Shown: positions 1 through 64,000 of the stretch, piece after piece
Layout: each line of letters starts with the position of its first letter
Position numbering within the stretch: position 1 is the stretch's first letter
DNA from: Halomonas sp. KAO
Lineage (GTDB): Bacteria; Pseudomonadota; Gammaproteobacteria; Pseudomonadales; Halomonadaceae
Assembly: GCF_015595025.1 (NCBI RefSeq)
Contig: NZ_JADNRL010000024.1
Coordinates: forward strand, 167,499-231,498
Length of the DNA: 64,000 nt
Direction of reading: 5' to 3'
The notes under the pieces: model-generated
What the model was told of the DNA's origin: nothing
What the model saw: the letters and a program-made list of their open reading frames with translations, nothing else
Databases searched by the model: none
Program-made: the position numbers and the translations under genes

Positions 1-1494
1 ATCTGCCGGCGAACCAATCATCGCGACGATGAGTGGGGGGGCGCCTTCGAGAACCGAATTCGCTTCCCGCTGGAGATCATGCGGCGCATTCGCGCGGCGG
101 TGGGGGCGGATTTCGCGGTCATCTTCCGGCTCTCCATGATCGACCTGGTCGAGGAGGGCAGCACCCATGACGAGGTGGTGGCCCTGGCCAGGGCGCTCGA
201 GGCCGCCGGCGCCGACGCCCTCAATACCGGCATCGGCTGGCATGAGGCAAGGGTGCCGACCATCGTCACCAGCGTGCCCCGGGCGGCGTTCACCGAGGTG
301 ACCCGGCGGCTGAGGGGGGCGGTCTCCCTGCCCTTGATCACCACCAACCGCATCAATATGCCGGAGGTCGCCGAACGGGTGCTGGCCGAAGACCATGCCG
401 ACATGGTCAGCATGGCGCGACCCTTTCTCGCCGATCCGGCCTGGGTCAGCAAGGCGGCGGCGGGGCGCAGCGACGAGATCAACACCTGCATTGCCTGCAA
501 CCAGGCCTGCCTGGATCATACCTTCGAGGGCAAGCCGACCTCCTGCCTGGTCAATCCGCGGGCCGGCCATGAGACCGAGCTGGTCATCGAGCCGGCGACC
601 ACGCCGCGGCGCATCGGCGTGGTCGGCGGCGGGCCGGCGGGTCTGGCCGCGGCGCTGACCGCGGCCCAGCGAGGCCACCGGGTGACGCTCTTCGAGCGAA
701 GCCCCGAGCTGGGCGGTCAGTTTCACTATGCCCGCCAGATTCCCGGCAAGGAGGAGTTCGACGAGACCCTGCGCTACTTTCGAGTGATGCTGGACAAGCA
801 CGGCGTGCAGCTGCGGCTCAACTGCGAGGCGGATGTGGCAGCGCTGCGCGACTTCGATGCGGTGGTGGTGGCCAGTGGTGTGCGCCCGCGCCGCCTCGAG
901 CTGCCGGGCAGCGAGCACCCCAGGGTGATGAGTTATCCCGAGGCGATCCTGCACCCCGAGCGGGTCGGGCCGCGAGTCGCGATCATTGGCGCGGGGGGGA
1001 TCGGCTTCGACGTGGCGGAGCTGTTGACCCATGTTGGACAGCCCTCCCTGGATCGTGACGCCTGGTGCAGGGAGTGGGGCGTGGATCTCTCCGTCTCGTC
1101 GCCGGGCGGACTCAGGGCCCCGGAGCGTCCCGAGGTGCCGCGCCAGGTCTTCCTGCTCCAGCGCAAGCGCTCCAAGCCGGGCAAGGGGCTCGGCAAGACC
1201 ACCGGCTGGGTGCATCGGGCATCGCTGCGACAGCGAGGCATGGAGAGCCTGGCTGGCTGCGAGTATCTGCACATCGATGATGCCGGACTGCATATCCGGC
1301 ATGAGGACCAGTCGCGCCTGCTGGCGGTCGATACGGTGGTGGTCTGCGCCGGCCAGGAGCCGGTGCGTGATCTCTATGCGCCGCTGCGCGATGCCGGGGT
1401 GGTGGTGCATCTGGTCGGTGGCGCCTTCGAGCCCGGCGAGCTCGATGCCAAGCGCGCCATCGACCAGGGCACGCGGGTGGCCGCCGAACTCTGA
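1..1494 (+). CDS. fadH: NADPH-dependent 2,4-dienoyl-CoA reductase, C-terminal part (5' truncated by window edge)
   Basis: The reading frame is open from base 1, so the N-terminal third (start of the FMN TIM barrel) lies outside the window. The visible part has the end of the barrel, then a 4Fe-4S cysteine cluster (C-x2-C-x3-C followed by SCLVNP, around bases 487-555), then a Rossmann nucleotide-binding motif (GGGPAGLAAA near base 622) and a second dinucleotide fold (IGAGGIGFD near base 985). This domain order and near-collinear sequence match the Old Yellow Enzyme-type 2,4-dienoyl-CoA reductase, which passes electrons from NADPH through FAD, FeS and FMN to reduce 2,4-dienoyl-CoA during beta-oxidation of unsaturated fatty acids. 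It stands alone; the next gene starts 233 bp downstream after a hairpin. Confidence 0.93.
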   Translation: MCRRTNHRDDEWGGAFENRIRFPLEIMRRIRAAVGADFAVIFRLSMIDLVEEGSTHDEVVALARALEAAGADALNTGIGWHEARVPTIVTSVPRAAFTEVTRRLRGAVSLPLITTNRINMPEVAERVLAEDHADMVSMARPFLADPAWVSKAAAGRSDEINTCIACNQACLDHTFEGKPTSCLVNPRAGHETELVIEPATTPRRIGVVGGGPAGLAAALTAAQRGHRVTLFERSPELGGQFHYARQIPGKEEFDETLRYFRVMLDKHGVQLRLNCEADVAALRDFDAVVVASGVRPRRLELPGSEHPRVMSYPEAILHPERVGPRVAIIGAGGIGFDVAELLTHVGQPSLDRDAWCREWGVDLSVSSPGGLRAPERPEVPRQVFLLQRKRSKPGKGLGKTTGWVHRASLRQRGMESLAGCEYLHIDDAGLHIRHEDQSRLLAVDTVVVCAGQEPVRDLYAPLRDAGVVVHLVGGAFEPGELDAKRAIDQGTRVAAEL

Positions 1495-1517
1495 GAGCCG
1501 CCTGGCTGCCCCTTCTC

Positions 1518-1546
1518 GGGCCTGTCGTCACCGGGGCGACAGGCCC
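1518..1546 (+). terminator. Hairpin after fadH, probable terminator
   Basis: A perfect 10-bp stem (GGGCCTGTCG / CGACAGGCCC) with a 9-nt loop begins 24 bases after the fadH stop. No clear T-run follows, so Rho-independent activity is uncertain. Confidence 0.5.
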
Positions 1547-1727
1547 GCTGCGTTGAATGACATGACGCCACGCCATCGAACCCTCCGCACCCCCTAGCGT
1601 TCATAAGAGTAAGCGGAACGTTGACTCACTATCCGTTGTGTCGAAACCCGCCTGTCTACGCTGTGAGTGACCCAGTTCTCGAGCGCCAAAGAGTCGGCGC
1701 CGAGCCATCGGGCTTAAGGAGGCATCG

Positions 1728-3650
1728 ATGAGCATCTTTGACCATGTGCAGAATCGTTTCGCCCGCGTCCAGCAGGAAGAGATGAACCTGCAGGAGTATC
1801 TGGAGCTATGCCGCGATGATCCGCTGGCCTATGCCTCGTCCGCCGAGCGCATGCTCCAGGCGATCGGCGAGCCGGAGGTCATCGACACGGCGAAGGATCC
1901 GCGGTTGTCACGCATCTTCTCCAACAAGGTGATTCGCCGCTATCCGGCCTTCGCCGAGTTCTACGGCATGGAGGAGGCCATCGAGCAGATCGTCGCCTAC
2001 TTTCGTCATGCCGCCCAGGGGCTGGAGGAGCGCAAGCAGATCCTCTATCTGCTGGGCCCGGTGGGCGGGGGCAAGTCATCGCTGGCCGAGCGGCTCAAGC
2101 TGCTGATGGAGAAGGTGCCCTTCTATGCCATCAAGGGTTCGCCGGTCTACGAGTCGCCACTGGGGCTGTTCTCGCCGGAGGAGGATGGCGAGCTGCTGGA
2201 GAAGGAGTATGGCGTTCCCCGTCGCTATCTGAAGAGCGTGATGTCGCCCTGGGCGGCCAAGCGGCTCAGGGAGTATGGCGGTGATATCAGCCAGTTCAGG
2301 GTGGTGCGGCTCTACCCGTCGCGGCTCAACCAGATCGCCATCTCCAAGACCGAGCCCGGTGACGAGAACAACCAGGACATCTCCTCGCTGGTGGGCAAGG
2401 TGGATATCCGCCAGCTCGAGCTTTACTCCCAGGATGACCCGGATGCCTACAGCTTCTCCGGGGGGCTGTGTCGAGCCAACCAGGGGCTGATGGAGTTCGT
2501 CGAGATGTTCAAGGCGCCGATCAAGGTGCTGCATCCGCTACTGACCGCCACCCAGGAGAGCAACTACAACCCGACCGAAGGCATGGGGGCGATCCCCTTC
2601 GAGGGGGTGGTGCTGGCCCACTCCAACGAGAGCGAGTGGCAGACCTTCCGCAACAACCGCAACAACGAGGCCTTCCTGGATCGGGTCTATATCGTCAAGG
2701 TCCCTTACTGCCTGCGGGTCTCCGAGGAGATCAGCATCTACAGGAAACTGCTGGAGCACTCGTCACTGGCCGAGGCGCCCTGTGCGCCGGACACCCTGCG
2801 CATGCTGGCGCAGTTCTCGGTGCTGTCACGGCTCAAGGAGCCGGAGAACTCCAGCATCTACTCCAAGATGCGGGTCTACGATGGCGAGAACCTCAAGGAC
2901 ACCGACCCCAAGGCCAAGTCGATCCAGGAGTATCGCGACAGCGCCGGCGTCGACGAGGGGATGGATGGACTCTCGACCCGTTTCGCCTTCAAGATCCTCT
3001 CCAAGGTGTTCAACTTCGATACCCTGGAGGTGGCGGCCAACCCGGTGCACCTGCTCTACGTGCTGGAGCAGCGCCTGGAGCAGGAGCAGCTGCCGAGCGA
3101 GACCTTCCAGCGCTACCTGCGCTTCATCAAGGAGTTCCTGGCGCCTCGCTACGTGGACTTCATCGGCAAGGAGATCCAGACCGCCTACCTCGAGTCCTAC
3201 TCCGAGTATGGTCAGAACATCTTCGACCGCTATGTGACCTATGCCGACTTCTGGATCCAGGATCAGGAGTACCGCGACCCCGAGACCGGTGAGTTCCTCG
3301 ATCGCCAGGCCCTCAACGAGGAGCTGGAGAAGATCGAGAAGCCGGCGGGGATCTCCAATCCCAAGGACTTCCGTCACGAGGTGGTCAACTTCGTGCTGCG
3401 GGCGCGTGCCCAGAACAATGGCATGAACCCCAGCTGGCAGTCCTACGAGAAGCTGCGCGGGGTGATCGAGCACAAGATGTTCGCCAATACCGAAGAGCTG
3501 CTGCCGGTGATCTCCTTCAACGCCAAGGCCTCCAGCGCCGACCAGAAGAAGCATGAGGACTTCGTGGCGCGCATGGTGGAGCGTGGCTATACCGAAAAGC
3601 AGGTGCGCCTGCTGTCAGAGTGGTATCTGCGGGTGCGCAAGTCCCAGTAG
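1728..3650 (+). CDS. prkA: PrkA family serine protein kinase (YeaG)
   Basis: The 640-residue protein matches the PrkA/YeaG family in length (E. coli YeaG is 644 aa). An AAA-like region carries the Walker A motif GPVGGGKS at residues 110-117, and a kinase-like C-terminal half follows. The start is supported by a strong Shine-Dalgarno sequence (TAAGGAGG, 1715-1722) five bases before the ATG. In enterobacteria this kinase acts with YeaH and is induced in stationary phase and nitrogen stress by sigma S and NtrC. The same partner yeaH follows 50 bp downstream and spoVR after that, so the three are probably cotranscribed. A sigma-S-like -10 (CTACGCT near 1656) lies upstream but is only suggestive. 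The cellular substrate cannot be deduced here. Confidence 0.95.
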
Positions 3651-3700
3651 CCCGACGCCGCGTCGTGGGGCGGGCCCCCGCGGCGCGCAGGAGAGTTGCC

Positions 3701-4987
3701 ATGAGCTACTTCATCGACCGGCGGGCGAATGCCAAGCACAAGAGTGCGGTCAATCGGCAGCGCTTCCTCGACCGTTATCGCACGCATATCAAGCGCTCGG
3801 TGGAGGAGGCGGTCAATCGGCGTTCGATCACCGACATGGAGCGCGGCGAGAAGGTCTCGATTCCCGCGCGTGATATCTCGGAGCCGGTATTCCAGCACGG
3901 CTCCGGTGGCAAGCGGCGCATCATCGCCCCCGGCAACAAGGAGTTTGTGGAGGGGGATCGCCTGCAACGCCCGGGAGGCGGCGGTGGCGGTGATGGAGCC
4001 GGTGAGGGCGGTGCCTCGAACCAGGGCGAGGGCGTGGACGAGTTCGCCTTTACCCTCTCCCGGGATGAGTTCCTCGACTTCGTCTTCGACGGCCTGGAGC
4101 TGCCCCACCTGGAGCGCAAGGCGCTGGTGGACCTCGACGAGGTGCGCCCGGTGCGCGCGGGAGTCTCCAGGGAGGGGGTGCCCGCACGGATCAATATCGT
4201 GCGCTCCATGCGCGAGGCCCACGCCCGGCGCATCGCCATGCGCGCACCGATTCGTCGTGCCCTGCGTGAAGCCCGTGAGGCGCTGGAGATCGAGGAACGA
4301 AAGGATCCGGTAATGCGCAATCCGGTGCGCATCGCCGAGCTGAAGGCTGAGGTGGAGCGCCTCGAGAAACGCCTCGAGGCGGTACCCTTCATCGACACCT
4401 ATGACCTTCGCTACAACCACCTGGTCAACCAGCCCCAGCCCTCCAGCAAGGCCGTCATGTTCTGCGTCATGGATGTCTCCGGCTCCATGACCCAGTCCCA
4501 CAAGGATATTGCCAAGCGCTTCTTCCTGTTGCTCTATCTGTTTCTCGAGCGCAACTACGAGAAGGTCGAGCTGGTCTTCGTGCGCCACCACACCGCCGCC
4601 AGGGAGGTCGACGAGGAGGAGTTCTTCTACTCGCGGGAGACCGGCGGCACCATCGTTTCCAGTGCATTGACGCTGGTGGACGAGGTCATCGCCGAGCGTT
4701 ACCCGCCGGGGCAGTGGAATCTCTACGTGGCCCAGGCCTCGGATGGGGATAACTGGGACGATGACTCGGTGGCCTGCCGTGACCTGCTGGTCAAGAAGCT
4801 GATGCCGCGCCTGCAGTACTTCACCTATGTGGAGATCACCCCCCACGCGCACCAGGCGCTGTGGGAGGAGTACGAGAGCGTGGCGGCCGAATTCCCGGCG
4901 CGTTTCGCCATGCGCCAGATCGTCGAGGCCGGAGATATTTACCCGGTGTTCCGCGAGCTGTTCAAGCGCCGCGTCGCCGGCGGCTGA
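3701..4987 (+). CDS. yeaH: YeaH/YhbH family protein (UPF0229, DUF444)
   Basis: The start at 3701 ([10 protein letters not shown]) is preferred over the in-frame start at 3620 because it matches the family N-terminus and has AGGAG just upstream. The resulting 428 aa equals the usual length (E. coli YeaH 427). The C-terminal half is a von Willebrand A-like domain with the metal-binding DVSGS motif at residues 258-262. The middle holds a glycine-rich linker (about 91-104) and a charged, probably coiled-coil stretch (about 195-230). It functions with PrkA, and bacterial genomes keep prkA-yeaH-spoVR together. Its biochemical role is poorly defined. Confidence 0.94.
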
Positions 4988-4996
4988 GGAGGCAAG

Positions 4997-6559
4997 ATGA
5001 CCCGACGCAAGCCCATCGCCACGGGGTCCGACTGGAACTTCGAGATACTCGCCGAATTCGAGCGGGAGATCGCACGGCTGGCGGACGAGTATCGTCTCGA
5101 CACCTATCCCAACCAGATCGAGGTCATCACCTCCGAGCAGATGATGGATGCCTACGCCAGCGTGGGCATGCCGGTGGGCTATCACCACTGGTCCTTCGGC
5201 AAGCAGTTTCTGGCCGTGGAGCAGGCCTACCGCCGTGGTCAGATGGGCCTTGCCTACGAGCTGGTGATCAATTCCGACCCCTGCATCGCCTATCTGATGG
5301 AGGAGAACACCCTGATGATGCAGGTGCTGGTGATGGCCCACGCCTGCTATGGCCACAACTCCTTCTTCAAGGGCAACTACCTGTTTCGTACCTGGACCGA
5401 CGCCGCCTCGATCATCGACTACCTGGTGTTCGCCCGCAAGTATGTCGCCGAGTGCGAGGAGCGCCACGGCGTGGCGGCGGTGGAGCAGCTGCTGGATGCC
5501 TGCCACGCCCTGCAGAACTACGGGGTCGATCGCTACAAGCGGCCCTCGCCGATCTCCGCCGAGGAGGAGGTGCGTCGTCAGAAGGAGCGCGAGGAGCTTC
5601 TGCAGGCCCAGGTCAACACCCTGTGGCGCACCATCCCCGGGCGCGCCGAGGAGGATCGCCTGCCGGGGATGATGGATGACCAGGAGGACCCGCTCGGCCT
5701 GCATGCCGGCGGTCGCTACCCATCCGAGCCTCAGGAGAATCTGCTCTACTTCATCGAGAAGAACGCGCCGCTGCTGGCGCCGTGGCAGCGGGAGGTGGTG
5801 CGTATCGTGCGCAAGCTGGCGCAGTACTTCTATCCCCAGCGCCAGACCCAGGTGATGAACGAGGGCTGGGCCACCTTCTGGCACTACACCCTGATGAACC
5901 GACTCTTTGACGAAGGCGCGGTGGATGAGGGGCTGATGCTCGAGTTTCTGCAGTCGCATACGGCGGTGGTTCAGCAGCCCCCCTTCGATGCCCCCTGGTA
6001 CAACGGCATCAATCCCTATGCCCTGGGCTTTGCCATGTTCAGCGACCTTCGGCGCCTCTGCGAGGCACCCACCGAGGAGGACCGTCGCTGGTTCCCCGAT
6101 ATCGCCGGCAGCGACTGGCGGGAAACCCTGGAGTTCGCCATGCAGAACTTCAAGGACGAATCCTTTATCCAGCAGTTCCTGTCGCCCAAGGTGATTCGCG
6201 ACCTCAAGCTGTTCATGGTGATCGACGACGATCAGGAGGAGATGCTGGAGGTGGCGGCGATCCACGACGAGCGTGGCTATCAGCGCATCCGCGACGCGCT
6301 GGCGGCCCACTATGCACTGGCGGTACGCGAGCCCAATATCCAGGTCTACTCCGCGGATATTCGTGGCGACCGCTCGCTGACCCTGCATCATGTCCAGGAT
6401 GATCGCCGGCCGCTGGCGCGCAGCGTCTATCCGGTGATCCGTCATCTGCATCAGCTGTGGGGCTTCCCGGTGCGCCTCGAGTCGGTTCAGGACGAGCGAG
6501 TGGTGCGGCGTTATCAATGGCCACTGGCGGATGAGGAGGGCGGCAACGGGGAGGGCTGA
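4997..6559 (+). CDS. ycgB: SpoVR family protein (YcgB)
   Basis: The 520-aa product is a full-length SpoVR/YcgB homologue (E. coli YcgB 510 aa), recognisable from its conserved segments VGMPVGYHHWSFGKQF and MNEGWATFWHYTLMN. It begins nine bases after yeaH with GAGGAGGC as ribosome-binding site. In Bacillus, SpoVR affects spore cortex formation. In gammaproteobacteria the gene is linked to prkA and yeaH and to stationary-phase physiology, and its molecular activity is not established. The His/Glu-rich conserved motifs suggest a metal site, which is inference. The operon ends after this gene at a strong hairpin. Confidence 0.94.
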   Translation: MTRRKPIATGSDWNFEILAEFEREIARLADEYRLDTYPNQIEVITSEQMMDAYASVGMPVGYHHWSFGKQFLAVEQAYRRGQMGLAYELVINSDPCIAYLMEENTLMMQVLVMAHACYGHNSFFKGNYLFRTWTDAASIIDYLVFARKYVAECEERHGVAAVEQLLDACHALQNYGVDRYKRPSPISAEEEVRRQKEREELLQAQVNTLWRTIPGRAEEDRLPGMMDDQEDPLGLHAGGRYPSEPQENLLYFIEKNAPLLAPWQREVVRIVRKLAQYFYPQRQTQVMNEGWATFWHYTLMNRLFDEGAVDEGLMLEFLQSHTAVVQQPPFDAPWYNGINPYALGFAMFSDLRRLCEAPTEEDRRWFPDIAGSDWRETLEFAMQNFKDESFIQQFLSPKVIRDLKLFMVIDDDQEEMLEVAAIHDERGYQRIRDALAAHYALAVREPNIQVYSADIRGDRSLTLHHVQDDRRPLARSVYPVIRHLHQLWGFPVRLESVQDERVVRRYQWPLADEEGGNGEG

Positions 6560-6644
6560 TGGCCGGTCATGGTGCTGGCATGTGGCACGCTGATGGGCGG
6601 CAGGTAGCCCGGCATAGGCAAGCTATATGCAGCTTAGATATAAC

Positions 6645-6670
6645 AGGACCCGCGCCGTGGCGCGGGTCCT
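6645..6670. terminator. Bidirectional terminator between ycgB and HiPIP gene
   Basis: A 12-bp perfect inverted repeat (AGGACCCGCGCC / GGCGCGGGTCCT) with a 2-nt gap lies between two convergent genes, so it can stop transcription from both sides. A few T residues (CGTTCT) follow on the + strand. Confidence 0.7.
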
Positions 6671-6709
6671 CGTTCTATTGCCAGGTGACGGCGTTTGCCG
6701 CCCCGGACA

Positions 6710-7024
6710 TCAGCTCTGGGCGGTCCAGGACTGGCACCAGCCCGCCGGCTCGACGCTGTTCTGGGGAAACAGCTGACAGCCCTGGCTGTCGGCCTGGAAG
6801 AACATGCAGTTACTGCACTTTTCGCCTTCCTCATAGGCCGGATGGTCGGCAGCCTCGCTAGCGTCCTTGACGTAGTTGAGCGCCTGTGCCTGCTCGCTGG
6901 AGGGGTCCAGCGGCGGCAGGTCCTGGGCAAAGGCGCGGCTGGAGAGGATGCCGGCTCCCAAGGGGAGGGCGGCCATGCCCATCAGGCTATGGCGCATGAA
7001 GTCACGACGGCTGTGGTTAGCCAT
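6710..7024 (-). CDS. High-potential iron-sulfur protein (HiPIP), Tat-exported
   Basis: The 104-aa precursor starts with a twin-arginine signal (SRRDFM at residues 5-10, hydrophobic stretch to about 27, AFA cleavage near 33). The mature part of about 70 residues holds the four cluster ligands Cys70, Cys73, Cys83 and Cys97 (C-x2-C-x9-C-x13-C), the HiPIP spacing, with aromatic residues around the cluster. HiPIPs are periplasmic one-electron carriers with a 4Fe-4S cluster of high potential and feed terminal oxidases or photosynthetic centres in purple bacteria and halophiles. Here it is a plausible electron carrier to a cbb3-type oxidase. It is transcribed alone, convergent with ycgB and divergent from the Lrp-like gene. 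Confidence 0.93.
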   Translation of the reverse strand: MANHSRRDFMRHSLMGMAALPLGAGILSSRAFAQDLPPLDPSSEQAQALNYVKDASEAADHPAYEEGEKCSNCMFFQADSQGCQLFPQNSVEPAGWCQSWTAQS

Positions 7025-7326
7025 GGAATCTCCTTATATCACGTTGCCAGACACGGACGGGCCTGAGCCCGCTATTCTCGGGTGGTGTTCCACCTCTAGT
7101 CGTCCGACAGTCGACTGTCGGCAGGGTTCGCTTCGTTATCATAGTCAAGGCGCCCCCGGTATGCGAACGGTGCGCTGCGACGACTTGTCGCGTCGCCAGG
7201 AGCGCCAATCAGAGGGTGATGCTTCACGCTCTCCGGAGCTGGTATACTCGATCCGAGAACCCGGGCAGTCTCGACGGCTGCCCGCCGCCCATCTCCGCCC
7301 GCGGGGCGACATCCGGAGAGAGCCCG
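7025..7326. promoter_or_regulatory. Divergent intergenic region with an 18-bp perfect palindrome
   Basis: This 302-bp gap separates the divergent HiPIP and Lrp-like genes. It holds the perfect palindrome CCGACAGTCGACTGTCGG at 7104-7121, a good operator candidate. A -10-like TATACT at 7243-7248 may serve the + strand gene; its -35 is weak. A GGGCAG/CTGCCC hairpin at 7263-7283 lies in the putative leader. No ORF with coding character is seen. Confidence 0.5.
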
Positions 7327-7602
7327 ATGCAGAATGCCGTGATCCTGATCAACACCGAGAAGGGGCAGGTCAAGTCGGTGGCCGAGCGCCTGGCCGACGT
7401 CGAAGGGGTCAGTGAGGTCTACTCCACCTGTGGCCGCTATGATCTGGTGGCCATCGCGCGCACGCGTGACTTCGAGAGCCTGGCCGAGCTGGTGACCGGG
7501 CGCCTCAATGCCGTGGAGGGGATCCGTGAGACGGAGACGCTCAACGCCATGCAGGTACACTCCCGTCACGACCTGGAGACCATGTTCTCGCTGGGCTGGT
7601 AG
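7327..7602 (+). CDS. Stand-alone Lrp/AsnC ligand-binding (RAM) domain protein
   Basis: The 91-aa protein is the C-terminal effector-binding domain of Lrp/AsnC regulators without the helix-turn-helix. It shows the alternating beta-alpha pattern with VEGVSEVYSTCGRYDLVA and the central GR-DL segment typical of the family. The in-frame upstream start at 7216 is rejected because residues before 7327 do not look coding and CCGGAGAG provides a ribosome-binding site about 8 bases upstream of 7327. Such single-domain proteins form alpha-beta sandwich oligomers and bind small effectors; with no DNA-binding domain it may modulate another Lrp-type regulator. That role is inference. Confidence 0.85.
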   Translation: MQNAVILINTEKGQVKSVAERLADVEGVSEVYSTCGRYDLVAIARTRDFESLAELVTGRLNAVEGIRETETLNAMQVHSRHDLETMFSLGW

Positions 7603-7801
7603 TCACCGGGGGCAGTGGTGGATCTGGCGACAAGCCCCGGAACGCCGGACCGACGAGGGTGTGCTATGAACCCCTCCCAGGGCGCTACCGACGCCTTCCC
7701 TGGCGTAGGATCCCCTCTTTGGCTTATCCCCGGCGCCCCTTGGTTCGGTAATTGCGATAGCCCTGCGTCACTCACTTCATCAACGGGGAAGCCTTTCACG
7801 G

Positions 7802-8662
7802 ATGAGTCGTTTCGGTCCGTTGCGCCGTGGCCGCCCGCTGCGGCGTTTTGCCGTCAGTCTGCTGTTTGTAGTCGTGGGGGGCGGTCTGTGGCACTTCCAG
7901 GAGCGTGAGTTACGCGACTCGCTGGTGTGGATGGGGGTGCCCGAGTGGCAGGAGCCGTCACTCACCGGCTTTCATCGCGTGCTGCGCAACGATGGCTTCC
8001 TGGTCGGCTGGTCCGACCTGCGGGTCAATCCGCTGTGGGTCAGCTATCGGCTTCAGGCGGTCGAGAGCCCCGAGTCGGGGCCGCGTCCGGCATTTCGCCG
8101 GGACTGGCGTACCCTGTGGCCGATCGGCACCGACCACTACGCCGGCAGCGGCTTCGATCGTGGGCACCTGGCACCCAACTACGCGATTGCCGTGGTGCAT
8201 GGTCGCGATGCCCAGCACGACACCTTCTACATGAGCAACATGACGCCCCAGCGGCCCGATCTCAACCGCCGGCTCTGGCAGCGACTGGAAGAGGTGGTGA
8301 TGGATCATTTCGTGCCGCGATTCGGTGCGGTGCAGGTCATTACCGGGCCGATCTTCCCCGAACGCTTCCTCGATAACGTGCTCAATCGGGTCGGCTTCGT
8401 GGAGGTCCCCGCGGCCTTCTACAAGATTGTCGTGGTACCCGGCGAAAGGCCCCGGGCCCTGGCCTTCGTCATGCCCCAGGGGGTTCGTGGCGACGAGTCA
8501 TTGAGCGACTATCTGGTAAGCATCGACGCCATCGAGGCGCGAACCGGGCTCGACTTCTTTCCCAGGCTCCCCGAGTCGTCAGCGGAAGTGCTGGAGGGGC
8601 GGGTCGATGCCCGTGGCTGGGGGCTGGAGGAGGTGGCAAACCGCCCCGGGCGCTTCGAATAG
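7802..8662 (+). CDS. DNA/RNA non-specific endonuclease family protein, membrane-anchored
   Basis: The 286-aa product has an N-terminal hydrophobic segment (about residues 16-29) after a very basic stretch, which looks like a signal anchor or uncleaved signal peptide. The rest is a beta-beta-alpha-metal nuclease domain with the DRGH catalytic motif at residues 119-122 followed by LAPNYA, and the YMSNMTPQ segment that carries the metal-binding Asn region in NucA-type nucleases. The family hydrolyses DNA and RNA with Mg2+. The signal anchor places the catalytic domain in the periplasm, where it could degrade extracellular nucleic acid. It lies alone between the Lrp-like gene and the tRNA cluster. 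Confidence 0.88.
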   Translation: MSRFGPLRRGRPLRRFAVSLLFVVVGGGLWHFQERELRDSLVWMGVPEWQEPSLTGFHRVLRNDGFLVGWSDLRVNPLWVSYRLQAVESPESGPRPAFRRDWRTLWPIGTDHYAGSGFDRGHLAPNYAIAVVHGRDAQHDTFYMSNMTPQRPDLNRRLWQRLEEVVMDHFVPRFGAVQVITGPIFPERFLDNVLNRVGFVEVPAAFYKIVVVPGERPRALAFVMPQGVRGDESLSDYLVSIDAIEARTGLDFFPRLPESSAEVLEGRVDARGWGLEEVANRPGRFE

Positions 8663-8678
8663 CGTGTTGTATAGATAC

Positions 8679-8707
8679 AAAAAAACCGCGATCCAGTGTC
8701 GCGGTTT
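8679..8707 (-). terminator. Rho-independent terminator of the tRNA-Leu cluster
   Basis: On the minus strand a 9-bp stem (AAACCGCGA / TCGCGGTTT) is followed by a run of seven T residues. It lies 44 bases past the last tRNA of the leftward cluster. Confidence 0.85.
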
Positions 8708-8750
8708 CTCGATGATCTTGCCTGCTCTAACCTGCATGACGCGAAGTGAA

Positions 8751-8837
8751 TGGTGCCCAGGAGAGGACTTGAACCTCCACATCCGTAAGGATACTAGCAC
8801 CTGAAGCTAGCGCGTCTACCAATTCCGCCACCTGGGC
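8751..8837 (-). tRNA. tRNA-Leu (anticodon CAG), copy distal to promoter
   Basis: The minus strand folds as a class II tRNA with a 7-bp acceptor stem (GCCCAGG / CCTGGGC), anticodon stem CTAGC/GCTAG with loop TTCAGGT giving anticodon CAG, a long variable arm (ATCC-TTAC-GGAT) and an encoded CCA end. It reads CUG, the dominant leucine codon in this GC-rich window. Confidence 0.97.
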
Positions 8838-8875
8838 GCATCATGCATCTCGTCGTGTTCGGGCTTCCCGAAGGA

Positions 8876-8962
8876 TGGTGCCCAGGAGAGGACTTGAACC
8901 TCCACGTCCGTAAGGACACTAGCACCTGAAGCTAGCGCGTCTACCAATTCCGCCACCTGGGC
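8876..8962 (-). tRNA. tRNA-Leu (anticodon CAG), middle copy
   Basis: Same fold as its neighbours, with CCA encoded. Relative to the copy at 8751, the variable arm is GTCC-TTAC-GGAC, a compensated A-U to G-C pair change. It is separated from the adjacent copies by 33-38 nt. Confidence 0.97.
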
Positions 8963-8995
8963 GAACACGAGCGAGTCGAACTGTATAAAGAGCAA

Positions 8996-9082
8996 TGGTG
9001 CCCAGAAGAGGACTTGAACCTCCACGTCCGTAAGGACACTAGCACCTGAAGCTAGCGCGTCTACCAATTCCGCCATCTGGGC
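8996..9082 (-). tRNA. tRNA-Leu (anticodon CAG), promoter-proximal copy
   Basis: The acceptor stem is GCCCAGA/TCTGGGC, so the last pair is A-U where the other copies have G-C; both strands of the stem changed together. Anticodon CAG, long variable arm and CCA are intact. Confidence 0.97.
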
Positions 9083-9093
9083 AAGCGACGCGT

Positions 9094-9121
9094 ATGTTAC
9101 CCGAATTGTGTCGGTTTGCAA
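9094..9121 (-). promoter_or_regulatory. Sigma-70 promoter for the tRNA-Leu cluster
   Basis: On the minus strand TTGCAA (9116-9121) and TAACAT (9094-9099) are separated by 16 bp, about 12 bases before the first tRNA 5' end. Confidence 0.7.
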
Positions 9122-9174
9122 GAGGAACGAGGGGGCTGCGGCAATTTTTTCCCACACAGCCCGGTTCATCAAGG

Positions 9175-9203
9175 TTGGGTGACCGCGCCTGCGGCGCTAT
9201 ACT
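9175..9203 (+). promoter_or_regulatory. Sigma-70 promoter for rnr
   Basis: TTGGGT (9175-9180), 17 bp, TATACT (9198-9203) lie about 100 bases upstream of the rnr start codon and on its strand. Confidence 0.65.
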
Positions 9204-9304
9204 GCGGCCATGATCAATGAACCCCTAAGTAATACCCCGCTCCCGCGGCGCCCGAGCGCCAGCTTACTCATGTCGTCCCCGACCCTGCCAAGGATGCACC
9301 GCGC

Positions 9305-11755
9305 ATGACTCACTGGACGCTCAGCGACGATCCGCATGCGGAACGTGAAGCCCACAAGTATGACAAGCCAGCCCCCAGCCGCGAGTATCTGCTCGCCCGC
9401 CTGGAGGAGGCCGGCAAGCCGCTTACTCACGAGAAGATGAGCCAGCTGCTCGGCCTCGAGGATGAGGAGCTGCAGGAGGCGGTGCGCCGCCGGCTGGCGG
9501 CCATGGAGCGCGATGGCCAGGTGCTGCGCAACCGGGCGCGAGCCTACGCGCTGATCGACAAGCTCGACCTGATCAAGGGCAAGGTGCTGGGTCACCGCGA
9601 CGGCTTCGGTTTCGTGCTGCGTGACGACGGCAAGAAGCCCGACCTGATGCTGCCGCCGCGGCAGATGCGCCGAGTCTTCCATGGCGATCAGGTGCTGGTG
9701 CGCATCAGCGGCCGCGATCGGCGCGGTCGCGACGAGGCCACCATCGCCGAGGTGCTGGCCCGCAATACCCAGTCCATCGTCGGTGTCTACCGCGAGAACA
9801 CCCCCGAGTTCGGCGTGTTGATCCCCGAGAATCCGCGTATCACCCAGGAGGTGATCATCCCGCACAGCGCCTGCGGTGGGGCGAAGGATGGTCAGGTGGT
9901 GTCGGCGCATATCGTCAAGCAGCCCGAGACGCGGGTGCAGCCGGTCGGTGAGGTGGTCGAGGTGCTGGGTGAGCGCATGGATCCCGGCATGGAGATCGAT
10001 ATCGCCATTCGCAGCTACGAGATTCCCGCCGAATTTCCGCCGGAGGTCCACGACCAGATCGCCAGCATGTCCGCCGAGGTTGCCGAGGAGGACAAGCAGA
10101 GCCGTATCGATCTGCGTGACGTGCCGCTGGTGACCATCGATGACGAGACCGCCAAGGACTTCGATGACGCCGTCTGCGCCTGGAAGACCAAGTCCGGCAG
10201 CTGGAAGCTGCTGGTGGCCATCGCCGACGTCTCCCACTATGTGCGCCCAGGCAGTGCCCTGGACCAGGAGGCGATCCGCCGCGGCAACTCGGTCTACTTC
10301 CCGGGGCAGGTCGTGCCGATGCTGCCGGAGCTGCTCTCCAACGGTCTCTGTTCGCTCAATCCCGCGGTCGACCGCCTCGCCCTGGTCTGCGAGATGAATA
10401 TCTCCCAGAGTGGCGCCATCAGTCGTTACCGCTTCTACGAGGCGGTGTTCCAGTCCCATGCGCGCCTGACCTACAACAAGGTGGCGGCGATCCTCGATGA
10501 TGAGGGGCAGGAGGGTGAGGCCCTGCGCGAGGAGTACCGCGAGCTGGTGCCGTCGCTGAAGAACCTGCATGCCCTCTACCGGCTGCTGCGCGAGGCGCGG
10601 GTGGAGCGAGGGGCCATCGACTTCGAGACCACCGAGACGGCCATCGTCTTCAATGACGAGCGCAAGATCGAGAAGATCGTGCCGCGCTCGCGCAACGATG
10701 CCCACAAGATCATCGAGGAGTGCATGCTGGCGGCCAATGTGGCCACGGCGCGCTTCCTCGACAAGCATGATCTGCCGGCCCTCTATCGTATCCACGAGCA
10801 GCCCTCGCCGGAGCGTCTCGACAAGCTGCGCCTGTTTCTCAGCGAGCTTGGCCTGACCCTGGGCGGCGGCGATGACCCGAGCCCGCAGGACTACCGCGAC
10901 CTGGCCGAGGCCATCAAGGGGCGCCCCGACGCCGATGTCATCCAGACGGTGATGCTGCGCTCCATGAGCCGGGCGATCTACTCACCCCAGAACGATGGGC
11001 ACTTCGGCCTGGCCTATCCGGCCTATGCTCACTTCACCTCGCCGATCCGTCGCTACCCGGACCTGATCGTGCACCGTGCCATTCGCTCGGTGATCCGCGG
11101 GCCGCGCCAGACCAACACCGTGCTGCGGGCCGAGGGGGCCCCGGTGGAACCGCCCAGCAAGTGGGCGCCCTATACCTTCGAGCAGATGCTCGAGCTCGGC
11201 GAGCACTGCTCGATGACCGAGCGTCGCGCCGATGACGCCACACGCGACGTCGAGGACTGGCTCAAGTGCGAGTTCATGTCCGACAAGCTCGGCGAGATCT
11301 TCGATGGCACCATCGCGTCGGTGACCCAGTTCGGCATCTTCGTGCGGCTCGATGAGGTCTATGTCGAGGGGCTGGTGCATGTCACCTCGCTGCCTTCGGA
11401 CTACTACCGCTACGAGCCTGAGAAGCACCGTCTCAAGGGTGAGCGCAGTGGCATGAGCTACCGTCTCGGCGACGGTGTCACCGTGCAGGTGGCTCGCGTC
11501 GACCTGGATGATCGCAAGATCGATTTCGCCCTGGCCGATGAGCAGCCGCGTCCCAAGCGGGCGCCGCGCCGTCGCCGTGCGGTAGACGATGCCCCCGCCA
11601 AGGGTCGCGCCAGCGCCGGCGGCAAGCCACCGAAGGCCGAGGCCTCGCCTGGCGAGACCACCGGCAAGGGTGGCGAATCCGCCAGAAGCGACAGGTCCGA
11701 CAAGGGCGATGGCCGCAAGCGCAGCGGCAACCGTCGGCGCCGTTCGCGGCGCTGA
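9305..11755 (+). CDS. rnr: Ribonuclease R
   Basis: The 816-aa protein has an N-terminal winged-helix-like region, cold-shock RNA-binding domains, an RNB catalytic domain with the Mg-binding aspartate motif DDETAKDFDDAV (about residue 279 on), a C-terminal S1 domain (FDGTIASVTQFGIFVRLDE) and a long basic, low-complexity tail rich in Lys, Arg and Ser. This is the standard RNase R layout (E. coli 813 aa). It degrades structured RNA 3'-to-5', including rRNA and tmRNA-tagged messages. The start is supported by AAGGA upstream. rlmB follows at 54 bp, the usual rnr-rlmB pair, with a UUCG hairpin between. Confidence 0.97.
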   Translation: MTHWTLSDDPHAEREAHKYDKPAPSREYLLARLEEAGKPLTHEKMSQLLGLEDEELQEAVRRRLAAMERDGQVLRNRARAYALIDKLDLIKGKVLGHRDGFGFVLRDDGKKPDLMLPPRQMRRVFHGDQVLVRISGRDRRGRDEATIAEVLARNTQSIVGVYRENTPEFGVLIPENPRITQEVIIPHSACGGAKDGQVVSAHIVKQPETRVQPVGEVVEVLGERMDPGMEIDIAIRSYEIPAEFPPEVHDQIASMSAEVAEEDKQSRIDLRDVPLVTIDDETAKDFDDAVCAWKTKSGSWKLLVAIADVSHYVRPGSALDQEAIRRGNSVYFPGQVVPMLPELLSNGLCSLNPAVDRLALVCEMNISQSGAISRYRFYEAVFQSHARLTYNKVAAILDDEGQEGEALREEYRELVPSLKNLHALYRLLREARVERGAIDFETTETAIVFNDERKIEKIVPRSRNDAHKIIEECMLAANVATARFLDKHDLPALYRIHEQPSPERLDKLRLFLSELGLTLGGGDDPSPQDYRDLAEAIKGRPDADVIQTVMLRSMSRAIYSPQNDGHFGLAYPAYAHFTSPIRRYPDLIVHRAIRSVIRGPRQTNTVLRAEGAPVEPPSKWAPYTFEQMLELGEHCSMTERRADDATRDVEDWLKCEFMSDKLGEIFDGTIASVTQFGIFVRLDEVYVEGLVHVTSLPSDYYRYEPEKHRLKGERSGMSYRLGDGVTVQVARVDLDDRKIDFALADEQPRPKRAPRRRRAVDDAPAKGRASAGGKPPKAEASPGETTGKGGESARSDRSDKGDGRKRSGNRRRRSRR

Positions 11756-11762
11756 ATCCCGT

Positions 11763-11782
11763 GGCGGACCTTCGGGTCCGCC
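11763..11782 (+). terminator. UUCG-capped hairpin between rnr and rlmB
   Basis: An 8-bp perfect stem (GGCGGACC/GGTCCGCC) closed by the very stable TTCG tetraloop starts 8 bases after the rnr stop. No T-run follows, so it may be an RNA-stability or processing element rather than a terminator. Confidence 0.45.
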
Positions 11783-11808
11783 GTGTGACCCGCAATGAAG
11801 CGAGAGAC

Positions 11809-12633
11809 ATGAAGCAGAAGCGATCCCAGCGGCCCGCCGCTGGCAAGCCGGCGACGCCCGGTGGCCTGGAGGCGGTATTCGGCGTGCATGCCGTGCGTGC
11901 GCTGATCGAGCGTGGTGAAATACCCCGCGAGCTATGGGTGCAGCAGGGCGGCGCGGAGGCGCGTCTCGCCGAGCTGGTAGAGACCGCTCGGCGTGGCGGT
12001 GCCCGCATCCAGTCACGTCCGCGTGACGAGCTGGACCGCCTGGCCCAGGGGGCCGCCCACCAGGGCATCGTGGCCTTCACCACGCCGCTGGCGTTCGAGG
12101 CCGAGAATGCGCTGTGGTTCCGTCTGGAGGCGTGGCCCCATGCGACGCCCCCGCTGCTGCTGGTGCTCGATGGCATCACCGACGTGCACAACTTCGGCGC
12201 CTGCCTGCGCAGCGCCGATGCCGCCGGGGTGCATGGGGTGATCGTGCCCAAGGACAAGGCCGCACCGCTCAATGCCACGGTGCGCAAGGTAGCCTGTGGG
12301 GCCGCCGAGAGCGTGCCGGTCTACCAGGTCACCAATCTCGCCCGCGCCCTGGCCAGGCTCAAGTCGCTGGGCGTCTGGGTGACCGGTACCGCCGGTGAGG
12401 CGGAGTCGCTGGTATTCGAGGTCGACCTGACCGGGGCCACGGCACTGGTCATGGGGGCCGAGGGCAAGGGCATGCGCCGCCTGACGCGCGAGGCCTGCGA
12501 TCAGCTGGTCAAGCTGCCCATGGCCGGTACGGTATCCAGTCTCAATGTCTCGGTTGCCACCGGGATCAGCCTCTTCGAGGTGGTCCGTCAGCGCCGCCAG
12601 GCTTCGCCTGGAGCCGTAAGCCTTAAGCCATAA
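11809..12633 (+). CDS. rlmB: 23S rRNA (guanosine(2251)-2'-O)-methyltransferase RlmB
   Basis: A SpoU-family SPOUT methyltransferase of 274 aa. It has the N-terminal RNA-binding substrate domain (GGLEAVFGVHAVRALIE onward) and the three SPOUT motifs: DGITDVHNFGACLRSADA, MGAEGKGMRRL and LPMAGTVSSLNVSVATGI, which build the trefoil knot that binds S-adenosylmethionine. It methylates the ribose of G2251 in the 23S rRNA P-loop. A GTG at 11761 extends the frame by 16 codons, but it overlaps the UUCG hairpin, so the ATG at 11809 is chosen. It is cotranscribed or closely coupled with rnr. Confidence 0.93.
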   Translation: MKQKRSQRPAAGKPATPGGLEAVFGVHAVRALIERGEIPRELWVQQGGAEARLAELVETARRGGARIQSRPRDELDRLAQGAAHQGIVAFTTPLAFEAENALWFRLEAWPHATPPLLLVLDGITDVHNFGACLRSADAAGVHGVIVPKDKAAPLNATVRKVACGAAESVPVYQVTNLARALARLKSLGVWVTGTAGEAESLVFEVDLTGATALVMGAEGKGMRRLTREACDQLVKLPMAGTVSSLNVSVATGISLFEVVRQRRQASPGAVSLKP

Positions 12634-12688
12634 GTGCTAAGCCCCGGGTGCCGACTCGAGTGCCGGAAGCGACAAGCCGATTCCCCGC

Positions 12689-12717
12689 TTGCGCGCGAGG
12701 CGCGTACTCTTTAGAAT
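12689..12717 (+). promoter_or_regulatory. Sigma-70 promoter of the rpsF operon
   Basis: TTGCGC (12689-12694), 17 bp, TAGAAT (12712-12717). This would give an rpsF leader of about 100 nt. Confidence 0.7.
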
Positions 12718-12723
12718 GCTTGC

Positions 12724-12759
12724 GCCCGTTCGTCCATCGAGCGGGCATTCGTGTTTTTT
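12724..12759 (+). terminator. Terminator-like hairpin with T6 at the start of the rpsF leader
   Basis: GCCCGTTCG and CGAGCGGGC (12724-12746) form a 9-bp stem with one G-T pair, followed after a few bases by six T residues (12754-12759). It may end rlmB transcription or act in the ribosomal-protein leader. The predicted rpsF transcription start overlaps its first bases. Confidence 0.5.
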
Positions 12760-12826
12760 CTATCACCTCCTTGCTTCCCCGGAGCCAAGACCTCCCGAGG
12801 AAGCTGCCAAACCGCAAGGAGATCCC

Positions 12827-13210
12827 ATGCGTCATTATGAAATCGTGTTCATGGTCCATCCGGACCAGAGCGAGCAGGTTCCGGCCATGGTCGAGCGCTA
12901 CACCGGCCTCGTTACCGAGAACGGCGGCACCGTGCATCGCCTGGAGGATTGGGGCCGTCGTCACCTGGCCTACCCGATCAACAAGATCCACAAGGCTCAC
13001 TACGTGCTGATGAACGTCGAGTGCAGCGGCGAGACCCTCGACGAGATCGAGAACATCTTCCGCTTCAACGATGCCATCATCCGTAGCCTGGTGGTGCGCT
13101 GCAACGAAGCCATCACCGAGGCCTCGCCGATGATGAAGCCGGTGGAAGAGAAGCGCGCACGTCGCGACGAGAAGCCTCGCGACGAGAAGCCTCGCGCCGA
13201 GTCCGCCTGA
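12827..13210 (+). CDS. rpsF: 30S ribosomal protein S6
   Basis: The 127-aa protein has the S6 ferredoxin-like fold ([19 protein letters not shown], then [21 protein letters not shown]) and a charged C-terminal tail with repeated [12 protein letters not shown]-like units. The start is fixed by AAGGAG six bases upstream of 12827; the upstream in-frame extension to 12689 overlaps the promoter. S6 binds 16S rRNA as a pair with S18, encoded immediately downstream, and sits on the 30S platform. In many bacteria the S6:S18 complex represses this operon through an rpsF leader motif; such an element may lie between 12724 and 12826. Confidence 0.97.
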
Positions 13211-13243
13211 TACCCCCCATCGCACGTCTGAAGGAGTCTTTAC

Positions 13244-13471
13244 ATGGCACGCTTTTTCCGTCGCCGCAAGTTCTGCCGTTTCACCGCCGAGGGCGTGAAG
13301 CAGATCGACTACAAGGATCTGGACACCCTCAAGGCCTACATCACCGAGACCGGCAAGATCGTTCCCAGCCGCATCACCGGTACCAAGGCCCGCTACCAGC
13401 GTCAGCTGGCGACCGCCGTCAAGCGCTCGCGCTACCTGGCACTGCTGCCCTACTCCGATAGCCACCAGTAA
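13244..13471 (+). CDS. rpsR: 30S ribosomal protein S18
   Basis: The 75-aa sequence is a typical proteobacterial S18 ([38 protein letters not shown]). It binds S6 and 16S rRNA in the platform of the small subunit. It follows rpsF by 33 bp, with AAGGAG as ribosome-binding site. Confidence 0.98.
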
Positions 13472-13483
13472 GCCAGCGGCAAG

Positions 13484-14335
13484 ATGCTGACGATCGCCCG
13501 CTGGGTGATGCGCGGCACGCCCCACGCCATCGGCGGGGCCGTCGTGGCCACCCTGATTCCCTGGCTGTTCTGGCTGGGGGCCGCCATCGCGGCCCTGGTC
13601 ACCCTGCGTCGAGGCCTCTCCCCGGCGCTACCGGTGATCGTGGCTGCCGCCGTGCCTTCGGGCTGGTGGTGGGTGCAGGGGGATGTCATCCCCCTGGCCA
13701 GCGTGCTGCTGGTGACCCTGATGGCGGTGGTGCTGCGCTCTCGCCTGCGCTGGAGCGAGGCGCTGATCGCCGGTGCCCTGGCTGGCGCGGTGATGATCCA
13801 GCTGGGGATCTTCCTGCCGCCCGGTGGCACCGGGGAGCTGCTCGACCAGCTGCGTCAGGCCTCTCCCGAGGTGGGACGCCTGCTCAACGAGCTGGGCAGT
13901 CAGGGGCTCGATACCGAGCAGCTGGCGGGATTGCTGATCGGTGGCGTCACCGGGCTTATCGTGCTGATCGCCGCCGTGGGCTGCCTGGCCCTGGCGCGTA
14001 GCTGGCAGGCGGGGCTCTACAACCCCGGTGGATTCCGCGAGGAGTTCCACGCCCTGCGCCTGAGGCCCGCCGAACTGGCTATGCTGGTGGCGCTCGGCGT
14101 GATCGGTGCCGTGCTGGGGCTGCCCGGCCTGGGCATGCTGCTGTGGGTACCGCTGCTGGTCGCCGGCATCGCCCTGGTGCATGGATTTATCGGATTTAAA
14201 GGGATGAACGGGCTGTGGCTGGTCGTCTTCTACCTGCTGCTGATCACTACATGGCCCATGATTCTGATCGTGCTGCTGCTGGCCGCTATCGACGTCTTCG
14301 CGGACATTCGCGGGCGCCTGGCCAGCCGTAACTGA
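13484..14335 (+). CDS. Integral membrane protein of unknown function between rpsR and rplI
   Basis: The 283-aa product is very hydrophobic, with about seven or eight predicted transmembrane segments (for example around residues 17-40, 49-60, 70-82, 92-112, 145-170, 198-235 and 245-272), a short polar loop near 115-145 and no catalytic motif that I recognise. Membrane proteins at this position in the S6-S18-L9 operon are seen in Pseudomonas and relatives; membership in the DUF2232/YybS-like group is possible but not proven from sequence alone. It starts 12 bases after rpsR and ends 15 bases before rplI, so it is translated from the ribosomal-protein mRNA. Confidence 0.8.
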   Translation: MLTIARWVMRGTPHAIGGAVVATLIPWLFWLGAAIAALVTLRRGLSPALPVIVAAAVPSGWWWVQGDVIPLASVLLVTLMAVVLRSRLRWSEALIAGALAGAVMIQLGIFLPPGGTGELLDQLRQASPEVGRLLNELGSQGLDTEQLAGLLIGGVTGLIVLIAAVGCLALARSWQAGLYNPGGFREEFHALRLRPAELAMLVALGVIGAVLGLPGLGMLLWVPLLVAGIALVHGFIGFKGMNGLWLVVFYLLLITTWPMILIVLLLAAIDVFADIRGRLASRN

Positions 14336-14350
14336 CAAGAGGTTTACGAG

Positions 14351-14797
14351 ATGGAAGTCATTCTGCTCGACAACATTGGCAAGCTGGGCGGCCTGGGTGA
14401 CCAGGTGACCGTCAAGCCCGGCTACGGCCGCAACTACCTGGTGCCCTACGGTCTCGCCGTGCCGGCCACCAAGGACAACATCGAGGCCTTCGAGGCCCAG
14501 CGTGCCGAGCTCGAGGCCCAGGCCACCGAGCGCAAGGCCGAGGCCGAAGAGCGCGCCGCTCAGCTCAACGAGATCGAACTCTCCCTGGTCGCCAAGTCCG
14601 GCGATGAAGGCAAGCTGTTCGGCTCCATCGGCCCCCGCGACCTGGCCGACGCCATCGCGTCTGCCGGCATCGATGTGGCCAAGAGCGAAGTGCGCATGCC
14701 GGAAGGTCCGATCCGTGCCGTCGGCGAGTACGACATTCAGCTGCGCCTGCATGCCGAAGTCGAAGCCACCGTGCGTGTGGTGGTAGTGGCCGAGTAA
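14351..14797 (+). CDS. rplI: 50S ribosomal protein L9
   Basis: The 148-aa protein has the L9 signature ([24 protein letters not shown]) in its N-terminal rRNA-binding domain, a long central helix rich in Glu, Lys and Ala (about 50-75), and a C-terminal domain with [16 protein letters not shown]9 binds 23S rRNA near the L1 stalk. It is the last ribosomal gene of the operon; AAGAGG lies upstream of the start. An exceptionally stable hairpin follows the stop. Confidence 0.98.
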
Positions 14798-14814
14798 GTT
14801 CAGACGGCCGCCAC

Positions 14815-14854
14815 CGACGAGGGGCGCGAGGAGAGATCCTCGCGCCCCTCGTCG
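14815..14854 (+). terminator. 18-bp perfect hairpin after rplI
   Basis: CGACGAGGGGCGCGAGGA and its exact complement are separated by a GAGA (GNRA-type) tetraloop. There is no T-run, only CGTTGGGG downstream, so termination may be partial or the stem may protect the mRNA 3' end. Confidence 0.65.
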
Positions 14855-14895
14855 CGTTGGGGGGAAGAGTCATGGGGCGCGCTGCCTGTCTGGGG

Positions 14896-14901
14896 TAGAA
14901 T
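14896..14901 (+). promoter_or_regulatory. -10 element (TAGAAT) upstream of dnaB
   Basis: A good -10 hexamer without a clear -35. It implies a start near 14908, which makes the ATG at 14914 nearly leaderless and favours the dnaB start at 14935. Confidence 0.45.
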
Positions 14902-14934
14902 GGCGTCCCCGCAATGCCCAGGGTGAAGACCGCC

Positions 14935-16323
14935 ATGTCAGAGATGCTCGAGCACGACCAGGAAACCGCCGCCCTCAAGGTGCCGCCCCACTCGCTGGAG
15001 GCGGAGCAGTCGGTGCTGGGCGGGCTGATGCTCGATAACCAGGCCTGGGACAATGTCGCCGACCGCCTGGTGGCCGACGACTTCTACCGTTACGAACATC
15101 GTCTGATCTTCAATGTCATGGCCGAGCTGGCCGAGTCGGCGCGGCCGCTGGACGTGGTGACGCTCTCCGAGGCGCTAGAGGGGCGCGACCAGCTCGATAC
15201 CGTGGGCGGCCTGGCGACGCTGGCGGAGCTGGCCCGCAACACGCCATCGGCCAGCAATATCCGCGCCTATGCCGATATCGTTCGCGAGCGGGCCACCCTG
15301 CGCAAGTTGATCCGTGCCGCCAGCCAGATCGCCGATGGCGCCTTCAGCCCTCAGGGGAGACCGGCGAATGAGCTGGTCGACGAGGCCGAGCGCCTGGTCT
15401 TCCAGATCAGCGAGGAGCGGCCCAAGTCGGGTGGCCCCATCGGCATGAGCGAGCTGCTCGCCAAGGCGGTGGACCGCATCGACGAGCTGTTCAACATGCA
15501 GGGCGAGATGACCGGACTCTCCACCGGCTTTCGTGACCTCGACGAGATGACCTCGGGCCTGCAGCCCTCGGACCTGGTGATCATTGCCGGGCGCCCCTCC
15601 ATGGGCAAGACGACCTTCGCCATGAATCTGGTGGAGCATGCGGTCATCTCCAGCGAGAAGCCGGTGATGGTGTTCTCCATGGAGATGCCCGCCGATGCCC
15701 TGATGCTGCGCATGCTCTCCTCGCTGGGGCGCATCGACCAGACTCGGGTGCGGACGGGCCAGCTGGAGGACGAGGACTGGCCGCGCCTGACCTCGGCGGT
15801 CAACCTGCTCAAGGACAAGCAGCTGTTCATCGATGATACCGCGGCGCTGTCACCCAACGAGATGCGTTCGCGTATTCGGCGTGTGGTCCGGGAGCATGGC
15901 AATGTCGGGCTGGTGATGATCGACTACCTGCAGCTGATGCAGATCCCCGGCTTCTCCGAGAACCGCACCGGCGAGATCTCCGAGATCTCCCGCTCGCTCA
16001 AGGGGCTGGCCAAGGAGTTCGGCTGTCCGGTGGTGGCCCTCTCCCAGCTCAACCGCTCCCTCGAGCAGCGACCCAACAAGCGCCCGGTGATGTCGGACCT
16101 TCGCGAGAGTGGCGCCATCGAGCAGGATGCCGACGTGATCGCCTTCGTCTATCGCGACGAGGTCTATAATCCTGACAACCCCGACAATCAGGGTCTCGCC
16201 GAGTTGATCATCGGCAAGCAGCGTAACGGTCCCATCGGCACGGTACATATGGCATTTATCGGCCGCTACACCCGCTTCGAAGACCTGGCGCCGGACAGCT
16301 ATGGCGATGGCTTCGGCGAGTAG
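14935..16323 (+). CDS. dnaB: Replicative DNA helicase DnaB
   Basis: The 462-aa protein has the N-terminal primase-interacting domain (PHSLEAEQSVLGGLMLDN) and the RecA-like helicase domain with Walker A GRPSMGKTT, the DnaB motif MIDYLQLM and the C-terminal ESGAIEQDADVIAFVYRDE segment. No intein is present, as the catalytic motifs are uninterrupted. It forms the hexameric ring that unwinds DNA at the replication fork and recruits primase. An alternative ATG lies at 14914, seven codons upstream. It follows rplI, the order seen in many proteobacteria. Confidence 0.97.
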   Translation: MSEMLEHDQETAALKVPPHSLEAEQSVLGGLMLDNQAWDNVADRLVADDFYRYEHRLIFNVMAELAESARPLDVVTLSEALEGRDQLDTVGGLATLAELARNTPSASNIRAYADIVRERATLRKLIRAASQIADGAFSPQGRPANELVDEAERLVFQISEERPKSGGPIGMSELLAKAVDRIDELFNMQGEMTGLSTGFRDLDEMTSGLQPSDLVIIAGRPSMGKTTFAMNLVEHAVISSEKPVMVFSMEMPADALMLRMLSSLGRIDQTRVRTGQLEDEDWPRLTSAVNLLKDKQLFIDDTAALSPNEMRSRIRRVVREHGNVGLVMIDYLQLMQIPGFSENRTGEISEISRSLKGLAKEFGCPVVALSQLNRSLEQRPNKRPVMSDLRESGAIEQDADVIAFVYRDEVYNPDNPDNQGLAELIIGKQRNGPIGTVHMAFIGRYTRFEDLAPDSYGDGFGE

Positions 16324-16338
16324 GCCTCGCCTCTCGAC

Positions 16339-16366
16339 TTGAGCCGGGACGAGGGGCCCGTATAAT
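16339..16366 (+). promoter_or_regulatory. Strong sigma-70 promoter for the 97-aa protein gene
   Basis: TTGAGC (16339-16344), 16 bp, consensus TATAAT (16361-16366), 35 bp before the start codon. Confidence 0.75.
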
Positions 16367-16401
16367 GCCCACCCTTTCAGTTAGCATAGCCAGGAGGCAG
16401 C

Positions 16402-16695
16402 ATGGCAGGCGGATTTCGGCGCGGTAATCGACAGCGTGCACCCAAGCTGGAGGCGCGCGGCGAGCTTCAGTCCGTGGAGCGCGAAGGCCCGTTCAAGGAG
16501 TGGCTGGGCATGCCCGACCTCTACCGCTACCAGCTGGTAGTGGAGGGCGAGACCTACAGCTACCAGACCGAGGATGCCGAGCTTCCGGTGGTCGTCGGTG
16601 ATAGAGTGGTATTTCGCTACAAGGAGACCAAGGCCGGCAAGTGGGTCGACCGAAACTCCCTGGGCAAGGCGATTGATCCCTCAGATTATCAATAG
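16402..16695 (+). CDS. Small basic protein of unknown function
   Basis: A 97-aa ORF with a very good ribosome-binding site (AGGAGGC about 7 bases before the ATG) and its own consensus promoter, so it is very likely real and well expressed. The N-terminal 20 residues are Arg/Lys-rich (GGFRRGNRQRAPK). The rest is predicted beta-rich (RYQLVVEGETYSYQ, VVVGDRVVFRYKE), compatible with a small OB- or SH3-like barrel, so nucleic-acid binding is possible. I do not recognise a named family. It is monocistronic, between dnaB and another small gene. Confidence 0.75.
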   Translation: MAGGFRRGNRQRAPKLEARGELQSVEREGPFKEWLGMPDLYRYQLVVEGETYSYQTEDAELPVVVGDRVVFRYKETKAGKWVDRNSLGKAIDPSDYQ

Positions 16696-16813
16696 CTTGC
16701 GGAACTCGCCAGGGATGCCGGTGTCATATCTTTGACATGCGGTCGTCACCCCGGTGTCATCCGTGGGTGTCAGGCTGCCAGGAACTTCAACGATAAAATA
16801 CCTGGAGGGATCC

Positions 16814-17116
16814 ATGGAATTTCACGAGTTAAAGGCCTTCGCGGCCCATCACGACAACTACGAGATTCGCGTCATCGGCCATGCCGGCAGCCGCTTCTAC
16901 CAAGTGGAGCTGGAGGATATCGAGGGGCAGCGTCATATGCTGACCCGTAAGGGCAAGCCGGTGCTCTTCCGCTCGCTGGAAGATGTCTACGTGGAGCTCA
17001 AGCGTGCCGGTATCCACCGCGCCCACCTGGTGCAGCAGGTGCCCCACGATGAGGTGATCGGTCGCGAGACTCACTATCAGGAGCCGCTGACCTCACGCAT
17101 GCCGCTGGTGTTCTGA
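16814..17116 (+). CDS. Small conserved protein, possibly DUF6482 family
   Basis: The 100-aa product begins at 16814 (MEFHELKAFAAHHDNYEIRV), with TGGAGGG 6-8 bases upstream; the frame opens earlier at 16754 but that part lacks coding character. It has alternating strands (NYEIRVIGHAG, FYQVELEDIEGQRHML), a helix (SLEDVYVELKRAG) and a conserved-looking C-terminal tail. It resembles the short DUF6482-type proteins of Pseudomonas and Halomonas, but that link is from memory of the pattern and not verified. No function is known. It converges on the DCC-family gene, leaving 26 bp between stops. Confidence 0.75.
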   Translation: MEFHELKAFAAHHDNYEIRVIGHAGSRFYQVELEDIEGQRHMLTRKGKPVLFRSLEDVYVELKRAGIHRAHLVQQVPHDEVIGRETHYQEPLTSRMPLVF

Positions 17117-17142
17117 GCCGCCCTCGCAAGCAGGGCCACGCG

Positions 17143-17538
17143 TCACTCCTTCTCCCGCCGTTCCAGCCAGCGCCCCAGATGCAGGCGGCGGCGGGCAAAC
17201 CAGTGGTACCCCGCATCCGTCAGCCTGCCGATCCCTGGCAGGGTGCTTATCCAGACCCGCCGTCGATAGCCCAGCACCGCGTAGAGGGCACGGCTGGCGT
17301 CCATTCCCACGAACCAGCGACCGTTAGCGTCGCGCAGGTGCAGTCGGCCCATCATCGCGGCAACACTGCGGCCGAGCGGCGCGGCATCGAAATTCGCGGC
17401 CTGGATATCCACCAGCCTGACGCGCTCGCGGCGCGGGTGACGCGCCAGCCAGGCGACCTCCCGCTGGCACAGCGGGCAGTGGCCATCATGGAAGAGGGTC
17501 ACCGGGGCGCGGGCAGCGAGGGTGGCGTGTCGGGTCAT
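17143..17538 (-). CDS. DCC-family thiol-disulfide oxidoreductase-like protein (DUF393)
   Basis: The 131-aa protein carries the DCC-family signature near its N-terminus, DGHCPLC at residues 18-24, in a thioredoxin-like fold, followed by the conserved ALYAVLGYRR region. CxxC proteins of this family are predicted thiol-disulfide oxidoreductases; substrates are unknown. The ATG overlaps the stop codon of the photolyase gene (ATGA, 17535-17538), so the two are translationally coupled and share the photolyase promoter. Linkage of DUF393 genes with photolyases suggests a role in light or oxidative stress, which is inference. Confidence 0.85.
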   Translation of the reverse strand: MTRHATLAARAPVTLFHDGHCPLCQREVAWLARHPRRERVRLVDIQAANFDAAPLGRSVAAMMGRLHLRDANGRWFVGMDASRALYAVLGYRRRVWISTLPGIGRLTDAGYHWFARRRLHLGRWLERREKE

Positions 17539-19133
17539 CTCGGAGTCTCCTCGGCGCCAGCATAGCCCGCCCGGTGTTCGCCCTGACCATGGTCGTGTGA
17601 ATTGGCGGGCGCGGCATCGAGCTGCTCGAGGAAGGCGCCGGCTTGATCGCGCATGGCGTTGCGCTTCTCCTCACTCATGCGCGACAGGCTGCCGTAGATC
17701 AGCTTCATGCGCGGATTGGTGCTCAGGGTCTCGGCGTGGCGCTCCAGAAAGTCCCAGTAGAGGCTGTTGAACGGGCAGGCGTCGGGACCCGTCGCCCGCT
17801 TGGGGTCGAAACGGCAGTGCCGGCAGTGATCCGACATGCGATCGATATACTTGCCCGAGGCGCAGTAGGGCTTCGAGCCCATCAGCCCGCCATCGGCGTG
17901 CAGCACCATGCCCAGGGTGTTGGGCAGCTCCACCCACTCGCAGGCGTCGGCGTAGACCGCCAGATACCAGTCGCAGAGCGCCTCGGGTGCCACATCGCAG
18001 AGCAGGGCGAAGTTGCCCGTCACCATCAACCGCTGGATATGGTGGGCATAGGCGTTATCGCGGGTCATCTCGATGGCGCGGCGCAGGCAGCGCATCTCGG
18101 TCTCGCCGTCCCAGAAGAAGCTCGGCAGGCCACGCCGGGCGCCCAGGGCGTTGCCGCGCTTGTAGTCGGGCATGCGGGTCCAGTAGAGCCCGCGGACATA
18201 TTCGCGCCAGCCCAGCACCTGGCGGATGAAGCCCTCCACCGAATTGAGTGGCGCTCGCCCCTCGTGGTATTCGCGCTCGGCGGCTTCGCACACCTCCCGG
18301 GGGGAGAGCAGCCCCAGGTTGAGCGCCGCCGAGAGTCGCGAATGGAACAGGAAGGGCTCACTGTCGCTGATGGCATCCTGGTAGCGACCGAAGGCGGGCA
18401 GCAGGTGCTCGATGAAATGGCGCAGGTCGACCAGCGCCTGGCGCCGCGTCACCGGCCAGTGGAAGCCCTCGAGGCTGCCGAAGTGGTCGCCGAAGTGTTC
18501 CGCCACCAGGGCGATCACCGCGCGAGTGGTGGCGTCATGGCGATGACGGGGCGGCGCGGGCACCGAGAGCCCAGCCGGCAGCGGCTCGCGGTTGTCGTGG
18601 TCGAGGTTCCAGCGGCCGCCGGCGGGCCCGTCGCCCTCCATCAGCAGGCCGCTGCGGCGCCGTTGCTCCCGGTAGAAGTACTCCATGCGCAGCGACTCGC
18701 GGCCGCCTGCCCAGGCCGCGAAGTCATCCGGGGTGGTATAGAAGCGGTCGTCCTCGAGGAGTCGCCAGGGCAGGGCGGCGCGCTCACGCTCGCGCATCGC
18801 CTGCCACAGCCGCCACTCCCCGGGGCGCACGGCCCGGATCTCGTCGCAGGCGTGGAGTGCGGCCAGGCGCTGTGCCTCCGTCATCAGCTCCTGGGTATTG
18901 TCGGGGTCATCCAGGGCGCTGTAGTGCACCCGGTAGCCGCGCTTGCGTAGTGCCGCGGCGAAGTGGCGCATGGCGGCGAGGATCAGCGCGATCTTCTGGG
19001 GGTGGTGTGGCACATAGCGCCCCTCGGCGGAGACCTCGCAGAGCGCCACCACCGCGTTGGCGGGCAAGTCGCGGAGACTGGGAAGCGCCAGGCTGAGCTG
19101 GTCGCCGAGCACGAGCACCAGGGGACGGGACAT
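17535..19133 (-). CDS. Iron-sulfur cryptochrome/photolyase (FeS-BCP, PhrB-type (6-4) photolyase)
   Basis: The 532-aa protein has an N-terminal Rossmann-like antenna domain (LVLVLGDQLS) and a C-terminal FAD-binding helical domain. Four cysteines at residues 349, 437, 440 and 453 match, within one residue of offset and with identical spacing, the 4Fe-4S ligands of Agrobacterium PhrB (350, 438, 441, 454). That assigns it to the bacterial (6-4) photolyase/FeS cryptochrome group, which repairs UV-induced (6-4) photoproducts using light. It is the first gene of a two-gene operon with the DCC protein. A large palindrome at 19143-19178 overlaps its promoter region and suggests light-dependent control by a LitR/CarH-type repressor. 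Confidence 0.92.
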   Translation of the reverse strand: MSRPLVLVLGDQLSLALPSLRDLPANAVVALCEVSAEGRYVPHHPQKIALILAAMRHFAAALRKRGYRVHYSALDDPDNTQELMTEAQRLAALHACDEIRAVRPGEWRLWQAMRERERAALPWRLLEDDRFYTTPDDFAAWAGGRESLRMEYFYREQRRRSGLLMEGDGPAGGRWNLDHDNREPLPAGLSVPAPPRHRHDATTRAVIALVAEHFGDHFGSLEGFHWPVTRRQALVDLRHFIEHLLPAFGRYQDAISDSEPFLFHSRLSAALNLGLLSPREVCEAAEREYHEGRAPLNSVEGFIRQVLGWREYVRGLYWTRMPDYKRGNALGARRGLPSFFWDGETEMRCLRRAIEMTRDNAYAHHIQRLMVTGNFALLCDVAPEALCDWYLAVYADACEWVELPNTLGMVLHADGGLMGSKPYCASGKYIDRMSDHCRHCRFDPKRATGPDACPFNSLYWDFLERHAETLSTNPRMKLIYGSLSRMSEEKRNAMRDQAGAFLEQLDAAPANSHDHGQGEHRAGYAGAEETPR

Positions 19134-19142
19134 GGCTTGATC

Positions 19143-19178
19143 TCAGGTTGTACAAATCAGGCTGATAGTACAACCTGA
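19143..19178. promoter_or_regulatory. Palindromic operator candidate (LitR/CarH-like) between photolyase and hemH
   Basis: TCAGGTTGTAC (19143-19153) and GTACAACCTGA (19168-19178) form a perfect 11-bp inverted repeat with a 14-bp spacer that itself contains ATCAG-G-CTGAT. Read as TGTACA-N12-AGTACA it is one base from the TGTACA-N12-TGTACA-like sites reported for LitR-type MerR regulators of light-induced genes. It lies 10 bases before the photolyase ATG. Confidence 0.6.
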
Positions 19179-19253
19179 TCGCCGCCGCCGCGAGGGGCCT
19201 GATACACTAGCCCCGTCTTCATCCACCGTGCGTATCGACCAAGGAGTCACCCC

Positions 19254-20342
19254 ATGACCACCACGATCCAGGATTCGGCCAATCCCGGCATGGACCATCC
19301 CGGCTGCGGGCGCCTGGCCCATGCACCGGAGGATCATCCGCCGATTCCTCAGGCCCGGGTCGGGGTGGTGCTGGTCAACCTGGGCACTCCGGATGCCACC
19401 GACTACCGGTCCATGCGTCGCTACCTCAACGAATTCCTCTCCGACAAGCGAGTGGTGGACTACCCCAGCTGGAAGTGGCAGCCACTGCTGCAGCTGATCA
19501 TCCTCTCGCGCCGCCCCTTCAAGTCCGGCGAGGCCTATCGCGGTATCTGGAACACCGAGAAGGATGAGAGCCCGCTGCTGACCATTACCCGGGAGCAGAC
19601 CCGCAAGGTGGCCGAGGGGCTCGAGGCGCGCCATGGCGACCGGGTGATGGTCGACTTCGCCATGCGCTACGGCAACCCCTCCACCGACAGCGTACTCAGG
19701 CGTCTGCAGGCGGCGGGCTGCGAGCGGATTCTGTTTTTCCCGCTCTATCCGCAGTACGCCTCGCCGACCACCGCCACCGCCAATGATCATGCCTTCCGCA
19801 CCCTGATGAAGCTCAAGTGGCAACCGGCGATTCGCACCGTGCCGGCCTACTTCGAGCACCCGCAGTATATCGAAGCCCTGGCCAACAGCGTGCGCGAGGC
19901 CTATGATGCCGCCGAGACGGCACCCGAGGTGCTGGTGGCCTCCTATCATGGCGTGCCCAAGCGTTTCCTGATGGAGGGGGATCCCTACCACTGCCAGTGT
20001 CAGAAGACCACGCGGCTGCTGCGCGAGGCGCTAGGCTGGGAGGAGGGGGCCATCCAGACCGCCTTCCAGTCGCAGTTCGGTCCCGAGGAGTGGGTGGGGC
20101 CGGCCACCGTGGAGCATGTCGCCGAGCTGGCGCGCCAAGGCAGGAAGCATATTGCCGTGGTGTCGCCGGCCTTCTCCGCCGACTGTGTCGAGACCCTGGA
20201 GGAGATCGAGGAGGAGATTCGCGATGCCTTCCTCGAGGCCGGTGGCGAGACCTTCACCTATGTGCCCTGCCTCAACGAACGTGACGACCATATCGGGGCC
20301 CTGCTGTCGATCATCGACAACGAGCTGGGAGGCTGGGTCTAG
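19254..20342 (+). CDS. hemH: Ferrochelatase
   Basis: The 362-aa protein is a class I ferrochelatase: VGVVLVNLGTPDA at the N-terminus, FFPLYPQYASPTTAT, the catalytic SYHGVPKRF motif and the C-terminal SPAFSADCVETLEEI region with the conserved acidic residues. It inserts Fe2+ into protoporphyrin IX to make protoheme. An N-terminal extension of about 30 residues precedes the core. Heme made here is needed by the many c- and b-type cytochromes encoded in this window. It is divergent from the photolyase; the shared 120-bp region carries the palindrome, so light control of hemH is conceivable but unproven. Confidence 0.96.
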   Translation: MTTTIQDSANPGMDHPGCGRLAHAPEDHPPIPQARVGVVLVNLGTPDATDYRSMRRYLNEFLSDKRVVDYPSWKWQPLLQLIILSRRPFKSGEAYRGIWNTEKDESPLLTITREQTRKVAEGLEARHGDRVMVDFAMRYGNPSTDSVLRRLQAAGCERILFFPLYPQYASPTTATANDHAFRTLMKLKWQPAIRTVPAYFEHPQYIEALANSVREAYDAAETAPEVLVASYHGVPKRFLMEGDPYHCQCQKTTRLLREALGWEEGAIQTAFQSQFGPEEWVGPATVEHVAELARQGRKHIAVVSPAFSADCVETLEEIEEEIRDAFLEAGGETFTYVPCLNERDDHIGALLSIIDNELGGWV

Positions 20343-20360
20343 GCCCGCCACCGGCGGGCC
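20342..20360. terminator. Hairpin between convergent hemH and mrpG
   Basis: GGCCCGCC-ACC-GGCGGGCC, an 8-bp perfect stem starting at the last base of the hemH stop codon. No T-run is seen on either strand. Confidence 0.4.
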
Positions 20361-20371
20361 GGGGGGAGGCG

Positions 20372-20764
20372 TCAGTCGTAGCCGCGGTCCGGGTGGGGGA
20401 CCGGCTTCTCGCCCACCTCCTCGCGGCGCAGCTCGGCCGGCCGGCCGGCGGTCTTGTCCACGTGCTTGAGCTTCTGATGAAGCCCGGTCTTGGCCAGCAG
20501 GTGGGCGCTGACCGGCGCGGTGATAAACAGGAAGATGGTGATCAGCACCTCCTGAATCTCCGGTTTCCCCTCGCTTGCCCAGAAGTAGATCATCGAGGCG
20601 CCCAGCATGCAGCCGATGCCCAGGGTGGTGGCCTTGGTGGGGCCGTGCAGTCGCATGTAGAAGTCGCGCAGATGGGTCATGCCCAACGAGCCGATAAAGA
20701 TGAAGGCGCCGCCGGCCACCAGCAGAAAGGAAGCGACTCCCTCGATAAGTAAGTGCAGCGTCAT
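20372..20764 (-). CDS. phaG: Mrp/Pha-type Na+(K+)/H+ antiporter subunit G (operon 1)
   Basis: The 130-aa protein has three predicted membrane helices (about 5-27, 43-60, 68-88) and the MrpG signature MTHLRDFYMRLHGPTKATTLG, followed by a charged cytoplasmic tail of about 40 residues. MrpG is one of the small hydrophobic subunits needed to assemble the Mrp/Pha antiporter, which exports Na+ or K+ in exchange for protons. It is the last gene of the leftward operon AB-C-D-E-F-G, nine bases after phaF. Confidence 0.92.
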   Translation of the reverse strand: MTLHLLIEGVASFLLVAGGAFIFIGSLGMTHLRDFYMRLHGPTKATTLGIGCMLGASMIYFWASEGKPEIQEVLITIFLFITAPVSAHLLAKTGLHQKLKHVDKTAGRPAELRREEVGEKPVPHPDRGYD

Positions 20765-20773
20765 GATGTCTCC

Positions 20774-21043
20774 CTATTCGATGATGTCGCCGCGCAGCAG
20801 GTACTTGCACACCGCCACGGTACTGATGAAGCCAAGCATGGCGATCAGCAGCGCCGCCTCGAAGTAGGTCTTGGTATCCAGCCAGAGTCCCAGCAGCACG
20901 ATCAGGGCGATGGAGTTGATATACATGGTGTCCAGCGCCAGCAGGCGGTCGGGCATGTCCGGGCCGATGGTCAGTCGGTAGACATTCAGCGCCATGGCAG
21001 CCACGACCAGGGCCAGGCTGGTCCAGAGTGCAACCTCAATCAT
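20774..21043 (-). CDS. phaF: Mrp/Pha-type antiporter subunit F (operon 1)
   Basis: The 89-aa protein has three membrane helices and the conserved MrpF segment RLTIGPDMPDRLLALDTM near residues 24-41. Its ATG overlaps the phaE stop (ATGA, 21040-21043), indicating coupled translation. MrpF is a structural subunit of the antiporter complex in the inner membrane. Confidence 0.92.
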   Translation of the reverse strand: MIEVALWTSLALVVAAMALNVYRLTIGPDMPDRLLALDTMYINSIALIVLLGLWLDTKTYFEAALLIAMLGFISTVAVCKYLLRGDIIE

Positions 21044-21534
21044 TCGTAGATCTCCTTCAGCGGCCGCTCGTAGCGCTCGCGAATGGTCTCGATCAATGCA
21101 TCATCGTCCTCCACGTCGAGGGCATGAATCAGCAGCGACTTGCCATCCAGGCGCAGATTGGCCGAGACCGTGCCCGGTGTCAGGCTGATGGTGTTGGCGA
21201 GCAGGGTGATGGTGAAGCGGTTCTCCAGCATCAACGGGTACTCGATGAAGTGAGGCCGCATGCGCCGCCACGGGTTGAGAATCAACCAGGCGACCTGAAG
21301 GTTGGCGGTCACGATATCACCGAGTACACGCAGCGCGAAGCGCAGCAGCAGGGCCGGCTTCTTGATACTGGGCTGCGTGTCCCAGAAGCGGTGGGTTGCC
21401 AGGGGGATCGCCACCGCCAGGGCACCGCCCAGCAGGATATGGCCGAAGGCGACGCTGCGTACCATCAGCAACCAGACGATCAGCAACAGAATCGACAGCA
21501 GCGGTGTCGGCAGCCAGGAGCGAGGCTGGATCAT
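21040..21534 (-). CDS. phaE: Mrp/Pha-type antiporter subunit E (operon 1)
   Basis: The 164-aa subunit has two N-terminal membrane helices followed by the soluble domain with SLTPGTVSANLRLDGKSLLIHALDV-like core (SLTPGT motif near 118-123). The start at 21534 is set by the ATGA overlap with phaD; the longer frame to 22200 is an artefact running inside phaD. MrpE is essential for Na+/H+ exchange by the complex in Bacillus. Confidence 0.93.
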   Translation of the reverse strand: MIQPRSWLPTPLLSILLLIVWLLMVRSVAFGHILLGGALAVAIPLATHRFWDTQPSIKKPALLLRFALRVLGDIVTANLQVAWLILNPWRRMRPHFIEYPLMLENRFTITLLANTISLTPGTVSANLRLDGKSLLIHALDVEDDDALIETIRERYERPLKEIYE

Positions 21535-23039
21535 GGAGCATCTCCCTCGTTGTTCAGCAGGGCGCCTGTCAGAGTCTCGGGGTGGGCCAGCTGCTCGGCG
21601 GTGGCGTCGGTGTAGTCGACCAGCGGGCCGGCCAGGGCCACCATCAGCGGGGCAGCACCGATCAGCCAGGCGACGCCGAACCACTGACGGCGGGGCAGGC
21701 GCTGGCCATCGGCCGAGCCGGTGCTGCGCCAGAACAGCGTGGAGCCCGCCCGCGACAGCGCAATGATGGCGGCGAGGCCACTGAGCAGCAGGATCGGCCA
21801 TAGCCAGGCACGCTGAGCCCCCTCGGCGGTAGCCATCAGCAGGGTCTTGCCGATCGCGCCCGAGAGTGGCGGCATGCCGGCCACGGCGACGGCGCCAGCG
21901 AAGAACAGCACGGCGAGTCGTCCACTCTGGCGTAGCGGCTGACCCTTGACCAGGCGAGTGCCCGCCTTGCCGCGCTGGGTACCGATCATTTCGGCGAGCA
22001 GGAAGAGGCCGCCGGTGACCAGGGTGGTGTGGATCAGGTAGTAGAGCAGGGCGGAGACAGCCGCGGGAGTGCCGATGCCGATCCCCGCCAGCAGGGTACC
22101 CACCGAGACCAGCACCAGATAGGCCACCAGCAGGCGCAGGTCCCGGGCGGCCAGGGCGCCGATGGTGGCCACCGCCAGGGTGCCCAGCGAGAGCCACCAT
22201 ACCCAGCCCTGCTCAAGGTCGGCCAGGGGGCCGGCGGCCTCACCGAAGACCAGCGAGTAGACCCGCAGAATGGCGTAGATCCCCACCTTGGTCATGATGG
22301 CGAATAGTGCCGCAACCGGTGCGGGGGCCGCGGCATAGGCCTTGGGCAGCCAGAAGTAGAGCGGCAGGATGGCCGCCTTGAGGCCAAACACGACCAGCAG
22401 CATCAGGGCGCCCGCTACCACCAGTCCCTCATGCTCGGCAGGCAGTTCGCTCAGGCGAACGGCCATGTCGGCCATGTTGAGGGTGCCGGTGGCCCCGTAG
22501 AGCATGCCGACACTGATCAGGAACAGCGAGGACCCGGCCAGGTTGAGCACCACATAGTGCACCCCGGACATGATCCTCTCCTTGCCGCCACCGTGGAGCA
22601 GCAGCGCATAGGAGGCGAGCAGCAGGACCTCGAAGAACACGAACAGGTTGAACAGGTCGCCGGTCAGGAAGGCACCATTGATCCCCATCAACTGCCACTG
22701 GAAGAGACCGTGGAAGTTGCTGCCGCGCTCGTCGTCGCCGGCACAGGCGAACACTACGGCACCCAGTGCGAGGATGGAGGTGAGCAGCACCATCATGGCC
22801 GATAGACGGTCGAGTACCAGCACGATGCCGAACGGAGGCTGCCAGTCGCCCAGGGCGTAGTAGGTCACCTCGCCGCCGGCGGCTCGGGCCACCAGGGCGA
22901 TGCTTATCAGCAGCAGGGCCAGGGTGGCGGCGACCCCGACCAGGCGCTTCAGCCGCACGCTGCCCTGGCGCTGGAAGAGCAGCAGGATGCCCACCACCAG
23001 TGGTACTACCACCGGCAGCACGATCAGATGAGTGCTCAT
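21531..23039 (-). CDS. phaD: Mrp/Pha-type antiporter subunit D (operon 1)
   Basis: The 502-aa protein is a member of the proton-translocating NuoN/MrpD family with about 14 membrane helices. The conserved membrane Glu lies in LFVFFEVLLLASYALLLHGG and the conserved Lys region in GLKAAILPLYFWLPKAYAAA. It is thought to be a channel-forming subunit homologous to complex I antiporter-like subunits. Overlaps of four bases with phaC upstream and phaE downstream indicate tight coupling. Confidence 0.95.
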   Translation of the reverse strand: MSTHLIVLPVVVPLVVGILLLFQRQGSVRLKRLVGVAATLALLLISIALVARAAGGEVTYYALGDWQPPFGIVLVLDRLSAMMVLLTSILALGAVVFACAGDDERGSNFHGLFQWQLMGINGAFLTGDLFNLFVFFEVLLLASYALLLHGGGKERIMSGVHYVVLNLAGSSLFLISVGMLYGATGTLNMADMAVRLSELPAEHEGLVVAGALMLLVVFGLKAAILPLYFWLPKAYAAAPAPVAALFAIMTKVGIYAILRVYSLVFGEAAGPLADLEQGWVWWLSLGTLAVATIGALAARDLRLLVAYLVLVSVGTLLAGIGIGTPAAVSALLYYLIHTTLVTGGLFLLAEMIGTQRGKAGTRLVKGQPLRQSGRLAVLFFAGAVAVAGMPPLSGAIGKTLLMATAEGAQRAWLWPILLLSGLAAIIALSRAGSTLFWRSTGSADGQRLPRRQWFGVAWLIGAAPLMVALAGPLVDYTDATAEQLAHPETLTGALLNNEGDAP

Positions 23040-23380
23040 CGGCGCCCCTCCCCGACTTCATGCTTGCGGCCATCCACATGGTCGTTGCCCGCCTCGCTGC
23101 GCGCGCGCATCGCCAGGATCACCACGAAGGCGGTCATGGCGAAGCCGATCACGATGGCGGTCAATACCAGCGCCTGGGGCAGCGGGTCGGCGTACTCCTT
23201 GACCCCGTTGATCAGTGCGGCGCCATCGGTGGTCAGGCCGCCCATGGAGAACAGAAACAGGTTCACCGCGTAGGAGAGCAGGGTCAGTCCCACCACGACG
23301 GGGAAGGTGCGTGAACGCAGGACCAGGTAGAGTCCGCAGGCGGTAAGTACGCCGGTGGTGATGGCGTAGAGGCTTTCCAT
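23036..23380 (-). CDS. phaC: Mrp/Pha-type antiporter subunit C (operon 1)
   Basis: The 114-aa protein resembles NuoK: three membrane helices and the C-terminal motif [18 protein letters not shown], which is diagnostic of MrpC. The start at 23380 forms a TGATG overlap with the phaAB stop; the longer frame is discarded. The hydrophilic tail (about 95-114) is rich in charged residues. The symbol here means the antiporter subunit, not PHA synthase. Confidence 0.94.
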   Translation of the reverse strand: MESLYAITTGVLTACGLYLVLRSRTFPVVVGLTLLSYAVNLFLFSMGGLTTDGAALINGVKEYADPLPQALVLTAIVIGFAMTAFVVILAMRARSEAGNDHVDGRKHEVGEGRR

Positions 23381-26211
23381 CAGGGGGTCTCCTTGCGGGG
23401 GCGCTGGGGTGATGCATCGTTCTCGGGCCTGGGCTCCTTGGCCGGGCGGTGGACCGTGGTCACCTTGCCCAGGTTGGCCAGGATCATCAGGGTGGCGCCG
23501 ACCACGGCGAGATAGACCCCGAGGTCGAACAGCATCGCAGTGGCCAGCTCGAACTTGCCGATCAGCGGCAGGTGGAAGTAACCGAATGACGAGGTCAGGA
23601 AGGGGTAACCGAACAGCCAGCTGCCCAGGCCCGTGAGAGTGGCGATGCCGACCCCGGCCACGGCTACCGGCTGGTAGGGGAAGTCGAGGCGCTCCTGGCT
23701 CCACTCCACCCCGCGCGCCATATAAAGCAGAATCAGCGCCACGGCGGTGACCAGGCCGGCGATAAAGCCGCCCCCCGGTTCGTTGTGTCCGCGCAGGAAG
23801 ATGAAGGCCGAGACGAGCAGTGCCAGCGGCAGCAGTGCCATGGAGATGGAGGTAAGAACCGCCGGGTAGCGGTCCGGCGACCAGAGGCGTCCCTCGCTGT
23901 CGCTGTGGGGCATGAACAGCCGCAGGCGATTGAGCAGCTTGAAGATCGCAAGCCCGGCCAGCGCCAGCACGGTGATTTCACCCAGGGTATCGAAGCCGCG
24001 GAAGTCCACCAGGATGACGTTGACCACGTTGTGGCCGCCACCGCCGGGTATGCTGTTCTCCAGAAAGAAGCCGGAGATGGGCGAGTTGCCACGCGTCAGC
24101 ACCGCATAGTTGAGGCTGGCGACCACCAGCCCCAGGCTGCTGGCCAGCACCACATCGCGCAGGTTGCGGCGGTTGGAGGACTCCGTAGGCGTCTTCTGAG
24201 GCAGGAAGAAGAGCGCCAGCATCAGCAGAATCATGGTGACCACCTCGACCGACAGCTGGGTCAGGGCGAGGTCCGGCGCCGAGAAGCGGGCGAAGGTCAG
24301 CGCGACGACCAGCCCCACCACCGAGAGCATGATCAGCGAGATCAGGCGGAAGCGGTGGGTCACCGCGGTGGCGATCCCGCCGAATACCAGCAGGGCGGCG
24401 CCGAGCAGCACCACGCCGTCGATGGGCTGGTTACCCTGGGGGCCGGTCAGACCGCTGATGCGTGCCAGGCCCAGGCTGCCCATCAGCAGCGAGGCGAACA
24501 GCAGCCAGCTCATGTAGCGCTGCAGGGAGCCTCCCTCGAAGCGTCTCAGGCTGTGTTCGGACCAGCGACCGAGGCACTGCAGCGCGGCCTCGAACACCAG
24601 GCGCGCATCCACCGGGCCGAAGCCGCGGTGGAAGTGGCGCAGGTCGGCGTGACGCCAGTAGGCCGTGATCCCGGCCACCAGGGCCAGGGCACTCATCGCC
24701 AGCGGCAGGTTCAGGCCATGCCAGATCGCCAGGTGGAAGTCGAGGGGGGCGCCCAGCACCGCCTCCACGGCCAGGCCCAGCAGCCCCTCGGCCAGTACCG
24801 GCGCCAGGCCGACGATCACGCATACTACCACCAGCAGTTCCACCGGCGCGCGCATCAGCCAGGGCGGCTCGTGGGGCGTATGGGGCGGGGCCTCCTTGGC
24901 GGGCTTGAAGAAGACCGCGTGCACCAGTCGCAGCGAATAGGCGACCGATAGGATGCCGCCCAGGGCGGCGAGTACCGGCAGCACCCAGCTCAGTCCGGCC
25001 AGCACCGGCGTCTCCAGGGTCTCGGTGAAGAACATCTCCTTGGAGATAAAGCCGTTGAGCAGTGGCACCCCGGCCATGGCCGCCCCCGCCACGCTGGTCA
25101 GCAGGGCGGTGACCGGCATCGCCTTGCGCAGGCCGCCGAGGCGGCCGAGTTCGCGGGTGCCGGCCTCGTGATCGATGATCCCGGCGCTCATGAACAGCGC
25201 CGCCTTGAAGCTGGCGTGGTTGAGGATATGGAACAGCGCGGCCAGCACCGCCATGGGGCTGCCGATGCCCAGCAGGACCGTGATCAGCCCCAGATGGCTG
25301 ACCGTGGAGAAGGCCAGGATGCCCTTGAGGTCGGTCTTGAGCAGCGCAAACCAGGCCCCGTAGAGCATGGTCGCCATGCCGATCAGGGAGACGACCACCG
25401 ACCACAGTTCACTGCCGGCGATGGCGGGATGCAGCCGCGCCATCAGGAAGATGCCCGCCTTGACCATGGTGGCCGAGTGCAGGTAGGCCGAGACCGGGGT
25501 GGGCGCCGCCATGGCGTGAGGCAGCCAGAACTGGAAGGGGAACTGGGCCGACTTGGTGAAGGCGCCCAGCAGTACCAGTACCAGCATGATCGGGTAGCGT
25601 GGGTCGGCGAGTACCGCCTCGCCACCGGCCAGCACATCGTCCATGGCGTAGCTGCCGACCATGTCGCCCAGCAGCAGCAGGCCGGCGAGCAGTGCCAGGC
25701 CGCCTGCGCCGGTCACGGTAAGTGCCATGCGTGCGCCCTTGCGGGCATCGCTGCGGTGCGACCAGAAGCCGATCAGCAGGAAGGAGGAGAGGCTGGTCAG
25801 TTCCCAGTAGAGCCAGAGCAGGATCAGGTTGTCGGCCATCACGATGCCGACCATCGAGGCCATGAACAGGATCAGATAGGCGTAGAAGCGCCCGAAGGGC
25901 TCCTCCGCCGCGAGGTAGAAGTGGGCATAGAGCAGGATCAGCAGGCCGATGCCCAGGATCAGCAGATTGAAGAGCACCGACAGCCCATCCAGGCGGAAGG
26001 CCAGCTCGAGCCCCAGGCTGGGTATCCAGGCCACGGAGGCGCGCAGTGCCTCGCCGCTGGAGAGGGCCGGCAACTGTGCCAGCATCAGCAGCAGGGCCAG
26101 GGCCGGGAGGACGGCAGTGGCGAGGGAACAGGTACGCCGTCCGTGGCTGGCGGTGACCATCGGCACCAGCATGCCCACCAGCGGCAGCAGGGCTATCCAC
26201 ATCAATGTCAT
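23380..26211 (-). CDS. phaAB: Mrp/Pha-type antiporter fused subunit A-B (operon 1)
   Basis: The 943-aa protein contains a complete MrpA (NuoL-like antiporter domain with [13 protein letters not shown] and [16 protein letters not shown], plus the MrpA-specific C-terminal membrane region) and, from about residue 790, a fused MrpB domain ([16 protein letters not shown] and [17 protein letters not shown]). This A-B fusion marks the six-gene group 2 type of Mrp operon, as in Rhizobium Pha and Pseudomonas. The start at 26211 ([10 protein letters not shown]) is chosen over 26289 because homologues begin there. It opens the leftward operon, head to head with a second Mrp operon across a 224-bp shared promoter region. 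Confidence 0.94.
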
Positions 26212-26435
26212 CGATCGCTCATCCTGCGAATTATGAAGTGAGGGGGAGGGGCGCAGGATGCCTGCTGGGACGGAGGATGCAAGCGACACCGGGTCGCATC
26301 CCGTCCCTGGCGCGCTGGCCCGTCCACGGCGTTATGCCGTTTATCCTAACGCAAAGCACTATGTTGCGCGCGAGCCTTGTGTTTCAACACCTTGTGGGAA
26401 TAAGGTGATTCGGTCGACCAACGGGAGGGCACTGG

Positions 26436-28766
26436 ATGCAACTCGCCGTGCTGGGAGGGTTCTGGGTGGCAGCCATGGCGCCGCTGCTCCATCGCTGGTT
26501 CGGTTCGCGAGCGGCAGGCGTGATGGCGCTGCTGCCGGCGGCCATTGCCGCCTGGCTGATGGCCCAGTGGCCCACCATCGCCGGCGGCGAGACGCTATGG
26601 CTGGAGTGGGCCTGGGCGCCGGGCCTCGATATCACCCTCACCTTCATGATCGATGGGCTGGCGTGGCTGTTCGCCATGCTGATCACGGTGATCGGTACCC
26701 TGGTGCTGATCTACTCCGGAGAGTACCTTCACGGTCACCGTGATCTGCCGCGTTTCCTGGTGGTGATCACCGCCTTCATGATGTCGATGCTCGGCCTGGT
26801 GCTGGCCGATAACCTGGTTGCCCTGTTCGTGTTCTGGGAGCTCACCAGCATCACCTCCTACCTGCTGATCGGCTTCAACCATACCGATCTCGCCGCACGC
26901 AAGTCGGCCCAGCAGGGGTTGTTCGTCACCGTGGGTGGCGGGCTGGCGCTGCTCGCCGGTTTCGTCATGCTGGCCCTGGCCGGCGACAGCTGGTCGCTGG
27001 CCGAGCTCAACGCTCGGGGTGATCAGCTCAAGACGCATGCACTCTATCTGCCGCTGCTGGTCTGCGTGCTGCTGGGCGCCTTCACCAAGTCGGCCCAGTT
27101 TCCCTTCCATTTCTGGCTGCCCAACGCCATGGCGGCGCCCACGCCGGTCTCGGCCTACCTGCACTCGGCCACCATGGTCAAGGCGGGGGTCTACCTGCTG
27201 GCGCGGTTGCACCCGGCGCTGGGTGGCACCGAGTCCTGGGTGGTCACTCTGTCGCTGGTGGGGGCGCTGACCATGGCCAGCGGCGCCTTTCTGGCGGTCC
27301 AGCACACCAATGTCAAGAAGCTGCTGGCCTACTCCACGGTGATGGCGCTGGGTACCCTGACGATGCTGCTGGGTATCGGCACCGAGACGGCACTCACCGC
27401 CTTCGTGGTCTTTCTGCTCGCCCACTCTCTCTACAAGGGGGCGCTGTTCATGGTCGCCGGCATCCTCGACCACGAGACCGGCACCAAGGATGTCACCGCC
27501 ATGGGCGGGCTGCGCCATGTGATGCCGCGTACCGCCCTGGTGACGGCGGTGGCGGCGCTGTCGCTGGCGGGCTTGCCGCCGCTGCTGGGCTTTCTCGGCA
27601 AGGAGCTGATGCTGGAGTCGGTGCTGGAGGCCGAGGCCTGGCGCGGAGTGATCCTGCCGCTGGCCTTCCTCGCGGCCTTCCTGACCCTGGCGGTGGCGGC
27701 GGTCGTCGCCATTCGTCCCTTCTTCGGCCCGCGACGGGAGACGCCAAGAGCACCCCACGAGGCCCCCTTCGGCATGCTCGCAGGTCCCGCCCTGCTCGCC
27801 ACGCTGTCGCTGCTGTTCGGCTTGGTCCCGGGGCTGCTCGATCCGCTGGTGAGGGCCGTGATCGGTGGGATCGGGGCGGGGCAGGCCGAGGTACACCTGG
27901 CGCTCTGGCACGGCCTCAACCTGCCGCTTGTTCTGTCGCTGGCCAGTCTAATGCTCGGTGCACTGGTGTTCCGCCGCTGGGATCGCCTGCGCTCGAGGCT
28001 GGCGCGTCTCGAGCCGCTGATGGCCCGTGGCCCCGAGGCGGGCTATGAGGCACTGCTCAGGGGGCTTGTGCATGTGGCCGAGTGGCAGACCCGCTTCCTG
28101 CAGAGCGGCTATCTTCGCAACTATCTGGTGATGACCCTGCTGGTGCTGCTGGGGCTTGTGGGGCATGCGCTGCTGGTGCGGCATACGCCCAGCCTCGCCT
28201 TTGCGCCGGATGTCTACCTCCATGAGGCGGTGGTGGCGGGGCTGATGATCGCCGGGGCGGTGGCGGCCTGCGTGATGCGCTCGCGCCTGGCGGCAGTGGC
28301 CGCCGTGGGGGTGATGGGCTACTCCATCGCCCTGACCTTCGTGTTGTTCAGTGCGCCGGACCTGGCCATCACCCAGCTGCTGGTGGAGACCCTGACCGTC
28401 ATCCTGCTGGTGCTGGTGCTGTTTCGTCTGCCACGCTTCTCCACTCTCTCCACCCCGGTCGAGCGGCTGCGTGACCTGGTCGTGGCGGGGCTTGTCGGTG
28501 GCATGATCACCCTGTTGATGCTGACCGTGCTCTCCGGCGAGCGCCTGCCGCGCATCTCCGACTATATGGTGGCCAACAGCCAACCGCTGGGCCACGGTCA
28601 CAATATCGTCAACGTCATCCTGGTGGACTTCCGCGCCCTGGACACCCTCGGGGAGATATTCGTGCTGGCGCTGGCGGCCATCGGTGTCTATGCCATGCTG
28701 CGCTTCCACGCCGAGGCGTACGAGGCCAGAAATGCCCGGCGGACACGGAGGGGAGACGATGGTTAG
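26436..28766 (+). CDS. mnhA: Mrp-type Na+/H+ antiporter subunit A (operon 2)
   Basis: The 776-aa protein is an unfused MrpA: WELTSITSYLLIG with the conserved membrane Glu, [16 protein letters not shown] with the conserved Lys, and the C-terminal region ending in [31 protein letters not shown] precedes the ATG. MrpA is the largest subunit and carries one putative ion pathway. It starts a rightward seven-gene operon in which all junctions but E-F are within 15 bp or overlap. Confidence 0.95.
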   Translation: MQLAVLGGFWVAAMAPLLHRWFGSRAAGVMALLPAAIAAWLMAQWPTIAGGETLWLEWAWAPGLDITLTFMIDGLAWLFAMLITVIGTLVLIYSGEYLHGHRDLPRFLVVITAFMMSMLGLVLADNLVALFVFWELTSITSYLLIGFNHTDLAARKSAQQGLFVTVGGGLALLAGFVMLALAGDSWSLAELNARGDQLKTHALYLPLLVCVLLGAFTKSAQFPFHFWLPNAMAAPTPVSAYLHSATMVKAGVYLLARLHPALGGTESWVVTLSLVGALTMASGAFLAVQHTNVKKLLAYSTVMALGTLTMLLGIGTETALTAFVVFLLAHSLYKGALFMVAGILDHETGTKDVTAMGGLRHVMPRTALVTAVAALSLAGLPPLLGFLGKELMLESVLEAEAWRGVILPLAFLAAFLTLAVAAVVAIRPFFGPRRETPRAPHEAPFGMLAGPALLATLSLLFGLVPGLLDPLVRAVIGGIGAGQAEVHLALWHGLNLPLVLSLASLMLGALVFRRWDRLRSRLARLEPLMARGPEAGYEALLRGLVHVAEWQTRFLQSGYLRNYLVMTLLVLLGLVGHALLVRHTPSLAFAPDVYLHEAVVAGLMIAGAVAACVMRSRLAAVAAVGVMGYSIALTFVLFSAPDLAITQLLVETLTVILLVLVLFRLPRFSTLSTPVERLRDLVVAGLVGGMITLLMLTVLSGERLPRISDYMVANSQPLGHGHNIVNVILVDFRALDTLGEIFVLALAAIGVYAMLRFHAEAYEARNARRTRRGDDG

Positions 28767-29184
28767 GTCGGGCACGCTGATCCTCAGGGTGGCAGCGCGG
28801 CTGCTGTTGCCGCTACAGCTGATGTTCTCGCTGTTCCTGCTGCTGCGTGGCCACGATGAGCCCGGTGGGGGCTTTATCGCGGGGCTGGTGGCGGCAGGGG
28901 GCTTTGCGCTCTATCTGTTTGCCTGCGGGCAGGGCGCCCTGTACGCGATGCTCAGGGTCTCGCCCCGGGACCTGGTGGGGCTGGGGCTCCTGCTGGGGGT
29001 GGCCTCGACACTGCCCGCCTGGTGGAGCGGGCAGCCCCTCTTTACCGCCCAGTGGTGGACCCTCCCGATCATCGACTTCAAGGCCTCGACGCCGCTGATC
29101 TTCGATATCGGCGTCTACCTGGTGGTGCTCGGCTCGGTGCTGACCGCCATCACCGCCCTGATCCAGACCGACGAGAACGCCTGA
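28759..29184 (+). CDS. mnhB: Mrp-type antiporter subunit B (operon 2)
   Basis: The 141-aa protein is an MrpB domain with four membrane helices, the [19 protein letters not shown] motif and the C-terminal [14 protein letters not shown] segment. The start at 28759 overlaps the last eight bases of mnhA; the frame upstream of that is mnhA shadow. It corresponds to the domain that is fused to A in operon 1. Confidence 0.94.
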
Positions 29185-29198
29185 CGCGAGGAGCCCCC

Positions 29199-29546
29199 AT
29201 GGAACCCTTGATGGCCATCACCATCGGAACCCTGTTCGCCGCCGCCCTCTACATGATGCTGCGTCGCTCCATCGTCAAGCTGGTGATCGGACTGATGCTG
29301 CTCTCCAATGCCGCCAACCTGCTGATCTTCGCCACCGCCGGCATGACGCGTGGCGCGCCGCCACTGGTGCCGGAGGGGCTCTCCGCCCCCGAAGGTGTGG
29401 TGGCCGACCCGCTGCCCCAGGCGCTGGTGCTGACCGCCATCGTCATCGCCTTCGGCGTGCTGTCGTTTGCCGTGGTGCTGGTGCGGCGCGCCTGGGAGGT
29501 CGTGCGTGCCGATGACATGGACCGGATGAAGGATACCGACAGGTGA
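29199..29546 (+). CDS. mnhC: Mrp-type antiporter subunit C (operon 2)
   Basis: A NuoK-like 115-aa subunit with three membrane helices and the MrpC motif [18 protein letters not shown] near residues 71-88. GAGGAG precedes the ATG. Its last codons overlap the GTG start of mnhD. Confidence 0.94.
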
Positions 29547-31060
29547 CCCCCGAGGTTGCGCTGCCGATCCTGATCCCGCTGATGGCGGGTGCCGTGTCGC
29601 TGGTCTTCTGGCGCTCGCGCCTGATGCAGCGGCTGATCGCCGTGGGGGGCACCGCCGGGCTGCTGGTCTCCGGCCTGTGGCTGCTCGCTTCGGTAAGCCA
29701 TGAGGGGATCGTGGTGGTTCAGGTGGGTGGCTGGGCCGCGCCCTTCGGCATCAGCCTGGTGGCCGACCTGCTGGGGGCCATCATGGTGGTACTCACCGGC
29801 ATCATCGGATTCGCCGTGGCGATCTACTCCCTGGCCACCGCCGGCCGGGGGCACGAGGCCCATGGCTACTTCCCGCTGATGCACCTGCTGCTGGCCGGGG
29901 TTGCCGGTGCCTTCCTCACCGGTGACATCTTCAATCTCTATGTCTGGTTCGAGGTGATGCTGGTGGCCTCCTTCGCGCTGCTGATCCTAGGAGGCGAGAA
30001 GGCGCAGATGGAGGGGGCGATCAAGTATGTGGCGCTCAACCTGCTCTCCTCGGTGATCTTCCTGGTCGCCGTGGGGCTGCTCTACGGTATGGTGGGGACC
30101 CTCAACATGGCCGATATCGCCAGGCGGCTGGTCATGGTCGAGGAGCAGGCCATGGTCGATGCCCTGGCGATGATGTTCATGGTGGCGTTCGGCATCAAGG
30201 CGGCGGCCTTCCCGCTGTTCTTCTGGCTACCGGCCTCCTACCACACCCCTCCGGTCGCGGTGTCGGCACTGTTTGCGGGGCTGCTGACCAAGGTCGGGGT
30301 CTATGCGCTGTTCCGCGTCTTTACCCTGATCTTTCATCACAGTCCGGGTTACACCCACGAGATCCTGCTATGGGGGGCGGGGCTGACCATGCTCTCCGGG
30401 GTGCTGGGGGCGGCGGCCCAGTTCGAGTTCCGGCGCATCCTGTCGTTTCATATCGTCAGCCAGATCGGCTACATGATCCTCGGCCTGGCGCTCTTCACGC
30501 CACTGGCGGTCGTCGGCGGGGTCTTCTATATCATCCACCATATCATCGTGAAGACGAACCTGTTCCTGGTCAGCGGCATCGTCCATCGGCTGCGTGGCAG
30601 CTACCGGCTCGAGCGACTGGGTGGTTTCTACCGCAGCCATCCCTGGCTGGCGGTGCTGTTCCTGATTCCCGCCCTGTCGCTTGCCGGCATTCCGCCGCTG
30701 TCAGGGTTCTTCGCCAAGTTCATCGTGATCCGCGCCGGCATCGAGGCCGAGGCCTATGGGGTCACCGCCATCGCCCTGCTGGTGGGGCTGCTCACGCTCT
30801 ACTCGATGATCAAGATCTGGGCCGAGGTGTTCTGGAAGTCGGTGCCGCCGGAGGGCGACGTCGACCCCTTCCCGGAGGTGCGCCAGCGGGAGCTGGGGCT
30901 GATGGCCGCCCCGGTGGCGGGGCTGGCGCTCTGTACCCTGCTGATCGGTCTCTACCCGGGGCCTCTTCATGCCCTGGCCGAAGCCTCAGCCGACCAGCTG
31001 CTGGATCCCCAGGGTTATATCCGCGCGGTGCTGGGCGAGCAGGGGGAGGTGATGCCATGA
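29543..31060 (+). CDS. mnhD: Mrp-type antiporter subunit D (operon 2)
   Basis: The 505-aa MrpD belongs to the NuoN-like family and has about 14 membrane helices, with the conserved Glu in [20 protein letters not shown] and the Lys-containing [20 protein letters not shown]. The GTG start at 29543 overlaps the mnhC stop (GTGA). Its stop overlaps the mnhE ATG. It is clearly paralogous to phaD of operon 1, with moderate divergence. Confidence 0.95.
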
Positions 31061-31530
31061 TCGGTGCGGCCTGGAACCTGCTGCTGGGCGGCGCCTGGGT
31101 GGTGCTCACCGGCGACTTCAACGGCCGCAATCTGGCCGCCGGTCTGGCCTTCGGCTATCTGGTGCTGGCGCTGATCCAGCCCCAGGTGCCGGCGCTTTCC
31201 GGCTATGCCCAGCGCCTGCCGCGGCTGGTGCGTTTCATCGCCTTCTTCATCAAGGAGCTGGCCATGGCCAACCTCAAGGTGGCCTACGATATCGTCACCC
31301 CGCCCTGGTACATGAAGCCCGGTGTGATCGCCATGCCGCTTCAGGCACGCAGCGAGTTCGAGATCGCCTTCGTCGCCAACCTGATCTCGTTGACGCCGGG
31401 CACCCTGAGCCTGGATGTCTCCGATGACCGCCGGGTGCTCTATATCCATGCCATGTTCCTGGACGACGAGGAGGCGCTGCGTGCCAATCTGGCAGAGCTT
31501 GAGCGCCGTGCCCTGACGCTGTTTCGCTGA
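31057..31530 (+). CDS. mnhE: Mrp-type antiporter subunit E (operon 2)
   Basis: The 157-aa subunit shows the MrpE pattern: N-terminal membrane helices, then a soluble part with [20 protein letters not shown] and [14 protein letters not shown]. The start is defined by the ATGA overlap with mnhD; the longer upstream frame is a shadow inside mnhD. A tandem heptamer array follows the stop. Confidence 0.94.
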
Positions 31531-31531
31531 C

Positions 31532-31580
31532 AGCCATTAGCCATTAGCCATTAGCCATTAGCCATTAGCCATTAGCCATG
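31532..31580. repeat. Tandem heptanucleotide array, (AGCCATT)6 plus one AGCCATG
   Basis: Six perfect copies of AGCCATT and a seventh ending in G fill most of the 73-bp gap between mnhE and mnhF. It is the only non-overlapping junction of any size in this operon. Slippage could change the spacing upstream of the mnhF ribosome-binding site. Confidence 0.97.
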
Positions 31581-31603
31581 CCGAGCCGTGAAGGAGATTG
31601 CCG

Positions 31604-31873
31604 ATGTCGCCCATCATCCTGTTGAGCCTGGCGCTGATGTCGCTGGCGCTGTGTCTCGCCTTCGTGCGTCTGTTTCGGGGGCCGAGCCTGCCCGACCGGG
31701 TGGTGGCGCTGGAGCTCTTCTCGTCGATCCTGGTCGGCATGATCGGGGTGGTGGCCATCGCCACCGATGTGGCCAGCCTGCTCGATGTCGCCATCGTCAT
31801 GGCGCTGATGGCCTTTATGGCCGCCATCGGCTTCGCGAGATTCCTGGAACGAGGAGGGCCGCGGGATGACTGA
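31604..31873 (+). CDS. mnhF: Mrp-type antiporter subunit F (operon 2)
   Basis: The 89-aa protein has three membrane helices and the MrpF motif [16 protein letters not shown]. The ATG at 31604 has AAGGAG (31591-31596) at ideal spacing, so the TTG two codons earlier is not used. It overlaps mnhG by eight bases. Confidence 0.92.
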
Positions 31874-32270
31874 TATCGTCGGCGAAGGACTGGTACTGGT
31901 CGGGGCACTGTTCATGCTGCTGGCGGCACTGGGCGTGGTGCGCCTGCCCGACCTGCTGACCCGCATGCATGCCACCACCAAGGCGGCTACTCTGGGAGTT
32001 TCTCTGGTCATGCTGGCGGTGGCGCTGCACTTCGCCCAGGTGGCGGTGGTGGCACGGGCCTTCGCCGTGATCCTGTTTATCATGATGACGGCCCCCGTCG
32101 CCGCCCATGTGATCGGGCGGGCCGGCTACTTCGTGGGCACCAAGTTATGGGAGGGCACGCTCAAGGACGAGCTCAAGCCCCACTATGACCCCCTGACCCA
32201 CGAGTTGAGGAGTGGTCTGGAGACCGAGCGCAATGCCCGGTGCGACAGCGGGGAGAGCGATGACCGCTGA
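31866..32270 (+). CDS. mnhG: Mrp-type antiporter subunit G (operon 2)
   Basis: The 134-aa MrpG has three membrane helices, the family motif [20 protein letters not shown] and a charged C-terminal tail. It completes the A-B-C-D-E-F-G set, so both Mrp operons in the window encode all subunits. Confidence 0.93.
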
Positions 32271-32408
32271 TGGCGAAAAGCGTGCCAGGCCGCTACCCGA
32301 GGCTGTTCGTCGGTGGGGCTCTCAACGGCTCCCTTGCGGCTTGGCACTGGCTGAGACATGCAAACTGCGCGATGATTCTCGCCTTCTGTCCACGCCAAGG
32401 AGAGCTTC

Positions 32409-33686
32409 ATGCGACGGATAACAGTGACCGGCTGCCTGGCCCTTGCCCTGCTGGCCGGTTGCCAGAGTGGCCCGGTCCACGAGGCGCGAGCCGCCAATGA
32501 TGCCGCCGAATCATCCACCGGTGAGACCCGCGAGGTGTCCACTCCCCGGGGTGAGGCGTCGGCGGACGCCGAGAGCTTCGAGGCCTGGCTGGCTCGCTTC
32601 CGTCGCGAGGCACGCGCCGAGGGCATCTCCGAGGCAACCCTGGAACGGGCCCTCGCCTCATTGCGCTATCGCCCCCGGGTAATCGAGCTCGACCGTTCCC
32701 AGCCGGAGTTCGTACGCCCCATCTGGCAATACCTGGATACCGCGGTCTCCGCTCAGCGAGTCACCACCGGGCGGGCCCGCCTGGCCGAGCACCGCGACAC
32801 GGCACGCCGCATGGAGCAGCGTTACGGGGTGCCGGCCGAGGTGATCGTGGCGATCTGGGGCATCGAGAGCAACTATGGCGGGAACTTCGGTGACTTCTCG
32901 ACCCTGGAGGCGCTGGCAACCCTGGCCTATGACGGGCGCCGCCGAGACTTTGCGCGTGGCGAGCTGCTCGCCGCCCTGCGCATCATCGACGCCGGGGATA
33001 TCGCCCCCGGGCGCATGCTGGGCTCCTGGGCCGGGGCCATGGGGCATACCCAGTTCATTCCCTCGAGCTTCGAGGCCTACGCCCGGGACGGAGACGGCGA
33101 CGGGCGTCGCGATATCTGGGGCAGCATCCCCGACGTCATGGCCTCTACCGCCAACTACCTGGAGCGTGCCGGCTGGCGTGAAGGGGAGCCCTGGGGAGTC
33201 GAGGTGATCCTGCCGGAGGGGTTCGACTATGCCCAGGCCGAGCCGGCCAATCGACGCTCCTCCGCGGCCTGGTCCGCCCAGGGCGTGCGCCCCGTGGGGG
33301 GTGGCGCCTTGCCGGCCTTCGAGGAGGCCGCGGTGATCGTGCCCGCGGGGGCGAGGGGCCCCGCCTTCCTGGTGGGCCCCAACTTCCGTGTCATCCTGCG
33401 CTACAACAACGCCACCAGTTATGCGTTGGCCGTCGGCAATCTCGCCGACGAGATCGCGGGGCGTGACGGGGTCATCGGCGGTTGGCCACGCGACGAGCAG
33501 CCGCTGGCGCGCGCCGAGATCCGCGAGATGCAGGAGGCCCTCAATGCGCGCGGGTTCGCCGTGGGGGCGCCCGATGGCATTCTGGGGCCCAATACCCGGC
33601 GTGGCCTGCGTGAGTACCAGGCGTCCATCGGTGAGATACCGGATGGCTTCGCGACCCGGCTGCTGCTGGAGCGCCTGGTCCGCTGA
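32409..33686 (+). CDS. Lytic murein transglycosylase (MltB family) lipoprotein with C-terminal peptidoglycan-binding domain
   Basis: The 425-aa precursor begins with a lipoprotein signal (LALLAGC, lipobox Cys at residue 18). The catalytic domain is of the MltB/SLT_2 type: VPAEVIVAIWGIESNYGG with the catalytic Glu, then GSWAGAMGHTQFIPSSF and DIWGSIPDVMASTANYL. The last 65 residues form a PG_binding_1 domain (REMQEALNARGFAVGAPDG). It cleaves the glycan strand of murein, forming 1,6-anhydro-muramic acid, and would sit on the outer membrane facing the periplasm. The anhydro-muropeptides it releases feed recycling, in which murU-amgK elsewhere in this window also acts. Confidence 0.93.
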   Translation: MRRITVTGCLALALLAGCQSGPVHEARAANDAAESSTGETREVSTPRGEASADAESFEAWLARFRREARAEGISEATLERALASLRYRPRVIELDRSQPEFVRPIWQYLDTAVSAQRVTTGRARLAEHRDTARRMEQRYGVPAEVIVAIWGIESNYGGNFGDFSTLEALATLAYDGRRRDFARGELLAALRIIDAGDIAPGRMLGSWAGAMGHTQFIPSSFEAYARDGDGDGRRDIWGSIPDVMASTANYLERAGWREGEPWGVEVILPEGFDYAQAEPANRRSSAAWSAQGVRPVGGGALPAFEEAAVIVPAGARGPAFLVGPNFRVILRYNNATSYALAVGNLADEIAGRDGVIGGWPRDEQPLARAEIREMQEALNARGFAVGAPDGILGPNTRRGLREYQASIGEIPDGFATRLLLERLVR

Positions 33687-33723
33687 CTCGGCCATGAACC
33701 CTACCCACCAGAGGAGAAAGAGG

Positions 33724-34266
33724 ATGCGCATCAAACCAATGCTGACGGCTGCCCTGGGGGCGGCCTTGCTGGCCTCTTCGGTTCAGGCCGACGACAAGGT
33801 CTTCGGTTGGGTCGAGAAGGCCACCGTCGAGCCGTGGGGAGTGGAGGTAAAGGCCAAGCTCGACAGCGGCGCCCTGACCTCATCACTGGATGCTCGCGAG
33901 ATCGAGAGCTTCGAGAAGGACGGCGAGACGTGGGTGCGCTTTCGTCTCAAGCTGGAGGATGAGGAGAGTGGCGAGCTGTTCAGCGAGCGCATGGAGCTGC
34001 CCCTCTATCGAGACCTCAAGGTGCGCGGCGCCGGGGGGCGTGACGAGCGACCGGTGGTGCTGATGAAGGTCTGTCTGGGCGATACGGTCTACGAGGAGCA
34101 GTTCGGCCTGCGCGATCGCGGGGAAATGCACTATCCGCTGCTGCTGGGGCGGCGCACCATCAGCCACCTGGGCCTGCTCGACGTGCGCGATACCTTCCTT
34201 ACCGAGCCGCGCTGCGACGATGACTCCCGGGTCGTGGAGCATGACCCGGCAGAGGACGACGACTAA
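33724..34266 (+). CDS. ATP-dependent zinc protease-like (retropepsin-like) exported protein
   Basis: The 180-aa protein starts with a signal peptide (AALGAALLASSVQADD, cleavage near residue 22) and contains the retropepsin-like domain of the RimK/Zn-protease family: AKLDSGALTSSLDA with the DSGA active-site-like motif, and YPLLLGRRTISHLGLLDV. The family name is historical; experimental enzymology is thin, and recent work treats these as aspartic-protease-like folds. GAGAAAGAGG lies just upstream of 33724; the longer frame from 33388 is a shadow inside the transglycosylase. Its stop codon directly abuts the stop codon of the convergent rsmE. Confidence 0.82.
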   Translation: MRIKPMLTAALGAALLASSVQADDKVFGWVEKATVEPWGVEVKAKLDSGALTSSLDAREIESFEKDGETWVRFRLKLEDEESGELFSERMELPLYRDLKVRGAGGRDERPVVLMKVCLGDTVYEEQFGLRDRGEMHYPLLLGRRTISHLGLLDVRDTFLTEPRCDDDSRVVEHDPAEDDD

Positions 34267-34980
34267 CTAGAAGAGCCGTGCCAGCAGGGCCGTTACCGCG
34301 GTCTCCACACGCAGGATGCGCTGACCCAGATGGATGCCCTCGCAGCCCGTCTCGAGTAGCCTCTCCACCTCCCAGGGGATGAAGCCGCCCTCCGGGCCCA
34401 CCAGCAGCAGGGTGGGAGCCTCGACCCCCCGCGGGCAGGCGCTGGGCATGCCGGGGTGGGCCAGCAGGCCGCGCCGGCCCTCCAGCAGGGCCGGCAGTTG
34501 ATCCTCCACGAAGGGGCGAAAGCCCCGCTCCAGGGAGACCTCGGGCAGCAGGGTGTCCCGGGCCTGCTCCAGGCCAAGCACTAGGTGATGGTGAATCTTC
34601 TCCGGGCTGAGTTCGGGTGACATCCAGTAGCTCTTCTCCACGCGGCGGGTATGCAGCAGGGTGATCTGCTTGACCCCGAGCGCGGTGACATGCTCCAGGG
34701 TGCGCGCCAGCATGCGGGGGCGCGGCAGTGCCAGCACCAGATGGACCGGCAGCGGGGGGGGCGGCGTCTGGTCGAGAGGCGACAGGGCAAAGGTCGCCTC
34801 CTGCTCGCCGAGGGTGAGCAGTTCGCCCTGGCCGATATGACCACCGGCCACGCCCAGGGTGAGGCGATCCCCCGGGGTGGCGCGATGCACCTCGCGCAGG
34901 TGTCGCAGCCGTCGCGGGTCACGCACCCGAGCCAGGCGGTCGTTCTCGATATCGTCGTGGGTCAGCAGGATCAGGTTCAT
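34267..34980 (-). CDS. rsmE: 16S rRNA (uracil(1498)-N(3))-methyltransferase RsmE
   Basis: The 237-aa protein has an N-terminal PUA-like domain (LREVHRATPGDRLTLG) and a C-terminal SPOUT methyltransferase domain with the signature LLVGPEGGFIPWEVE and HLGQRILRVETA. It methylates U1498 of 16S rRNA in the decoding region. The start at 34980 (MNLILLTHDDIEND) is preferred because the 26 residues upstream lack similarity and a start would overlap the phaR promoter region. Confidence 0.92.
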   Translation of the reverse strand: MNLILLTHDDIENDRLARVRDPRRLRHLREVHRATPGDRLTLGVAGGHIGQGELLTLGEQEATFALSPLDQTPPPPLPVHLVLALPRPRMLARTLEHVTALGVKQITLLHTRRVEKSYWMSPELSPEKIHHHLVLGLEQARDTLLPEVSLERGFRPFVEDQLPALLEGRRGLLAHPGMPSACPRGVEAPTLLLVGPEGGFIPWEVERLLETGCEGIHLGQRILRVETAVTALLARLF

Positions 34981-35082
34981 GGGGCCTCGCGTTGGCGGCT
35001 TTGTCTTGCATGGTGGGTGTCGCGGTGCACAATGGTCCTGCAGGGGCAGCCGCCCCACCCATGCCGAATGAGGAGTAGCGCC

Positions 35083-35553
35083 GTGCGCGTGATTCGCAAG
35101 TATGCCAACCGCAGGCTCTATGATACCGAACAGAGCCGCTATGTGACCCTCGAGGATCTGCGAGGGCTGATCCTCGATGAAGTGCCGTTCCGCGTCGAGG
35201 ATGCCAAGAGCGGTGAGGACCTGACCCGCACCATCCTGCTCTCGATCATCATCGAGCAGGAGCAGGCCGATGGCGATGCCCAGGTGTTCTCCAATGACCT
35301 GCTGGCCCAGTTCATTCGCGTCTACGACATGGCCCAGCCGCTGCCGCTGTCACGCTACCTGGAGCAGGGGACCAAGCTGATGCTGGAGCAGCAGCAGCGC
35401 ATGCAGGATCAGTGGCAGCAGGCCATGCGCCACTCCCCCATGGATCTGATGCGCGACATGGCCGAGGAGAACATGCGCTTCTGGCAGAAGACCATCGGCC
35501 AGGCCACGGGCAATGGCAACAAGGGTGGCAAGGGTGACGATGGCGAGCCGTAG
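35083..35553 (+). CDS. phaR: Polyhydroxyalkanoate synthesis repressor PhaR
   Basis: The 156-aa protein has the PHB_acc N-terminal DNA-binding domain (RVIRKYANRRLYDTEQSRY), the PHB_acc repeat (SNDLLAQFIRVYDMAQPLP) and a Gln- and Met-rich C-terminal helix. PhaR binds PHA granules and represses phasin and PHA genes when no granules are present. The GTG at 35083 is chosen because GAGGAG (35070-35075) is correctly spaced; an ATG at 35068 would overlap that site. No PHA synthase or phasin gene is nearby, so it acts in trans. PHA storage is typical of Halomonas. Confidence 0.92.
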   Translation: MRVIRKYANRRLYDTEQSRYVTLEDLRGLILDEVPFRVEDAKSGEDLTRTILLSIIIEQEQADGDAQVFSNDLLAQFIRVYDMAQPLPLSRYLEQGTKLMLEQQQRMQDQWQQAMRHSPMDLMRDMAEENMRFWQKTIGQATGNGNKGGKGDDGEP

Positions 35554-35648
35554 GCGCGTATCGTCACGCAGGCGCCCCGACTTTCTGACATAATGCCGCC
35601 TCGATTTCCAATGCCGCACAGTCGGCCAGCAGCATGAAGGTGGATAGG

Positions 35649-36941
<1,293 letters not shown>

Positions 36942-36984
36942 GTCGTCGATCGTTTCATAACAAGATCAACAGTAGGAGGCGAGC

Positions 36985-37425
36985 ATGGAGCGCGTCAGGC
37001 TTGAGTTTCCCGAGGCCGCCATCATCCATCGTCAGCCGCTGACGGTGCGAGTGACCGACATGAACTATGGCCGCCACCTGGGGCATGATGCCCTGGTGTC
37101 GCTGCTCCACGAGGCACGCATCCAGGCGCTGGCCGCACGAGGGTTGACCGAGTGGGATTTGGGCGGCTACCCGAGTGTGGTGGCCGACCTCGCCGTGCAG
37201 TACCAGTCCGAGGCGCGCTGGCCCGATGCCCTGGTGGTGGAGACGGCGATCCCCTCCCCGCGCGGCAAGGCGCTCACCGTCTTTCAGCGGGTGTGCCATG
37301 CCGAGGGGGGAAGGCCGGTGGCCACGGCGCGCCTCAACCTGCTGCTGGTGGACCCCGAGACCGGCCGCCCGGTGACGGTGCCCGAGGCGGTGAAGGCGGC
37401 TTTCGCCGGGACAGGAGGGTCCTGA
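36985..37425 (+). CDS. Acyl-CoA thioesterase (4HBT hot-dog family, YbgC/FadM-like)
   Basis: The 146-aa protein shows the 4-hydroxybenzoyl-CoA thioesterase fold: VRVTDMNYGRHLGHDALVSLLHEAR, where Asp and His lie in the usual active-site region, then PSVVADLAVQYQSEARWPD. Members hydrolyse acyl-CoA thioesters in the cytoplasm; the substrate cannot be told from sequence. GGAGGC precedes the ATG. The stop overlaps the ATG of prkB, so the two are coupled. Confidence 0.85.
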   Translation: MERVRLEFPEAAIIHRQPLTVRVTDMNYGRHLGHDALVSLLHEARIQALAARGLTEWDLGGYPSVVADLAVQYQSEARWPDALVVETAIPSPRGKALTVFQRVCHAEGGRPVATARLNLLLVDPETGRPVTVPEAVKAAFAGTGGS

Positions 37426-38294
37426 TGTCCCGTGAATACCCGATCATCGCCGTGACCGGCTCCTCGGGGGCCGGCACCACCACCGTCAGGCGCACCTTCG
37501 AGCGCATGTTCGGCCGGGAGGATGTGCATGCCGCCTTCGTCGATGGCGACGCCTTCCACCGCTATACCCGTGAAGAGCTGGCGCGGACCTTCCGCGAGGC
37601 GCCCGACAAGGGGGAGCTTTCCCACTTCGCGGTGGAGGCCAATCTGCTCGAGGAGCTCGAGACGCTGTTCCAGGAGTATGGCGACAGCGGGAGCGGTACC
37701 TATCGTCAGTACATCCACGCCGAAGACAAGCAGATGATCGAGGCGGGGTACCAGATCGGCACCTTCACCGAGTGGCAGCCCCTGCCCTATGGTACCGATC
37801 TGCTGTTTTACGAGGGGCTGCATGGCGGCCTGGTCACGCCCGAGCACGATATCGCTCGCCACGTCGACCTGCTGGTGGGCGTGGCGCCGACCATGAACCT
37901 GGAGTGGATCCAGAAGATCGATCGCGACACCAAGCTGCGCGGCTACTCACAGGAGGCGGTGATCGACACCATCCTGGGGCGCATGGACGACTATGTGCGC
38001 TATATCCAGCCGCAGTTCTCGCGTACCCATATCAACTTCCAGCGGGTGCCGACGGTGGATACCTCCAACCCCTTCGAGGTGCAGGATATCCCCTCGGATG
38101 CCGAGTCCTTCGCGGTGATTCGTTTCCGTGAGCCGTCCACGGTGGATTTCCCCTATCTGCTGGCGATGATCCCGGATGCCTTCATGAGCCGCCCGCATAC
38201 CCTGGTGGTGCCCGGTGCACGGGTCTCCCTGGCCATGGAGCTGATTCTGGGACCGCTGGTGCGTCACCTGCTGGCCCAGCGCCGTTCGCGCTGA
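37425..38294 (+). CDS. prkB: Phosphoribulokinase-like protein PrkB
   Basis: The 289-aa protein has exactly the length of E. coli PrkB. It carries a P-loop (GSSGAGTTTV, about residues 11-20), DGDAFHRYTR and YEGLHGGLV, the phosphoribulokinase-family substrate motifs. True PRK phosphorylates ribulose 5-phosphate for the Calvin cycle, but no RuBisCO genes are visible and the PrkB subgroup of heterotrophic gammaproteobacteria has no settled role. The ATG overlaps the thioesterase stop (TGATG); GGAGGG is the ribosome-binding site. Confidence 0.9.
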   Translation: MSREYPIIAVTGSSGAGTTTVRRTFERMFGREDVHAAFVDGDAFHRYTREELARTFREAPDKGELSHFAVEANLLEELETLFQEYGDSGSGTYRQYIHAEDKQMIEAGYQIGTFTEWQPLPYGTDLLFYEGLHGGLVTPEHDIARHVDLLVGVAPTMNLEWIQKIDRDTKLRGYSQEAVIDTILGRMDDYVRYIQPQFSRTHINFQRVPTVDTSNPFEVQDIPSDAESFAVIRFREPSTVDFPYLLAMIPDAFMSRPHTLVVPGARVSLAMELILGPLVRHLLAQRRSR

Positions 38295-38328
38295 GGCCGA
38301 ACACCCTGTCGAGGAGGAGGCCTGCAAG

Positions 38329-38670
38329 ATGTCGTGCCTGTTCTGCAAGATCATCAATCGCGAGATTCCCGCCGAGATCGTCTTCGAGGATGATCAGGTC
38401 GTGGCCTTCGAGGATATCAACCCCCAGGCACCGACCCATCTGCTGATCATTCCCAGGAAGCATATCGCGACCCTCAACGATATCGAGGAGGGCGATCTGG
38501 CGTTGGTGGGGCGACTGCAGTTCACCGCCGCCCGTCTGGCGCAGGCGCGTGGCTTCGCCGAGGAGGGCTATCGAGTGGTGATGAACTGCAATGACCAGGG
38601 CGGCCAGACGGTCTATCATATTCACATGCACCTGATGGGCGGCCGACGCTTTACCTGGCCGGCTGGGTAG
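38329..38670 (+). CDS. hinT: HIT-family purine nucleoside phosphoramidase (HinT)
   Basis: The 113-aa protein has the N-terminal CLFCKIINREIPAEIV motif and the HIT triad HIHMHLMGG at residues 97-105. HinT hydrolyses adenosine phosphoramidates and aminoacyl-adenylates. GGAGGAGG upstream gives strong translation. It may be cotranscribed with prkB (34-bp gap). Confidence 0.95.
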   Translation: MSCLFCKIINREIPAEIVFEDDQVVAFEDINPQAPTHLLIIPRKHIATLNDIEEGDLALVGRLQFTAARLAQARGFAEEGYRVVMNCNDQGGQTVYHIHMHLMGGRRFTWPAG

Positions 38671-38735
38671 TCGGCGCTCCTGCGGGCAACCGCGCGATCC
38701 AGGGTGTTCGGCGCATCAGGTGCATTCCGGGTGTC

Positions 38736-39182
38736 TCAGCCCTCGACACCATCTTCGGTTACGCCGTCTTCGATGATGGTATAGGAGTGGGACATCTCGA
38801 CCCCGCCCTTGGCCAGCATGATCGAGGCGCTGCAGTACTTCTCGGCGGAGAGCTCCACGGCTCGTGCCACCTGCTTCTCCTTCAGCCCCTTGCCGGTCAC
38901 GGTAAAGTGGACGTGAATCGACGTGAACACGCTGGGCGTGGCGTCGGCGCGTTCGGCTTCGATGCCGGCCACGCAGTCACTGACATCGGCACGGGCCTTC
39001 TCGAGGATATTGAGAACATCGAAGGAGGCGCAGGCCCCCATGCCCATCAGCAGCATCTCCATGGGGCGTGGGCCGGTGTTGCGACCGCCATGGTCGGGCG
39101 GGCCGTCGATGACCACGCTATGGCCGCTTCCCGATTCGGCGACGAACTGGCGACCGTCGGTCCATTTCACTGTGGCTTTCAT
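38736..39182 (-). CDS. OsmC family peroxiredoxin-like protein (YhfA-type)
   Basis: The 148-aa protein has the two family cysteines in GACASFDVL (near residue 52) and EKYCSASIML (near residue 117), the arrangement of OsmC/YhfA proteins. OsmC/Ohr members reduce organic hydroperoxides; for the YhfA branch the substrate is unclear. Residue order MLLMGMGACASFDV is typical of YhfA. It is transcribed alone, away from the oxidase cluster. Confidence 0.9.
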   Translation of the reverse strand: MKATVKWTDGRQFVAESGSGHSVVIDGPPDHGGRNTGPRPMEMLLMGMGACASFDVLNILEKARADVSDCVAGIEAERADATPSVFTSIHVHFTVTGKGLKEKQVARAVELSAEKYCSASIMLAKGGVEMSHSYTIIEDGVTEDGVEG

Positions 39183-39505
39183 GTCTCGAGTTTCCTTGTG
39201 AGTCGCTTGCAGAGTCGTCGGGGCTACTCCGGCGCCCCTGGCTGTGAGGTTGTTGAAGCTGTGGTGGAAAAGGCGATCAGCATACCAGCAGTATCGAATG
39301 AGCTCAGCTTTTCCTTCTCCTGATCCATAGATAGCGAGCTCGCCTGCGGCGACCTCAGGAGGTAAATCACCCGGTTGTCGTGGTCGAGCGGCTCTATTGT
39401 TTCCTATCCGGGGGTGGGGCCTCTGGCTTGGTTCTTATTGCCTTTTTGTCTATGTTAATAAGTGGATGTCGCTGATAGGGCCCTCAAATCTCTTCAGGAG
39501 CGCGC
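39183..39505. other. 323-bp intergenic region upstream of the cbb3/thiosulfate operon
   Basis: It holds divergent promoters for the OsmC gene and the oxidase operon, the left flanking repeat at 39348-39398, and an AT-richer stretch (about 39425-39465). No palindromic FNR/ANR-type TTGAT-N4-ATCAA box could be found by eye. AGGAG at about 39496 serves the first oxidase gene. Confidence 0.5.
39348..39398 (+). repeat. Left flanking direct repeat of the oxidase cluster
   Basis: A 51-nt segment running from GGCGAC to TCTATT aligns with 46763-46814 in the same orientation at 42 of 51 positions with one single-base gap; eight of nine mismatches are transitions. The two copies bracket the operon 39506-46700. 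Confidence 0.8.
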
Positions 39506-41104
39506 ATGAACTTCACCATCGGCACTCTACTGGCTTTCAGTTTCGCTGCCTCCCTGATCGCCGTCGCGGCGCTGATCTGGGCCATATCGACCCAGCAGTT
39601 CAAGATCACCGAAAGTGACGCCCGGGCAGTATTCGACGAGGGCGAAGGCGGCAAACTGGATGACCCCACCTCTTCTCATAGTGACAGGTCGCCAAGCGCC
39701 CAGCAGCCGGGAATGAGCGGAGAGTGGCGCCGTTTATTGATCGTCATGTTCGTGACGAGCACCGCCTGGCTGGTATTCGGCTCAGTATTCGGCGTCATCG
39801 CCTCATTGAAGCTGCATATCCCGGACTGGTTGACCGGCAGCGCACCGCTGACCTTTGGCCGCATGCGCACCTTGCACTTGAACTCGGTCATCTATGGTTT
39901 TCTTTCTCTGGGGGGAGTGGGCACTGCGTTCTGGTTGGTGCCCACCCTGTTCAAGGTCTCTTTGCAGAAAGTCCGCTTCGCTATGTCCGGCGCGGTGGTA
40001 TGGAATCTGGCATTGCTTGCCGGGGTCGTCGTCATCGCCATGGGCTGGAACGACGGCCAGGAGTGGCTCGAAATTCCCTGGCAAATCGATATTTTCCTGG
40101 CCGTTGGCGGTGCTTGCTTCGCCATCCCTCTGCTCTACACCACCGCGGCCCGCAGGGTAAATCATATCTACGTGACCGGCTGGTATTACATGGCGGCACT
40201 CTTCTGGTTTCCGGCGCTGTTCATTCTCGCCAACCTGCCCGGGGTTCATAGTGGCGCCCAGCAGGCCACCGCCAATTGGTGGTTTGCTCACAATGTGCTG
40301 GGCCTGTGGTTGACGCCGCTGGGTCTGGGCGCCGCCTACTATTTCATTCCCAAGATCATCGGCAAGCCGATCTACTCCTATCGGCTGTCGCTGCTGGGGT
40401 TCTGGGCGCTGGCACTGTTTTACAGCCAGGTGGGCATGCACCACCTGATCGGCGGCCCGGTACCTACCTGGGTGGTGTCGCTCTCCGTGGTGCAGTCGGT
40501 AATGATGGTGATTTCAGTCATTGCCGTGGCCATCAATCAGCATACGCTGAGCCTGGGAAATCTATGGGCCTGGAAGGAGAGTCTGCCGCTTCGTTTCGTT
40601 GCCCTCGGCGCGATCATGTACACCCTTGCTTCGCTGCAGGGCTCGCTTGAAGCGGTGCGCGCCTTCAATACCGTCACTCACTTCACCCACTACACCGTGG
40701 CTCATGCCCATCTGGGCGTTTACGGCTTTGTGGCCATGGTCTTGTTCGGTGGTATCTATTACATGCTGCCACGCATCACCGGCCGTGCCTGGCCCATGCC
40801 CTGGGCGATCAGTCTGCACTTCTGGCTGGTGGTCGCGGGATTTGCCATCTACTTCATCGCGTTAACCATAGGCGGCTGGCTGCAGGGCATGGCAATGCTC
40901 GACGCCAGCAGGGACTGGCTGGAGAGCATGGAAGTGACCATTCCCTACTTGGCCGGTCGCTCCCTGGGCGGCACCTTGATGACCATCGGGCACCTGGTAT
41001 TCGCCGCTAACCTGGCCGTGCTGTTTCTTGGCCGTACCCGCCGATTCGTAGAAGACGCGGGCGATACTGATGCCTCGGTTGCCACCCCGAGGTCGGGAGC
41101 CTGA
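39506..41104 (+). CDS. ccoN: cbb3-type cytochrome c oxidase subunit I with CcoS-like N-terminal extension
   Basis: The 532-aa protein is longer than usual CcoN (about 475 aa). Residues 1-55 form one membrane helix followed by QQFKITESDARAVFDE, closely resembling the small assembly protein CcoS. From about 72 on it is a C-type heme-copper oxidase core: His124 (low-spin heme), His262, His312 and His313 (copper B), Tyr306 six residues before the His pair (the cross-linked active-site Tyr of cbb3 enzymes) and His400/His402 (hemes). The Tyr argues for oxygen reduction, not nitric oxide reduction. It heads a six-gene operon with AGGAG before the ATG. Confidence 0.9.
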   Translation: MNFTIGTLLAFSFAASLIAVAALIWAISTQQFKITESDARAVFDEGEGGKLDDPTSSHSDRSPSAQQPGMSGEWRRLLIVMFVTSTAWLVFGSVFGVIASLKLHIPDWLTGSAPLTFGRMRTLHLNSVIYGFLSLGGVGTAFWLVPTLFKVSLQKVRFAMSGAVVWNLALLAGVVVIAMGWNDGQEWLEIPWQIDIFLAVGGACFAIPLLYTTAARRVNHIYVTGWYYMAALFWFPALFILANLPGVHSGAQQATANWWFAHNVLGLWLTPLGLGAAYYFIPKIIGKPIYSYRLSLLGFWALALFYSQVGMHHLIGGPVPTWVVSLSVVQSVMMVISVIAVAINQHTLSLGNLWAWKESLPLRFVALGAIMYTLASLQGSLEAVRAFNTVTHFTHYTVAHAHLGVYGFVAMVLFGGIYYMLPRITGRAWPMPWAISLHFWLVVAGFAIYFIALTIGGWLQGMAMLDASRDWLESMEVTIPYLAGRSLGGTLMTIGHLVFAANLAVLFLGRTRRFVEDAGDTDASVATPRSGA

Positions 41105-41108
41105 TGCT

Positions 41109-41726
41109 ATGAATCGTGCCTTACCCTTGATTGTCGTTACCCTGGCGCTCCTGGCCCTTGCCACCCTGTTCCTGGTGGCGGGGCCGGCGATGCAGATTCG
41201 TACCATCGACGCTCCGGAGGGGCTCGAGCCCTACACCCAGGCCCAGCTAAATGGACGCGCAGAATATATAAGCCAAGGCTGTGTCTATTGCCACTCCCAG
41301 CAGCCGCGCTCTCCCGAGCAGGCTCCGGATGGGCTGCGCGGCTGGGGGCGCCCCTCGACGCCGGCGGACTATGTCTATGATCAGCCGCATCTACTGGGCA
41401 CCATGCGCACCGGGCCGGACCTGCTTAACGTGGGGGCGCGCCTGCCCTCCCAGGCCTGGCATTTGACCCACCTGTATCAGCCACGGGCCATCGTGCCGCA
41501 AAGCATCATGCCGGCCTACCCCTATCTGTTCGAAGCCAAGGTGCAGGCGGCGGAAGATGATGTGGTCGTTCCAGTGCCGGCGCGCTATCGCCCCGAGGGA
41601 AAGTTCATCGTCGCCAGGCAGGCGGCCCTCGACCTGGTTGACTATCTGCTCAGCCTCGACCGTACCTACCCCGCAGAGCGAGTTGATCTTCGAGATAATG
41701 GCTTCGCGGCCAAGGAGGAGTCATGA
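41109..41726 (+). CDS. ccoO: cbb3-type oxidase subunit II, mono-heme cytochrome c (CcoO-like)
   Basis: The 205-aa protein has one N-terminal membrane anchor (about 5-24) and a single heme c site CVYCH at 58-62 inside LNGRAEYISQGCVYCHSQQ, which parallels the CcoO sequence around its CxNCH site. HLYQPRAIVPQSIMPAYPYLF carries a likely Met axial ligand. CcoO passes electrons from soluble cytochromes to the CcoN core. The start at 41109 lies four bases after the ccoN stop; the frame from 41070 overlaps ccoN. The stop overlaps the next ATG (ATGA). Confidence 0.9.
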   Translation: MNRALPLIVVTLALLALATLFLVAGPAMQIRTIDAPEGLEPYTQAQLNGRAEYISQGCVYCHSQQPRSPEQAPDGLRGWGRPSTPADYVYDQPHLLGTMRTGPDLLNVGARLPSQAWHLTHLYQPRAIVPQSIMPAYPYLFEAKVQAAEDDVVVPVPARYRPEGKFIVARQAALDLVDYLLSLDRTYPAERVDLRDNGFAAKEES

Positions 41727-42439
41727 CCTGGAGGCATGATCCAAAGCCCAGCCGGAAGCCTAAAAAACAGAGTCGAATAAAGAACGTAGCCGGTATCAGC
41801 GATACCGGATTCGACCCCCACGAGCCGCCAAACCCCATTCCTTGGCAAGTGTTCGCCATCGCTTTCGCCCTGGCGATTTGGGGCATCGTCACTCTGATCA
41901 CGACAAGCGAGATGGCGGAAACGAAGCCGGAGGCTATCCAGGGCCCCATCGGAGCAGATGAACCCCAGGCCTCCGCCGTCGCGCCTTCCACGCAGAATGG
42001 GCGCCAGCTATTTATCGCCAATTGCTCCACCTGCCATCAGAACAATGGTGCAGGCATCGCCAAGGCGGTGCCACCGCTGGTGGGATCCCGTTACGTGATG
42101 GCAGCGCCGGAGGTGCCGGTAAACATTCTGCTGTTCGGCATCCAGGGAGAAATCTCCGTGGCTGGCGATACCTACAATGGCCGCATGCCTACCTTTGGTC
42201 ATGACCTGGACAACGAGCAGATCGCCGCCGTGGTGAACCATGTGCGCAACAGCTGGGGCAACCAGGCCTCAAGCATCGATGCGAGTTTTGTCGATGAGCA
42301 GCGTCAGCGCTCTATCGGTCGTCGTACCCCCTGGGCGGGCGGCAGGGAACTCGCCGAGACCTTCGGTATTCCTGCATCGCTATCGAGGAGTCATACCCAG
42401 GCGGCTGCGACCACAGCTTCGCGGGAGGAGGCCAAATGA
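41723..42439 (+). CDS. Membrane-anchored mono-heme cytochrome c (CcoP-like)
   Basis: The 238-aa protein has a cytoplasmic basic N-terminus with the CcoP-like segment DTGFDPHEPPNPIPWQ, one membrane helix (about 42-60) and one cytochrome c domain with CSTCH at 101-105 and MPTF as probable Met ligand region. Canonical CcoP has two heme sites, so this is a reduced form with one. It probably docks to CcoN/CcoO as the third subunit and accepts electrons from the following cytochromes. Four-base overlaps on both sides show translational coupling. Confidence 0.8.
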   Translation: MTWRHDPKPSRKPKKQSRIKNVAGISDTGFDPHEPPNPIPWQVFAIAFALAIWGIVTLITTSEMAETKPEAIQGPIGADEPQASAVAPSTQNGRQLFIANCSTCHQNNGAGIAKAVPPLVGSRYVMAAPEVPVNILLFGIQGEISVAGDTYNGRMPTFGHDLDNEQIAAVVNHVRNSWGNQASSIDASFVDEQRQRSIGRRTPWAGGRELAETFGIPASLSRSHTQAAATTASREEAK

Positions 42440-43314
42440 TGAGCTCATTCAAGACGACTGGCAGGCTGGTGACCTGCGCGGCGTTACTCATCCTGGGCAG
42501 CGGATTGGCAGCGACTTCCTGGAGCCAGGGTCAAGACGATGATGCTGGAGAACGTACCGACTCAGAACCACTGACCACAAGCGCGGATCCTCTCGAAGAG
42601 CCATTGGCGGCACTGCACTACGGGCGTATTGCCGCCAACGCCGATGCCGCAGGCATCGAAACGCTGATCGGCAAGGGCACCGACAAGGTCTGGGCCTGCG
42701 CTTCCTGCCATGGTGATCAGGGGCAAGGAGCGGAAACCGTGCCACGGCTGGCCGGATTGCCGGCGGGCTACCTCACCAAACAGCTACACGACTATGCCAA
42801 TCAGCGTCGCCTGAACGCCAACATGCAGTATGTGGTGGAAGGCCTGACCGGTGAGCAGATGGCGGCGCTTGGCAAGTATTACGCCCAGCTGGAAAGCCCC
42901 AGCAGTGCCAAGCCAAGTCTCAGCGGCGACCTGGATCGCGGTCGTGAACTCGTGCTGCGGGGCGACTGGAGCATCGATGTGCCGGCTTGCTACAGCTGCC
43001 ACGGCTCCTCCGGTTGGGGCGTAGGGCAGGCGTTTCCTGCCCTCGCCGCTCAACACCCAAGCTATACTTATATCCAGCTCGCCAGCTGGAAGAATGGTCG
43101 GCGAGCCAACTCGCCGGTCAATCTGATGCACAACGTCGCCACGGCGCTTTCTGAGAATGATATGCGCTCCGTAGCGGACTATCTGGCCTCGTTGCCTGCA
43201 CCGCCGGCGCAGAAAATCGGGCTCGATACGCCGCCCCCGGAAGCATTATCGACATCGACAGACACCGCCGATCGTTCACAGGACCGTCAACAGGGGAGCG
43301 ACGAGCATGACTGA
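42436..43314 (+). CDS. Periplasmic diheme cytochrome c (c4-like, candidate TsdB)
   Basis: The 292-aa precursor has a signal peptide (hydrophobic stretch about 11-30) and two cytochrome c domains with CASCH at 88-92 and CYSCH at 185-189, the tandem layout of cytochrome c4. In Pseudomonas stutzeri and others a c4-like diheme protein, TsdB, is encoded next to TsdA and takes electrons from it. Position directly before the TsdA-like gene supports that role. The function as electron shuttle between TsdA and the oxidase is inference. It overlaps both neighbours by 4-8 bases. Confidence 0.75.
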   Translation: MMSSFKTTGRLVTCAALLILGSGLAATSWSQGQDDDAGERTDSEPLTTSADPLEEPLAALHYGRIAANADAAGIETLIGKGTDKVWACASCHGDQGQGAETVPRLAGLPAGYLTKQLHDYANQRRLNANMQYVVEGLTGEQMAALGKYYAQLESPSSAKPSLSGDLDRGRELVLRGDWSIDVPACYSCHGSSGWGVGQAFPALAAQHPSYTYIQLASWKNGRRANSPVNLMHNVATALSENDMRSVADYLASLPAPPAQKIGLDTPPPEALSTSTDTADRSQDRQQGSDEHD

Positions 43315-44470
43315 TCACAGGAATTCGCGGATGGGGCGCTCGAGCAGGCGCCGCTTCGCCTATGCCGGCGTGGGTGCGGTCGTACTGCTCGCTGCAGGCG
43401 TGCTCATCGCCAACTATAACCTGTTTCCCTATGTCACCGGCCCTAAGGAACAGCCAAGCCAGGCAGAAGAGAACGCCCAGATTGCTCGCAAGGCGCGCCA
43501 GGATCTCGCAGAGCAACGCAAGGCCTGGCAGGAAGATCCCAGGGCGGACGCCCCCAGGCCACCCAAGGATGCCGCAGGCTACTTTCAGCCATCGCTTGAT
43601 CACGAAATTCCCGATAATGAGTTCGGCGAGTCGGTACGGCGTGGCCGTGAAATCTTCTTGAACACCGGCACCAACGCCCGGCAGTTCGCCGGCAATGAAC
43701 TTGCCTGTGCCAACTGTCACCTGGATGGTGGGCGCAAGGCGCACTCGGCGCCAATGTGGGCGGCGATCAACAACTACCCGGCCTATCGCGGCAAGAACAA
43801 GATGATCAACACCATGGAAGACCGCATCAACGGCTGCTTCACCTACTCCATGAATGCCCAGGACTCCCCCAGCGGGGGGCCGCCGCCCTCGGGACACCAG
43901 GTCTACAAGGACTTGCAGAGCTATTTCTACTGGCTGGGCGATGGCGCACCCATTAACGAGGACATGCCGGGTCGCGGCTACCCAAGCCTGGAAAAAACCG
44001 ATCTCGGCTATGACCGGCAGCGTGGAGAGGAGGTTTTCGTCAACAACTGCGCGGTATGTCACGGGCTGGATGGCCAGGGGCAGAAGGATCTCAATGGTCG
44101 TTATATCTTTCCGCCGCTATGGGGGCCACACGCCTACAACTGGGGGGCGGGCATGCATCGCGTCAACACCGCTGCGGGCTTCATCAAGGCCAATATGCCC
44201 CTGGGCAAGCCCTATAGCCTGAGCGATCAGCAAGCTTGGGACGTGGCGGCCTATATCAACAGTTTCCCGCGCCCGGCGGACCCTCGCCAGCTGGAGGAAG
44301 GCATCAGCCTCGAAAGGGCCCAGGAGAAGTACCACCAGCACATGGGCTACTACAACCAGCAGGCCCATGGGGTTAGCTTGGGTGAAGGCGCCACACCGGA
44401 ACGCTGGGAGCGCTTCGTGAAGTCTCGGCGAACCGCCGGCATGTCCACCATGAACCAACAGCTGCAGTAA
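43307..44470 (+). CDS. tsdA: Diheme cytochrome c, thiosulfate dehydrogenase (TsdA) family
   Basis: The 387-aa protein has an N-terminal RSSRRRF-type signal or anchor (hydrophobic 18-36), and two heme c sites, CANCH (134-138) and CAVCH (248-252). Cys177 in EDRINGCFTYSMN lies 39 residues after the first heme His; in Allochromatium TsdA the unusual His/Cys ligation uses a Cys 43 residues after its heme His in the same RINGC context. IKANMPLG (Met297) suits the second heme. TsdA oxidises two thiosulfates to tetrathionate in the periplasm. Neighbouring oxidase genes suggest the electrons go to oxygen. A SoxA-like alternative is less likely because no other sox genes occur. Confidence 0.75.
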   Translation: MTDHRNSRMGRSSRRRFAYAGVGAVVLLAAGVLIANYNLFPYVTGPKEQPSQAEENAQIARKARQDLAEQRKAWQEDPRADAPRPPKDAAGYFQPSLDHEIPDNEFGESVRRGREIFLNTGTNARQFAGNELACANCHLDGGRKAHSAPMWAAINNYPAYRGKNKMINTMEDRINGCFTYSMNAQDSPSGGPPPSGHQVYKDLQSYFYWLGDGAPINEDMPGRGYPSLEKTDLGYDRQRGEEVFVNNCAVCHGLDGQGQKDLNGRYIFPPLWGPHAYNWGAGMHRVNTAAGFIKANMPLGKPYSLSDQQAWDVAAYINSFPRPADPRQLEEGISLERAQEKYHQHMGYYNQQAHGVSLGEGATPERWERFVKSRRTAGMSTMNQQLQ

Positions 44471-44474
44471 CTCG

Positions 44475-46700
44475 GTGGGCAGGCGACGAAAGGGTAGCGA
44501 ATGCCCTGAACTCGAGGCGCTACAGGGTAGCGGCCACGCGCTGCTGTCGATCGACGGGCTCTGGTGCCCGAGCTGCGCCGCCGCCACGGAGCAGGTGATC
44601 CAGCGTACCCCCGGAGTCAGCGAAGTCGGTGTCAGCTTCGCCACTTCCACTGCCCTGATACGCTGGGACCCAACGCGGCTGCAGCTGCGAGACCTGGCTC
44701 GCCGAGTCCGCCGGCTGGGCTACCGCCTGGGCCCGCCCATGAGCGCGGAGGAAACCCTCTCGCGCATCGACCGTCAGGTCGAGGGGCTCGGCATTCGTCT
44801 GGCGGTCGCGGCCTTCTTCGGCATGTGGACCATGCTGCCGTCGCTGCTGCTTTATCTCGACAGCGGCGGCATCGCCACTTCTCCCGCCGGTTGGTGGATC
44901 GCCTTCGCCGCGGGTATCGCGTCGCTCCCGGTGCTGGCCCTTACCGGCGGCCCGATCCTGCTGGCGGGCTGGCGCACCCTGCGCACCGGAGTGCCGGGCA
45001 TGGATACCCTGGTCGGCATCGGCGCCACTGCTGCCCTGGCCCTGTCGCTCTGGCAGCTCTACCGAGGCCAGGCCCACGTCTATTTCGATACCGCGGTGAT
45101 GCTGGTCACCCTGCTGACCCTGGGCCGCTTCATCGAGACCCGTACCCTGCGCCATGCGGCCCAGGCCATCGACGCCCTGCAGGATACCCTGCCGGAAACC
45201 GCGGACTGGCTGCAGGACGACGGCAAGTTCCAGCGAGTCGATGCGACGGGGGTTCCGCCGGGCGCCTTGATCCAGGTGCCCGCCGGCCAGCGAGTGCCGC
45301 TGGATGGCCGCCTGGTGGAAGGCCGGACCCAGCTGGACCGGGCGGTGCTGACCGGGGAATCCCTGCCGGTGGCCGCCGCCCCCGGAGACGCTATCGAGGC
45401 GGGCTGCGTCAACCTGGTCAGCCCTATCCTGGTGAGAGTCGAGGCCGGAGTGGGGCAGCGGCATATCGACCGTATCGGTGCGCGTATCGCCGAGGCGGCG
45501 GGAGCCAAGGGCGACACCCAGCGCCTGGCAGACGGCGTGGCCCGCTGGGTGGTGCCGGTGGCGCTGACCCTTGCCTTCTTGACCGGCCTGGTAAGCGCGC
45601 TGCTCGGCCTGCCCGCGCAGGAAGCGGTGCTGCGGGCGGTCTCGGTGCTGGTGGTGGCCTGCCCCTGCGCGGTGGGTATCGCCGTGCCGGTGGCCTACGT
45701 GACCGCCGCCAGCCAGGCGGCTCGCCAGGGCATCCTGTTTCGCCACCCCGCGGCCCTCGAGACCATGGCCCGGATCGACCGGATACTCTTCGATAAGACC
45801 GGCACCCTCACCGAGGGACGGCTTGGCTTGCTGCGTGTCGAACGGCGCAGCGACAGCGCCCTCGACGACGCCGCCCTGATTGCCCTGGCCGCCTACGCTG
45901 AACAGGGCGTCGATCATCCCATCGCTCAGGCACTGCAAGACGCTACCGGTGAAAACCCTTCGATGGTGTCAGCGGCGCCCGTTCGGCGCCACCAGCGCGG
46001 GGTCAGCCGCGAGGACTCCCATTGGGGCCGTATTCTGGTGGGCAGCCGCGCCTTCCTGAGCCAGCAGGGTATTGCCTGTAACGACGCGGATGACCACGAT
46101 GTGACAAGCCCCGATATTCAGCTACGGGTCGAGCTGGCGGTAGCCGGACGATGGCTGGCGACCCTGGTGCTGGAGGATCGTTTGCGGGAGGATGCCCCGG
46201 CGGCGATACGACGCCTGCATGATCAAGGGATCGAATGCGCCATCGTTACCGGCGACGCCCGAGCTCCAGCCGATCGGATAGCCGAGCGTCTTGGTATCTC
46301 GAAGCAGCGGGTCCATGCGGATTGCACCCCGGAAGCCAAGGCTCTGATCGTCAAGCATACTCGAGGCAGTGTTGCCTTCGCCGGTGACGGCATCAATGAT
46401 GGCCCAGCCCTGGCCCAGGCAGCGATCGGCCTGTCCGTGGCGGACGCCAGCAGCACCGCCACCGCGGCGGCCGGTGTGGCCATTGCCGAGGGCGGTGTCG
46501 GTCGAGTCGCCGATGCCCGGGCGTTCGCCCGGCATGCCTATGGCGTCATGCGCCAGAACCTGGCGTTCGCGCTGATCTATAATGCCCTGGGCTTGAGCCT
46601 TGCTGCCTTCGGCGCTATTCCGCCGGTGGTCGCCGTTATTGCCATGGCGATGAGTTCGCTGACCGTGGTGGCTAATGCCACGCGACTGGCGGCACAGTAG
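44475..46700 (+). CDS. ccoI: Copper-translocating P-type ATPase, CcoI/CopA2-type
   Basis: The 741-aa P1B ATPase has one heavy-metal-associated domain (LWCPSCAAA, Cys31/Cys34), the membrane CPC metal site at 396-398, TGES in the actuator domain, the phosphorylation motif DKTGT starting at Asp440, and GDGIND near the end. A single metal-binding domain and linkage to cco genes fit CcoI/FixI, which exports Cu+ slowly for insertion into the CuB site of cbb3 oxidases. It starts with GTG four bases after tsdA and lacks a strong ribosome-binding site, so it is probably translated by coupling. ccoG and ccoH are not present in the cluster. Confidence 0.9.
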   Translation: MGRRRKGSECPELEALQGSGHALLSIDGLWCPSCAAATEQVIQRTPGVSEVGVSFATSTALIRWDPTRLQLRDLARRVRRLGYRLGPPMSAEETLSRIDRQVEGLGIRLAVAAFFGMWTMLPSLLLYLDSGGIATSPAGWWIAFAAGIASLPVLALTGGPILLAGWRTLRTGVPGMDTLVGIGATAALALSLWQLYRGQAHVYFDTAVMLVTLLTLGRFIETRTLRHAAQAIDALQDTLPETADWLQDDGKFQRVDATGVPPGALIQVPAGQRVPLDGRLVEGRTQLDRAVLTGESLPVAAAPGDAIEAGCVNLVSPILVRVEAGVGQRHIDRIGARIAEAAGAKGDTQRLADGVARWVVPVALTLAFLTGLVSALLGLPAQEAVLRAVSVLVVACPCAVGIAVPVAYVTAASQAARQGILFRHPAALETMARIDRILFDKTGTLTEGRLGLLRVERRSDSALDDAALIALAAYAEQGVDHPIAQALQDATGENPSMVSAAPVRRHQRGVSREDSHWGRILVGSRAFLSQQGIACNDADDHDVTSPDIQLRVELAVAGRWLATLVLEDRLREDAPAAIRRLHDQGIECAIVTGDARAPADRIAERLGISKQRVHADCTPEAKALIVKHTRGSVAFAGDGINDGPALAQAAIGLSVADASSTATAAAGVAIAEGGVGRVADARAFARHAYGVMRQNLAFALIYNALGLSLAAFGAIPPVVAVIAMAMSSLTVVANATRLAAQ

Positions 46701-46762
46701 CCGGCGAAGGCGACATCAGATGCCAGGATGACACGGTAACCCTCGCCCTCGAGCCCGCTGGT

Positions 46763-46814
46763 GGCGACACTCGGGAGACCAATCATCCGGTTGCCGTGGC
46801 CGAACGGTTCTATT
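46763..46814 (+). repeat. Right flanking direct repeat of the oxidase cluster
   Basis: Partner of the segment at 39348-39398, in the same orientation, about 82 per cent identical by hand alignment with one gap. It lies 63 bases after the ATPase stop, in the gap before murU. Confidence 0.8.
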
Positions 46815-46897
46815 AGTTCGGCAACCCAAGAGGCCATCCTGACCGCCTTGATTATCGCCACCGCAACACAGGCGACGATGCAGGAATCTGCTCCCGC

Positions 46898-47578
46898 TTA
46901 GTGTCGGGGGCGCCTTGGCACCAGCACCTCGCCCAGCATTCGGAGTCTCTCCGGCGTGCCCACATCGACCCATTGACCGCGGTGGTGGTGGCCGGCCACG
47001 CGCTCCTCGGCCATGGCGCGGCGCAGCAGTGGCGCCAGGGCGAAGGCGCCGGGAGGCTCGTCGGCCACCAGCGCCGGGTCGAGCAGGCTGATGCCCGAGA
47101 AGGTGAGCCGCGGCTCACCCTGGGGGTGCACCCGGCCATCGGCGTCGAGGTGGAAATCGCCATCCGGGTGATGCGCGGGATTGTCCACCAGCACCAGCCG
47201 CGCCAGGTCGCCGTCGCCGAGCGCGGGCAGTGTGGTCGGGTCGAGGTCGCACCAGATATCCCCGTTGACCAGCAGGAAGGGCGTGTTACCAAGCAGCGGC
47301 AGCGCCCGCTGGATGCCGCCGCCGGTTTCCAGGGGCGTCTCCTCCCGGCTCCAGGCGATGGAAACGCCGCAAGAGCTGCCATCCCCGAGCGCCTCGATGA
47401 TCTGTTCGGCGCGATAGCTGACGTTGATCACGACCTCACGGATGCCCGCCGCGCGCAGCCGTTCGAGGTGGTGAACGATCAGTGGCTTGCTGCCCACCCG
47501 CAGCAGTGGCTTGGGGCAGTGGTCGGTGAGCGGTCGCATGCGGGTGCCGAGGCCGGCGGCCAGGATCATCGCCTTCAT
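46898..47578 (-). CDS. murU: N-acetylmuramate alpha-1-phosphate uridylyltransferase
   Basis: The 226-aa nucleotidyltransferase begins [19 protein letters not shown], the sugar-nucleotide transferase signature, with [14 protein letters not shown] and [10 protein letters not shown] downstream. With the adjacent AmgK it forms the cell-wall recycling route known in Pseudomonas, which converts MurNAc-1-phosphate to UDP-MurNAc, bypassing MurA and MurB and conferring intrinsic fosfomycin tolerance. The ATG overlaps the amgK stop (ATGA), confirming an amgK-murU operon. Confidence 0.92.
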
Positions 47579-48597
47579 GTGCTCGCCTCCAGCCGGGTGA
47601 CCAGGGCCGGCCGGAAGGTGTCGGACAGCCAGGTCTTGAAGGCGTCGTGTCCCTCCAGGCCCGCCAGGCTGTCCTCGAGATGATCGAGGAAGTGGGGCAG
47701 GCGCTCGAGATAACCCGATTTCTGGTCGCGCAGGGTCAGGCGGCAGAAGATGCCCAGGACCTTGAGCGAGCGCTGGGCGGCCATGGCGTTGGCCTGGGCC
47801 AGGAAGTCGGCCTCCGTGGTGCGGGAGGGGAGGCGACCGTCGGCGATCGCGCGGTGTCGGAAGGCCTCGACCCAGGCGGCGAAGCGCGGCGCGTCGAAGC
47901 GGCAGTAGCGGCCGCGCAGCAGCGAGACCAGATCGTAGTTGAGTGGGCCGGCGACGGCGTCCTGGAAATCGATCAACACCAGGGCGTCATCGCGAACCAT
48001 CAGGTTCATGGCATCGAAGTCGCGATGCACGGTGACCATCGGCTGGGCCAGCGCCGGCTCCACCAGGGCCTGGCGTAGCGCCGTCCAGCTCGCGGGGGGC
48101 TCCAGGCCAAGCCATTCGCCCAGGCACCACTCGGGGAAGAGCTCCAGCTCACGCTCGAGCAGGGCGGCATCGAAGCGTGGCAGGGTTTCGGGTCCGGCGC
48201 GATTCTGGAGATCATGGAGCAGCGCCATGGCGCGCTCGTGCCAGGTCGTCGTCGCGGCGTCATCGTTGAAGCAGTGCTGCAGTGGCGTATCCCCGAGATC
48301 CTCCAGTTCGATGAATCCCGCCTCCAGGTCGACCGAGTAGAGGTGCGGCACCGGGAGCCCGGCGGCCTCCCAGCGACGGGCGATGGCCACGAAGGGGCCG
48401 CTATCCTCCTGGTCGGGTGGGGCATCCATCAGGATACGGGTGGTGTCATCGGGCAGGGCAAGTCGGTAGTAGCGGCGGAAGCTGGCGTCACCGGCGGCCA
48501 GGCGCAGCTCGAAGGCATCGGGCGCCAGGGCATGGCGCTCGGCGGCCCAGCGGGTGAGCCGTTCGTGGCGCGAGGCGTCGGAGGCGGCGTCGGTCAT
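47575..48597 (-). CDS. amgK: N-acetylmuramate/N-acetylglucosamine anomeric kinase
   Basis: The 340-aa protein is an APH-type phosphotransferase: [12 protein letters not shown] at the ATP site, [13 protein letters not shown] with the catalytic Asp, and [20 protein letters not shown]. AmgK phosphorylates C1 of MurNAc and GlcNAc released during murein turnover. The start at 48597 ([14 protein letters not shown]) is preferred over 48645. It is divergent from lptD with 140 bp between, an arrangement conserved in Pseudomonas. Confidence 0.92.
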
Positions 48598-48699
48598 GGA
48601 TGAGGCTCCAGTCGGTATGTCCGGTTGACGGTCGTGGGCAGGCACCGCATGCTGGGCGCTGCGCCGTCACCGCCGGCAGGACAGGCCGACGGCGGCCTG

Positions 48700-48705
48700 T
48701 ATAAT
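48700..48705 (+). promoter_or_regulatory. Consensus -10 (TATAAT) upstream of lptD
   Basis: TATAAT lies 32 bp before the lptD start codon. The -35 (CAGGAC at 17-bp spacing) is weak. Confidence 0.55.
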
Positions 48706-48737
48706 AGCGTTTCACCCCGCCAAGGACATCGACCAAC

Positions 48738-51170
48738 ATGGGCAAACGACTCTCATGGACAGCCCTCGCGGGCCTGGCGACCGCGGCGTTTGCCGGAGGT
48801 CCGCTGCAGGCGGCTCCCCCGGAGTCGTTGCCTGCCGAACAGCTGGACTTTCAGGCCTGGGGCGACGAGCGCCCCGCGGATGCCCGATGTCGTGGGCGAT
48901 ATGTGATGCCCGGCTATCGCCTGCCGCCGCCGGAGCCCGGCAAGGTGGCCAGCGAATCGACGAGCGCCCACTACGGCGAGGATGGCGAGACCCTGCTGCG
49001 GGGCGAGGTCGTGCTGCGCCGCGATACCGCCCAGCTCGAGACCCCCGAGGTGCGCGTGCCCCCCAGTCGGGAACGCGCCTACGCCGAGGGCCCCATGGCA
49101 TTGCGCGACCAGGGGCTGCTGGTGCGGGGCAGTGCCGCCGAGCTCTCGCTGGTCAACGATGCGGCGAGCATCGACGAGGCCCACTATGTGGTTCACGACC
49201 AGCGCCTGCGTGGGGATGCCGAGCGCCTGGCACGCCTCGAGGATGGCCGCTATCGGCTCTCCTCGGCGAGCTTCACCACCTGCGACCCGGGCGACAATCT
49301 TTGGCGCCTGGTGGGCGGTGATGTCGTGCTCGACCGGGAAAGCGGCTTCGGTACCGCCCGCCATGCCCGGCTGGAGGTGAAGGATGTTCCGGTCTTCTAC
49401 TGGCCCTGGGTGCGCTTTCCCATCGATGATCGCCGGCATACCGGCTTCCTGTGGCCGACGGTGGGCTTCTCCAGCGACTCGCTGGACTATGCCCAGCCCT
49501 TCTACTGGAATATCGCCCCGGACCAGGACGCCACCATCACGCCGCGCTGGATCAGCGACAGCGGGCTGCTGCTGGGTGGCCAGTACCGCTATCTGTTCCC
49601 TTCCGCGGCCGGTCAGGTCGAGGGCGCCTGGTTGGGCAGCGATGATGCCGGCAGCAGCGACAACCCCAATGACCCACCGCGGCGCTTCGAGGGCGAGGAG
49701 CGCTGGTACCTCGACTATCGCCATGCCGGCACCCTGGACCCCCGCACCCGCTATCGGCTGCGCTACGGGGCGGCCAGCGACGGTCGCTACTTCGATGATT
49801 TCGGCAGCGACTTCGCCGAGCAGAACACCTCGGCGATGCCGCGGCTGGCCCAGATCGATTACCGCGGTGACACCTGGCGCCTCGATGCTCGCGCCCAGGG
49901 GTTCCAGAAGCTCGACGACCCGCTGCTGGAGCAGGACAAGCCCTTCTACCGCCTGCCCAGTCTCAGCGCCTCTGCCCGCTGGCGTCAGGAGAGCGGCTTC
50001 TATCAGCAGTGGCGAAGCAACTACAGTTACTTCTGGCGCGACGTCGAGGAAAGCGAGATTCCTCAGGTGCGGGAGGCGGCCATCGGCTCCCGGCTGCATC
50101 TGTCGCCGGCCCTGGGCTGGCGCTTCGACACGAGCTGGGGCCACCTCGAGCCGCGCCTCGAGTGGCTGGGTACCGCCTATGAGCTGGACTACGGTAACCG
50201 TGACGTCGGCGACCGCGATACCAGCCTGACCCGCAGCGTGCCGGTCACCTCCGTGGATGCCGGCCTGGTCTTCGAGCGTGAGCTCGACCTGGGCGGCCGT
50301 GGCTATCGCCAGACCCTGGAGCCGAGAGCCAACTACGCCTATGTGCCGGCCCGTGACCAGAGCGACTTCCCCGACTTCGACACCAGCGAGCGCGCCTTCT
50401 CCTGGGGCCAGCTGTGGTCGCCCCACCGCTTCTCGGGCAGCGATCGGGTCGGTGATCTCAACCGCCTCTCCCTGGGCGTGGCGTCGCGCCTGCTGGAAGA
50501 TGACAGCGGCCGCCAGCGCCTCTCCCTGGGGCTGGGGCAGGCGCTCTACTTCGAGGATCGCACGATCGACATGGCGGGCAACCCCGACGAGCTGCCGGCC
50601 AATGGTGCCGATCGCTATCGCGCCACCCGGGATCGCTCGCCGCTGGTGGCGAATGCCGACTGGCAGGTCACCGAACGCTGGCGTACCCGCTGGCAGTGGC
50701 TCTATGACGACGACCGGGAGCGTACCGAGCGTACCGGGGTCGACCTGCAGTATCGCTCGCCCCAGGGGCATGCATTGAACCTCGGCTATCACTGGGAGCT
50801 CGAAGGCTTCGACCCCTCGCTGGACCGGGGTGACGATGACTTCCGTGACTACGATCGCGAGGAGTATGACGTCTCGTTTGCGTGGCAGGCCGGCCGGAGC
50901 CTCGACCTGATCGGTCGTCTGCTCTACGACAATACCAACGACCGCTCCCTGGAGCAGCTGGCCGGGGTGCAGTGGAACGACTGCTGCTACGGCGTGCAGC
51001 TGGTGTGGCGCGAGTGGATCGATGACAACGACACCGGCGCCGTGACCGATGACTTCACCGACCGCGGGATCTTCCTGCGCTTCGTGTTCAAGGGGCTCGG
51101 CGGCGTGGGCCGCGAGGCCGACAGCTACTTCGAGGAGGCCATTCCCGGCTACCGCAGCACCGCCTTCTAG
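48738..51170 (+). CDS. lptD: LPS-assembly protein LptD
   Basis: The 810-aa precursor has a signal peptide (cleavage after QAA near residue 25), an N-terminal periplasmic OstA domain (ESTSAHYGEDGETLLRGEVVL) and a large C-terminal beta barrel rich in aromatic strands (VKDVPVFYWPWVRFPIDDR; QWNDCCYGVQLVWREW). Cys residues near 54, 179 and the CC pair near 751 fit the disulfides needed for LptD maturation. With LptE it inserts lipopolysaccharide into the outer membrane. It heads the lptD-surA-pdxA-rsmA-apaG-apaH block, the usual proteobacterial order. Confidence 0.95.
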   Translation: MGKRLSWTALAGLATAAFAGGPLQAAPPESLPAEQLDFQAWGDERPADARCRGRYVMPGYRLPPPEPGKVASESTSAHYGEDGETLLRGEVVLRRDTAQLETPEVRVPPSRERAYAEGPMALRDQGLLVRGSAAELSLVNDAASIDEAHYVVHDQRLRGDAERLARLEDGRYRLSSASFTTCDPGDNLWRLVGGDVVLDRESGFGTARHARLEVKDVPVFYWPWVRFPIDDRRHTGFLWPTVGFSSDSLDYAQPFYWNIAPDQDATITPRWISDSGLLLGGQYRYLFPSAAGQVEGAWLGSDDAGSSDNPNDPPRRFEGEERWYLDYRHAGTLDPRTRYRLRYGAASDGRYFDDFGSDFAEQNTSAMPRLAQIDYRGDTWRLDARAQGFQKLDDPLLEQDKPFYRLPSLSASARWRQESGFYQQWRSNYSYFWRDVEESEIPQVREAAIGSRLHLSPALGWRFDTSWGHLEPRLEWLGTAYELDYGNRDVGDRDTSLTRSVPVTSVDAGLVFERELDLGGRGYRQTLEPRANYAYVPARDQSDFPDFDTSERAFSWGQLWSPHRFSGSDRVGDLNRLSLGVASRLLEDDSGRQRLSLGLGQALYFEDRTIDMAGNPDELPANGADRYRATRDRSPLVANADWQVTERWRTRWQWLYDDDRERTERTGVDLQYRSPQGHALNLGYHWELEGFDPSLDRGDDDFRDYDREEYDVSFAWQAGRSLDLIGRLLYDNTNDRSLEQLAGVQWNDCCYGVQLVWREWIDDNDTGAVTDDFTDRGIFLRFVFKGLGGVGREADSYFEEAIPGYRSTAF

Positions 51171-51197
51171 GCCGGGATGGCCCGTTAGAGAGGAAAG

Positions 51198-51872
51198 ATG
51201 AAAGGACAGCACACCATGCGTAGTCGCCGTACCCCCCTCCTGGCCGCCGGCCTGGCGATGGCGCTGGGCCTCGCCGTGGTGCCGTTCGGCACCCAGGCCC
51301 AGGAGTTCACCTCCAGCCAGCGCCAGGCCCTGGACCATATCGTGGCGGTGGTCAACGAGGGGGCGATCATGCATAGCCAGCTCGAGGAGCGTATCGCCCA
51401 GGTACGCAGCCAGATGAGCGCCCAGCAGCAGGAGCTTCCCCCGGAAAGGGTGCTGCGCCAGCAGATCCTGGAGCAGATGATCCTCGAGGAGATCCAGTGG
51501 CAGATGGCCGAGGAGTCCGGCCTCACGGTGGACGACACCGAGCTCAATCGTCAGGTGCGTGGCATCGCCGAGCGCAATGGCATGAGCCTGGAGCAGTTTG
51601 CCGACGCCCTGGAGGCCGATGGCCTGACGCTGGCCAGCGTGCGGGAGGAGATACGTCGCGAAATTACGCTGCGCCAGCTTCAGCAGCGTCGTGTCGGCAG
51701 CCGAGTCAGTCTCTCCGAGCGGGAGGTGGAGCGTTTCATGGCGCAGCAGGACGTCACCCGCGAGCAGGCCCAGCAGGCCCTCTTCCAGCGCAAGGCCAAC
51801 GCCGAGCTCGAGGCCTGGCTACAGGAGATCCGCTCCCAGGCCTTCGTCGACAATCGCCTCGACGCGCGCTGA
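51198..51872 (+). CDS. surA: SurA-type periplasmic chaperone lacking both parvulin domains
   Basis: The 224-aa protein has a signal peptide (cleavage after QAQ near residue 35), the SurA N-terminal chaperone domain (DHIVAVVNEGAIMHSQLEERI onward to about 180) and directly the C-terminal SurA helix (QRKANAELEAWLQEIRSQAFVD). E. coli SurA is 428 aa with two peptidyl-prolyl isomerase domains between these parts; none is present here and the frame is intact. In E. coli the N- plus C-terminal unit alone keeps most chaperone activity. Position between lptD and pdxA confirms orthology. AGAGGAAAG supports the 51198 start. Confidence 0.9.
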   Translation: MKGQHTMRSRRTPLLAAGLAMALGLAVVPFGTQAQEFTSSQRQALDHIVAVVNEGAIMHSQLEERIAQVRSQMSAQQQELPPERVLRQQILEQMILEEIQWQMAEESGLTVDDTELNRQVRGIAERNGMSLEQFADALEADGLTLASVREEIRREITLRQLQQRRVGSRVSLSEREVERFMAQQDVTREQAQQALFQRKANAELEAWLQEIRSQAFVDNRLDAR

Positions 51873-52915
51873 TGACGACGCCAGGCATGCCGCTGTTGGC
51901 GCTGACGACCGGCGAGCCGGCCGGGATCGGCCCGGATCTCGTCCTGAGACTGGCCGCGGAGGGGGTGGAAGATGCGCGGCTGGTGGCCGTGGGGGATCCG
52001 GCGCTGCTTGCCGAGCGCGCCTCCCGGCTGGGGCTCGACATCGAGCTGCTCCAGACAGCACCCGGCGAGGAGGTGCCATCGGCGGTTCCCGGTCGGCTTC
52101 CGGTATGGCCCGTGACGCTGCGTGAGCCGGCCCGACCGGGAGTGCTGGCGCCAGACAACGCCGCCTATGTGCTCGAGACCCTGGATGTGGCCATCGATGC
52201 CTGTCGGGCGGGGCACGCTCAGGGCATGGTCACCGCGCCGCTGCACAAGGGGGTGATCCTCGATGCGGGGCATGCGGGGTTTACCGGCCATACCGAGTAT
52301 CTGCGCGATGCCTGCGGCGTCGAGGAGGTGGTGATGATGCTTGCCACCGACGCCGCCCTGCATGCCGAGCGGCCCGACTGGGTGGAGGGGCCGTCACTGC
52401 GAGTGGCGCTGGCCACCACCCACCTGCCGTTGCGCGACGTGGCCGAAGCCATCACTGCGGAGCGTCTGACACGGGTGCTGCGCATTCTCGACGCCGATCT
52501 GAAGCGCTGGTTCGGGGTGACCACTCCGCGCATCGCGGTGTGCGGGCTCAACCCCCACGCCGGGGAGGGGGGCCATCTGGGGCGCGAGGAGATCGAGGTG
52601 ATCGAACCGGCGCTTGCGGCACTGCGCGACGAGGGGCTGACCCTCGATGGCCCGCTGCCCGCCGATACCCTGTTTACCCCGCGCCACCTGGCGGGCGTCG
52701 ATGCGGTGCTGGCCATGTATCATGACCAGGGCCTGCCGGTACTCAAGTATGCAGGGTTCGGCCGGGCCGCCAATATCACCCTGGGGCTGCCGCTGGTGCG
52801 TACCTCGGTGGATCACGGCACCGCCCTGGATCTGGCCGGCACGGGCCGTGCCGACCCGGGTAGCCTGCGGGTCGCCGTGGCCCTGGCCGCGGAGATGGCC
52901 GGCCGCGGTGCGTGA
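51872..52915 (+). CDS. pdxA: 4-hydroxythreonine-4-phosphate dehydrogenase
   Basis: The 347-aa protein (E. coli 329) begins PLLALTTGEPAGIGPDL and has the metal and substrate motifs GHTEYL, GLNPHAGEGG and AMYHDQGLPVLKY. It oxidises 4-phosphohydroxythreonine in pyridoxal phosphate synthesis, NAD-dependent. The start at 51872 forms a TGATG overlap with surA; the frame to 51497 is a shadow. A hairpin at 52975-52996 follows the gene. Confidence 0.94.
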   Translation: MTTPGMPLLALTTGEPAGIGPDLVLRLAAEGVEDARLVAVGDPALLAERASRLGLDIELLQTAPGEEVPSAVPGRLPVWPVTLREPARPGVLAPDNAAYVLETLDVAIDACRAGHAQGMVTAPLHKGVILDAGHAGFTGHTEYLRDACGVEEVVMMLATDAALHAERPDWVEGPSLRVALATTHLPLRDVAEAITAERLTRVLRILDADLKRWFGVTTPRIAVCGLNPHAGEGGHLGREEIEVIEPALAALRDEGLTLDGPLPADTLFTPRHLAGVDAVLAMYHDQGLPVLKYAGFGRAANITLGLPLVRTSVDHGTALDLAGTGRADPGSLRVAVALAAEMAGRGA

Positions 52916-52974
52916 AGCTTAACGAAAACGCGAGTGGCGCTCGAGGGGCGACGGGGACAGGTCGAAGCGGAGGT

Positions 52975-52996
52975 CCGATTCCAGGGAAGGAATCGG
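52975..52996 (+). terminator. Hairpin between pdxA and rsmA
   Basis: CCGATTCC-AGGGAA-GGAATCGG, an 8-bp perfect stem in the 194-bp gap. It has no T-run. It may separate the lptD-surA-pdxA and rsmA-apaG-apaH transcription units. Confidence 0.4.
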
Positions 52997-53109
52997 TAGC
53001 GTACAGGGAGGTATTCACAGCGCCTCCGCGAAGGGCCTGTCGCCGGGTCAGCCCCGAGAAAGCGGCACTGCGATACTTGGACTATTTAGTGATAGAAGGA
53101 CACTCCTGA

Positions 53110-53928
53110 ATGGCATCTCGCCCCCCGGTTCATCAGGCCCGCAAGCGCTTCGGACAGAACTTTCTGCGCGACCGAGGCATCATCTCGCGCATCGTGCGGG
53201 CCATCGGGCCACGCCCCGGCCAGCGCATCGTGGAGATCGGCCCCGGCCAGGGGGCGCTCACCGAGCCGTTGCTGGAGGCCGCCGACGGACGCCTGGAGGT
53301 GATCGAGCTCGACCGCGACCTGATTCCCGGCTTGCGCGTTCAGTTCTTCAACTATCCCGACTTCGTGATCCATGAGGGCGACGCCCTCAAGGTCGATTTT
53401 CGCGCCCTGCGCGGTGAGGGCGAGCCGCTGCGGGTGGTCGGCAATCTGCCCTACAATATCTCGACCCCGCTGATTGCCCACCTGCTCCAGGCCGGCGATG
53501 CCGTCGCCGACATGCACTTCATGCTGCAGAAGGAAGTGGTGGAGCGCCTCGCCGCCGAGCCAGGCGGTGCCGACTGGGGGCGGCTCTCGGTGATGGCCCA
53601 GTATCGCTGTCGGGTGGAGTCACTGTTCGTGGTCCCGCCGGAAGCCTTCGTGCCGCGGCCCAAGGTGGATTCCGCCATCGTGCGGTTGACGCCCCATGCC
53701 GAGTTGCCCCACCCGGCCCGCGATGAAGCGCTGCTGGCCACGATCGTCAAGGAGGCCTTCGGCCAGCGTCGCAAGACCCTGCGCAACAACCTCAAGGGCC
53801 GCATCACCGCCGACGAACTCGAGGCGCTGGGGATCGATCCCGGGAGGCGCCCCCAGACCCTGAGCGTGGAGGAGTTCGTGTCGATTGCCGATTACCTGAC
53901 CCAGGCCACCGGGGAGGCGCGCCCATGA
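53110..53928 (+). CDS. rsmA: 16S rRNA (adenine(1518)-N6/adenine(1519)-N6)-dimethyltransferase
   Basis: The 272-aa KsgA/RsmA has the AdoMet motif VEIGPGQGALTEPLL, the catalytic NLPYNISTPL motif and the C-terminal KEAFGQRRKTLRNNL segment. It dimethylates A1518 and A1519 late in 30S assembly; loss gives kasugamycin resistance. AAGGA lies before the ATG. Its stop overlaps the apaG start (ATGA). Confidence 0.97.
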   Translation: MASRPPVHQARKRFGQNFLRDRGIISRIVRAIGPRPGQRIVEIGPGQGALTEPLLEAADGRLEVIELDRDLIPGLRVQFFNYPDFVIHEGDALKVDFRALRGEGEPLRVVGNLPYNISTPLIAHLLQAGDAVADMHFMLQKEVVERLAAEPGGADWGRLSVMAQYRCRVESLFVVPPEAFVPRPKVDSAIVRLTPHAELPHPARDEALLATIVKEAFGQRRKTLRNNLKGRITADELEALGIDPGRRPQTLSVEEFVSIADYLTQATGEARP

Positions 53929-54338
53929 GCGATCGAGCCTCAGGCGATGAGCCCGTGATGACCGAGGGGGTGGCCGTCAGCGTCGAGGTCCAGCCGGAGT
54001 TTCGCCCCGAGGAGTCCGCTCCCGAGGAGGGGCGCTATGTGTTCAGCTACACCGTGACGGTGCACAACGCCTCGCGTCATAGCATCCAGCTGATGGCACG
54101 ACACTGGACGATCACCCAGGGCAGCGGCAAGGTCCAGGACGTGCGAGGCAAGGGGGTGGTGGGGCAACAGCCGATGATCGCCCCCGGCCAGCACTTTCGC
54201 TATACCAGTCGCGCCATCCTCGATGGACCGGTGGGGGTGATGCAGGGCGAGTACACCTGCGTCGATACCGCCACCCAGCGCCCCTTCGAGGTGCCCATCG
54301 CCGCCTTCCGGCTGGCCGGTCCCAACCAGGTCCACTGA
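53925..54338 (+). CDS. apaG: Co2+/Mg2+ efflux-associated protein ApaG
   Basis: The 137-aa protein shows the ApaG/DUF525 fold: RYVFSYTVTVHNAS, LMARHWTITQGSGK, GVVGQQPMIAPGQHFRYTS and MQGEYTCVD. Length and pattern agree with E. coli ApaG (125 aa); an internal ATG at 53958 would give a closer N-terminus. Its biochemical role is not settled. It is coupled to rsmA by a four-base overlap and followed by apaH. Confidence 0.95.
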   Translation: MSDRASGDEPVMTEGVAVSVEVQPEFRPEESAPEEGRYVFSYTVTVHNASRHSIQLMARHWTITQGSGKVQDVRGKGVVGQQPMIAPGQHFRYTSRAILDGPVGVMQGEYTCVDTATQRPFEVPIAAFRLAGPNQVH

Positions 54339-54391
54339 GTTCGCGGCAGCCGAGCCACAAGCTGCATCCGAATCATCAACAGGGAGCGTCC

Positions 54392-55213
54392 ATGACGACC
54401 TATGCCATCGGCGACCTTCAGGGATGTCACGCAGAGTTCGTCGAGCTGCTCGAGACCCTCGACTTCGATCCGCGTCGCGACCGGCTGTGGCTGGCCGGCG
54501 ATCTGGTCAACCGGGGCCCGGGGTCACTGGCCTGCCTGCGCGAGGTCGATGCCCTGGGGGACGCCGCCCTGACGGTGCTCGGCAATCATGACCTCCATCT
54601 GCTGGCGGTGGCTCGGGGGGGCGCCACGCTCAATCGCAAGGACACCCTCGACGCCATCCTCGCCGCCCCGGATCGCGAGCGACTGCTCGACTGGCTTCAG
54701 TCTCGCCCGCTGCTGGTGCGCGAGACGCTGGGCGGTGAGGATACCCTGATGACCCATGCTGGCCTGCTGCCCCGGTGGTCGCCGGACCAGGCCGAGAGGC
54801 TCGCCGCCGAGGTGGAGGCGATGCTCACCGGTGAACGGGCCGGGGGCTTTCTCGAGCGCATGTATGGCAATGCGCCGGATCGCTGGCGCGATGATCTCGA
54901 GGGCATCGATCGCCTGCGTGCCATCGTCAACGTGCTCACCCGCATGCGCTTCATCGATGCCGAGGGTCGGCTGGACTTCGCCGCCAAGGAGGGGCTCGAC
55001 AGTGCCCCGGCGGGCTTCGCTCCCTGGTTCCGCTATCCGCGTGGCGACGACACTCGCCTCGTCTTCGGTCACTGGGCGGCGCTCCAGGGCGAGACACCGG
55101 GCAGCCGTGTCAATGCCTGCGCGCTGGACACCGGCTGCGTATGGGGTGGCTCCCTGACGGCCCTGGACCTCGAACGCGGCGAGCGCATCAGCGTGCCCAG
55201 CCGGCGGCGATAA
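54392..55213 (+). CDS. apaH: Symmetrical bis(5'-nucleosyl)-tetraphosphatase
   Basis: The 273-aa protein has the metallophosphoesterase motifs AIGDLQGCH, GDLVNRGPGS and LGNHDLHLL, then THAGLLPRW and FGHWAAL. It splits Ap4A to two ADP, lowering this stress nucleotide and removing Np4N caps from mRNA. It lies 53 bp after apaG with GGGAGC upstream. In E. coli folA follows; here glpE and cca do. Confidence 0.96.
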   Translation: MTTYAIGDLQGCHAEFVELLETLDFDPRRDRLWLAGDLVNRGPGSLACLREVDALGDAALTVLGNHDLHLLAVARGGATLNRKDTLDAILAAPDRERLLDWLQSRPLLVRETLGGEDTLMTHAGLLPRWSPDQAERLAAEVEAMLTGERAGGFLERMYGNAPDRWRDDLEGIDRLRAIVNVLTRMRFIDAEGRLDFAAKEGLDSAPAGFAPWFRYPRGDDTRLVFGHWAALQGETPGSRVNACALDTGCVWGGSLTALDLERGERISVPSRRR

Positions 55214-55231
55214 GCGCGGCGGCACCGTTTC

Positions 55232-55281
55232 TATCCTGACCCCCTCACAAGCCGTTTATCCTGAACCGCTCACAACCCCGA
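55232..55281. repeat. Two imperfect tandem copies of a 25-bp unit
   Basis: Both units start TATCCTGA and contain CTCACAA at the same offset (55232-55256 and 55257-55281). They fill the gap between apaH and glpE. Purpose unknown. Confidence 0.75.
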
Positions 55282-55294
55282 CATGAGGCGCGCC

Positions 55295-55615
55295 ATGAGC
55301 TTCCAGCATCTCGATACCCCCACTCTCAAGGCCTGGCTCGATGAGGGCCGGGAGACGGCGCTGGTGGATATCCGCGACGCCCTGAGCTTCGCCCAGGGCC
55401 ATATTCCCGGCAGTCGCCGGCTCGACAACGAGTCGGTAGGCGAGTTCGTCGAGGCGACGCCCACGGAGCGGCCGGTGGTGGTGGTCTGTTACCACGGCCA
55501 CTCCAGCCAGCAGGCGGCGGCCTGGCTGGCCGGCCAGGGCTTTGCCGAGGTCTACAGTCTCGATGGCGGCTTTACCGACTGGCAGCTGCGTCATCCCGAT
55601 CGAGTGGAGGCCTGA
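55295..55615 (+). CDS. glpE: Thiosulfate sulfurtransferase GlpE (rhodanese)
   Basis: A single-domain rhodanese of 106 aa with active-site loop CYHGHSSQ and the N-terminal [32 protein letters not shown] pattern of GlpE. It transfers sulfur from thiosulfate to cyanide or thioredoxin in vitro. The ATG at 55295 is preferred over 55283 because GlpE proteins start close to FxxL. cca starts two bases after its stop. Confidence 0.93.
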
Positions 55616-55617
55616 GC

Positions 55618-56766
55618 GTGGCGCGGTCGTGTGATCCGGCCGTGGCAGGGCTAAGGGTCTATCGGGTGGGTGGGGCGGTGCGCGATGCCCGCCTCGGCTG
55701 GCCGGTCACCGATACCGACTGGGTGGTGGTCGGGGCCACCCCGGAGGCCCTGCGTCGGCGCGGTTTCAGGCCCGTGGGACGTGACTTTCCGGTCTTTCTC
55801 CATCCCCGAACCCACGAGGAGTACGCCCTGGCGCGCACCGAGCGCAAGGCCGGCCATGGCTATACCGGCTTCGAGGTGCACGCCAGCCCCGAGGTGACCC
55901 TGGAGGAGGACCTGGCGCGCCGCGACCTGACCATCAACGCCATGGCCGAGACCCTGGAGGGGGAGCTGGTGGACCCCTATGCCGGCCTCGCCGACCTGGA
56001 GGCGCGGGTGTTGCGCCATGTCTCGCCGGCCTTCGTGGAGGATCCGCTGCGGGTGTTGCGTACCGCGCGCTTCCTGGCCCGCTATGCGGGCCTCGGCTTC
56101 ACCATCGCCGAGGAGACTCGGGAGCTGATGCGCCAACTGGTGCAGAGCGGAGAGCTCGGCCATCTGGTGGCCGAGCGGGTGTGGGTCGAGACCGAGAAGG
56201 CGCTGGCCGAGCCCTGGCCCGAGGTCTACTTCCAGGCACTCGATGAGTGCGGTGCCCTGGCGGAGCTGATGCCGGCGCTGGTGACCGACCGCGAAGCGCT
56301 GGACGCGGCACTGGGCCGACTGCATCGCCTACCCGAGGAGGGGGAGGGTGAGGCGCTGGCCCGTTGGCGCTGGGCGCGCCTGGTGGAGCATCTGGGCGAG
56401 GCGGAGCGAGCCGAGTTGGCCGAACGCCTGCGACAGCCCAGGGCCTTTGCCGACCTGGCTCGCCAGGTGGCGCAGACTCGGGCGCTGGTCGCGGCGTCGC
56501 GTCAGGAGCCTGCGACGGGTGACGAGATCCTCGCCTGGCTGGATCGCATCGATGCCTGGCGACGTGGCGAACGGGTGATGCCGTTGATCAGCCTGGTAAG
56601 CCTGGAGGCGCCGGTGCTGGCCGAGGAGCTGGCCCTGGGCTGGCGGCTGGCCGCCCAGGTGCTGCCGAAGGCGCTGGTGGAGGAGGGCTTCAAGGGCCGC
56701 GAGCTGGGCCTGGAGCTAGCCCGTCGACGCCGTGAGGTGATCGATGCCGCCCTGGGCAGTGGGTGA
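55618..56766 (+). CDS. cca: CCA tRNA nucleotidyltransferase, HD domain missing
   Basis: The 382-aa class II nucleotidyltransferase starts with GTG and has [15 protein letters not shown], the catalytic DTDWVVVG, the [10 protein letters not shown] motif and [17 protein letters not shown]. It adds or repairs the tRNA 3' CCA end. E. coli Cca has a C-terminal HD phosphohydrolase with CHDLGKG; that motif is not present here, so only the transferase activity is expected. Coupled to glpE (two-base gap). A long palindrome follows. Confidence 0.94.
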
Positions 56767-56783
56767 GCTCGCCGCCGGCCGGC

Positions 56784-56923
56784 GGGCTAGACTCTGTCCG
56801 AAAACTGGCTGCGCTCGGCTATACAACGTTAAAAATCGACTCAAAGTACTCATTTACACTCCGTAAACTCCGTCTTTTCGCCGATTTTTGCCTTGTCTAA
56901 CCTTCGCTCGCCGACTTTTCAGA
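56784..56923. repeat. Long imperfect palindromic intergenic element, right arm split by a group II intron
   Basis: The left arm (56784-56838) is collinear without gaps with the reverse complement of the right arm (56883-56923 continued at 58911-58924), matching at about 30 of 55 positions and best at both ends: AAAAATCG/CGATTTTT inside, and CTAGACTCTGTCCGAAAA against TTTTCAGA joined to CAAAGCCTAG outside. The match crosses the intron insertion point. The element is AT-richer than its surroundings and lies between the convergent cca and folK genes. Confidence 0.75.
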
Positions 56924-57515
56924 GTGCGCCAGGAGAAGCCTGGTCGCCCAGGACACCAGCCAAAGGAGGTGAAAAGGGCGTAGTGAAACCCAGTGGGTGA
57001 AAGTCCCATCCGGCCAAGGTTAGCCACCAGCCGGTAGCGAGTCTTGCGCAGCTTCGAGCAATCGCTGCTGTGAAGCGTAGATAGCGAGTGGGCAGGCCGT
57101 GTGATTGAGCCCCGAAATAGTCATGGTCGCGATCGCCGACACTCTTCTGAAAGTGGAAGGCAACACGAACCCGTTGTATGGCTTGGCGGGGAGGGTCGCC
57201 GGGGTCGGAGAGCAGGGCATGTCCACATAGGGGTTTCCCAGGAACCTGGGAGGCCCGCCTTTCTCCCCTGAAGGGTAATGGCACAGGTGAGGGGCTGCCT
57301 GCTGCGAAAGCTCCTGGTTCAGTGCTGTCGTGCCTGACGGTACTGGAAGCGAATTACAGGCACTCAGGGGGTACGGCCACGCGACGACAAGGAGCCGGCC
57401 GAAAGGAGAGGCGGGAGTCGGAGTCGCTCATAGTACCTAAGAAAGCGGGGAACCGGCTCGACGGGACCCGCTGGAGGGAAGGGGCGGCCAATCATCAGAA
57501 CCGCGAGAGGGAAAC

Positions 57516-58820
57516 ATGACAGGTGCACAGGAACCTGGTGTCATGTACACGAAACAATTGCGGATAGCTGCGCTGGCAGGGCGCTTCCCGCAGCGTGCCT
57601 TCACGTCACTGGCGCACAACATCGATGCCCAGTGGCTGAGGACGGCCTACCTGATGACGCGCCGAGACGGCGCCGTCGGGATCGATGGCCAGACGGCGGA
57701 CGACTTCGTGCGCGACTTCGAGGCCAATATCCAACGTCTGCTGGAGGAGGCCAAGAGCGGTCGCTACCGGGCGCCGCCGGTGAGGCGAGTCCATATTCCC
57801 AAGGGAGATGGGCGCACCACACGGCCGATCGGCATCCCCACCTTCGAAGACAAGGTCCTGCAACGTGCCGTGGTGGCCCTGCTGGAGCCCCTCTACGAGC
57901 ACGACTTTCTGGACGGCTCGTATGGCTTCCGGCCAGGGCGCTCGGCGCACCAGGCGATCAAGACGGTATGGGATGGCTTGTCTTCGATGGGGGGTGGCTG
58001 GGTCATTGACCTGGACATCCAAGCCTTCTTCGACACGATCGACCATCAGCACCTGCGTGAGTTTCTGCAGCAACGAGTGAAGGACGGTGTCATCCTCCGC
58101 CTGATCGGCAAGTGGCTCAAGGCCGGGGTGTTGGACGCCGGGCAGTGGCAGAAAGGTGAGGTAGGAAGCCCTCAAGGCGGGGTCATTTCCCCGTTGTTGG
58201 CGAACGTTTACCTTCACCATGTGCTGGATGAGTGGTTTGAGAAAGACGTCAAGCCACGCCTGCGTGGACGAGCATTCTCGGTGCGCTTCGCTGACGATGC
58301 CGTGCTCGCATTCAGCAACGAGGCCGATGCTCGCAAGGTGCTGGAGGTGTTGCCCAAGCGCTTCGCGCGCTTCGGGCTCACCCTGCACCCGACCAAGACC
58401 CGACTGGTGCGATTTCGACCACACCGCGAGCTACGTGCCGAGACCTTCGACTTCTTGGGCTTTACCCACTACTGGGGAAAATCCCGGCGTGGTCGCTGGA
58501 TCATCAAACAGAAAACGGCTAAGGACCGCTTCAAAAGGTCACTGAGGAAAATTTCGCTCTGGTGCCGAGCGAATCGGCACCTGCCGCTTCAAGTCCAGCA
58601 TCGCCATCTATGTCGGAAGGTCCAAGGGCACTTTGCTTATTACGGCATCTGCAACAATGGCAGAGCGCTTCAGGTATTCCGGTTCCGGGTAATCTGGTAT
58701 TGGATAAAGTGGTTGAGTCGACGCTCCCAGAAAGGGCGGATTACTTGGGAGAAGGCAGGTCAACTGCTGGCTCGCCTTCCTTTGCCGCGTGCAAGGGTAG
58801 TGCACCGATGGTCCTTTTAG
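57516..58820 (+). CDS. ltrA: Group II intron reverse transcriptase/maturase
   Basis: The 434-aa protein has reverse transcriptase blocks RPIGIPTFEDKVLQRAV, YGFRPGRSAHQAI, DIQAFFDTIDH, GSPQGGVISPLLANVYL and the catalytic FADD (in VRFADDAVLAF), then the maturase (X) domain. Length and the absence of an HNH motif show that the endonuclease domain is missing, so target insertion would rely on nascent strands at forks or single-stranded hairpins. It promotes splicing and retrohoming of the surrounding intron. FADD in place of the common YADD is a known but less frequent variant. Confidence 0.93.
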   Translation: MTGAQEPGVMYTKQLRIAALAGRFPQRAFTSLAHNIDAQWLRTAYLMTRRDGAVGIDGQTADDFVRDFEANIQRLLEEAKSGRYRAPPVRRVHIPKGDGRTTRPIGIPTFEDKVLQRAVVALLEPLYEHDFLDGSYGFRPGRSAHQAIKTVWDGLSSMGGGWVIDLDIQAFFDTIDHQHLREFLQQRVKDGVILRLIGKWLKAGVLDAGQWQKGEVGSPQGGVISPLLANVYLHHVLDEWFEKDVKPRLRGRAFSVRFADDAVLAFSNEADARKVLEVLPKRFARFGLTLHPTKTRLVRFRPHRELRAETFDFLGFTHYWGKSRRGRWIIKQKTAKDRFKRSLRKISLWCRANRHLPLQVQHRHLCRKVQGHFAYYGICNNGRALQVFRFRVIWYWIKWLSRRSQKGRITWEKAGQLLARLPLPRARVVHRWSF

Positions 58821-58837
58821 CGAATCTGATGATTGAG

Positions 58838-58871
58838 GAGCCGGATGCGTTAATTGCGCACGTCCGGATCT
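58838..58871 (+). ncRNA. Group II intron domain V
   Basis: GAGCCGGATGCG and CGCACGTCCGGATCT flank a TTAATTG loop region, forming the catalytic stem with the AGC triad near its base. It lies 17 nt past the maturase stop. Confidence 0.9.
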
Positions 58872-58916
58872 GTGGGGGGCCGGGACGAGCAATCGCCCGG
58901 TCTACCCGACCAAAGC

Positions 58917-59447
58917 CTAGTCGGTCGCACGGTCCGGGCTCGATACCCTGCGCCCGGCCCAGGTGAAGGATACCGGCCAGAGCCGCTGGTCACCCGCGTC
59001 GAAGCGGTGCCAGAGGGAGGCGTAGGTCTCCTGGCTCACGGGATGCCGCTCCTCGGGAAGCAGCTCGGCCAGGGGCTGCAGGACGAAGGCGTGGTGGGTG
59101 ATCTCGCCTCGTGGCAGGCTGACCCCGCCGTGTTCGCCGCTTAGCTCGCCCACGGTGAGCAGATCCACATCCAGCGTGCGGGGGCTGAACTTGGGGCTCT
59201 CCTCGCGCCGGCCATTGGCGAACTCCAGGCGCTTGCACCAGGCCTGCAGCTCTGCAACCGAGGCGTCGCTTTCGAAGGCCGCCACCAGGTTGTAGAAGTT
59301 TCGCCCATCCTCGAAGCCTACCGGTTCACTCTCGAACACCCGCGAGACACGCAGGTTCTCGAAGGAGGCCGCCAGGGCGTCCAGGCAGACGCGCACATGG
59401 TGGTCGCGCTCGATATTGCTGCCGATGCTGACCGTGACCAGCGCCAT
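58917..59447 (-). CDS. folK: 2-amino-4-hydroxy-6-hydroxymethyldihydropteridine pyrophosphokinase
   Basis: The 176-aa HPPK has the SIGSNIERDHHV N-terminus, RREESPKFSPRTLDVDLL with the metal-binding aspartates, and LPRGEITHHAFVLQPLAEL. It transfers pyrophosphate from ATP to hydroxymethyldihydropterin in folate synthesis. The start at 59447 makes a TGATG overlap with folB; the frame to 59960 is a shadow. Its TAG stop lies only six bases from the intron end and is part of the palindrome, so the intron is inserted just past the gene without damaging it. Confidence 0.94.
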   Translation of the reverse strand: MALVTVSIGSNIERDHHVRVCLDALAASFENLRVSRVFESEPVGFEDGRNFYNLVAAFESDASVAELQAWCKRLEFANGRREESPKFSPRTLDVDLLTVGELSGEHGGVSLPRGEITHHAFVLQPLAELLPEERHPVSQETYASLWHRFDAGDQRLWPVSFTWAGRRVSSPDRATD

Positions 59448-59812
59448 CACGACACTCCCGGGCGCACGCCGCGCTCGATGCTGACGCCCACCGCGGCGGC
59501 GGCCGCCACGGCGCCGGGCTTGCGCACGACCAGGCGCAGCCAGGCGATGCCGAACTCCTCGCGCAGTGTCGCCGCCAGCCGCTCGGCGAAGGTCTCCACC
59601 AGGGCGAAGTCGTGGGCGGCAGCGAAGGCCTGGATGCGCTCGCTGATGGCGGCGTAGTCGAGGGTCTGGGCGATATCGTCGTCCGCCGCGGCGGGACGAA
59701 TATCGGTGGCCAGCTCGAGGTCGAGTACCAGGCGCTGGGTGATGTTGCGTTCCCAGTCGTAGACGCCGATCACGGTGTCGACGGCGAGGGACTCTATCAG
59801 CACTAGATCCAT
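59447..59812 (-). CDS. folB: Dihydroneopterin aldolase
   Basis: The 121-aa protein begins MDLVLIESLAVDTVIGVYDWERNITQ, the FolB signature, with LDYAAISERIQAF and LVETFAERLAATL. It cleaves dihydroneopterin to 6-hydroxymethyl-dihydropterin, the substrate of the adjacent FolK. The genes overlap by one base, so the two consecutive folate steps are cotranslated. It is divergent from plsY with 135 bp between. Confidence 0.95.
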   Translation of the reverse strand: MDLVLIESLAVDTVIGVYDWERNITQRLVLDLELATDIRPAAADDDIAQTLDYAAISERIQAFAAAHDFALVETFAERLAATLREEFGIAWLRLVVRKPGAVAAAAAVGVSIERGVRPGVS

Positions 59813-59947
59813 GGTGGCTTCCGGGCGGGTGCAGGGGGAGTGGGGTGAGATTGTACGCGAGCCGCGCCGTGTGGAATACCTCGGTCGCTGGGCAGTCCGG
59901 GGCGGGACTGTCAGAATGGCCGAGTTCCCGTTGCAGGAGGGGCGGCC

Positions 59948-60535
59948 GTGGAGGCGCCACTGATCTCGCTATTGCCGCTGGTGGTGCTGGGCTACCTCAG
60001 CGGCAGCTGGCTCGGCGCGCTTACCGTCTGCCGGCTGGCGGGCGTGGGCGACCCGCGCCTGGCGGGCTCCTTCAATCCGGGCTTCTCCAATGTGCTGCGC
60101 CTGTATGGGCGCTGGCTGGCACTGGCGACCCTGCTGGTGGATGCCGTCAAGGGCATGCCGGTACTGGTGGGGGCGATCCTGCTGGGGTTGCCGCCCTGGG
60201 CCCAGGGGGTGGTGGGCCTCGCCGTGCTGCTGGGCCACAGCTACCCGGCCTGGCATCGCCTGCGCGGCGGCAAGGCGGTGGCCAGCGCCTTTGGTGTGAT
60301 GCTGGTGCTGACCCCGGGAGTGGCGCTGGTGTGTGCCACGTTATGGGGGCTGCTCGCCTGGCGGGTGCGTACCGCCGCGGTAGCGTCGCTGGCCAGTGCC
60401 GCCGCCGCCCCTCTGGCCAGCCTGTGGCTGGCGCCGGACTATGTGGGCGTGGTGATCGCCTTCACCCTGCTGGTGCTGGGCCGCCATCTTCTCAATATCC
60501 AGCGCCTCGGCCGCGGCGATGAGCCGCCTCTCTAA
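59948..60535 (+). CDS. plsY: Acyl-phosphate glycerol-3-phosphate acyltransferase PlsY
   Basis: The 195-aa integral membrane protein has the three PlsY motifs in modified form: GYLSGSWLGAL (usually GSIP/S-A), GSFNPGFSNVLR (usually GSGNPGATNVLR) and GHSYPAWHRLRGGKAVAS (usually GHxxPxxxxFKGGKGVAT). About six membrane helices are seen. It acylates glycerol 3-phosphate from acyl-phosphate to start phospholipid synthesis. GTG start with AGGAGG at good spacing. Position beside folB and tsaD matches the gammaproteobacterial order. Motif substitutions are noted as unusual. Confidence 0.9.
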   Translation: MEAPLISLLPLVVLGYLSGSWLGALTVCRLAGVGDPRLAGSFNPGFSNVLRLYGRWLALATLLVDAVKGMPVLVGAILLGLPPWAQGVVGLAVLLGHSYPAWHRLRGGKAVASAFGVMLVLTPGVALVCATLWGLLAWRVRTAAVASLASAAAAPLASLWLAPDYVGVVIAFTLLVLGRHLLNIQRLGRGDEPPL

Positions 60536-60540
60536 TCGGC

Positions 60541-61569
60541 TTACGGCTTGTTCAGGGAATCCATCGGCCAGCGCGGCACGGCCTGCATCGCGCCAGGTTC
60601 GTCGTGTTCGCCCGCCAGCAGGCGCTGGGCGCCCACATACGCGATCATCGCCCCGTTGTCGGTGCAGAAGCGTCCGCGGGGATAGAAGGCGCGAGCGTCG
60701 CGTTTTTCACACTCGCGCTCCAGGCGTTCACGCAGCCGCGTATTGGCGCTGACGCCGCCGGCCACCACCAGCCGCTTGAGGCCGGTCTGGTCCAGGGCGC
60801 GGCGACACTTGATGACCAGGGTGTCGACCACCGCCTCCTCGAAGGCGCGCGCCACATCGGCGCGGGCCTGCTCGTCGAGCTCGCCGGCCGCCTCGAGCCT
60901 GCGAATGGCGGTGAGCGTATGGGTCTTGAGGCCCGAGAAGCTGAAGTCGAGCCCCGGACGGTCGGTCATCGGCCGTGGGAAGCGCAGGCGGCCGGGGTCG
61001 CCCCGCTCGGCCAGGCGTGCCACCTGAGGGCCACCGGGGTAGGCCAGGCCCAGCATCTTGGCGGCCTTGTCGAAGGCCTCGCCGGCGGCATCGTCCACGG
61101 ACTCGCCGAGCAGGCTGTAGTCGCCCAGTCCGCGCACCTCGACCAGCTGGGTATGGCCGCCCGAGACCAACAGGGCCGCGAAGGGGAACGCGGGGCGGTC
61201 CTCCTCCAGCATGGGGGCCAGCAGGTGCCCCTCCATATGGTGGACGCCGAGCACCGGAATGTTCAGCGCCCTGGCCATGCCGTGGGCGGTGGCGGCCCCC
61301 ACCATCAGCGCCCCCACCAGGCCGGGGCCCGCGGTATAGGCGATGGCGTCGAGGTCCTGACGGGCCAGGCCCGCCTCGTCGAGCACCTGCTGGATCAGCG
61401 GCAGCAGGCGGCGCGTGTGGTCTCGAGAGGCGAGCTCGGGTACCACGCCGCCATATTCGGCGTGCATGGCGATCTGGCTGTAGAGGGCGTCGGCCAGCAG
61501 GCCGCGCTCGGTGTCGAAGAGGGCGACGCCGGTTTCGTCGCAGGAGGTCTCGATGCCCAGTACGCGCAT
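60541..61569 (-). CDS. tsaD: tRNA N6-adenosine threonylcarbamoyltransferase TsaD
   Basis: The 342-aa ASKHA-fold protein starts [19 protein letters not shown] and has the metal-binding HHMEGH motif and [13 protein letters not shown]. With TsaB, TsaE and TsaC it makes t6A37 in tRNAs that read ANN codons. The stop lies five bases from the convergent plsY stop. It is divergent from rpsU, the conserved tsaD-rpsU arrangement. Confidence 0.97.
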
Positions 61570-61630
61570 GGTGTCGGCTCGTTTACTCGGAAAAGGCCGC
61601 CATTCTACGCGTTATGGGCACGGAAAGCAT

Positions 61631-61659
61631 TTGCAAGAACCCGGTGTGGGGTCTAGAAT
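61631..61659 (+). promoter_or_regulatory. Sigma-70 promoter of the rpsU-dnaG operon
   Basis: TTGCAA (61631-61636), 17 bp, TAGAAT (61654-61659). The leader of about 165 nt contains a CTGGGT-CGTGC-ACCCAG hairpin (61676-61692). Confidence 0.75.
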
Positions 61660-61829
61660 GTCGTGCGCTGCAAGACTGGGTCGTGCACCCAGGTGGCGAA
61701 AACCGCGATCGAACCCCTCGTTTTCCGGCGCGCTCAGGCGTTCCGGGCGTTTGTTCTTCGCGAAACGTGCCACCCACAGGGGTGTGCGTACTAACCGAAC
61801 TCTAGTTACCTAAGGTAGGTGAGTGCTTA

Positions 61830-62045
61830 ATGCCTTCTGTTAAAGTACGTGATAACGAGCCGTTTGACGTCGCGCTGCGTCGCTTCAAGCGTTCCTGCGA
61901 AAAAGCCGGTGTTCTCTCCGAGGTGCGTCGTCGCGAGCACTACGAGAAGCCGACCGCGGAGCGCAAGCGCAAGGCGGCGGCTGCCGTCAAGCGTCACGCC
62001 AAGAAGCTCCAGCGTGAGCGCAAGCGCTTCGAACGGCTCTATTGA
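61830..62045 (+). CDS. rpsU: 30S ribosomal protein S21
   Basis: The 71-aa basic protein is a textbook S21 ([59 protein letters not shown]). It joins the 30S platform late and helps initiation. GGTGAG lies before the ATG. It opens the macromolecular synthesis operon rpsU-dnaG-rpoD. Confidence 0.98.
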
Positions 62046-62096
62046 TCCGTACTGGAGACGTCGGGCCCTAGGGTCGGGCGGTCTCAGGAGGACGCC

Positions 62097-62129
62097 AAGC
62101 GGCCGCCATCCGGTGGCCGCTTGTTTTTT
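62097..62129 (+). terminator. Rho-independent terminator between rpsU and dnaG
   Basis: An 11-bp stem (AAGCGGCCGCC/GGTGGCCGCTT, one G-T pair) with loop ATCC, followed by G and six T. It occupies the same place as the E. coli rpsU-dnaG attenuator that lets S21 be made in excess over primase. Confidence 0.92.
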
Positions 62130-62196
62130 CCGGGTCGATGGTGACTGCCGTCGACCCAGGGTGATCACACCGCAGTCGTCGAGGTGATTCGACTTC

Positions 62197-64000
62197 ATGG
62201 CCGGACAGATTCCCCAGCGCTTCATCGATGACCTGCTGGCTCGCGTCGACGTGGTCGAGGTGGTGGGCGAGCGGGTCAAGCTCAAGAAGGCCGGACGCAA
62301 CTACTCGGGCCTGTGCCCCTTCCATCAGGAAAAGACGCCGTCATTCACCGTGAGTGCCGACAAGCAGTTCTATCACTGCTTCGGCTGTGGCGCCCACGGC
62401 AATGCCCTGCGCTTCCTGATGGAGTACGACAAGCTGCGCTTCCCCGAGGCGGTGGAGCAGCTGGCCGGGCGGCTGGGCATGGACGTGCCCCGCGAGGGCG
62501 CCGATGACCCCCGTGCCCAGGCACGAGAGCGCAAGCGCAAGGAGGGGGTCAACCTGCTGGAGCTCTCGGCCGCCTATTTTCGCGAGCGCCTGAAGATGCC
62601 CGAGGGGCAGGGCGCCCGGGACTACCTGGAGCGTCGCGGCCTGGCGCCGGAGGTGCTCGAGACCTTCGGTGTCGGCTATGCGCCGGATGGCTGGGAAGGC
62701 CTCAAGCGGCACCTGGGTGAGCGCGGCATCGGCGAGCCGGTGCAGGTGGAGTATGGCCTGCTGGTGCATCGCGAGGAGAGTGGTCGCACCTACGATCGTT
62801 TCCGCGACCGGGTCATGTTTCCGATCCGGGATATCAAGGGGCGCACCATCGGCTTCGGAGGCCGGGTGCTGGGCGATGCCAAGCCCAAGTACCTCAACTC
62901 GCCGGAGACGCCGGTGTTCCACAAGGGGCGCGAGCTGTATGGCCTCTACGAGGCGCGCCAGGCCGATCACCGCCTGGAGCGGGTGGTGATCGTCGAGGGC
63001 TACATGGACGTGGTGGCCCTGGCGCAGTTCGGCATCCGCAATGCGGTCGCCACCCTGGGCACCTCCACCAGCGAGGAGCATCTCGGCCGCCTGTTCCGGA
63101 TGGTCAACGAGGTGGTGTTCTGCTTCGACGGCGACCGAGCCGGGCGCCAGGCGGCCACGCGCGCGCTGGAGACGGCGCTGCCGCTGATGATCGACGGGCG
63201 CCAGGCGCGCTTTCTGTTCCTGCCCGAGGAGGAGGATCCGGACACCCTGGTGCGCCGGGAGGGCGCCGAGGCCTTCCAGGACCGCATCACCTGCGCCAGC
63301 CCATTGTCGGAGTTCCTCTTCGATCAGGCGGCGGCGGGGCGCGACCTGGCGCATATCGAGGAGCGCGAGCGGTACGCCAGCCAGGTGTTGAAGGCGATCG
63401 GACGGCTGCCGGAGGGCGTGCTCAAGTCGCTGATGCTGACCGAGCTGTCGCGTCGCACCGGGGTCGAGGCGGCGAACTTCTCGGCCCTGCTGGCAAGGGA
63501 TGAGGCCATCGCGGGCCGTGAGGCGCGTGGCGGTGAGTCGCCGCCGGCCATGGAGGCAGGCGGCACCCCGGCGTCACCGCCTCCTCGGGAGCAGGGAGGG
63601 GGCCCCTTCCCGCAGCGCTCCGGCGGCGCCTTGAGCCTTGTCGCGCGGGCCCTGCAGCTGCTGCTGCACGAGCCGGAGCTGGTCGTGCAGCTGCCCGCCG
63701 AGGATGACTGGTGCCCCGATGAGGAGCCGGACGGCCTGCTGTGCCGCGAGGTGATTCGCCTGCTGAGGGCGGGTGGCTACCGCAGTCCCCAGGTGCTGCT
63801 GGCGCACTTTCATGGCAGCCCCGAGGGGGAGCGTCTGGCGGCGCTGGCGCGGCGCGAGCTGCTGATTCCGAAGGCGGCGCGAGGTGCCGAGCTGGAGGGC
63901 CTGGTGGGGCACTTTCGAAGGCATCGGCGCAGGCGTTCGCCTCAGGAGGAGTTCGACGCACTGCTGGCCAGGGAGAAGGCGGGGGAGCGGCTGTCACGGG
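62197..64000 (+). CDS. dnaG: DNA primase DnaG, 3' end beyond the window
   Basis: The frame is open from the ATG at 62197 to the last base (601 codons), lacking only the C-terminal end. Visible parts are the CHC2 zinc domain (CPFHQEKTPSF, HCFGCGAHG), the catalytic core with Toprim motifs EGYMDVVAL and FCFDGDRAG, a linker rich in Pro, Gly and Ser (about 440-475), and the start of the DnaB-binding domain. It makes RNA primers and works with the DnaB helicase encoded at 14935. GAGGTGA precedes the start. rpoD is expected next, outside the window. Confidence 0.96.
   Translation, partial: MAGQIPQRFIDDLLARVDVVEVVGERVKLKKAGRNYSGLCPFHQEKTPSFTVSADKQFYHCFGCGAHGNALRFLMEYDKLRFPEAVEQLAGRLGMDVPREGADDPRAQARERKRKEGVNLLELSAAYFRERLKMPEGQGARDYLERRGLAPEVLETFGVGYAPDGWEGLKRHLGERGIGEPVQVEYGLLVHREESGRTYDRFRDRVMFPIRDIKGRTIGFGGRVLGDAKPKYLNSPETPVFHKGRELYGLYEARQADHRLERVVIVEGYMDVVALAQFGIRNAVATLGTSTSEEHLGRLFRMVNEVVFCFDGDRAGRQAATRALETALPLMIDGRQARFLFLPEEEDPDTLVRREGAEAFQDRITCASPLSEFLFDQAAAGRDLAHIEERERYASQVLKAIGRLPEGVLKSLMLTELSRRTGVEAANFSALLARDEAIAGREARGGESPPAMEAGGTPASPPPREQGGGPFPQRSGGALSLVARALQLLLHEPELVVQLPAEDDWCPDEEPDGLLCREVIRLLRAGGYRSPQVLLAHFHGSPEGERLAALARRELLIPKAARGAELEGLVGHFRRHRRRRSPQEEFDALLAREKAGERLSR

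Follow-up and report, generated by a model that had tools for sequence, protein, structure and literature searches.

Does the six-gene operon at 39506-46700 of the window (the whole 64,000-nucleotide stretch of the Halomonas sp. KAO genome analysed here) encode a complete electron chain from thiosulfate to oxygen, and is that chain dedicated to this purpose? An earlier note, made from the sequence alone, had proposed a module dedicated to heterotrophic thiosulfate oxidation. We re-examined the genes, surveyed related loci and weighed other roles for the oxidase.

Gene content and conserved residues of the operon

All six genes claimed in the earlier note are present on the forward strand and are as tightly packed as described: a 4 bp gap separates CcoN and CcoO, CcoO overlaps the CcoP-like gene (Pm) by 4 bp, Pm overlaps TsdB by 4 bp, TsdB overlaps TsdA by 8 bp, and a 4 bp gap precedes the ATPase gene (Table 1). 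The gene families held as well, with corrections: CcoN appears to carry a FixS/CcoS-like fusion, and the 'CcoP-like' protein has a single heme motif.

Table 1. Positions of the operon genes and of the flanking repeats in the window
Feature	Coordinates	Strand	Evidence or remark
FixS/CcoS-like domain fused to CcoN	39506..41104	+	PF00115 (COX1) 1.8e-76; catalytic subunit, C-type heme-copper oxidase
FixS-like part of the fused CcoN (putative)	residues ~5-43, nt 39518-39634	+	PF03597 18.0 bits, below gathering score 23.1
CcoO/FixO, monoheme cytochrome c subunit	41109..41726	+	PF02433 5.9e-35; solved CcoO matches ~1e-28; CVYCH
Monoheme CcoP-like membrane-anchored subunit (Pm)	41723..42439	+	one CxxCH; PF00034 2.4e-11
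c4-type diheme cytochrome, TsdB	42436..43314	+	CASCH + CYSCH; solved-structure match TsdB half of 5lo9
TsdA thiosulfate dehydrogenase (predicted)	43307..44470	+	5lo9 1.3e-83, 4v2k 3.3e-53; RINGC Cys, heme-2 Met; tree
P1B-1-type Cu(I) ATPase, CcoI-like role inferred	44475..46700	+	GTG start; TIGR01511 + TIGR01525 above cut-off
Left copy, imperfect 65-bp direct repeat flanking the operon	39335..39398	+	78% identity to right copy
Right copy, flanking direct repeat	46750..46814	+	78% identity to left copy

The operon sits as an insertion between two genes that are direct neighbours in 22 of 24 congeners. The assembled genome contains the 28-bp core pattern of the flanking repeat at two places, the two flanks, and none of the other loci compared showed these repeats. 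Upstream of the operon, a sigma-70 promoter scan gave 0 sites against 1.4 expected and no FNR-like boxes were seen.

The first gene seems to join a FixS/CcoS domain to CcoN. PF03597 was matched by 11 of 11 fused homologues at E values up to 0.1, three listed scores (18.0, 16.1 and 17.1) all lying below the 23.1 cut-off, and at E up to 0.01 the fused CcoN of locus L076 went unmatched. In L150 and L141 a small ORF of its own directly precedes CcoN and scores 24.8 and 21.6, respectively, against this model. Histidine ligands of hemes b and b3 and of CuB, a helix-VII tyrosine and a conserved glutamate (E323) have known roles in CcoN. Among 87 aligned FixS~CcoN rows, which contain at least two repeat records, the CuB and heme b3 histidines and the active-site tyrosine are kept in every row and H60 in 86, the remaining row having a gap; the position of P. 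stutzeri E323 is Gln in 82, the window included, and Glu in five. The nearest solved relatives of this CcoN are cbb3 oxidases.

Pm matches the ccoP model TIGR00782 over its C-terminal heme part (44.6 bits, cut-off 180) and has a hydrophobic segment after an FDPxExxxPIP motif that is, by eye, common to the fused subunits. It carries one CxxCH, where a cbb3 oxidase is expected to have a diheme CcoP, and no CcoQ gene lies between CcoO and Pm in the operon. The idea that the operon is a fragment of a canonical CcoNOQP set is rejected; a set that looks canonical is found at another place in the host genome (L008).

The ATPase has the motifs of a Cu(I) P1B-1 pump (HMA CPSC, CPC, YN and MxxSS), in keeping with the copper ATPase named in the earlier note, but its sequence identities do not support the proposed CcoI type: it is no closer to the host's own CcoI-like L182 (34%) than to another copper ATPase (L181, 36%), with 32-33% to L183 and L184, and 30-31% to L185 and L186.

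The TsdA assignment, with its RINGC cysteine, is borne out. The protein scores 30.1 bits against the SoxA-TsdA_cyt-c family (cut-off 27), its best solved match is Marichromatium TsdBA (5lo9, 1.3e-83), followed by Allochromatium TsdA, and in the tree, a placement outside TsdA having been named beforehand as grounds for refutation, it falls among TsdAs. SoxA is rejected, since the match to TIGR04484 reaches 49.1 bits where the cut-off is 110 and the TsdA matches are far stronger. The heme-1 ligand column is Cys and the first CxxCH histidine is present in all 67 module TsdA rows (three of them repeat records); the second CxxCH histidine, the heme-2 axial Met and the Asn preceding it, where Lys or Asn is expected, are each found in 66, the exception being the truncated L101, which was excluded from the TsdA tree and the distance test. 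We infer that the module TsdA is a thiosulfate dehydrogenase, for which tetrathionate formation is predicted. Its N terminus looks like an uncleaved membrane anchor: judged by eye, the ten module TsdAs compared all have an anchor-like N terminus, and most of five stand-alone TsdAs have cleavable-looking signals. A stand-alone TsdA of strain SOB56 is also described with a transmembrane region in excerpts of PMC9237845. The best solved match of TsdB is the TsdB half of 5lo9 (9.7e-31), then cytochromes c4, and cytochrome c4 and cbb3 CcoN share PDB entries 8smr and 8snh.

Linkage and descent of the genes in other bacteria

The survey for conserved linkage that the earlier note had called for gave a strong result. 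Our sample consisted of the 80 CcoN relatives nearest to the window, from a scan of named genomes; tsdA lies beside the oxidase in 76 of these loci, a rate biased upward because they are the nearest ones, is absent in two and is cut off by contig ends in two. The tsdA-linked loci span alpha-, beta- and gammaproteobacteria. In the CcoN tree, from which Tsd-linked L132, L133, L142 and L144 were excluded, 66 Tsd-linked rows form one clade together with three Tsd-less and two cut rows. Across the 52 of 64 cluster representatives that have all five genes, CcoN and TsdA distances correlate with r = 0.84, the highest value after shuffling being 0.17; the clustering used a wrong CcoN copy for L053, and the later count used the right one. 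The shared linkage and the correlated distances reject chance neighbourhood, and the parts, residues, gene order, fusions and common descent of the linked oxidases can be read directly from these loci. ATPase distances track those of the other module genes less well (r 0.68-0.74), and the ATPase gene was not found, among the 80 loci, in six Thioclava-group and two Alcaligenes loci or in L101, L102 and L115; its history is in part different from that of the rest of the module.

In 43 of the 80 loci a Pm-like part and TsdB form one triheme protein. In 17 others, the beta type, the TsdB hemes appear directly on the CcoP-like anchor, and the same anchor motif directly precedes the diheme c4 in the 11 representatives of this type displayed; TsdB has a gene of its own in the window, as it does in 16 of the 80 loci. 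The fusions and the TsdB hemes on the anchor suggest that TsdB is part of the oxidase.

Many bacteria that are only distantly related share this gene set, which therefore has the look of a portable respiratory chain for a sulfur compound; such respiration could pass on whole, plasmids included. Only seven of 95 TsdA-bearing genomes of the host's family have the module, TsdA usually occurring there without it. Modicisalibacter ilicicola DSM 19980, a culturable strain, is among the carriers of the operon. It is also carried by Thioclava, Guyparkeria and Thiorhodococcus, which are autotrophs or facultative ones, so 'heterotrophic' in the original proposal is too narrow; a dedicated module is supported by the comparisons.

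According to excerpts of PMC7608252, a gene cluster of Erythrobacter flavus is induced by thiosulfate, and on deletion of its tsdA thiosulfate is no longer lost and no tetrathionate is formed. This tsdA probably sits in a module-like locus: on the assumption that the locus tags of that paper run in steps of five, and by synteny with the relative L076, gene counts match over part of the cluster (four genes between SoxB and TsdB and one between TsdA and the next SoxB-like gene). Farther upstream, between an MBL-like gene (by eye) and SoxB, the counts differ, five or six genes in one against three in the other. L076 is the single basis of this comparison because our survey gave no second locus of its layout: TsdA was present at E<=1e-60 in 11 of 249 sphingomonad genomes, one of them that of L076, and the layout was not repeated in the eight further loci read. 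One of these, L198, has CcoN and CcoO near TsdA; the intervening gene was miscalled by the gene finder, and an ATPase was not among the calls. In the remaining seven, none of the called genes matched the oxidase subunits.

We consider it likely that the operon is a dedicated thiosulfate:O2 electron-transfer module, and we rate it as a new and widespread variant of known parts. A membrane-anchored TsdA would join two thiosulfates to tetrathionate and pass two electrons to the diheme TsdB; the latter would be bound within the third subunit of the oxidase, instead of shuttling freely, and would hand the electrons through CcoO to the heme b and heme b3-CuB centre of FixS~CcoN, where O2 would be reduced. 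The P-type ATPase would supply copper for CuB, and the fused FixS-like domain may be an on-board assembly factor. Enzyme activity and its direction, TsdA anchoring, direct electron transfer, copper delivery and energy conservation are thus predictions of this scheme. Electron entry at the level of cytochrome c fits the thiosulfate/tetrathionate Em of +198 mV given in excerpts of PMC9562282. Direct donation from TsdB to cbb3 has already been proposed for Halomonas, as excerpts of PMC9237845 state; it stands as a proposal in the literature found, and the module would give a testable answer to the fate of TsdA electrons.

Oxidase cores without TsdA and alternative roles

Of the 26 loci with such an oxidase core that the sampled sets contain from other genomes, 18 have no Tsd. 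The core is therefore not Tsd-specific and need not be committed to thiosulfate. In three Tsd-less loci the neighbours are sulfur-related: SorAB-like sulfite dehydrogenase genes follow the core in L134, SQR-like, MBL dioxygenase-like, SulP and rhodanese genes adjoin it in L140, and a methionine-gamma-lyase-like gene in L040; among all these neighbours, SulP and rhodanese alone exceed the curated cut-off for a model bearing their name. This allows speculation, which we take seriously yet hold as tentative, that evolution has used the FixS~CcoN/CcoO/short-CcoP core as a plug-in O2-reducing base for periplasmic sulfur dehydrogenases, giving single membrane complexes in each of which one sulfur compound would be oxidised by O2 directly, without quinone and bc1; as part of the same tentative reading, TsdA would serve for thiosulfate in one clade and SorAB for sulfite on a Paraburkholderia plasmid.

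The same neighbours, together with Gln at the E323 position, could also point to a general sulfur-tolerant oxidase that respires where sulfide or sulfite poisons normal oxidases, its dehydrogenases varying by lineage. We regard this as unlikely, though it is compatible with a dedicated module: other Tsd-less copies lie next to Sco, CopC/CopD or MsrAB genes, and no sulfur-oxidation genes were recognised around them by eye. Alternatively, the genes could be co-regulated and not dedicated, the oxidase receiving its electrons chiefly from bc1 via ordinary cytochromes c, with TsdBA as no more than another feed into that pool. The host has further oxidases and a second, stand-alone tsdBA (at G000:C24), and cores without Tsd exist; the Pm~TsdB fusions, the single clade with correlated distances and the anchor-like N terminus of module TsdAs nevertheless make this a distinctly unlikely account. 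TsdA enzymes catalyse both directions (excerpts of PMC6879331), but action as a tetrathionate reductase with an incidental oxidase is highly improbable given the paired O2 reductase and the thiosulfate consumption lost on deletion of the probable E. flavus homologue. A nitric oxide reductase, brought to mind by a Tsd-less paralogue about 9 kb from norCB-like genes (by eye) in the host genome, is the least credible identity and is rejected on the conserved active-site tyrosine, the CuB histidines and the cbb3 relatives.

Comparison with known systems

The dedicated module, if correctly read, suggests a physical thiosulfate:O2 complex, makes tsdA beside FixS~CcoN a genome marker for thiosulfate respiration and indicates a cbb3-like oxidase branch with a third subunit remodelled around its electron donor. 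No description of this operon was found in the open-access literature searched. Like canonical cbb3 oxidases (CcoNOQP with CcoGHIS; 3mk7, 8smr), it has the CcoN active site, CcoO, a copper ATPase and a putative CcoS-like assembly part. Unlike them, it lacks a CcoQ gene, apparently joins the CcoS-like part to CcoN in one protein, and has Gln at the E323 position and a CcoP cut to one heme or replaced by the TsdB hemes; a long branch separates the present CcoN clade from canonical CcoN.

A distal cbb3 subtree was reportedly recognised by Ducluzeau et al. in 2008, as citing papers have it, and is said to be a second cbb3 kind of different subunit composition. In Sideroxydans ES-1 the distal ccoNO rise on thiosulfate (excerpts of PMC8788666); tsdAB of that strain (Slit_1877-1878) is neither upregulated nor highly expressed on thiosulfate.

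With TsdBA of Marichromatium (5lo9) and TsdA of Allochromatium (4v2k/4wq7) the module shares the TsdA family, the heme ligands and an adjoining diheme c4-like TsdB, whereas the present pair is embedded in an oxidase operon, its TsdA seems to be anchored and, in many loci, an oxidase subunit includes TsdB. The tsdB-tsdA pair of H. titanicae SOB56 is alike, and the host's stand-alone locus is similar to it; the excerpts of PMC9237845 name no oxidase gene beside that pair.

Genes of the operon

The window lies on contig C7 of a 3.7 Mb genome assembled in 47 contigs. The tight packing of the six operon genes, with the overlaps and gaps listed in an earlier note on this DNA, was confirmed by gene calls. 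Domain searches identified the products, in order, as a FixS-like stretch with COX1, FixO, a CcoP-like cytochrome with one heme, a c4-like cytochrome with two, TsdA and a P-ATPase of the Cu type, and found no integrase or transposase among them.

The first gene, previously read as CcoN, does contain a COX1 domain but is not a plain CcoN: residues 5-43 resemble FixS/CcoS (18.0 bits, short of the gathering score of 23.1). All 11 scanned homologues of this FixS~CcoN fusion gave a FixS/CcoS match at E up to 0.1; L076, from a relative of Erythrobacter flavus, gave none at E 0.01. L141 and L150, which are deep relatives, carry a FixS-like part as a small gene of its own that overlaps CcoN, so the fusion may be derived. 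The genome is Halomonas-like, and Halomonas sp. PR-M31 and Modicisalibacter ilicicola hold the nearest relatives of its module; in PR-M31 two overlapping frames make up FixS~CcoN, apparently at one locus (Table), as a result of a frameshift or else a sequencing error. In P. stutzeri numbering, the active-site Tyr and the histidine ligands of CuB and of hemes b and b3 are kept in 87/87 CcoN rows (H60 is gapped in one); at position E323, 82 rows have Gln and five have Glu.

The third gene resembles CcoP, as proposed, in its heme domain, which aligns with the C-terminal portion of the CcoP model but scores below the cut-off; it has a single CxxCH, and a motif FxPxE..xPxP precedes a hydrophobic segment. 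The c4-type diheme cytochrome was correctly recognized, its best structural match being the TsdB half of 5lo9 (Marichromatium TsdBA), followed by cytochromes c4. The TsdA assignment also stands against solved TsdAs: 5lo9 (1.3e-83) and Allochromatium TsdA match and RINGC is kept. The heme-2 ligand site is Asn-Met, as in other Halomonas TsdAs according to PMC9237845. The N termini of ten module TsdAs look like uncleaved anchors and most of five stand-alone TsdAs have cleavable-looking signals; this call was made by eye, which slightly lowers confidence in a dedicated thiosulfate:O2 module.

The ATPase has the Cu(I) motifs expected of the CcoI type, but the CcoI-like ATPase of the same genome is not specifically its closest relative. 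With the window as reference, ATPase identity is 66% for L051/L057 (CcoN 85-90%) and 84% for L031 (CcoN 75%). The gene is inverted in L030, and no copy turned up at 11 of the best 80 of 493 loci, those cut close by excepted; the Thioclava-group loci L105, L107, L109, L111, L113 and L121 have no ATPase match in about 7 kb downstream of the module. GC content near the gene steps from 0.61 to 0.68. By these comparisons the ATPase is the loosest member of the module.

Table. Coordinates of features in the window and at related loci
Feature	Location	Strand	Remarks
Six-gene operon	window 39506-46700	+	tight packing (gene calls)
Imperfect 65-bp direct repeats	window 39335-39398 and 46750-46814		78% identity; flank operon
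Canonical-looking ccoN, ccoO, CcoI-like ATPase, ccoS	L008 (own genome)		by eye
norB-like COX1 gene adjoining norC-like gene	L009 (own genome)		by eye
Second FixS~CcoN-CcoO-monoheme CcoP set	L009 15545-18918 (G000:C10)		no Tsd; copper ATPase degraded to remnant
aa3- or caa3-like oxidase	L010 (own genome)		by eye
Stand-alone tsdBA	L011 (own genome)		flanked by two-component system and DsbG-like gene; by eye
FixS~CcoN in two frames	L057 9956-11598; L033 4584-6178		Halomonas sp. PR-M31
Second distant TsdA-like protein, triheme cytochrome	L069 7618-9878		upstream of module
Triheme cytochrome, second TsdA-like protein	L116 595-2900		some 7 kb upstream of module
FixS~CcoN-CcoO-monoheme-ATPase, then SorA-like, SorB-like sulfite dehydrogenase genes	L134 7887-14752		Paraburkholderia fungorum plasmid

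Distribution, descent and mobility

The earlier note had proposed surveying genomes for linkage of these families, and linkage was found: tsdA is present at 76 of the 80 loci nearest the window (best 80 of 493 CcoN relatives in a scan of named genomes), a sample that leans to Tsd linkage because of that nearness. Among these 80, tsdA is missing in L102 and L115, and L081 and L095 are cut by contig ends; L101 has a truncated tsdA. At E<=1e-90, and with our own genome included in each count, FixS~CcoN occurs in 16/275 genomes of the family (17 loci, seven Tsd-linked and ten without Tsd), 3/341 of the order, 6/369 of the class and 5/398 of the phylum. With our genome left out, 8 of the 26 FixS~CcoN loci from these samples are Tsd-linked.

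A quick maximum-likelihood tree was built from representatives, and the tool warned of long branches. In it the 66 Tsd-linked CcoN rows fall in a single clade of 71 (SH-aLRT 100), together with the Tsd-less L035 and L102 with L115 and the two contig-cut rows; the other Tsd-less forms included fall outside. In the TsdA tree, module TsdAs need two label changes and Halomonas stand-alone TsdAs are nested among them. Pairwise distances at 52 loci correlate at 0.84 (CcoN-TsdA), 0.82 (CcoN-TsdB) and 0.73 (CcoN-ATPase), against <=0.23 in all shuffles, a null that ignores shared ancestry of hosts.

Among 24 congener loci checked (13 more distant genomes were left out), the OsmC-like and MurU-like genes flanking the operon stand side by side in 22; one of the others runs off its contig and one lacks MurU in the stretch examined. 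Thus, judged by gene order, the operon is an insertion splitting these two genes. Within the assembled genome, the 28-bp core pattern of the flanking repeats is confined to these two places.

At 97% CcoN identity the 80 loci form 64 clusters, some across families as labelled, a sign of recent transfer or of mislabelled MAGs. CcoN at least 97% alike across labelled families or orders (L066, L067, L069, L070, L072, L073; L117-L120) suggests very recent transfer or else contamination of the MAGs. Nine plasmid records carry this CcoN; two of five examined are Tsd-linked, one of these being pBEN of Paracoccus versutus, a plasmid typed as conjugative. On these sequence data, the module is widespread and mobile.

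Arrangements similar to that in L069 (Table) occur in L066, L067, L070, L072, L073, L080, L082 and L086. The second TsdA-like proteins are 32-36% matches, with one CxxCH only in L066. Given the extra TsdA-like protein and triheme cytochrome, the L069-like loci and L116 may hold two Tsd systems.

Other oxidase sets and indications of function

Beyond COX1 matches, respiratory genes of our genome were named by eye from gene calls; the Tsd-less oxidase set in L009 lies, also by eye, about 9 kb from the norCB-like genes. In L134, SorA-like (572 bits, cut-off 600) and SorB-like (67, cut-off 93) proteins both score under curated cut-offs. Just upstream of the core in L140 are SQR-like (209 bits, cut-off 525), MBL dioxygenase-like, SulP (over cut-off) and rhodanese genes, and Sco or CopC/CopD genes lie by the core in L131, L135 and L150. 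These varied partners indicate that the oxidase core is not bound to thiosulfate, yet sulfur genes recur beside it.

As described in PMC7608252, a gene cluster of E. flavus 21-3 is induced on thiosulfate; when its tsdA (D0Y83_01395) is deleted, thiosulfate is not consumed and tetrathionate is not detected, and the gene directly before tsdA is proposed as TsdB. In L076 the module is bracketed by SoxB-like genes that score 205 and 242 bits (cut-off 550). As far as the published cluster could be compared, both have four genes between SoxB and TsdB and one between TsdA and the next SoxB-like gene, and the counts differ further upstream. From these equal counts, the unnamed E. flavus genes are probably oxidase and ATPase. 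The main text of PMC7608252 contains no word beginning 'oxidase', and the L076 layout was not found again in a survey of its family. For Guyparkeria sp. SCN-R1, PMC9032823 notes a tsdA homologue of putative function; this gene sits in the module (L103). In Sideroxydans ES-1, PMC8788666 reports 'distal' ccoNO up on thiosulfate but not tsdAB.

At the genetic level, the reading as a thiosulfate-to-oxygen module put forward in the earlier note is upheld, and spread, mobility and gene fusions carry it further; we consider a dedicated module with this predicted function likely.

Fusions of the CcoP-like subunit with TsdB

The 76 tsdA-bearing loci (best 80 of 493) fall into three types. In 43, mostly alphaproteobacterial yet including Luteimonas, the CcoP-like subunit and TsdB form one chain of typically about 410 residues, with the anchor motif, one heme motif and then the two of TsdB. 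Another 17, mostly betaproteobacterial but with Marinobacter salicampi and Halopseudomonas, have TsdB and no separate CcoP-like subunit; its anchor directly precedes the two TsdB hemes (11 representatives displayed). Separate genes are found at 16, mostly gammaproteobacterial, and also in Palleronia, Paracoccus solventivorans, Sulfitobacter and Limimaricola. The types are thus not strictly tied to classes, which we count as slightly lowering confidence. The fusions are the strongest argument for reading TsdB as a functional component of the oxidase. Such fusions predict a physical complex; in PDB entries 8smr and 8snh, cytochrome c4 and cbb3 CcoN are present together.
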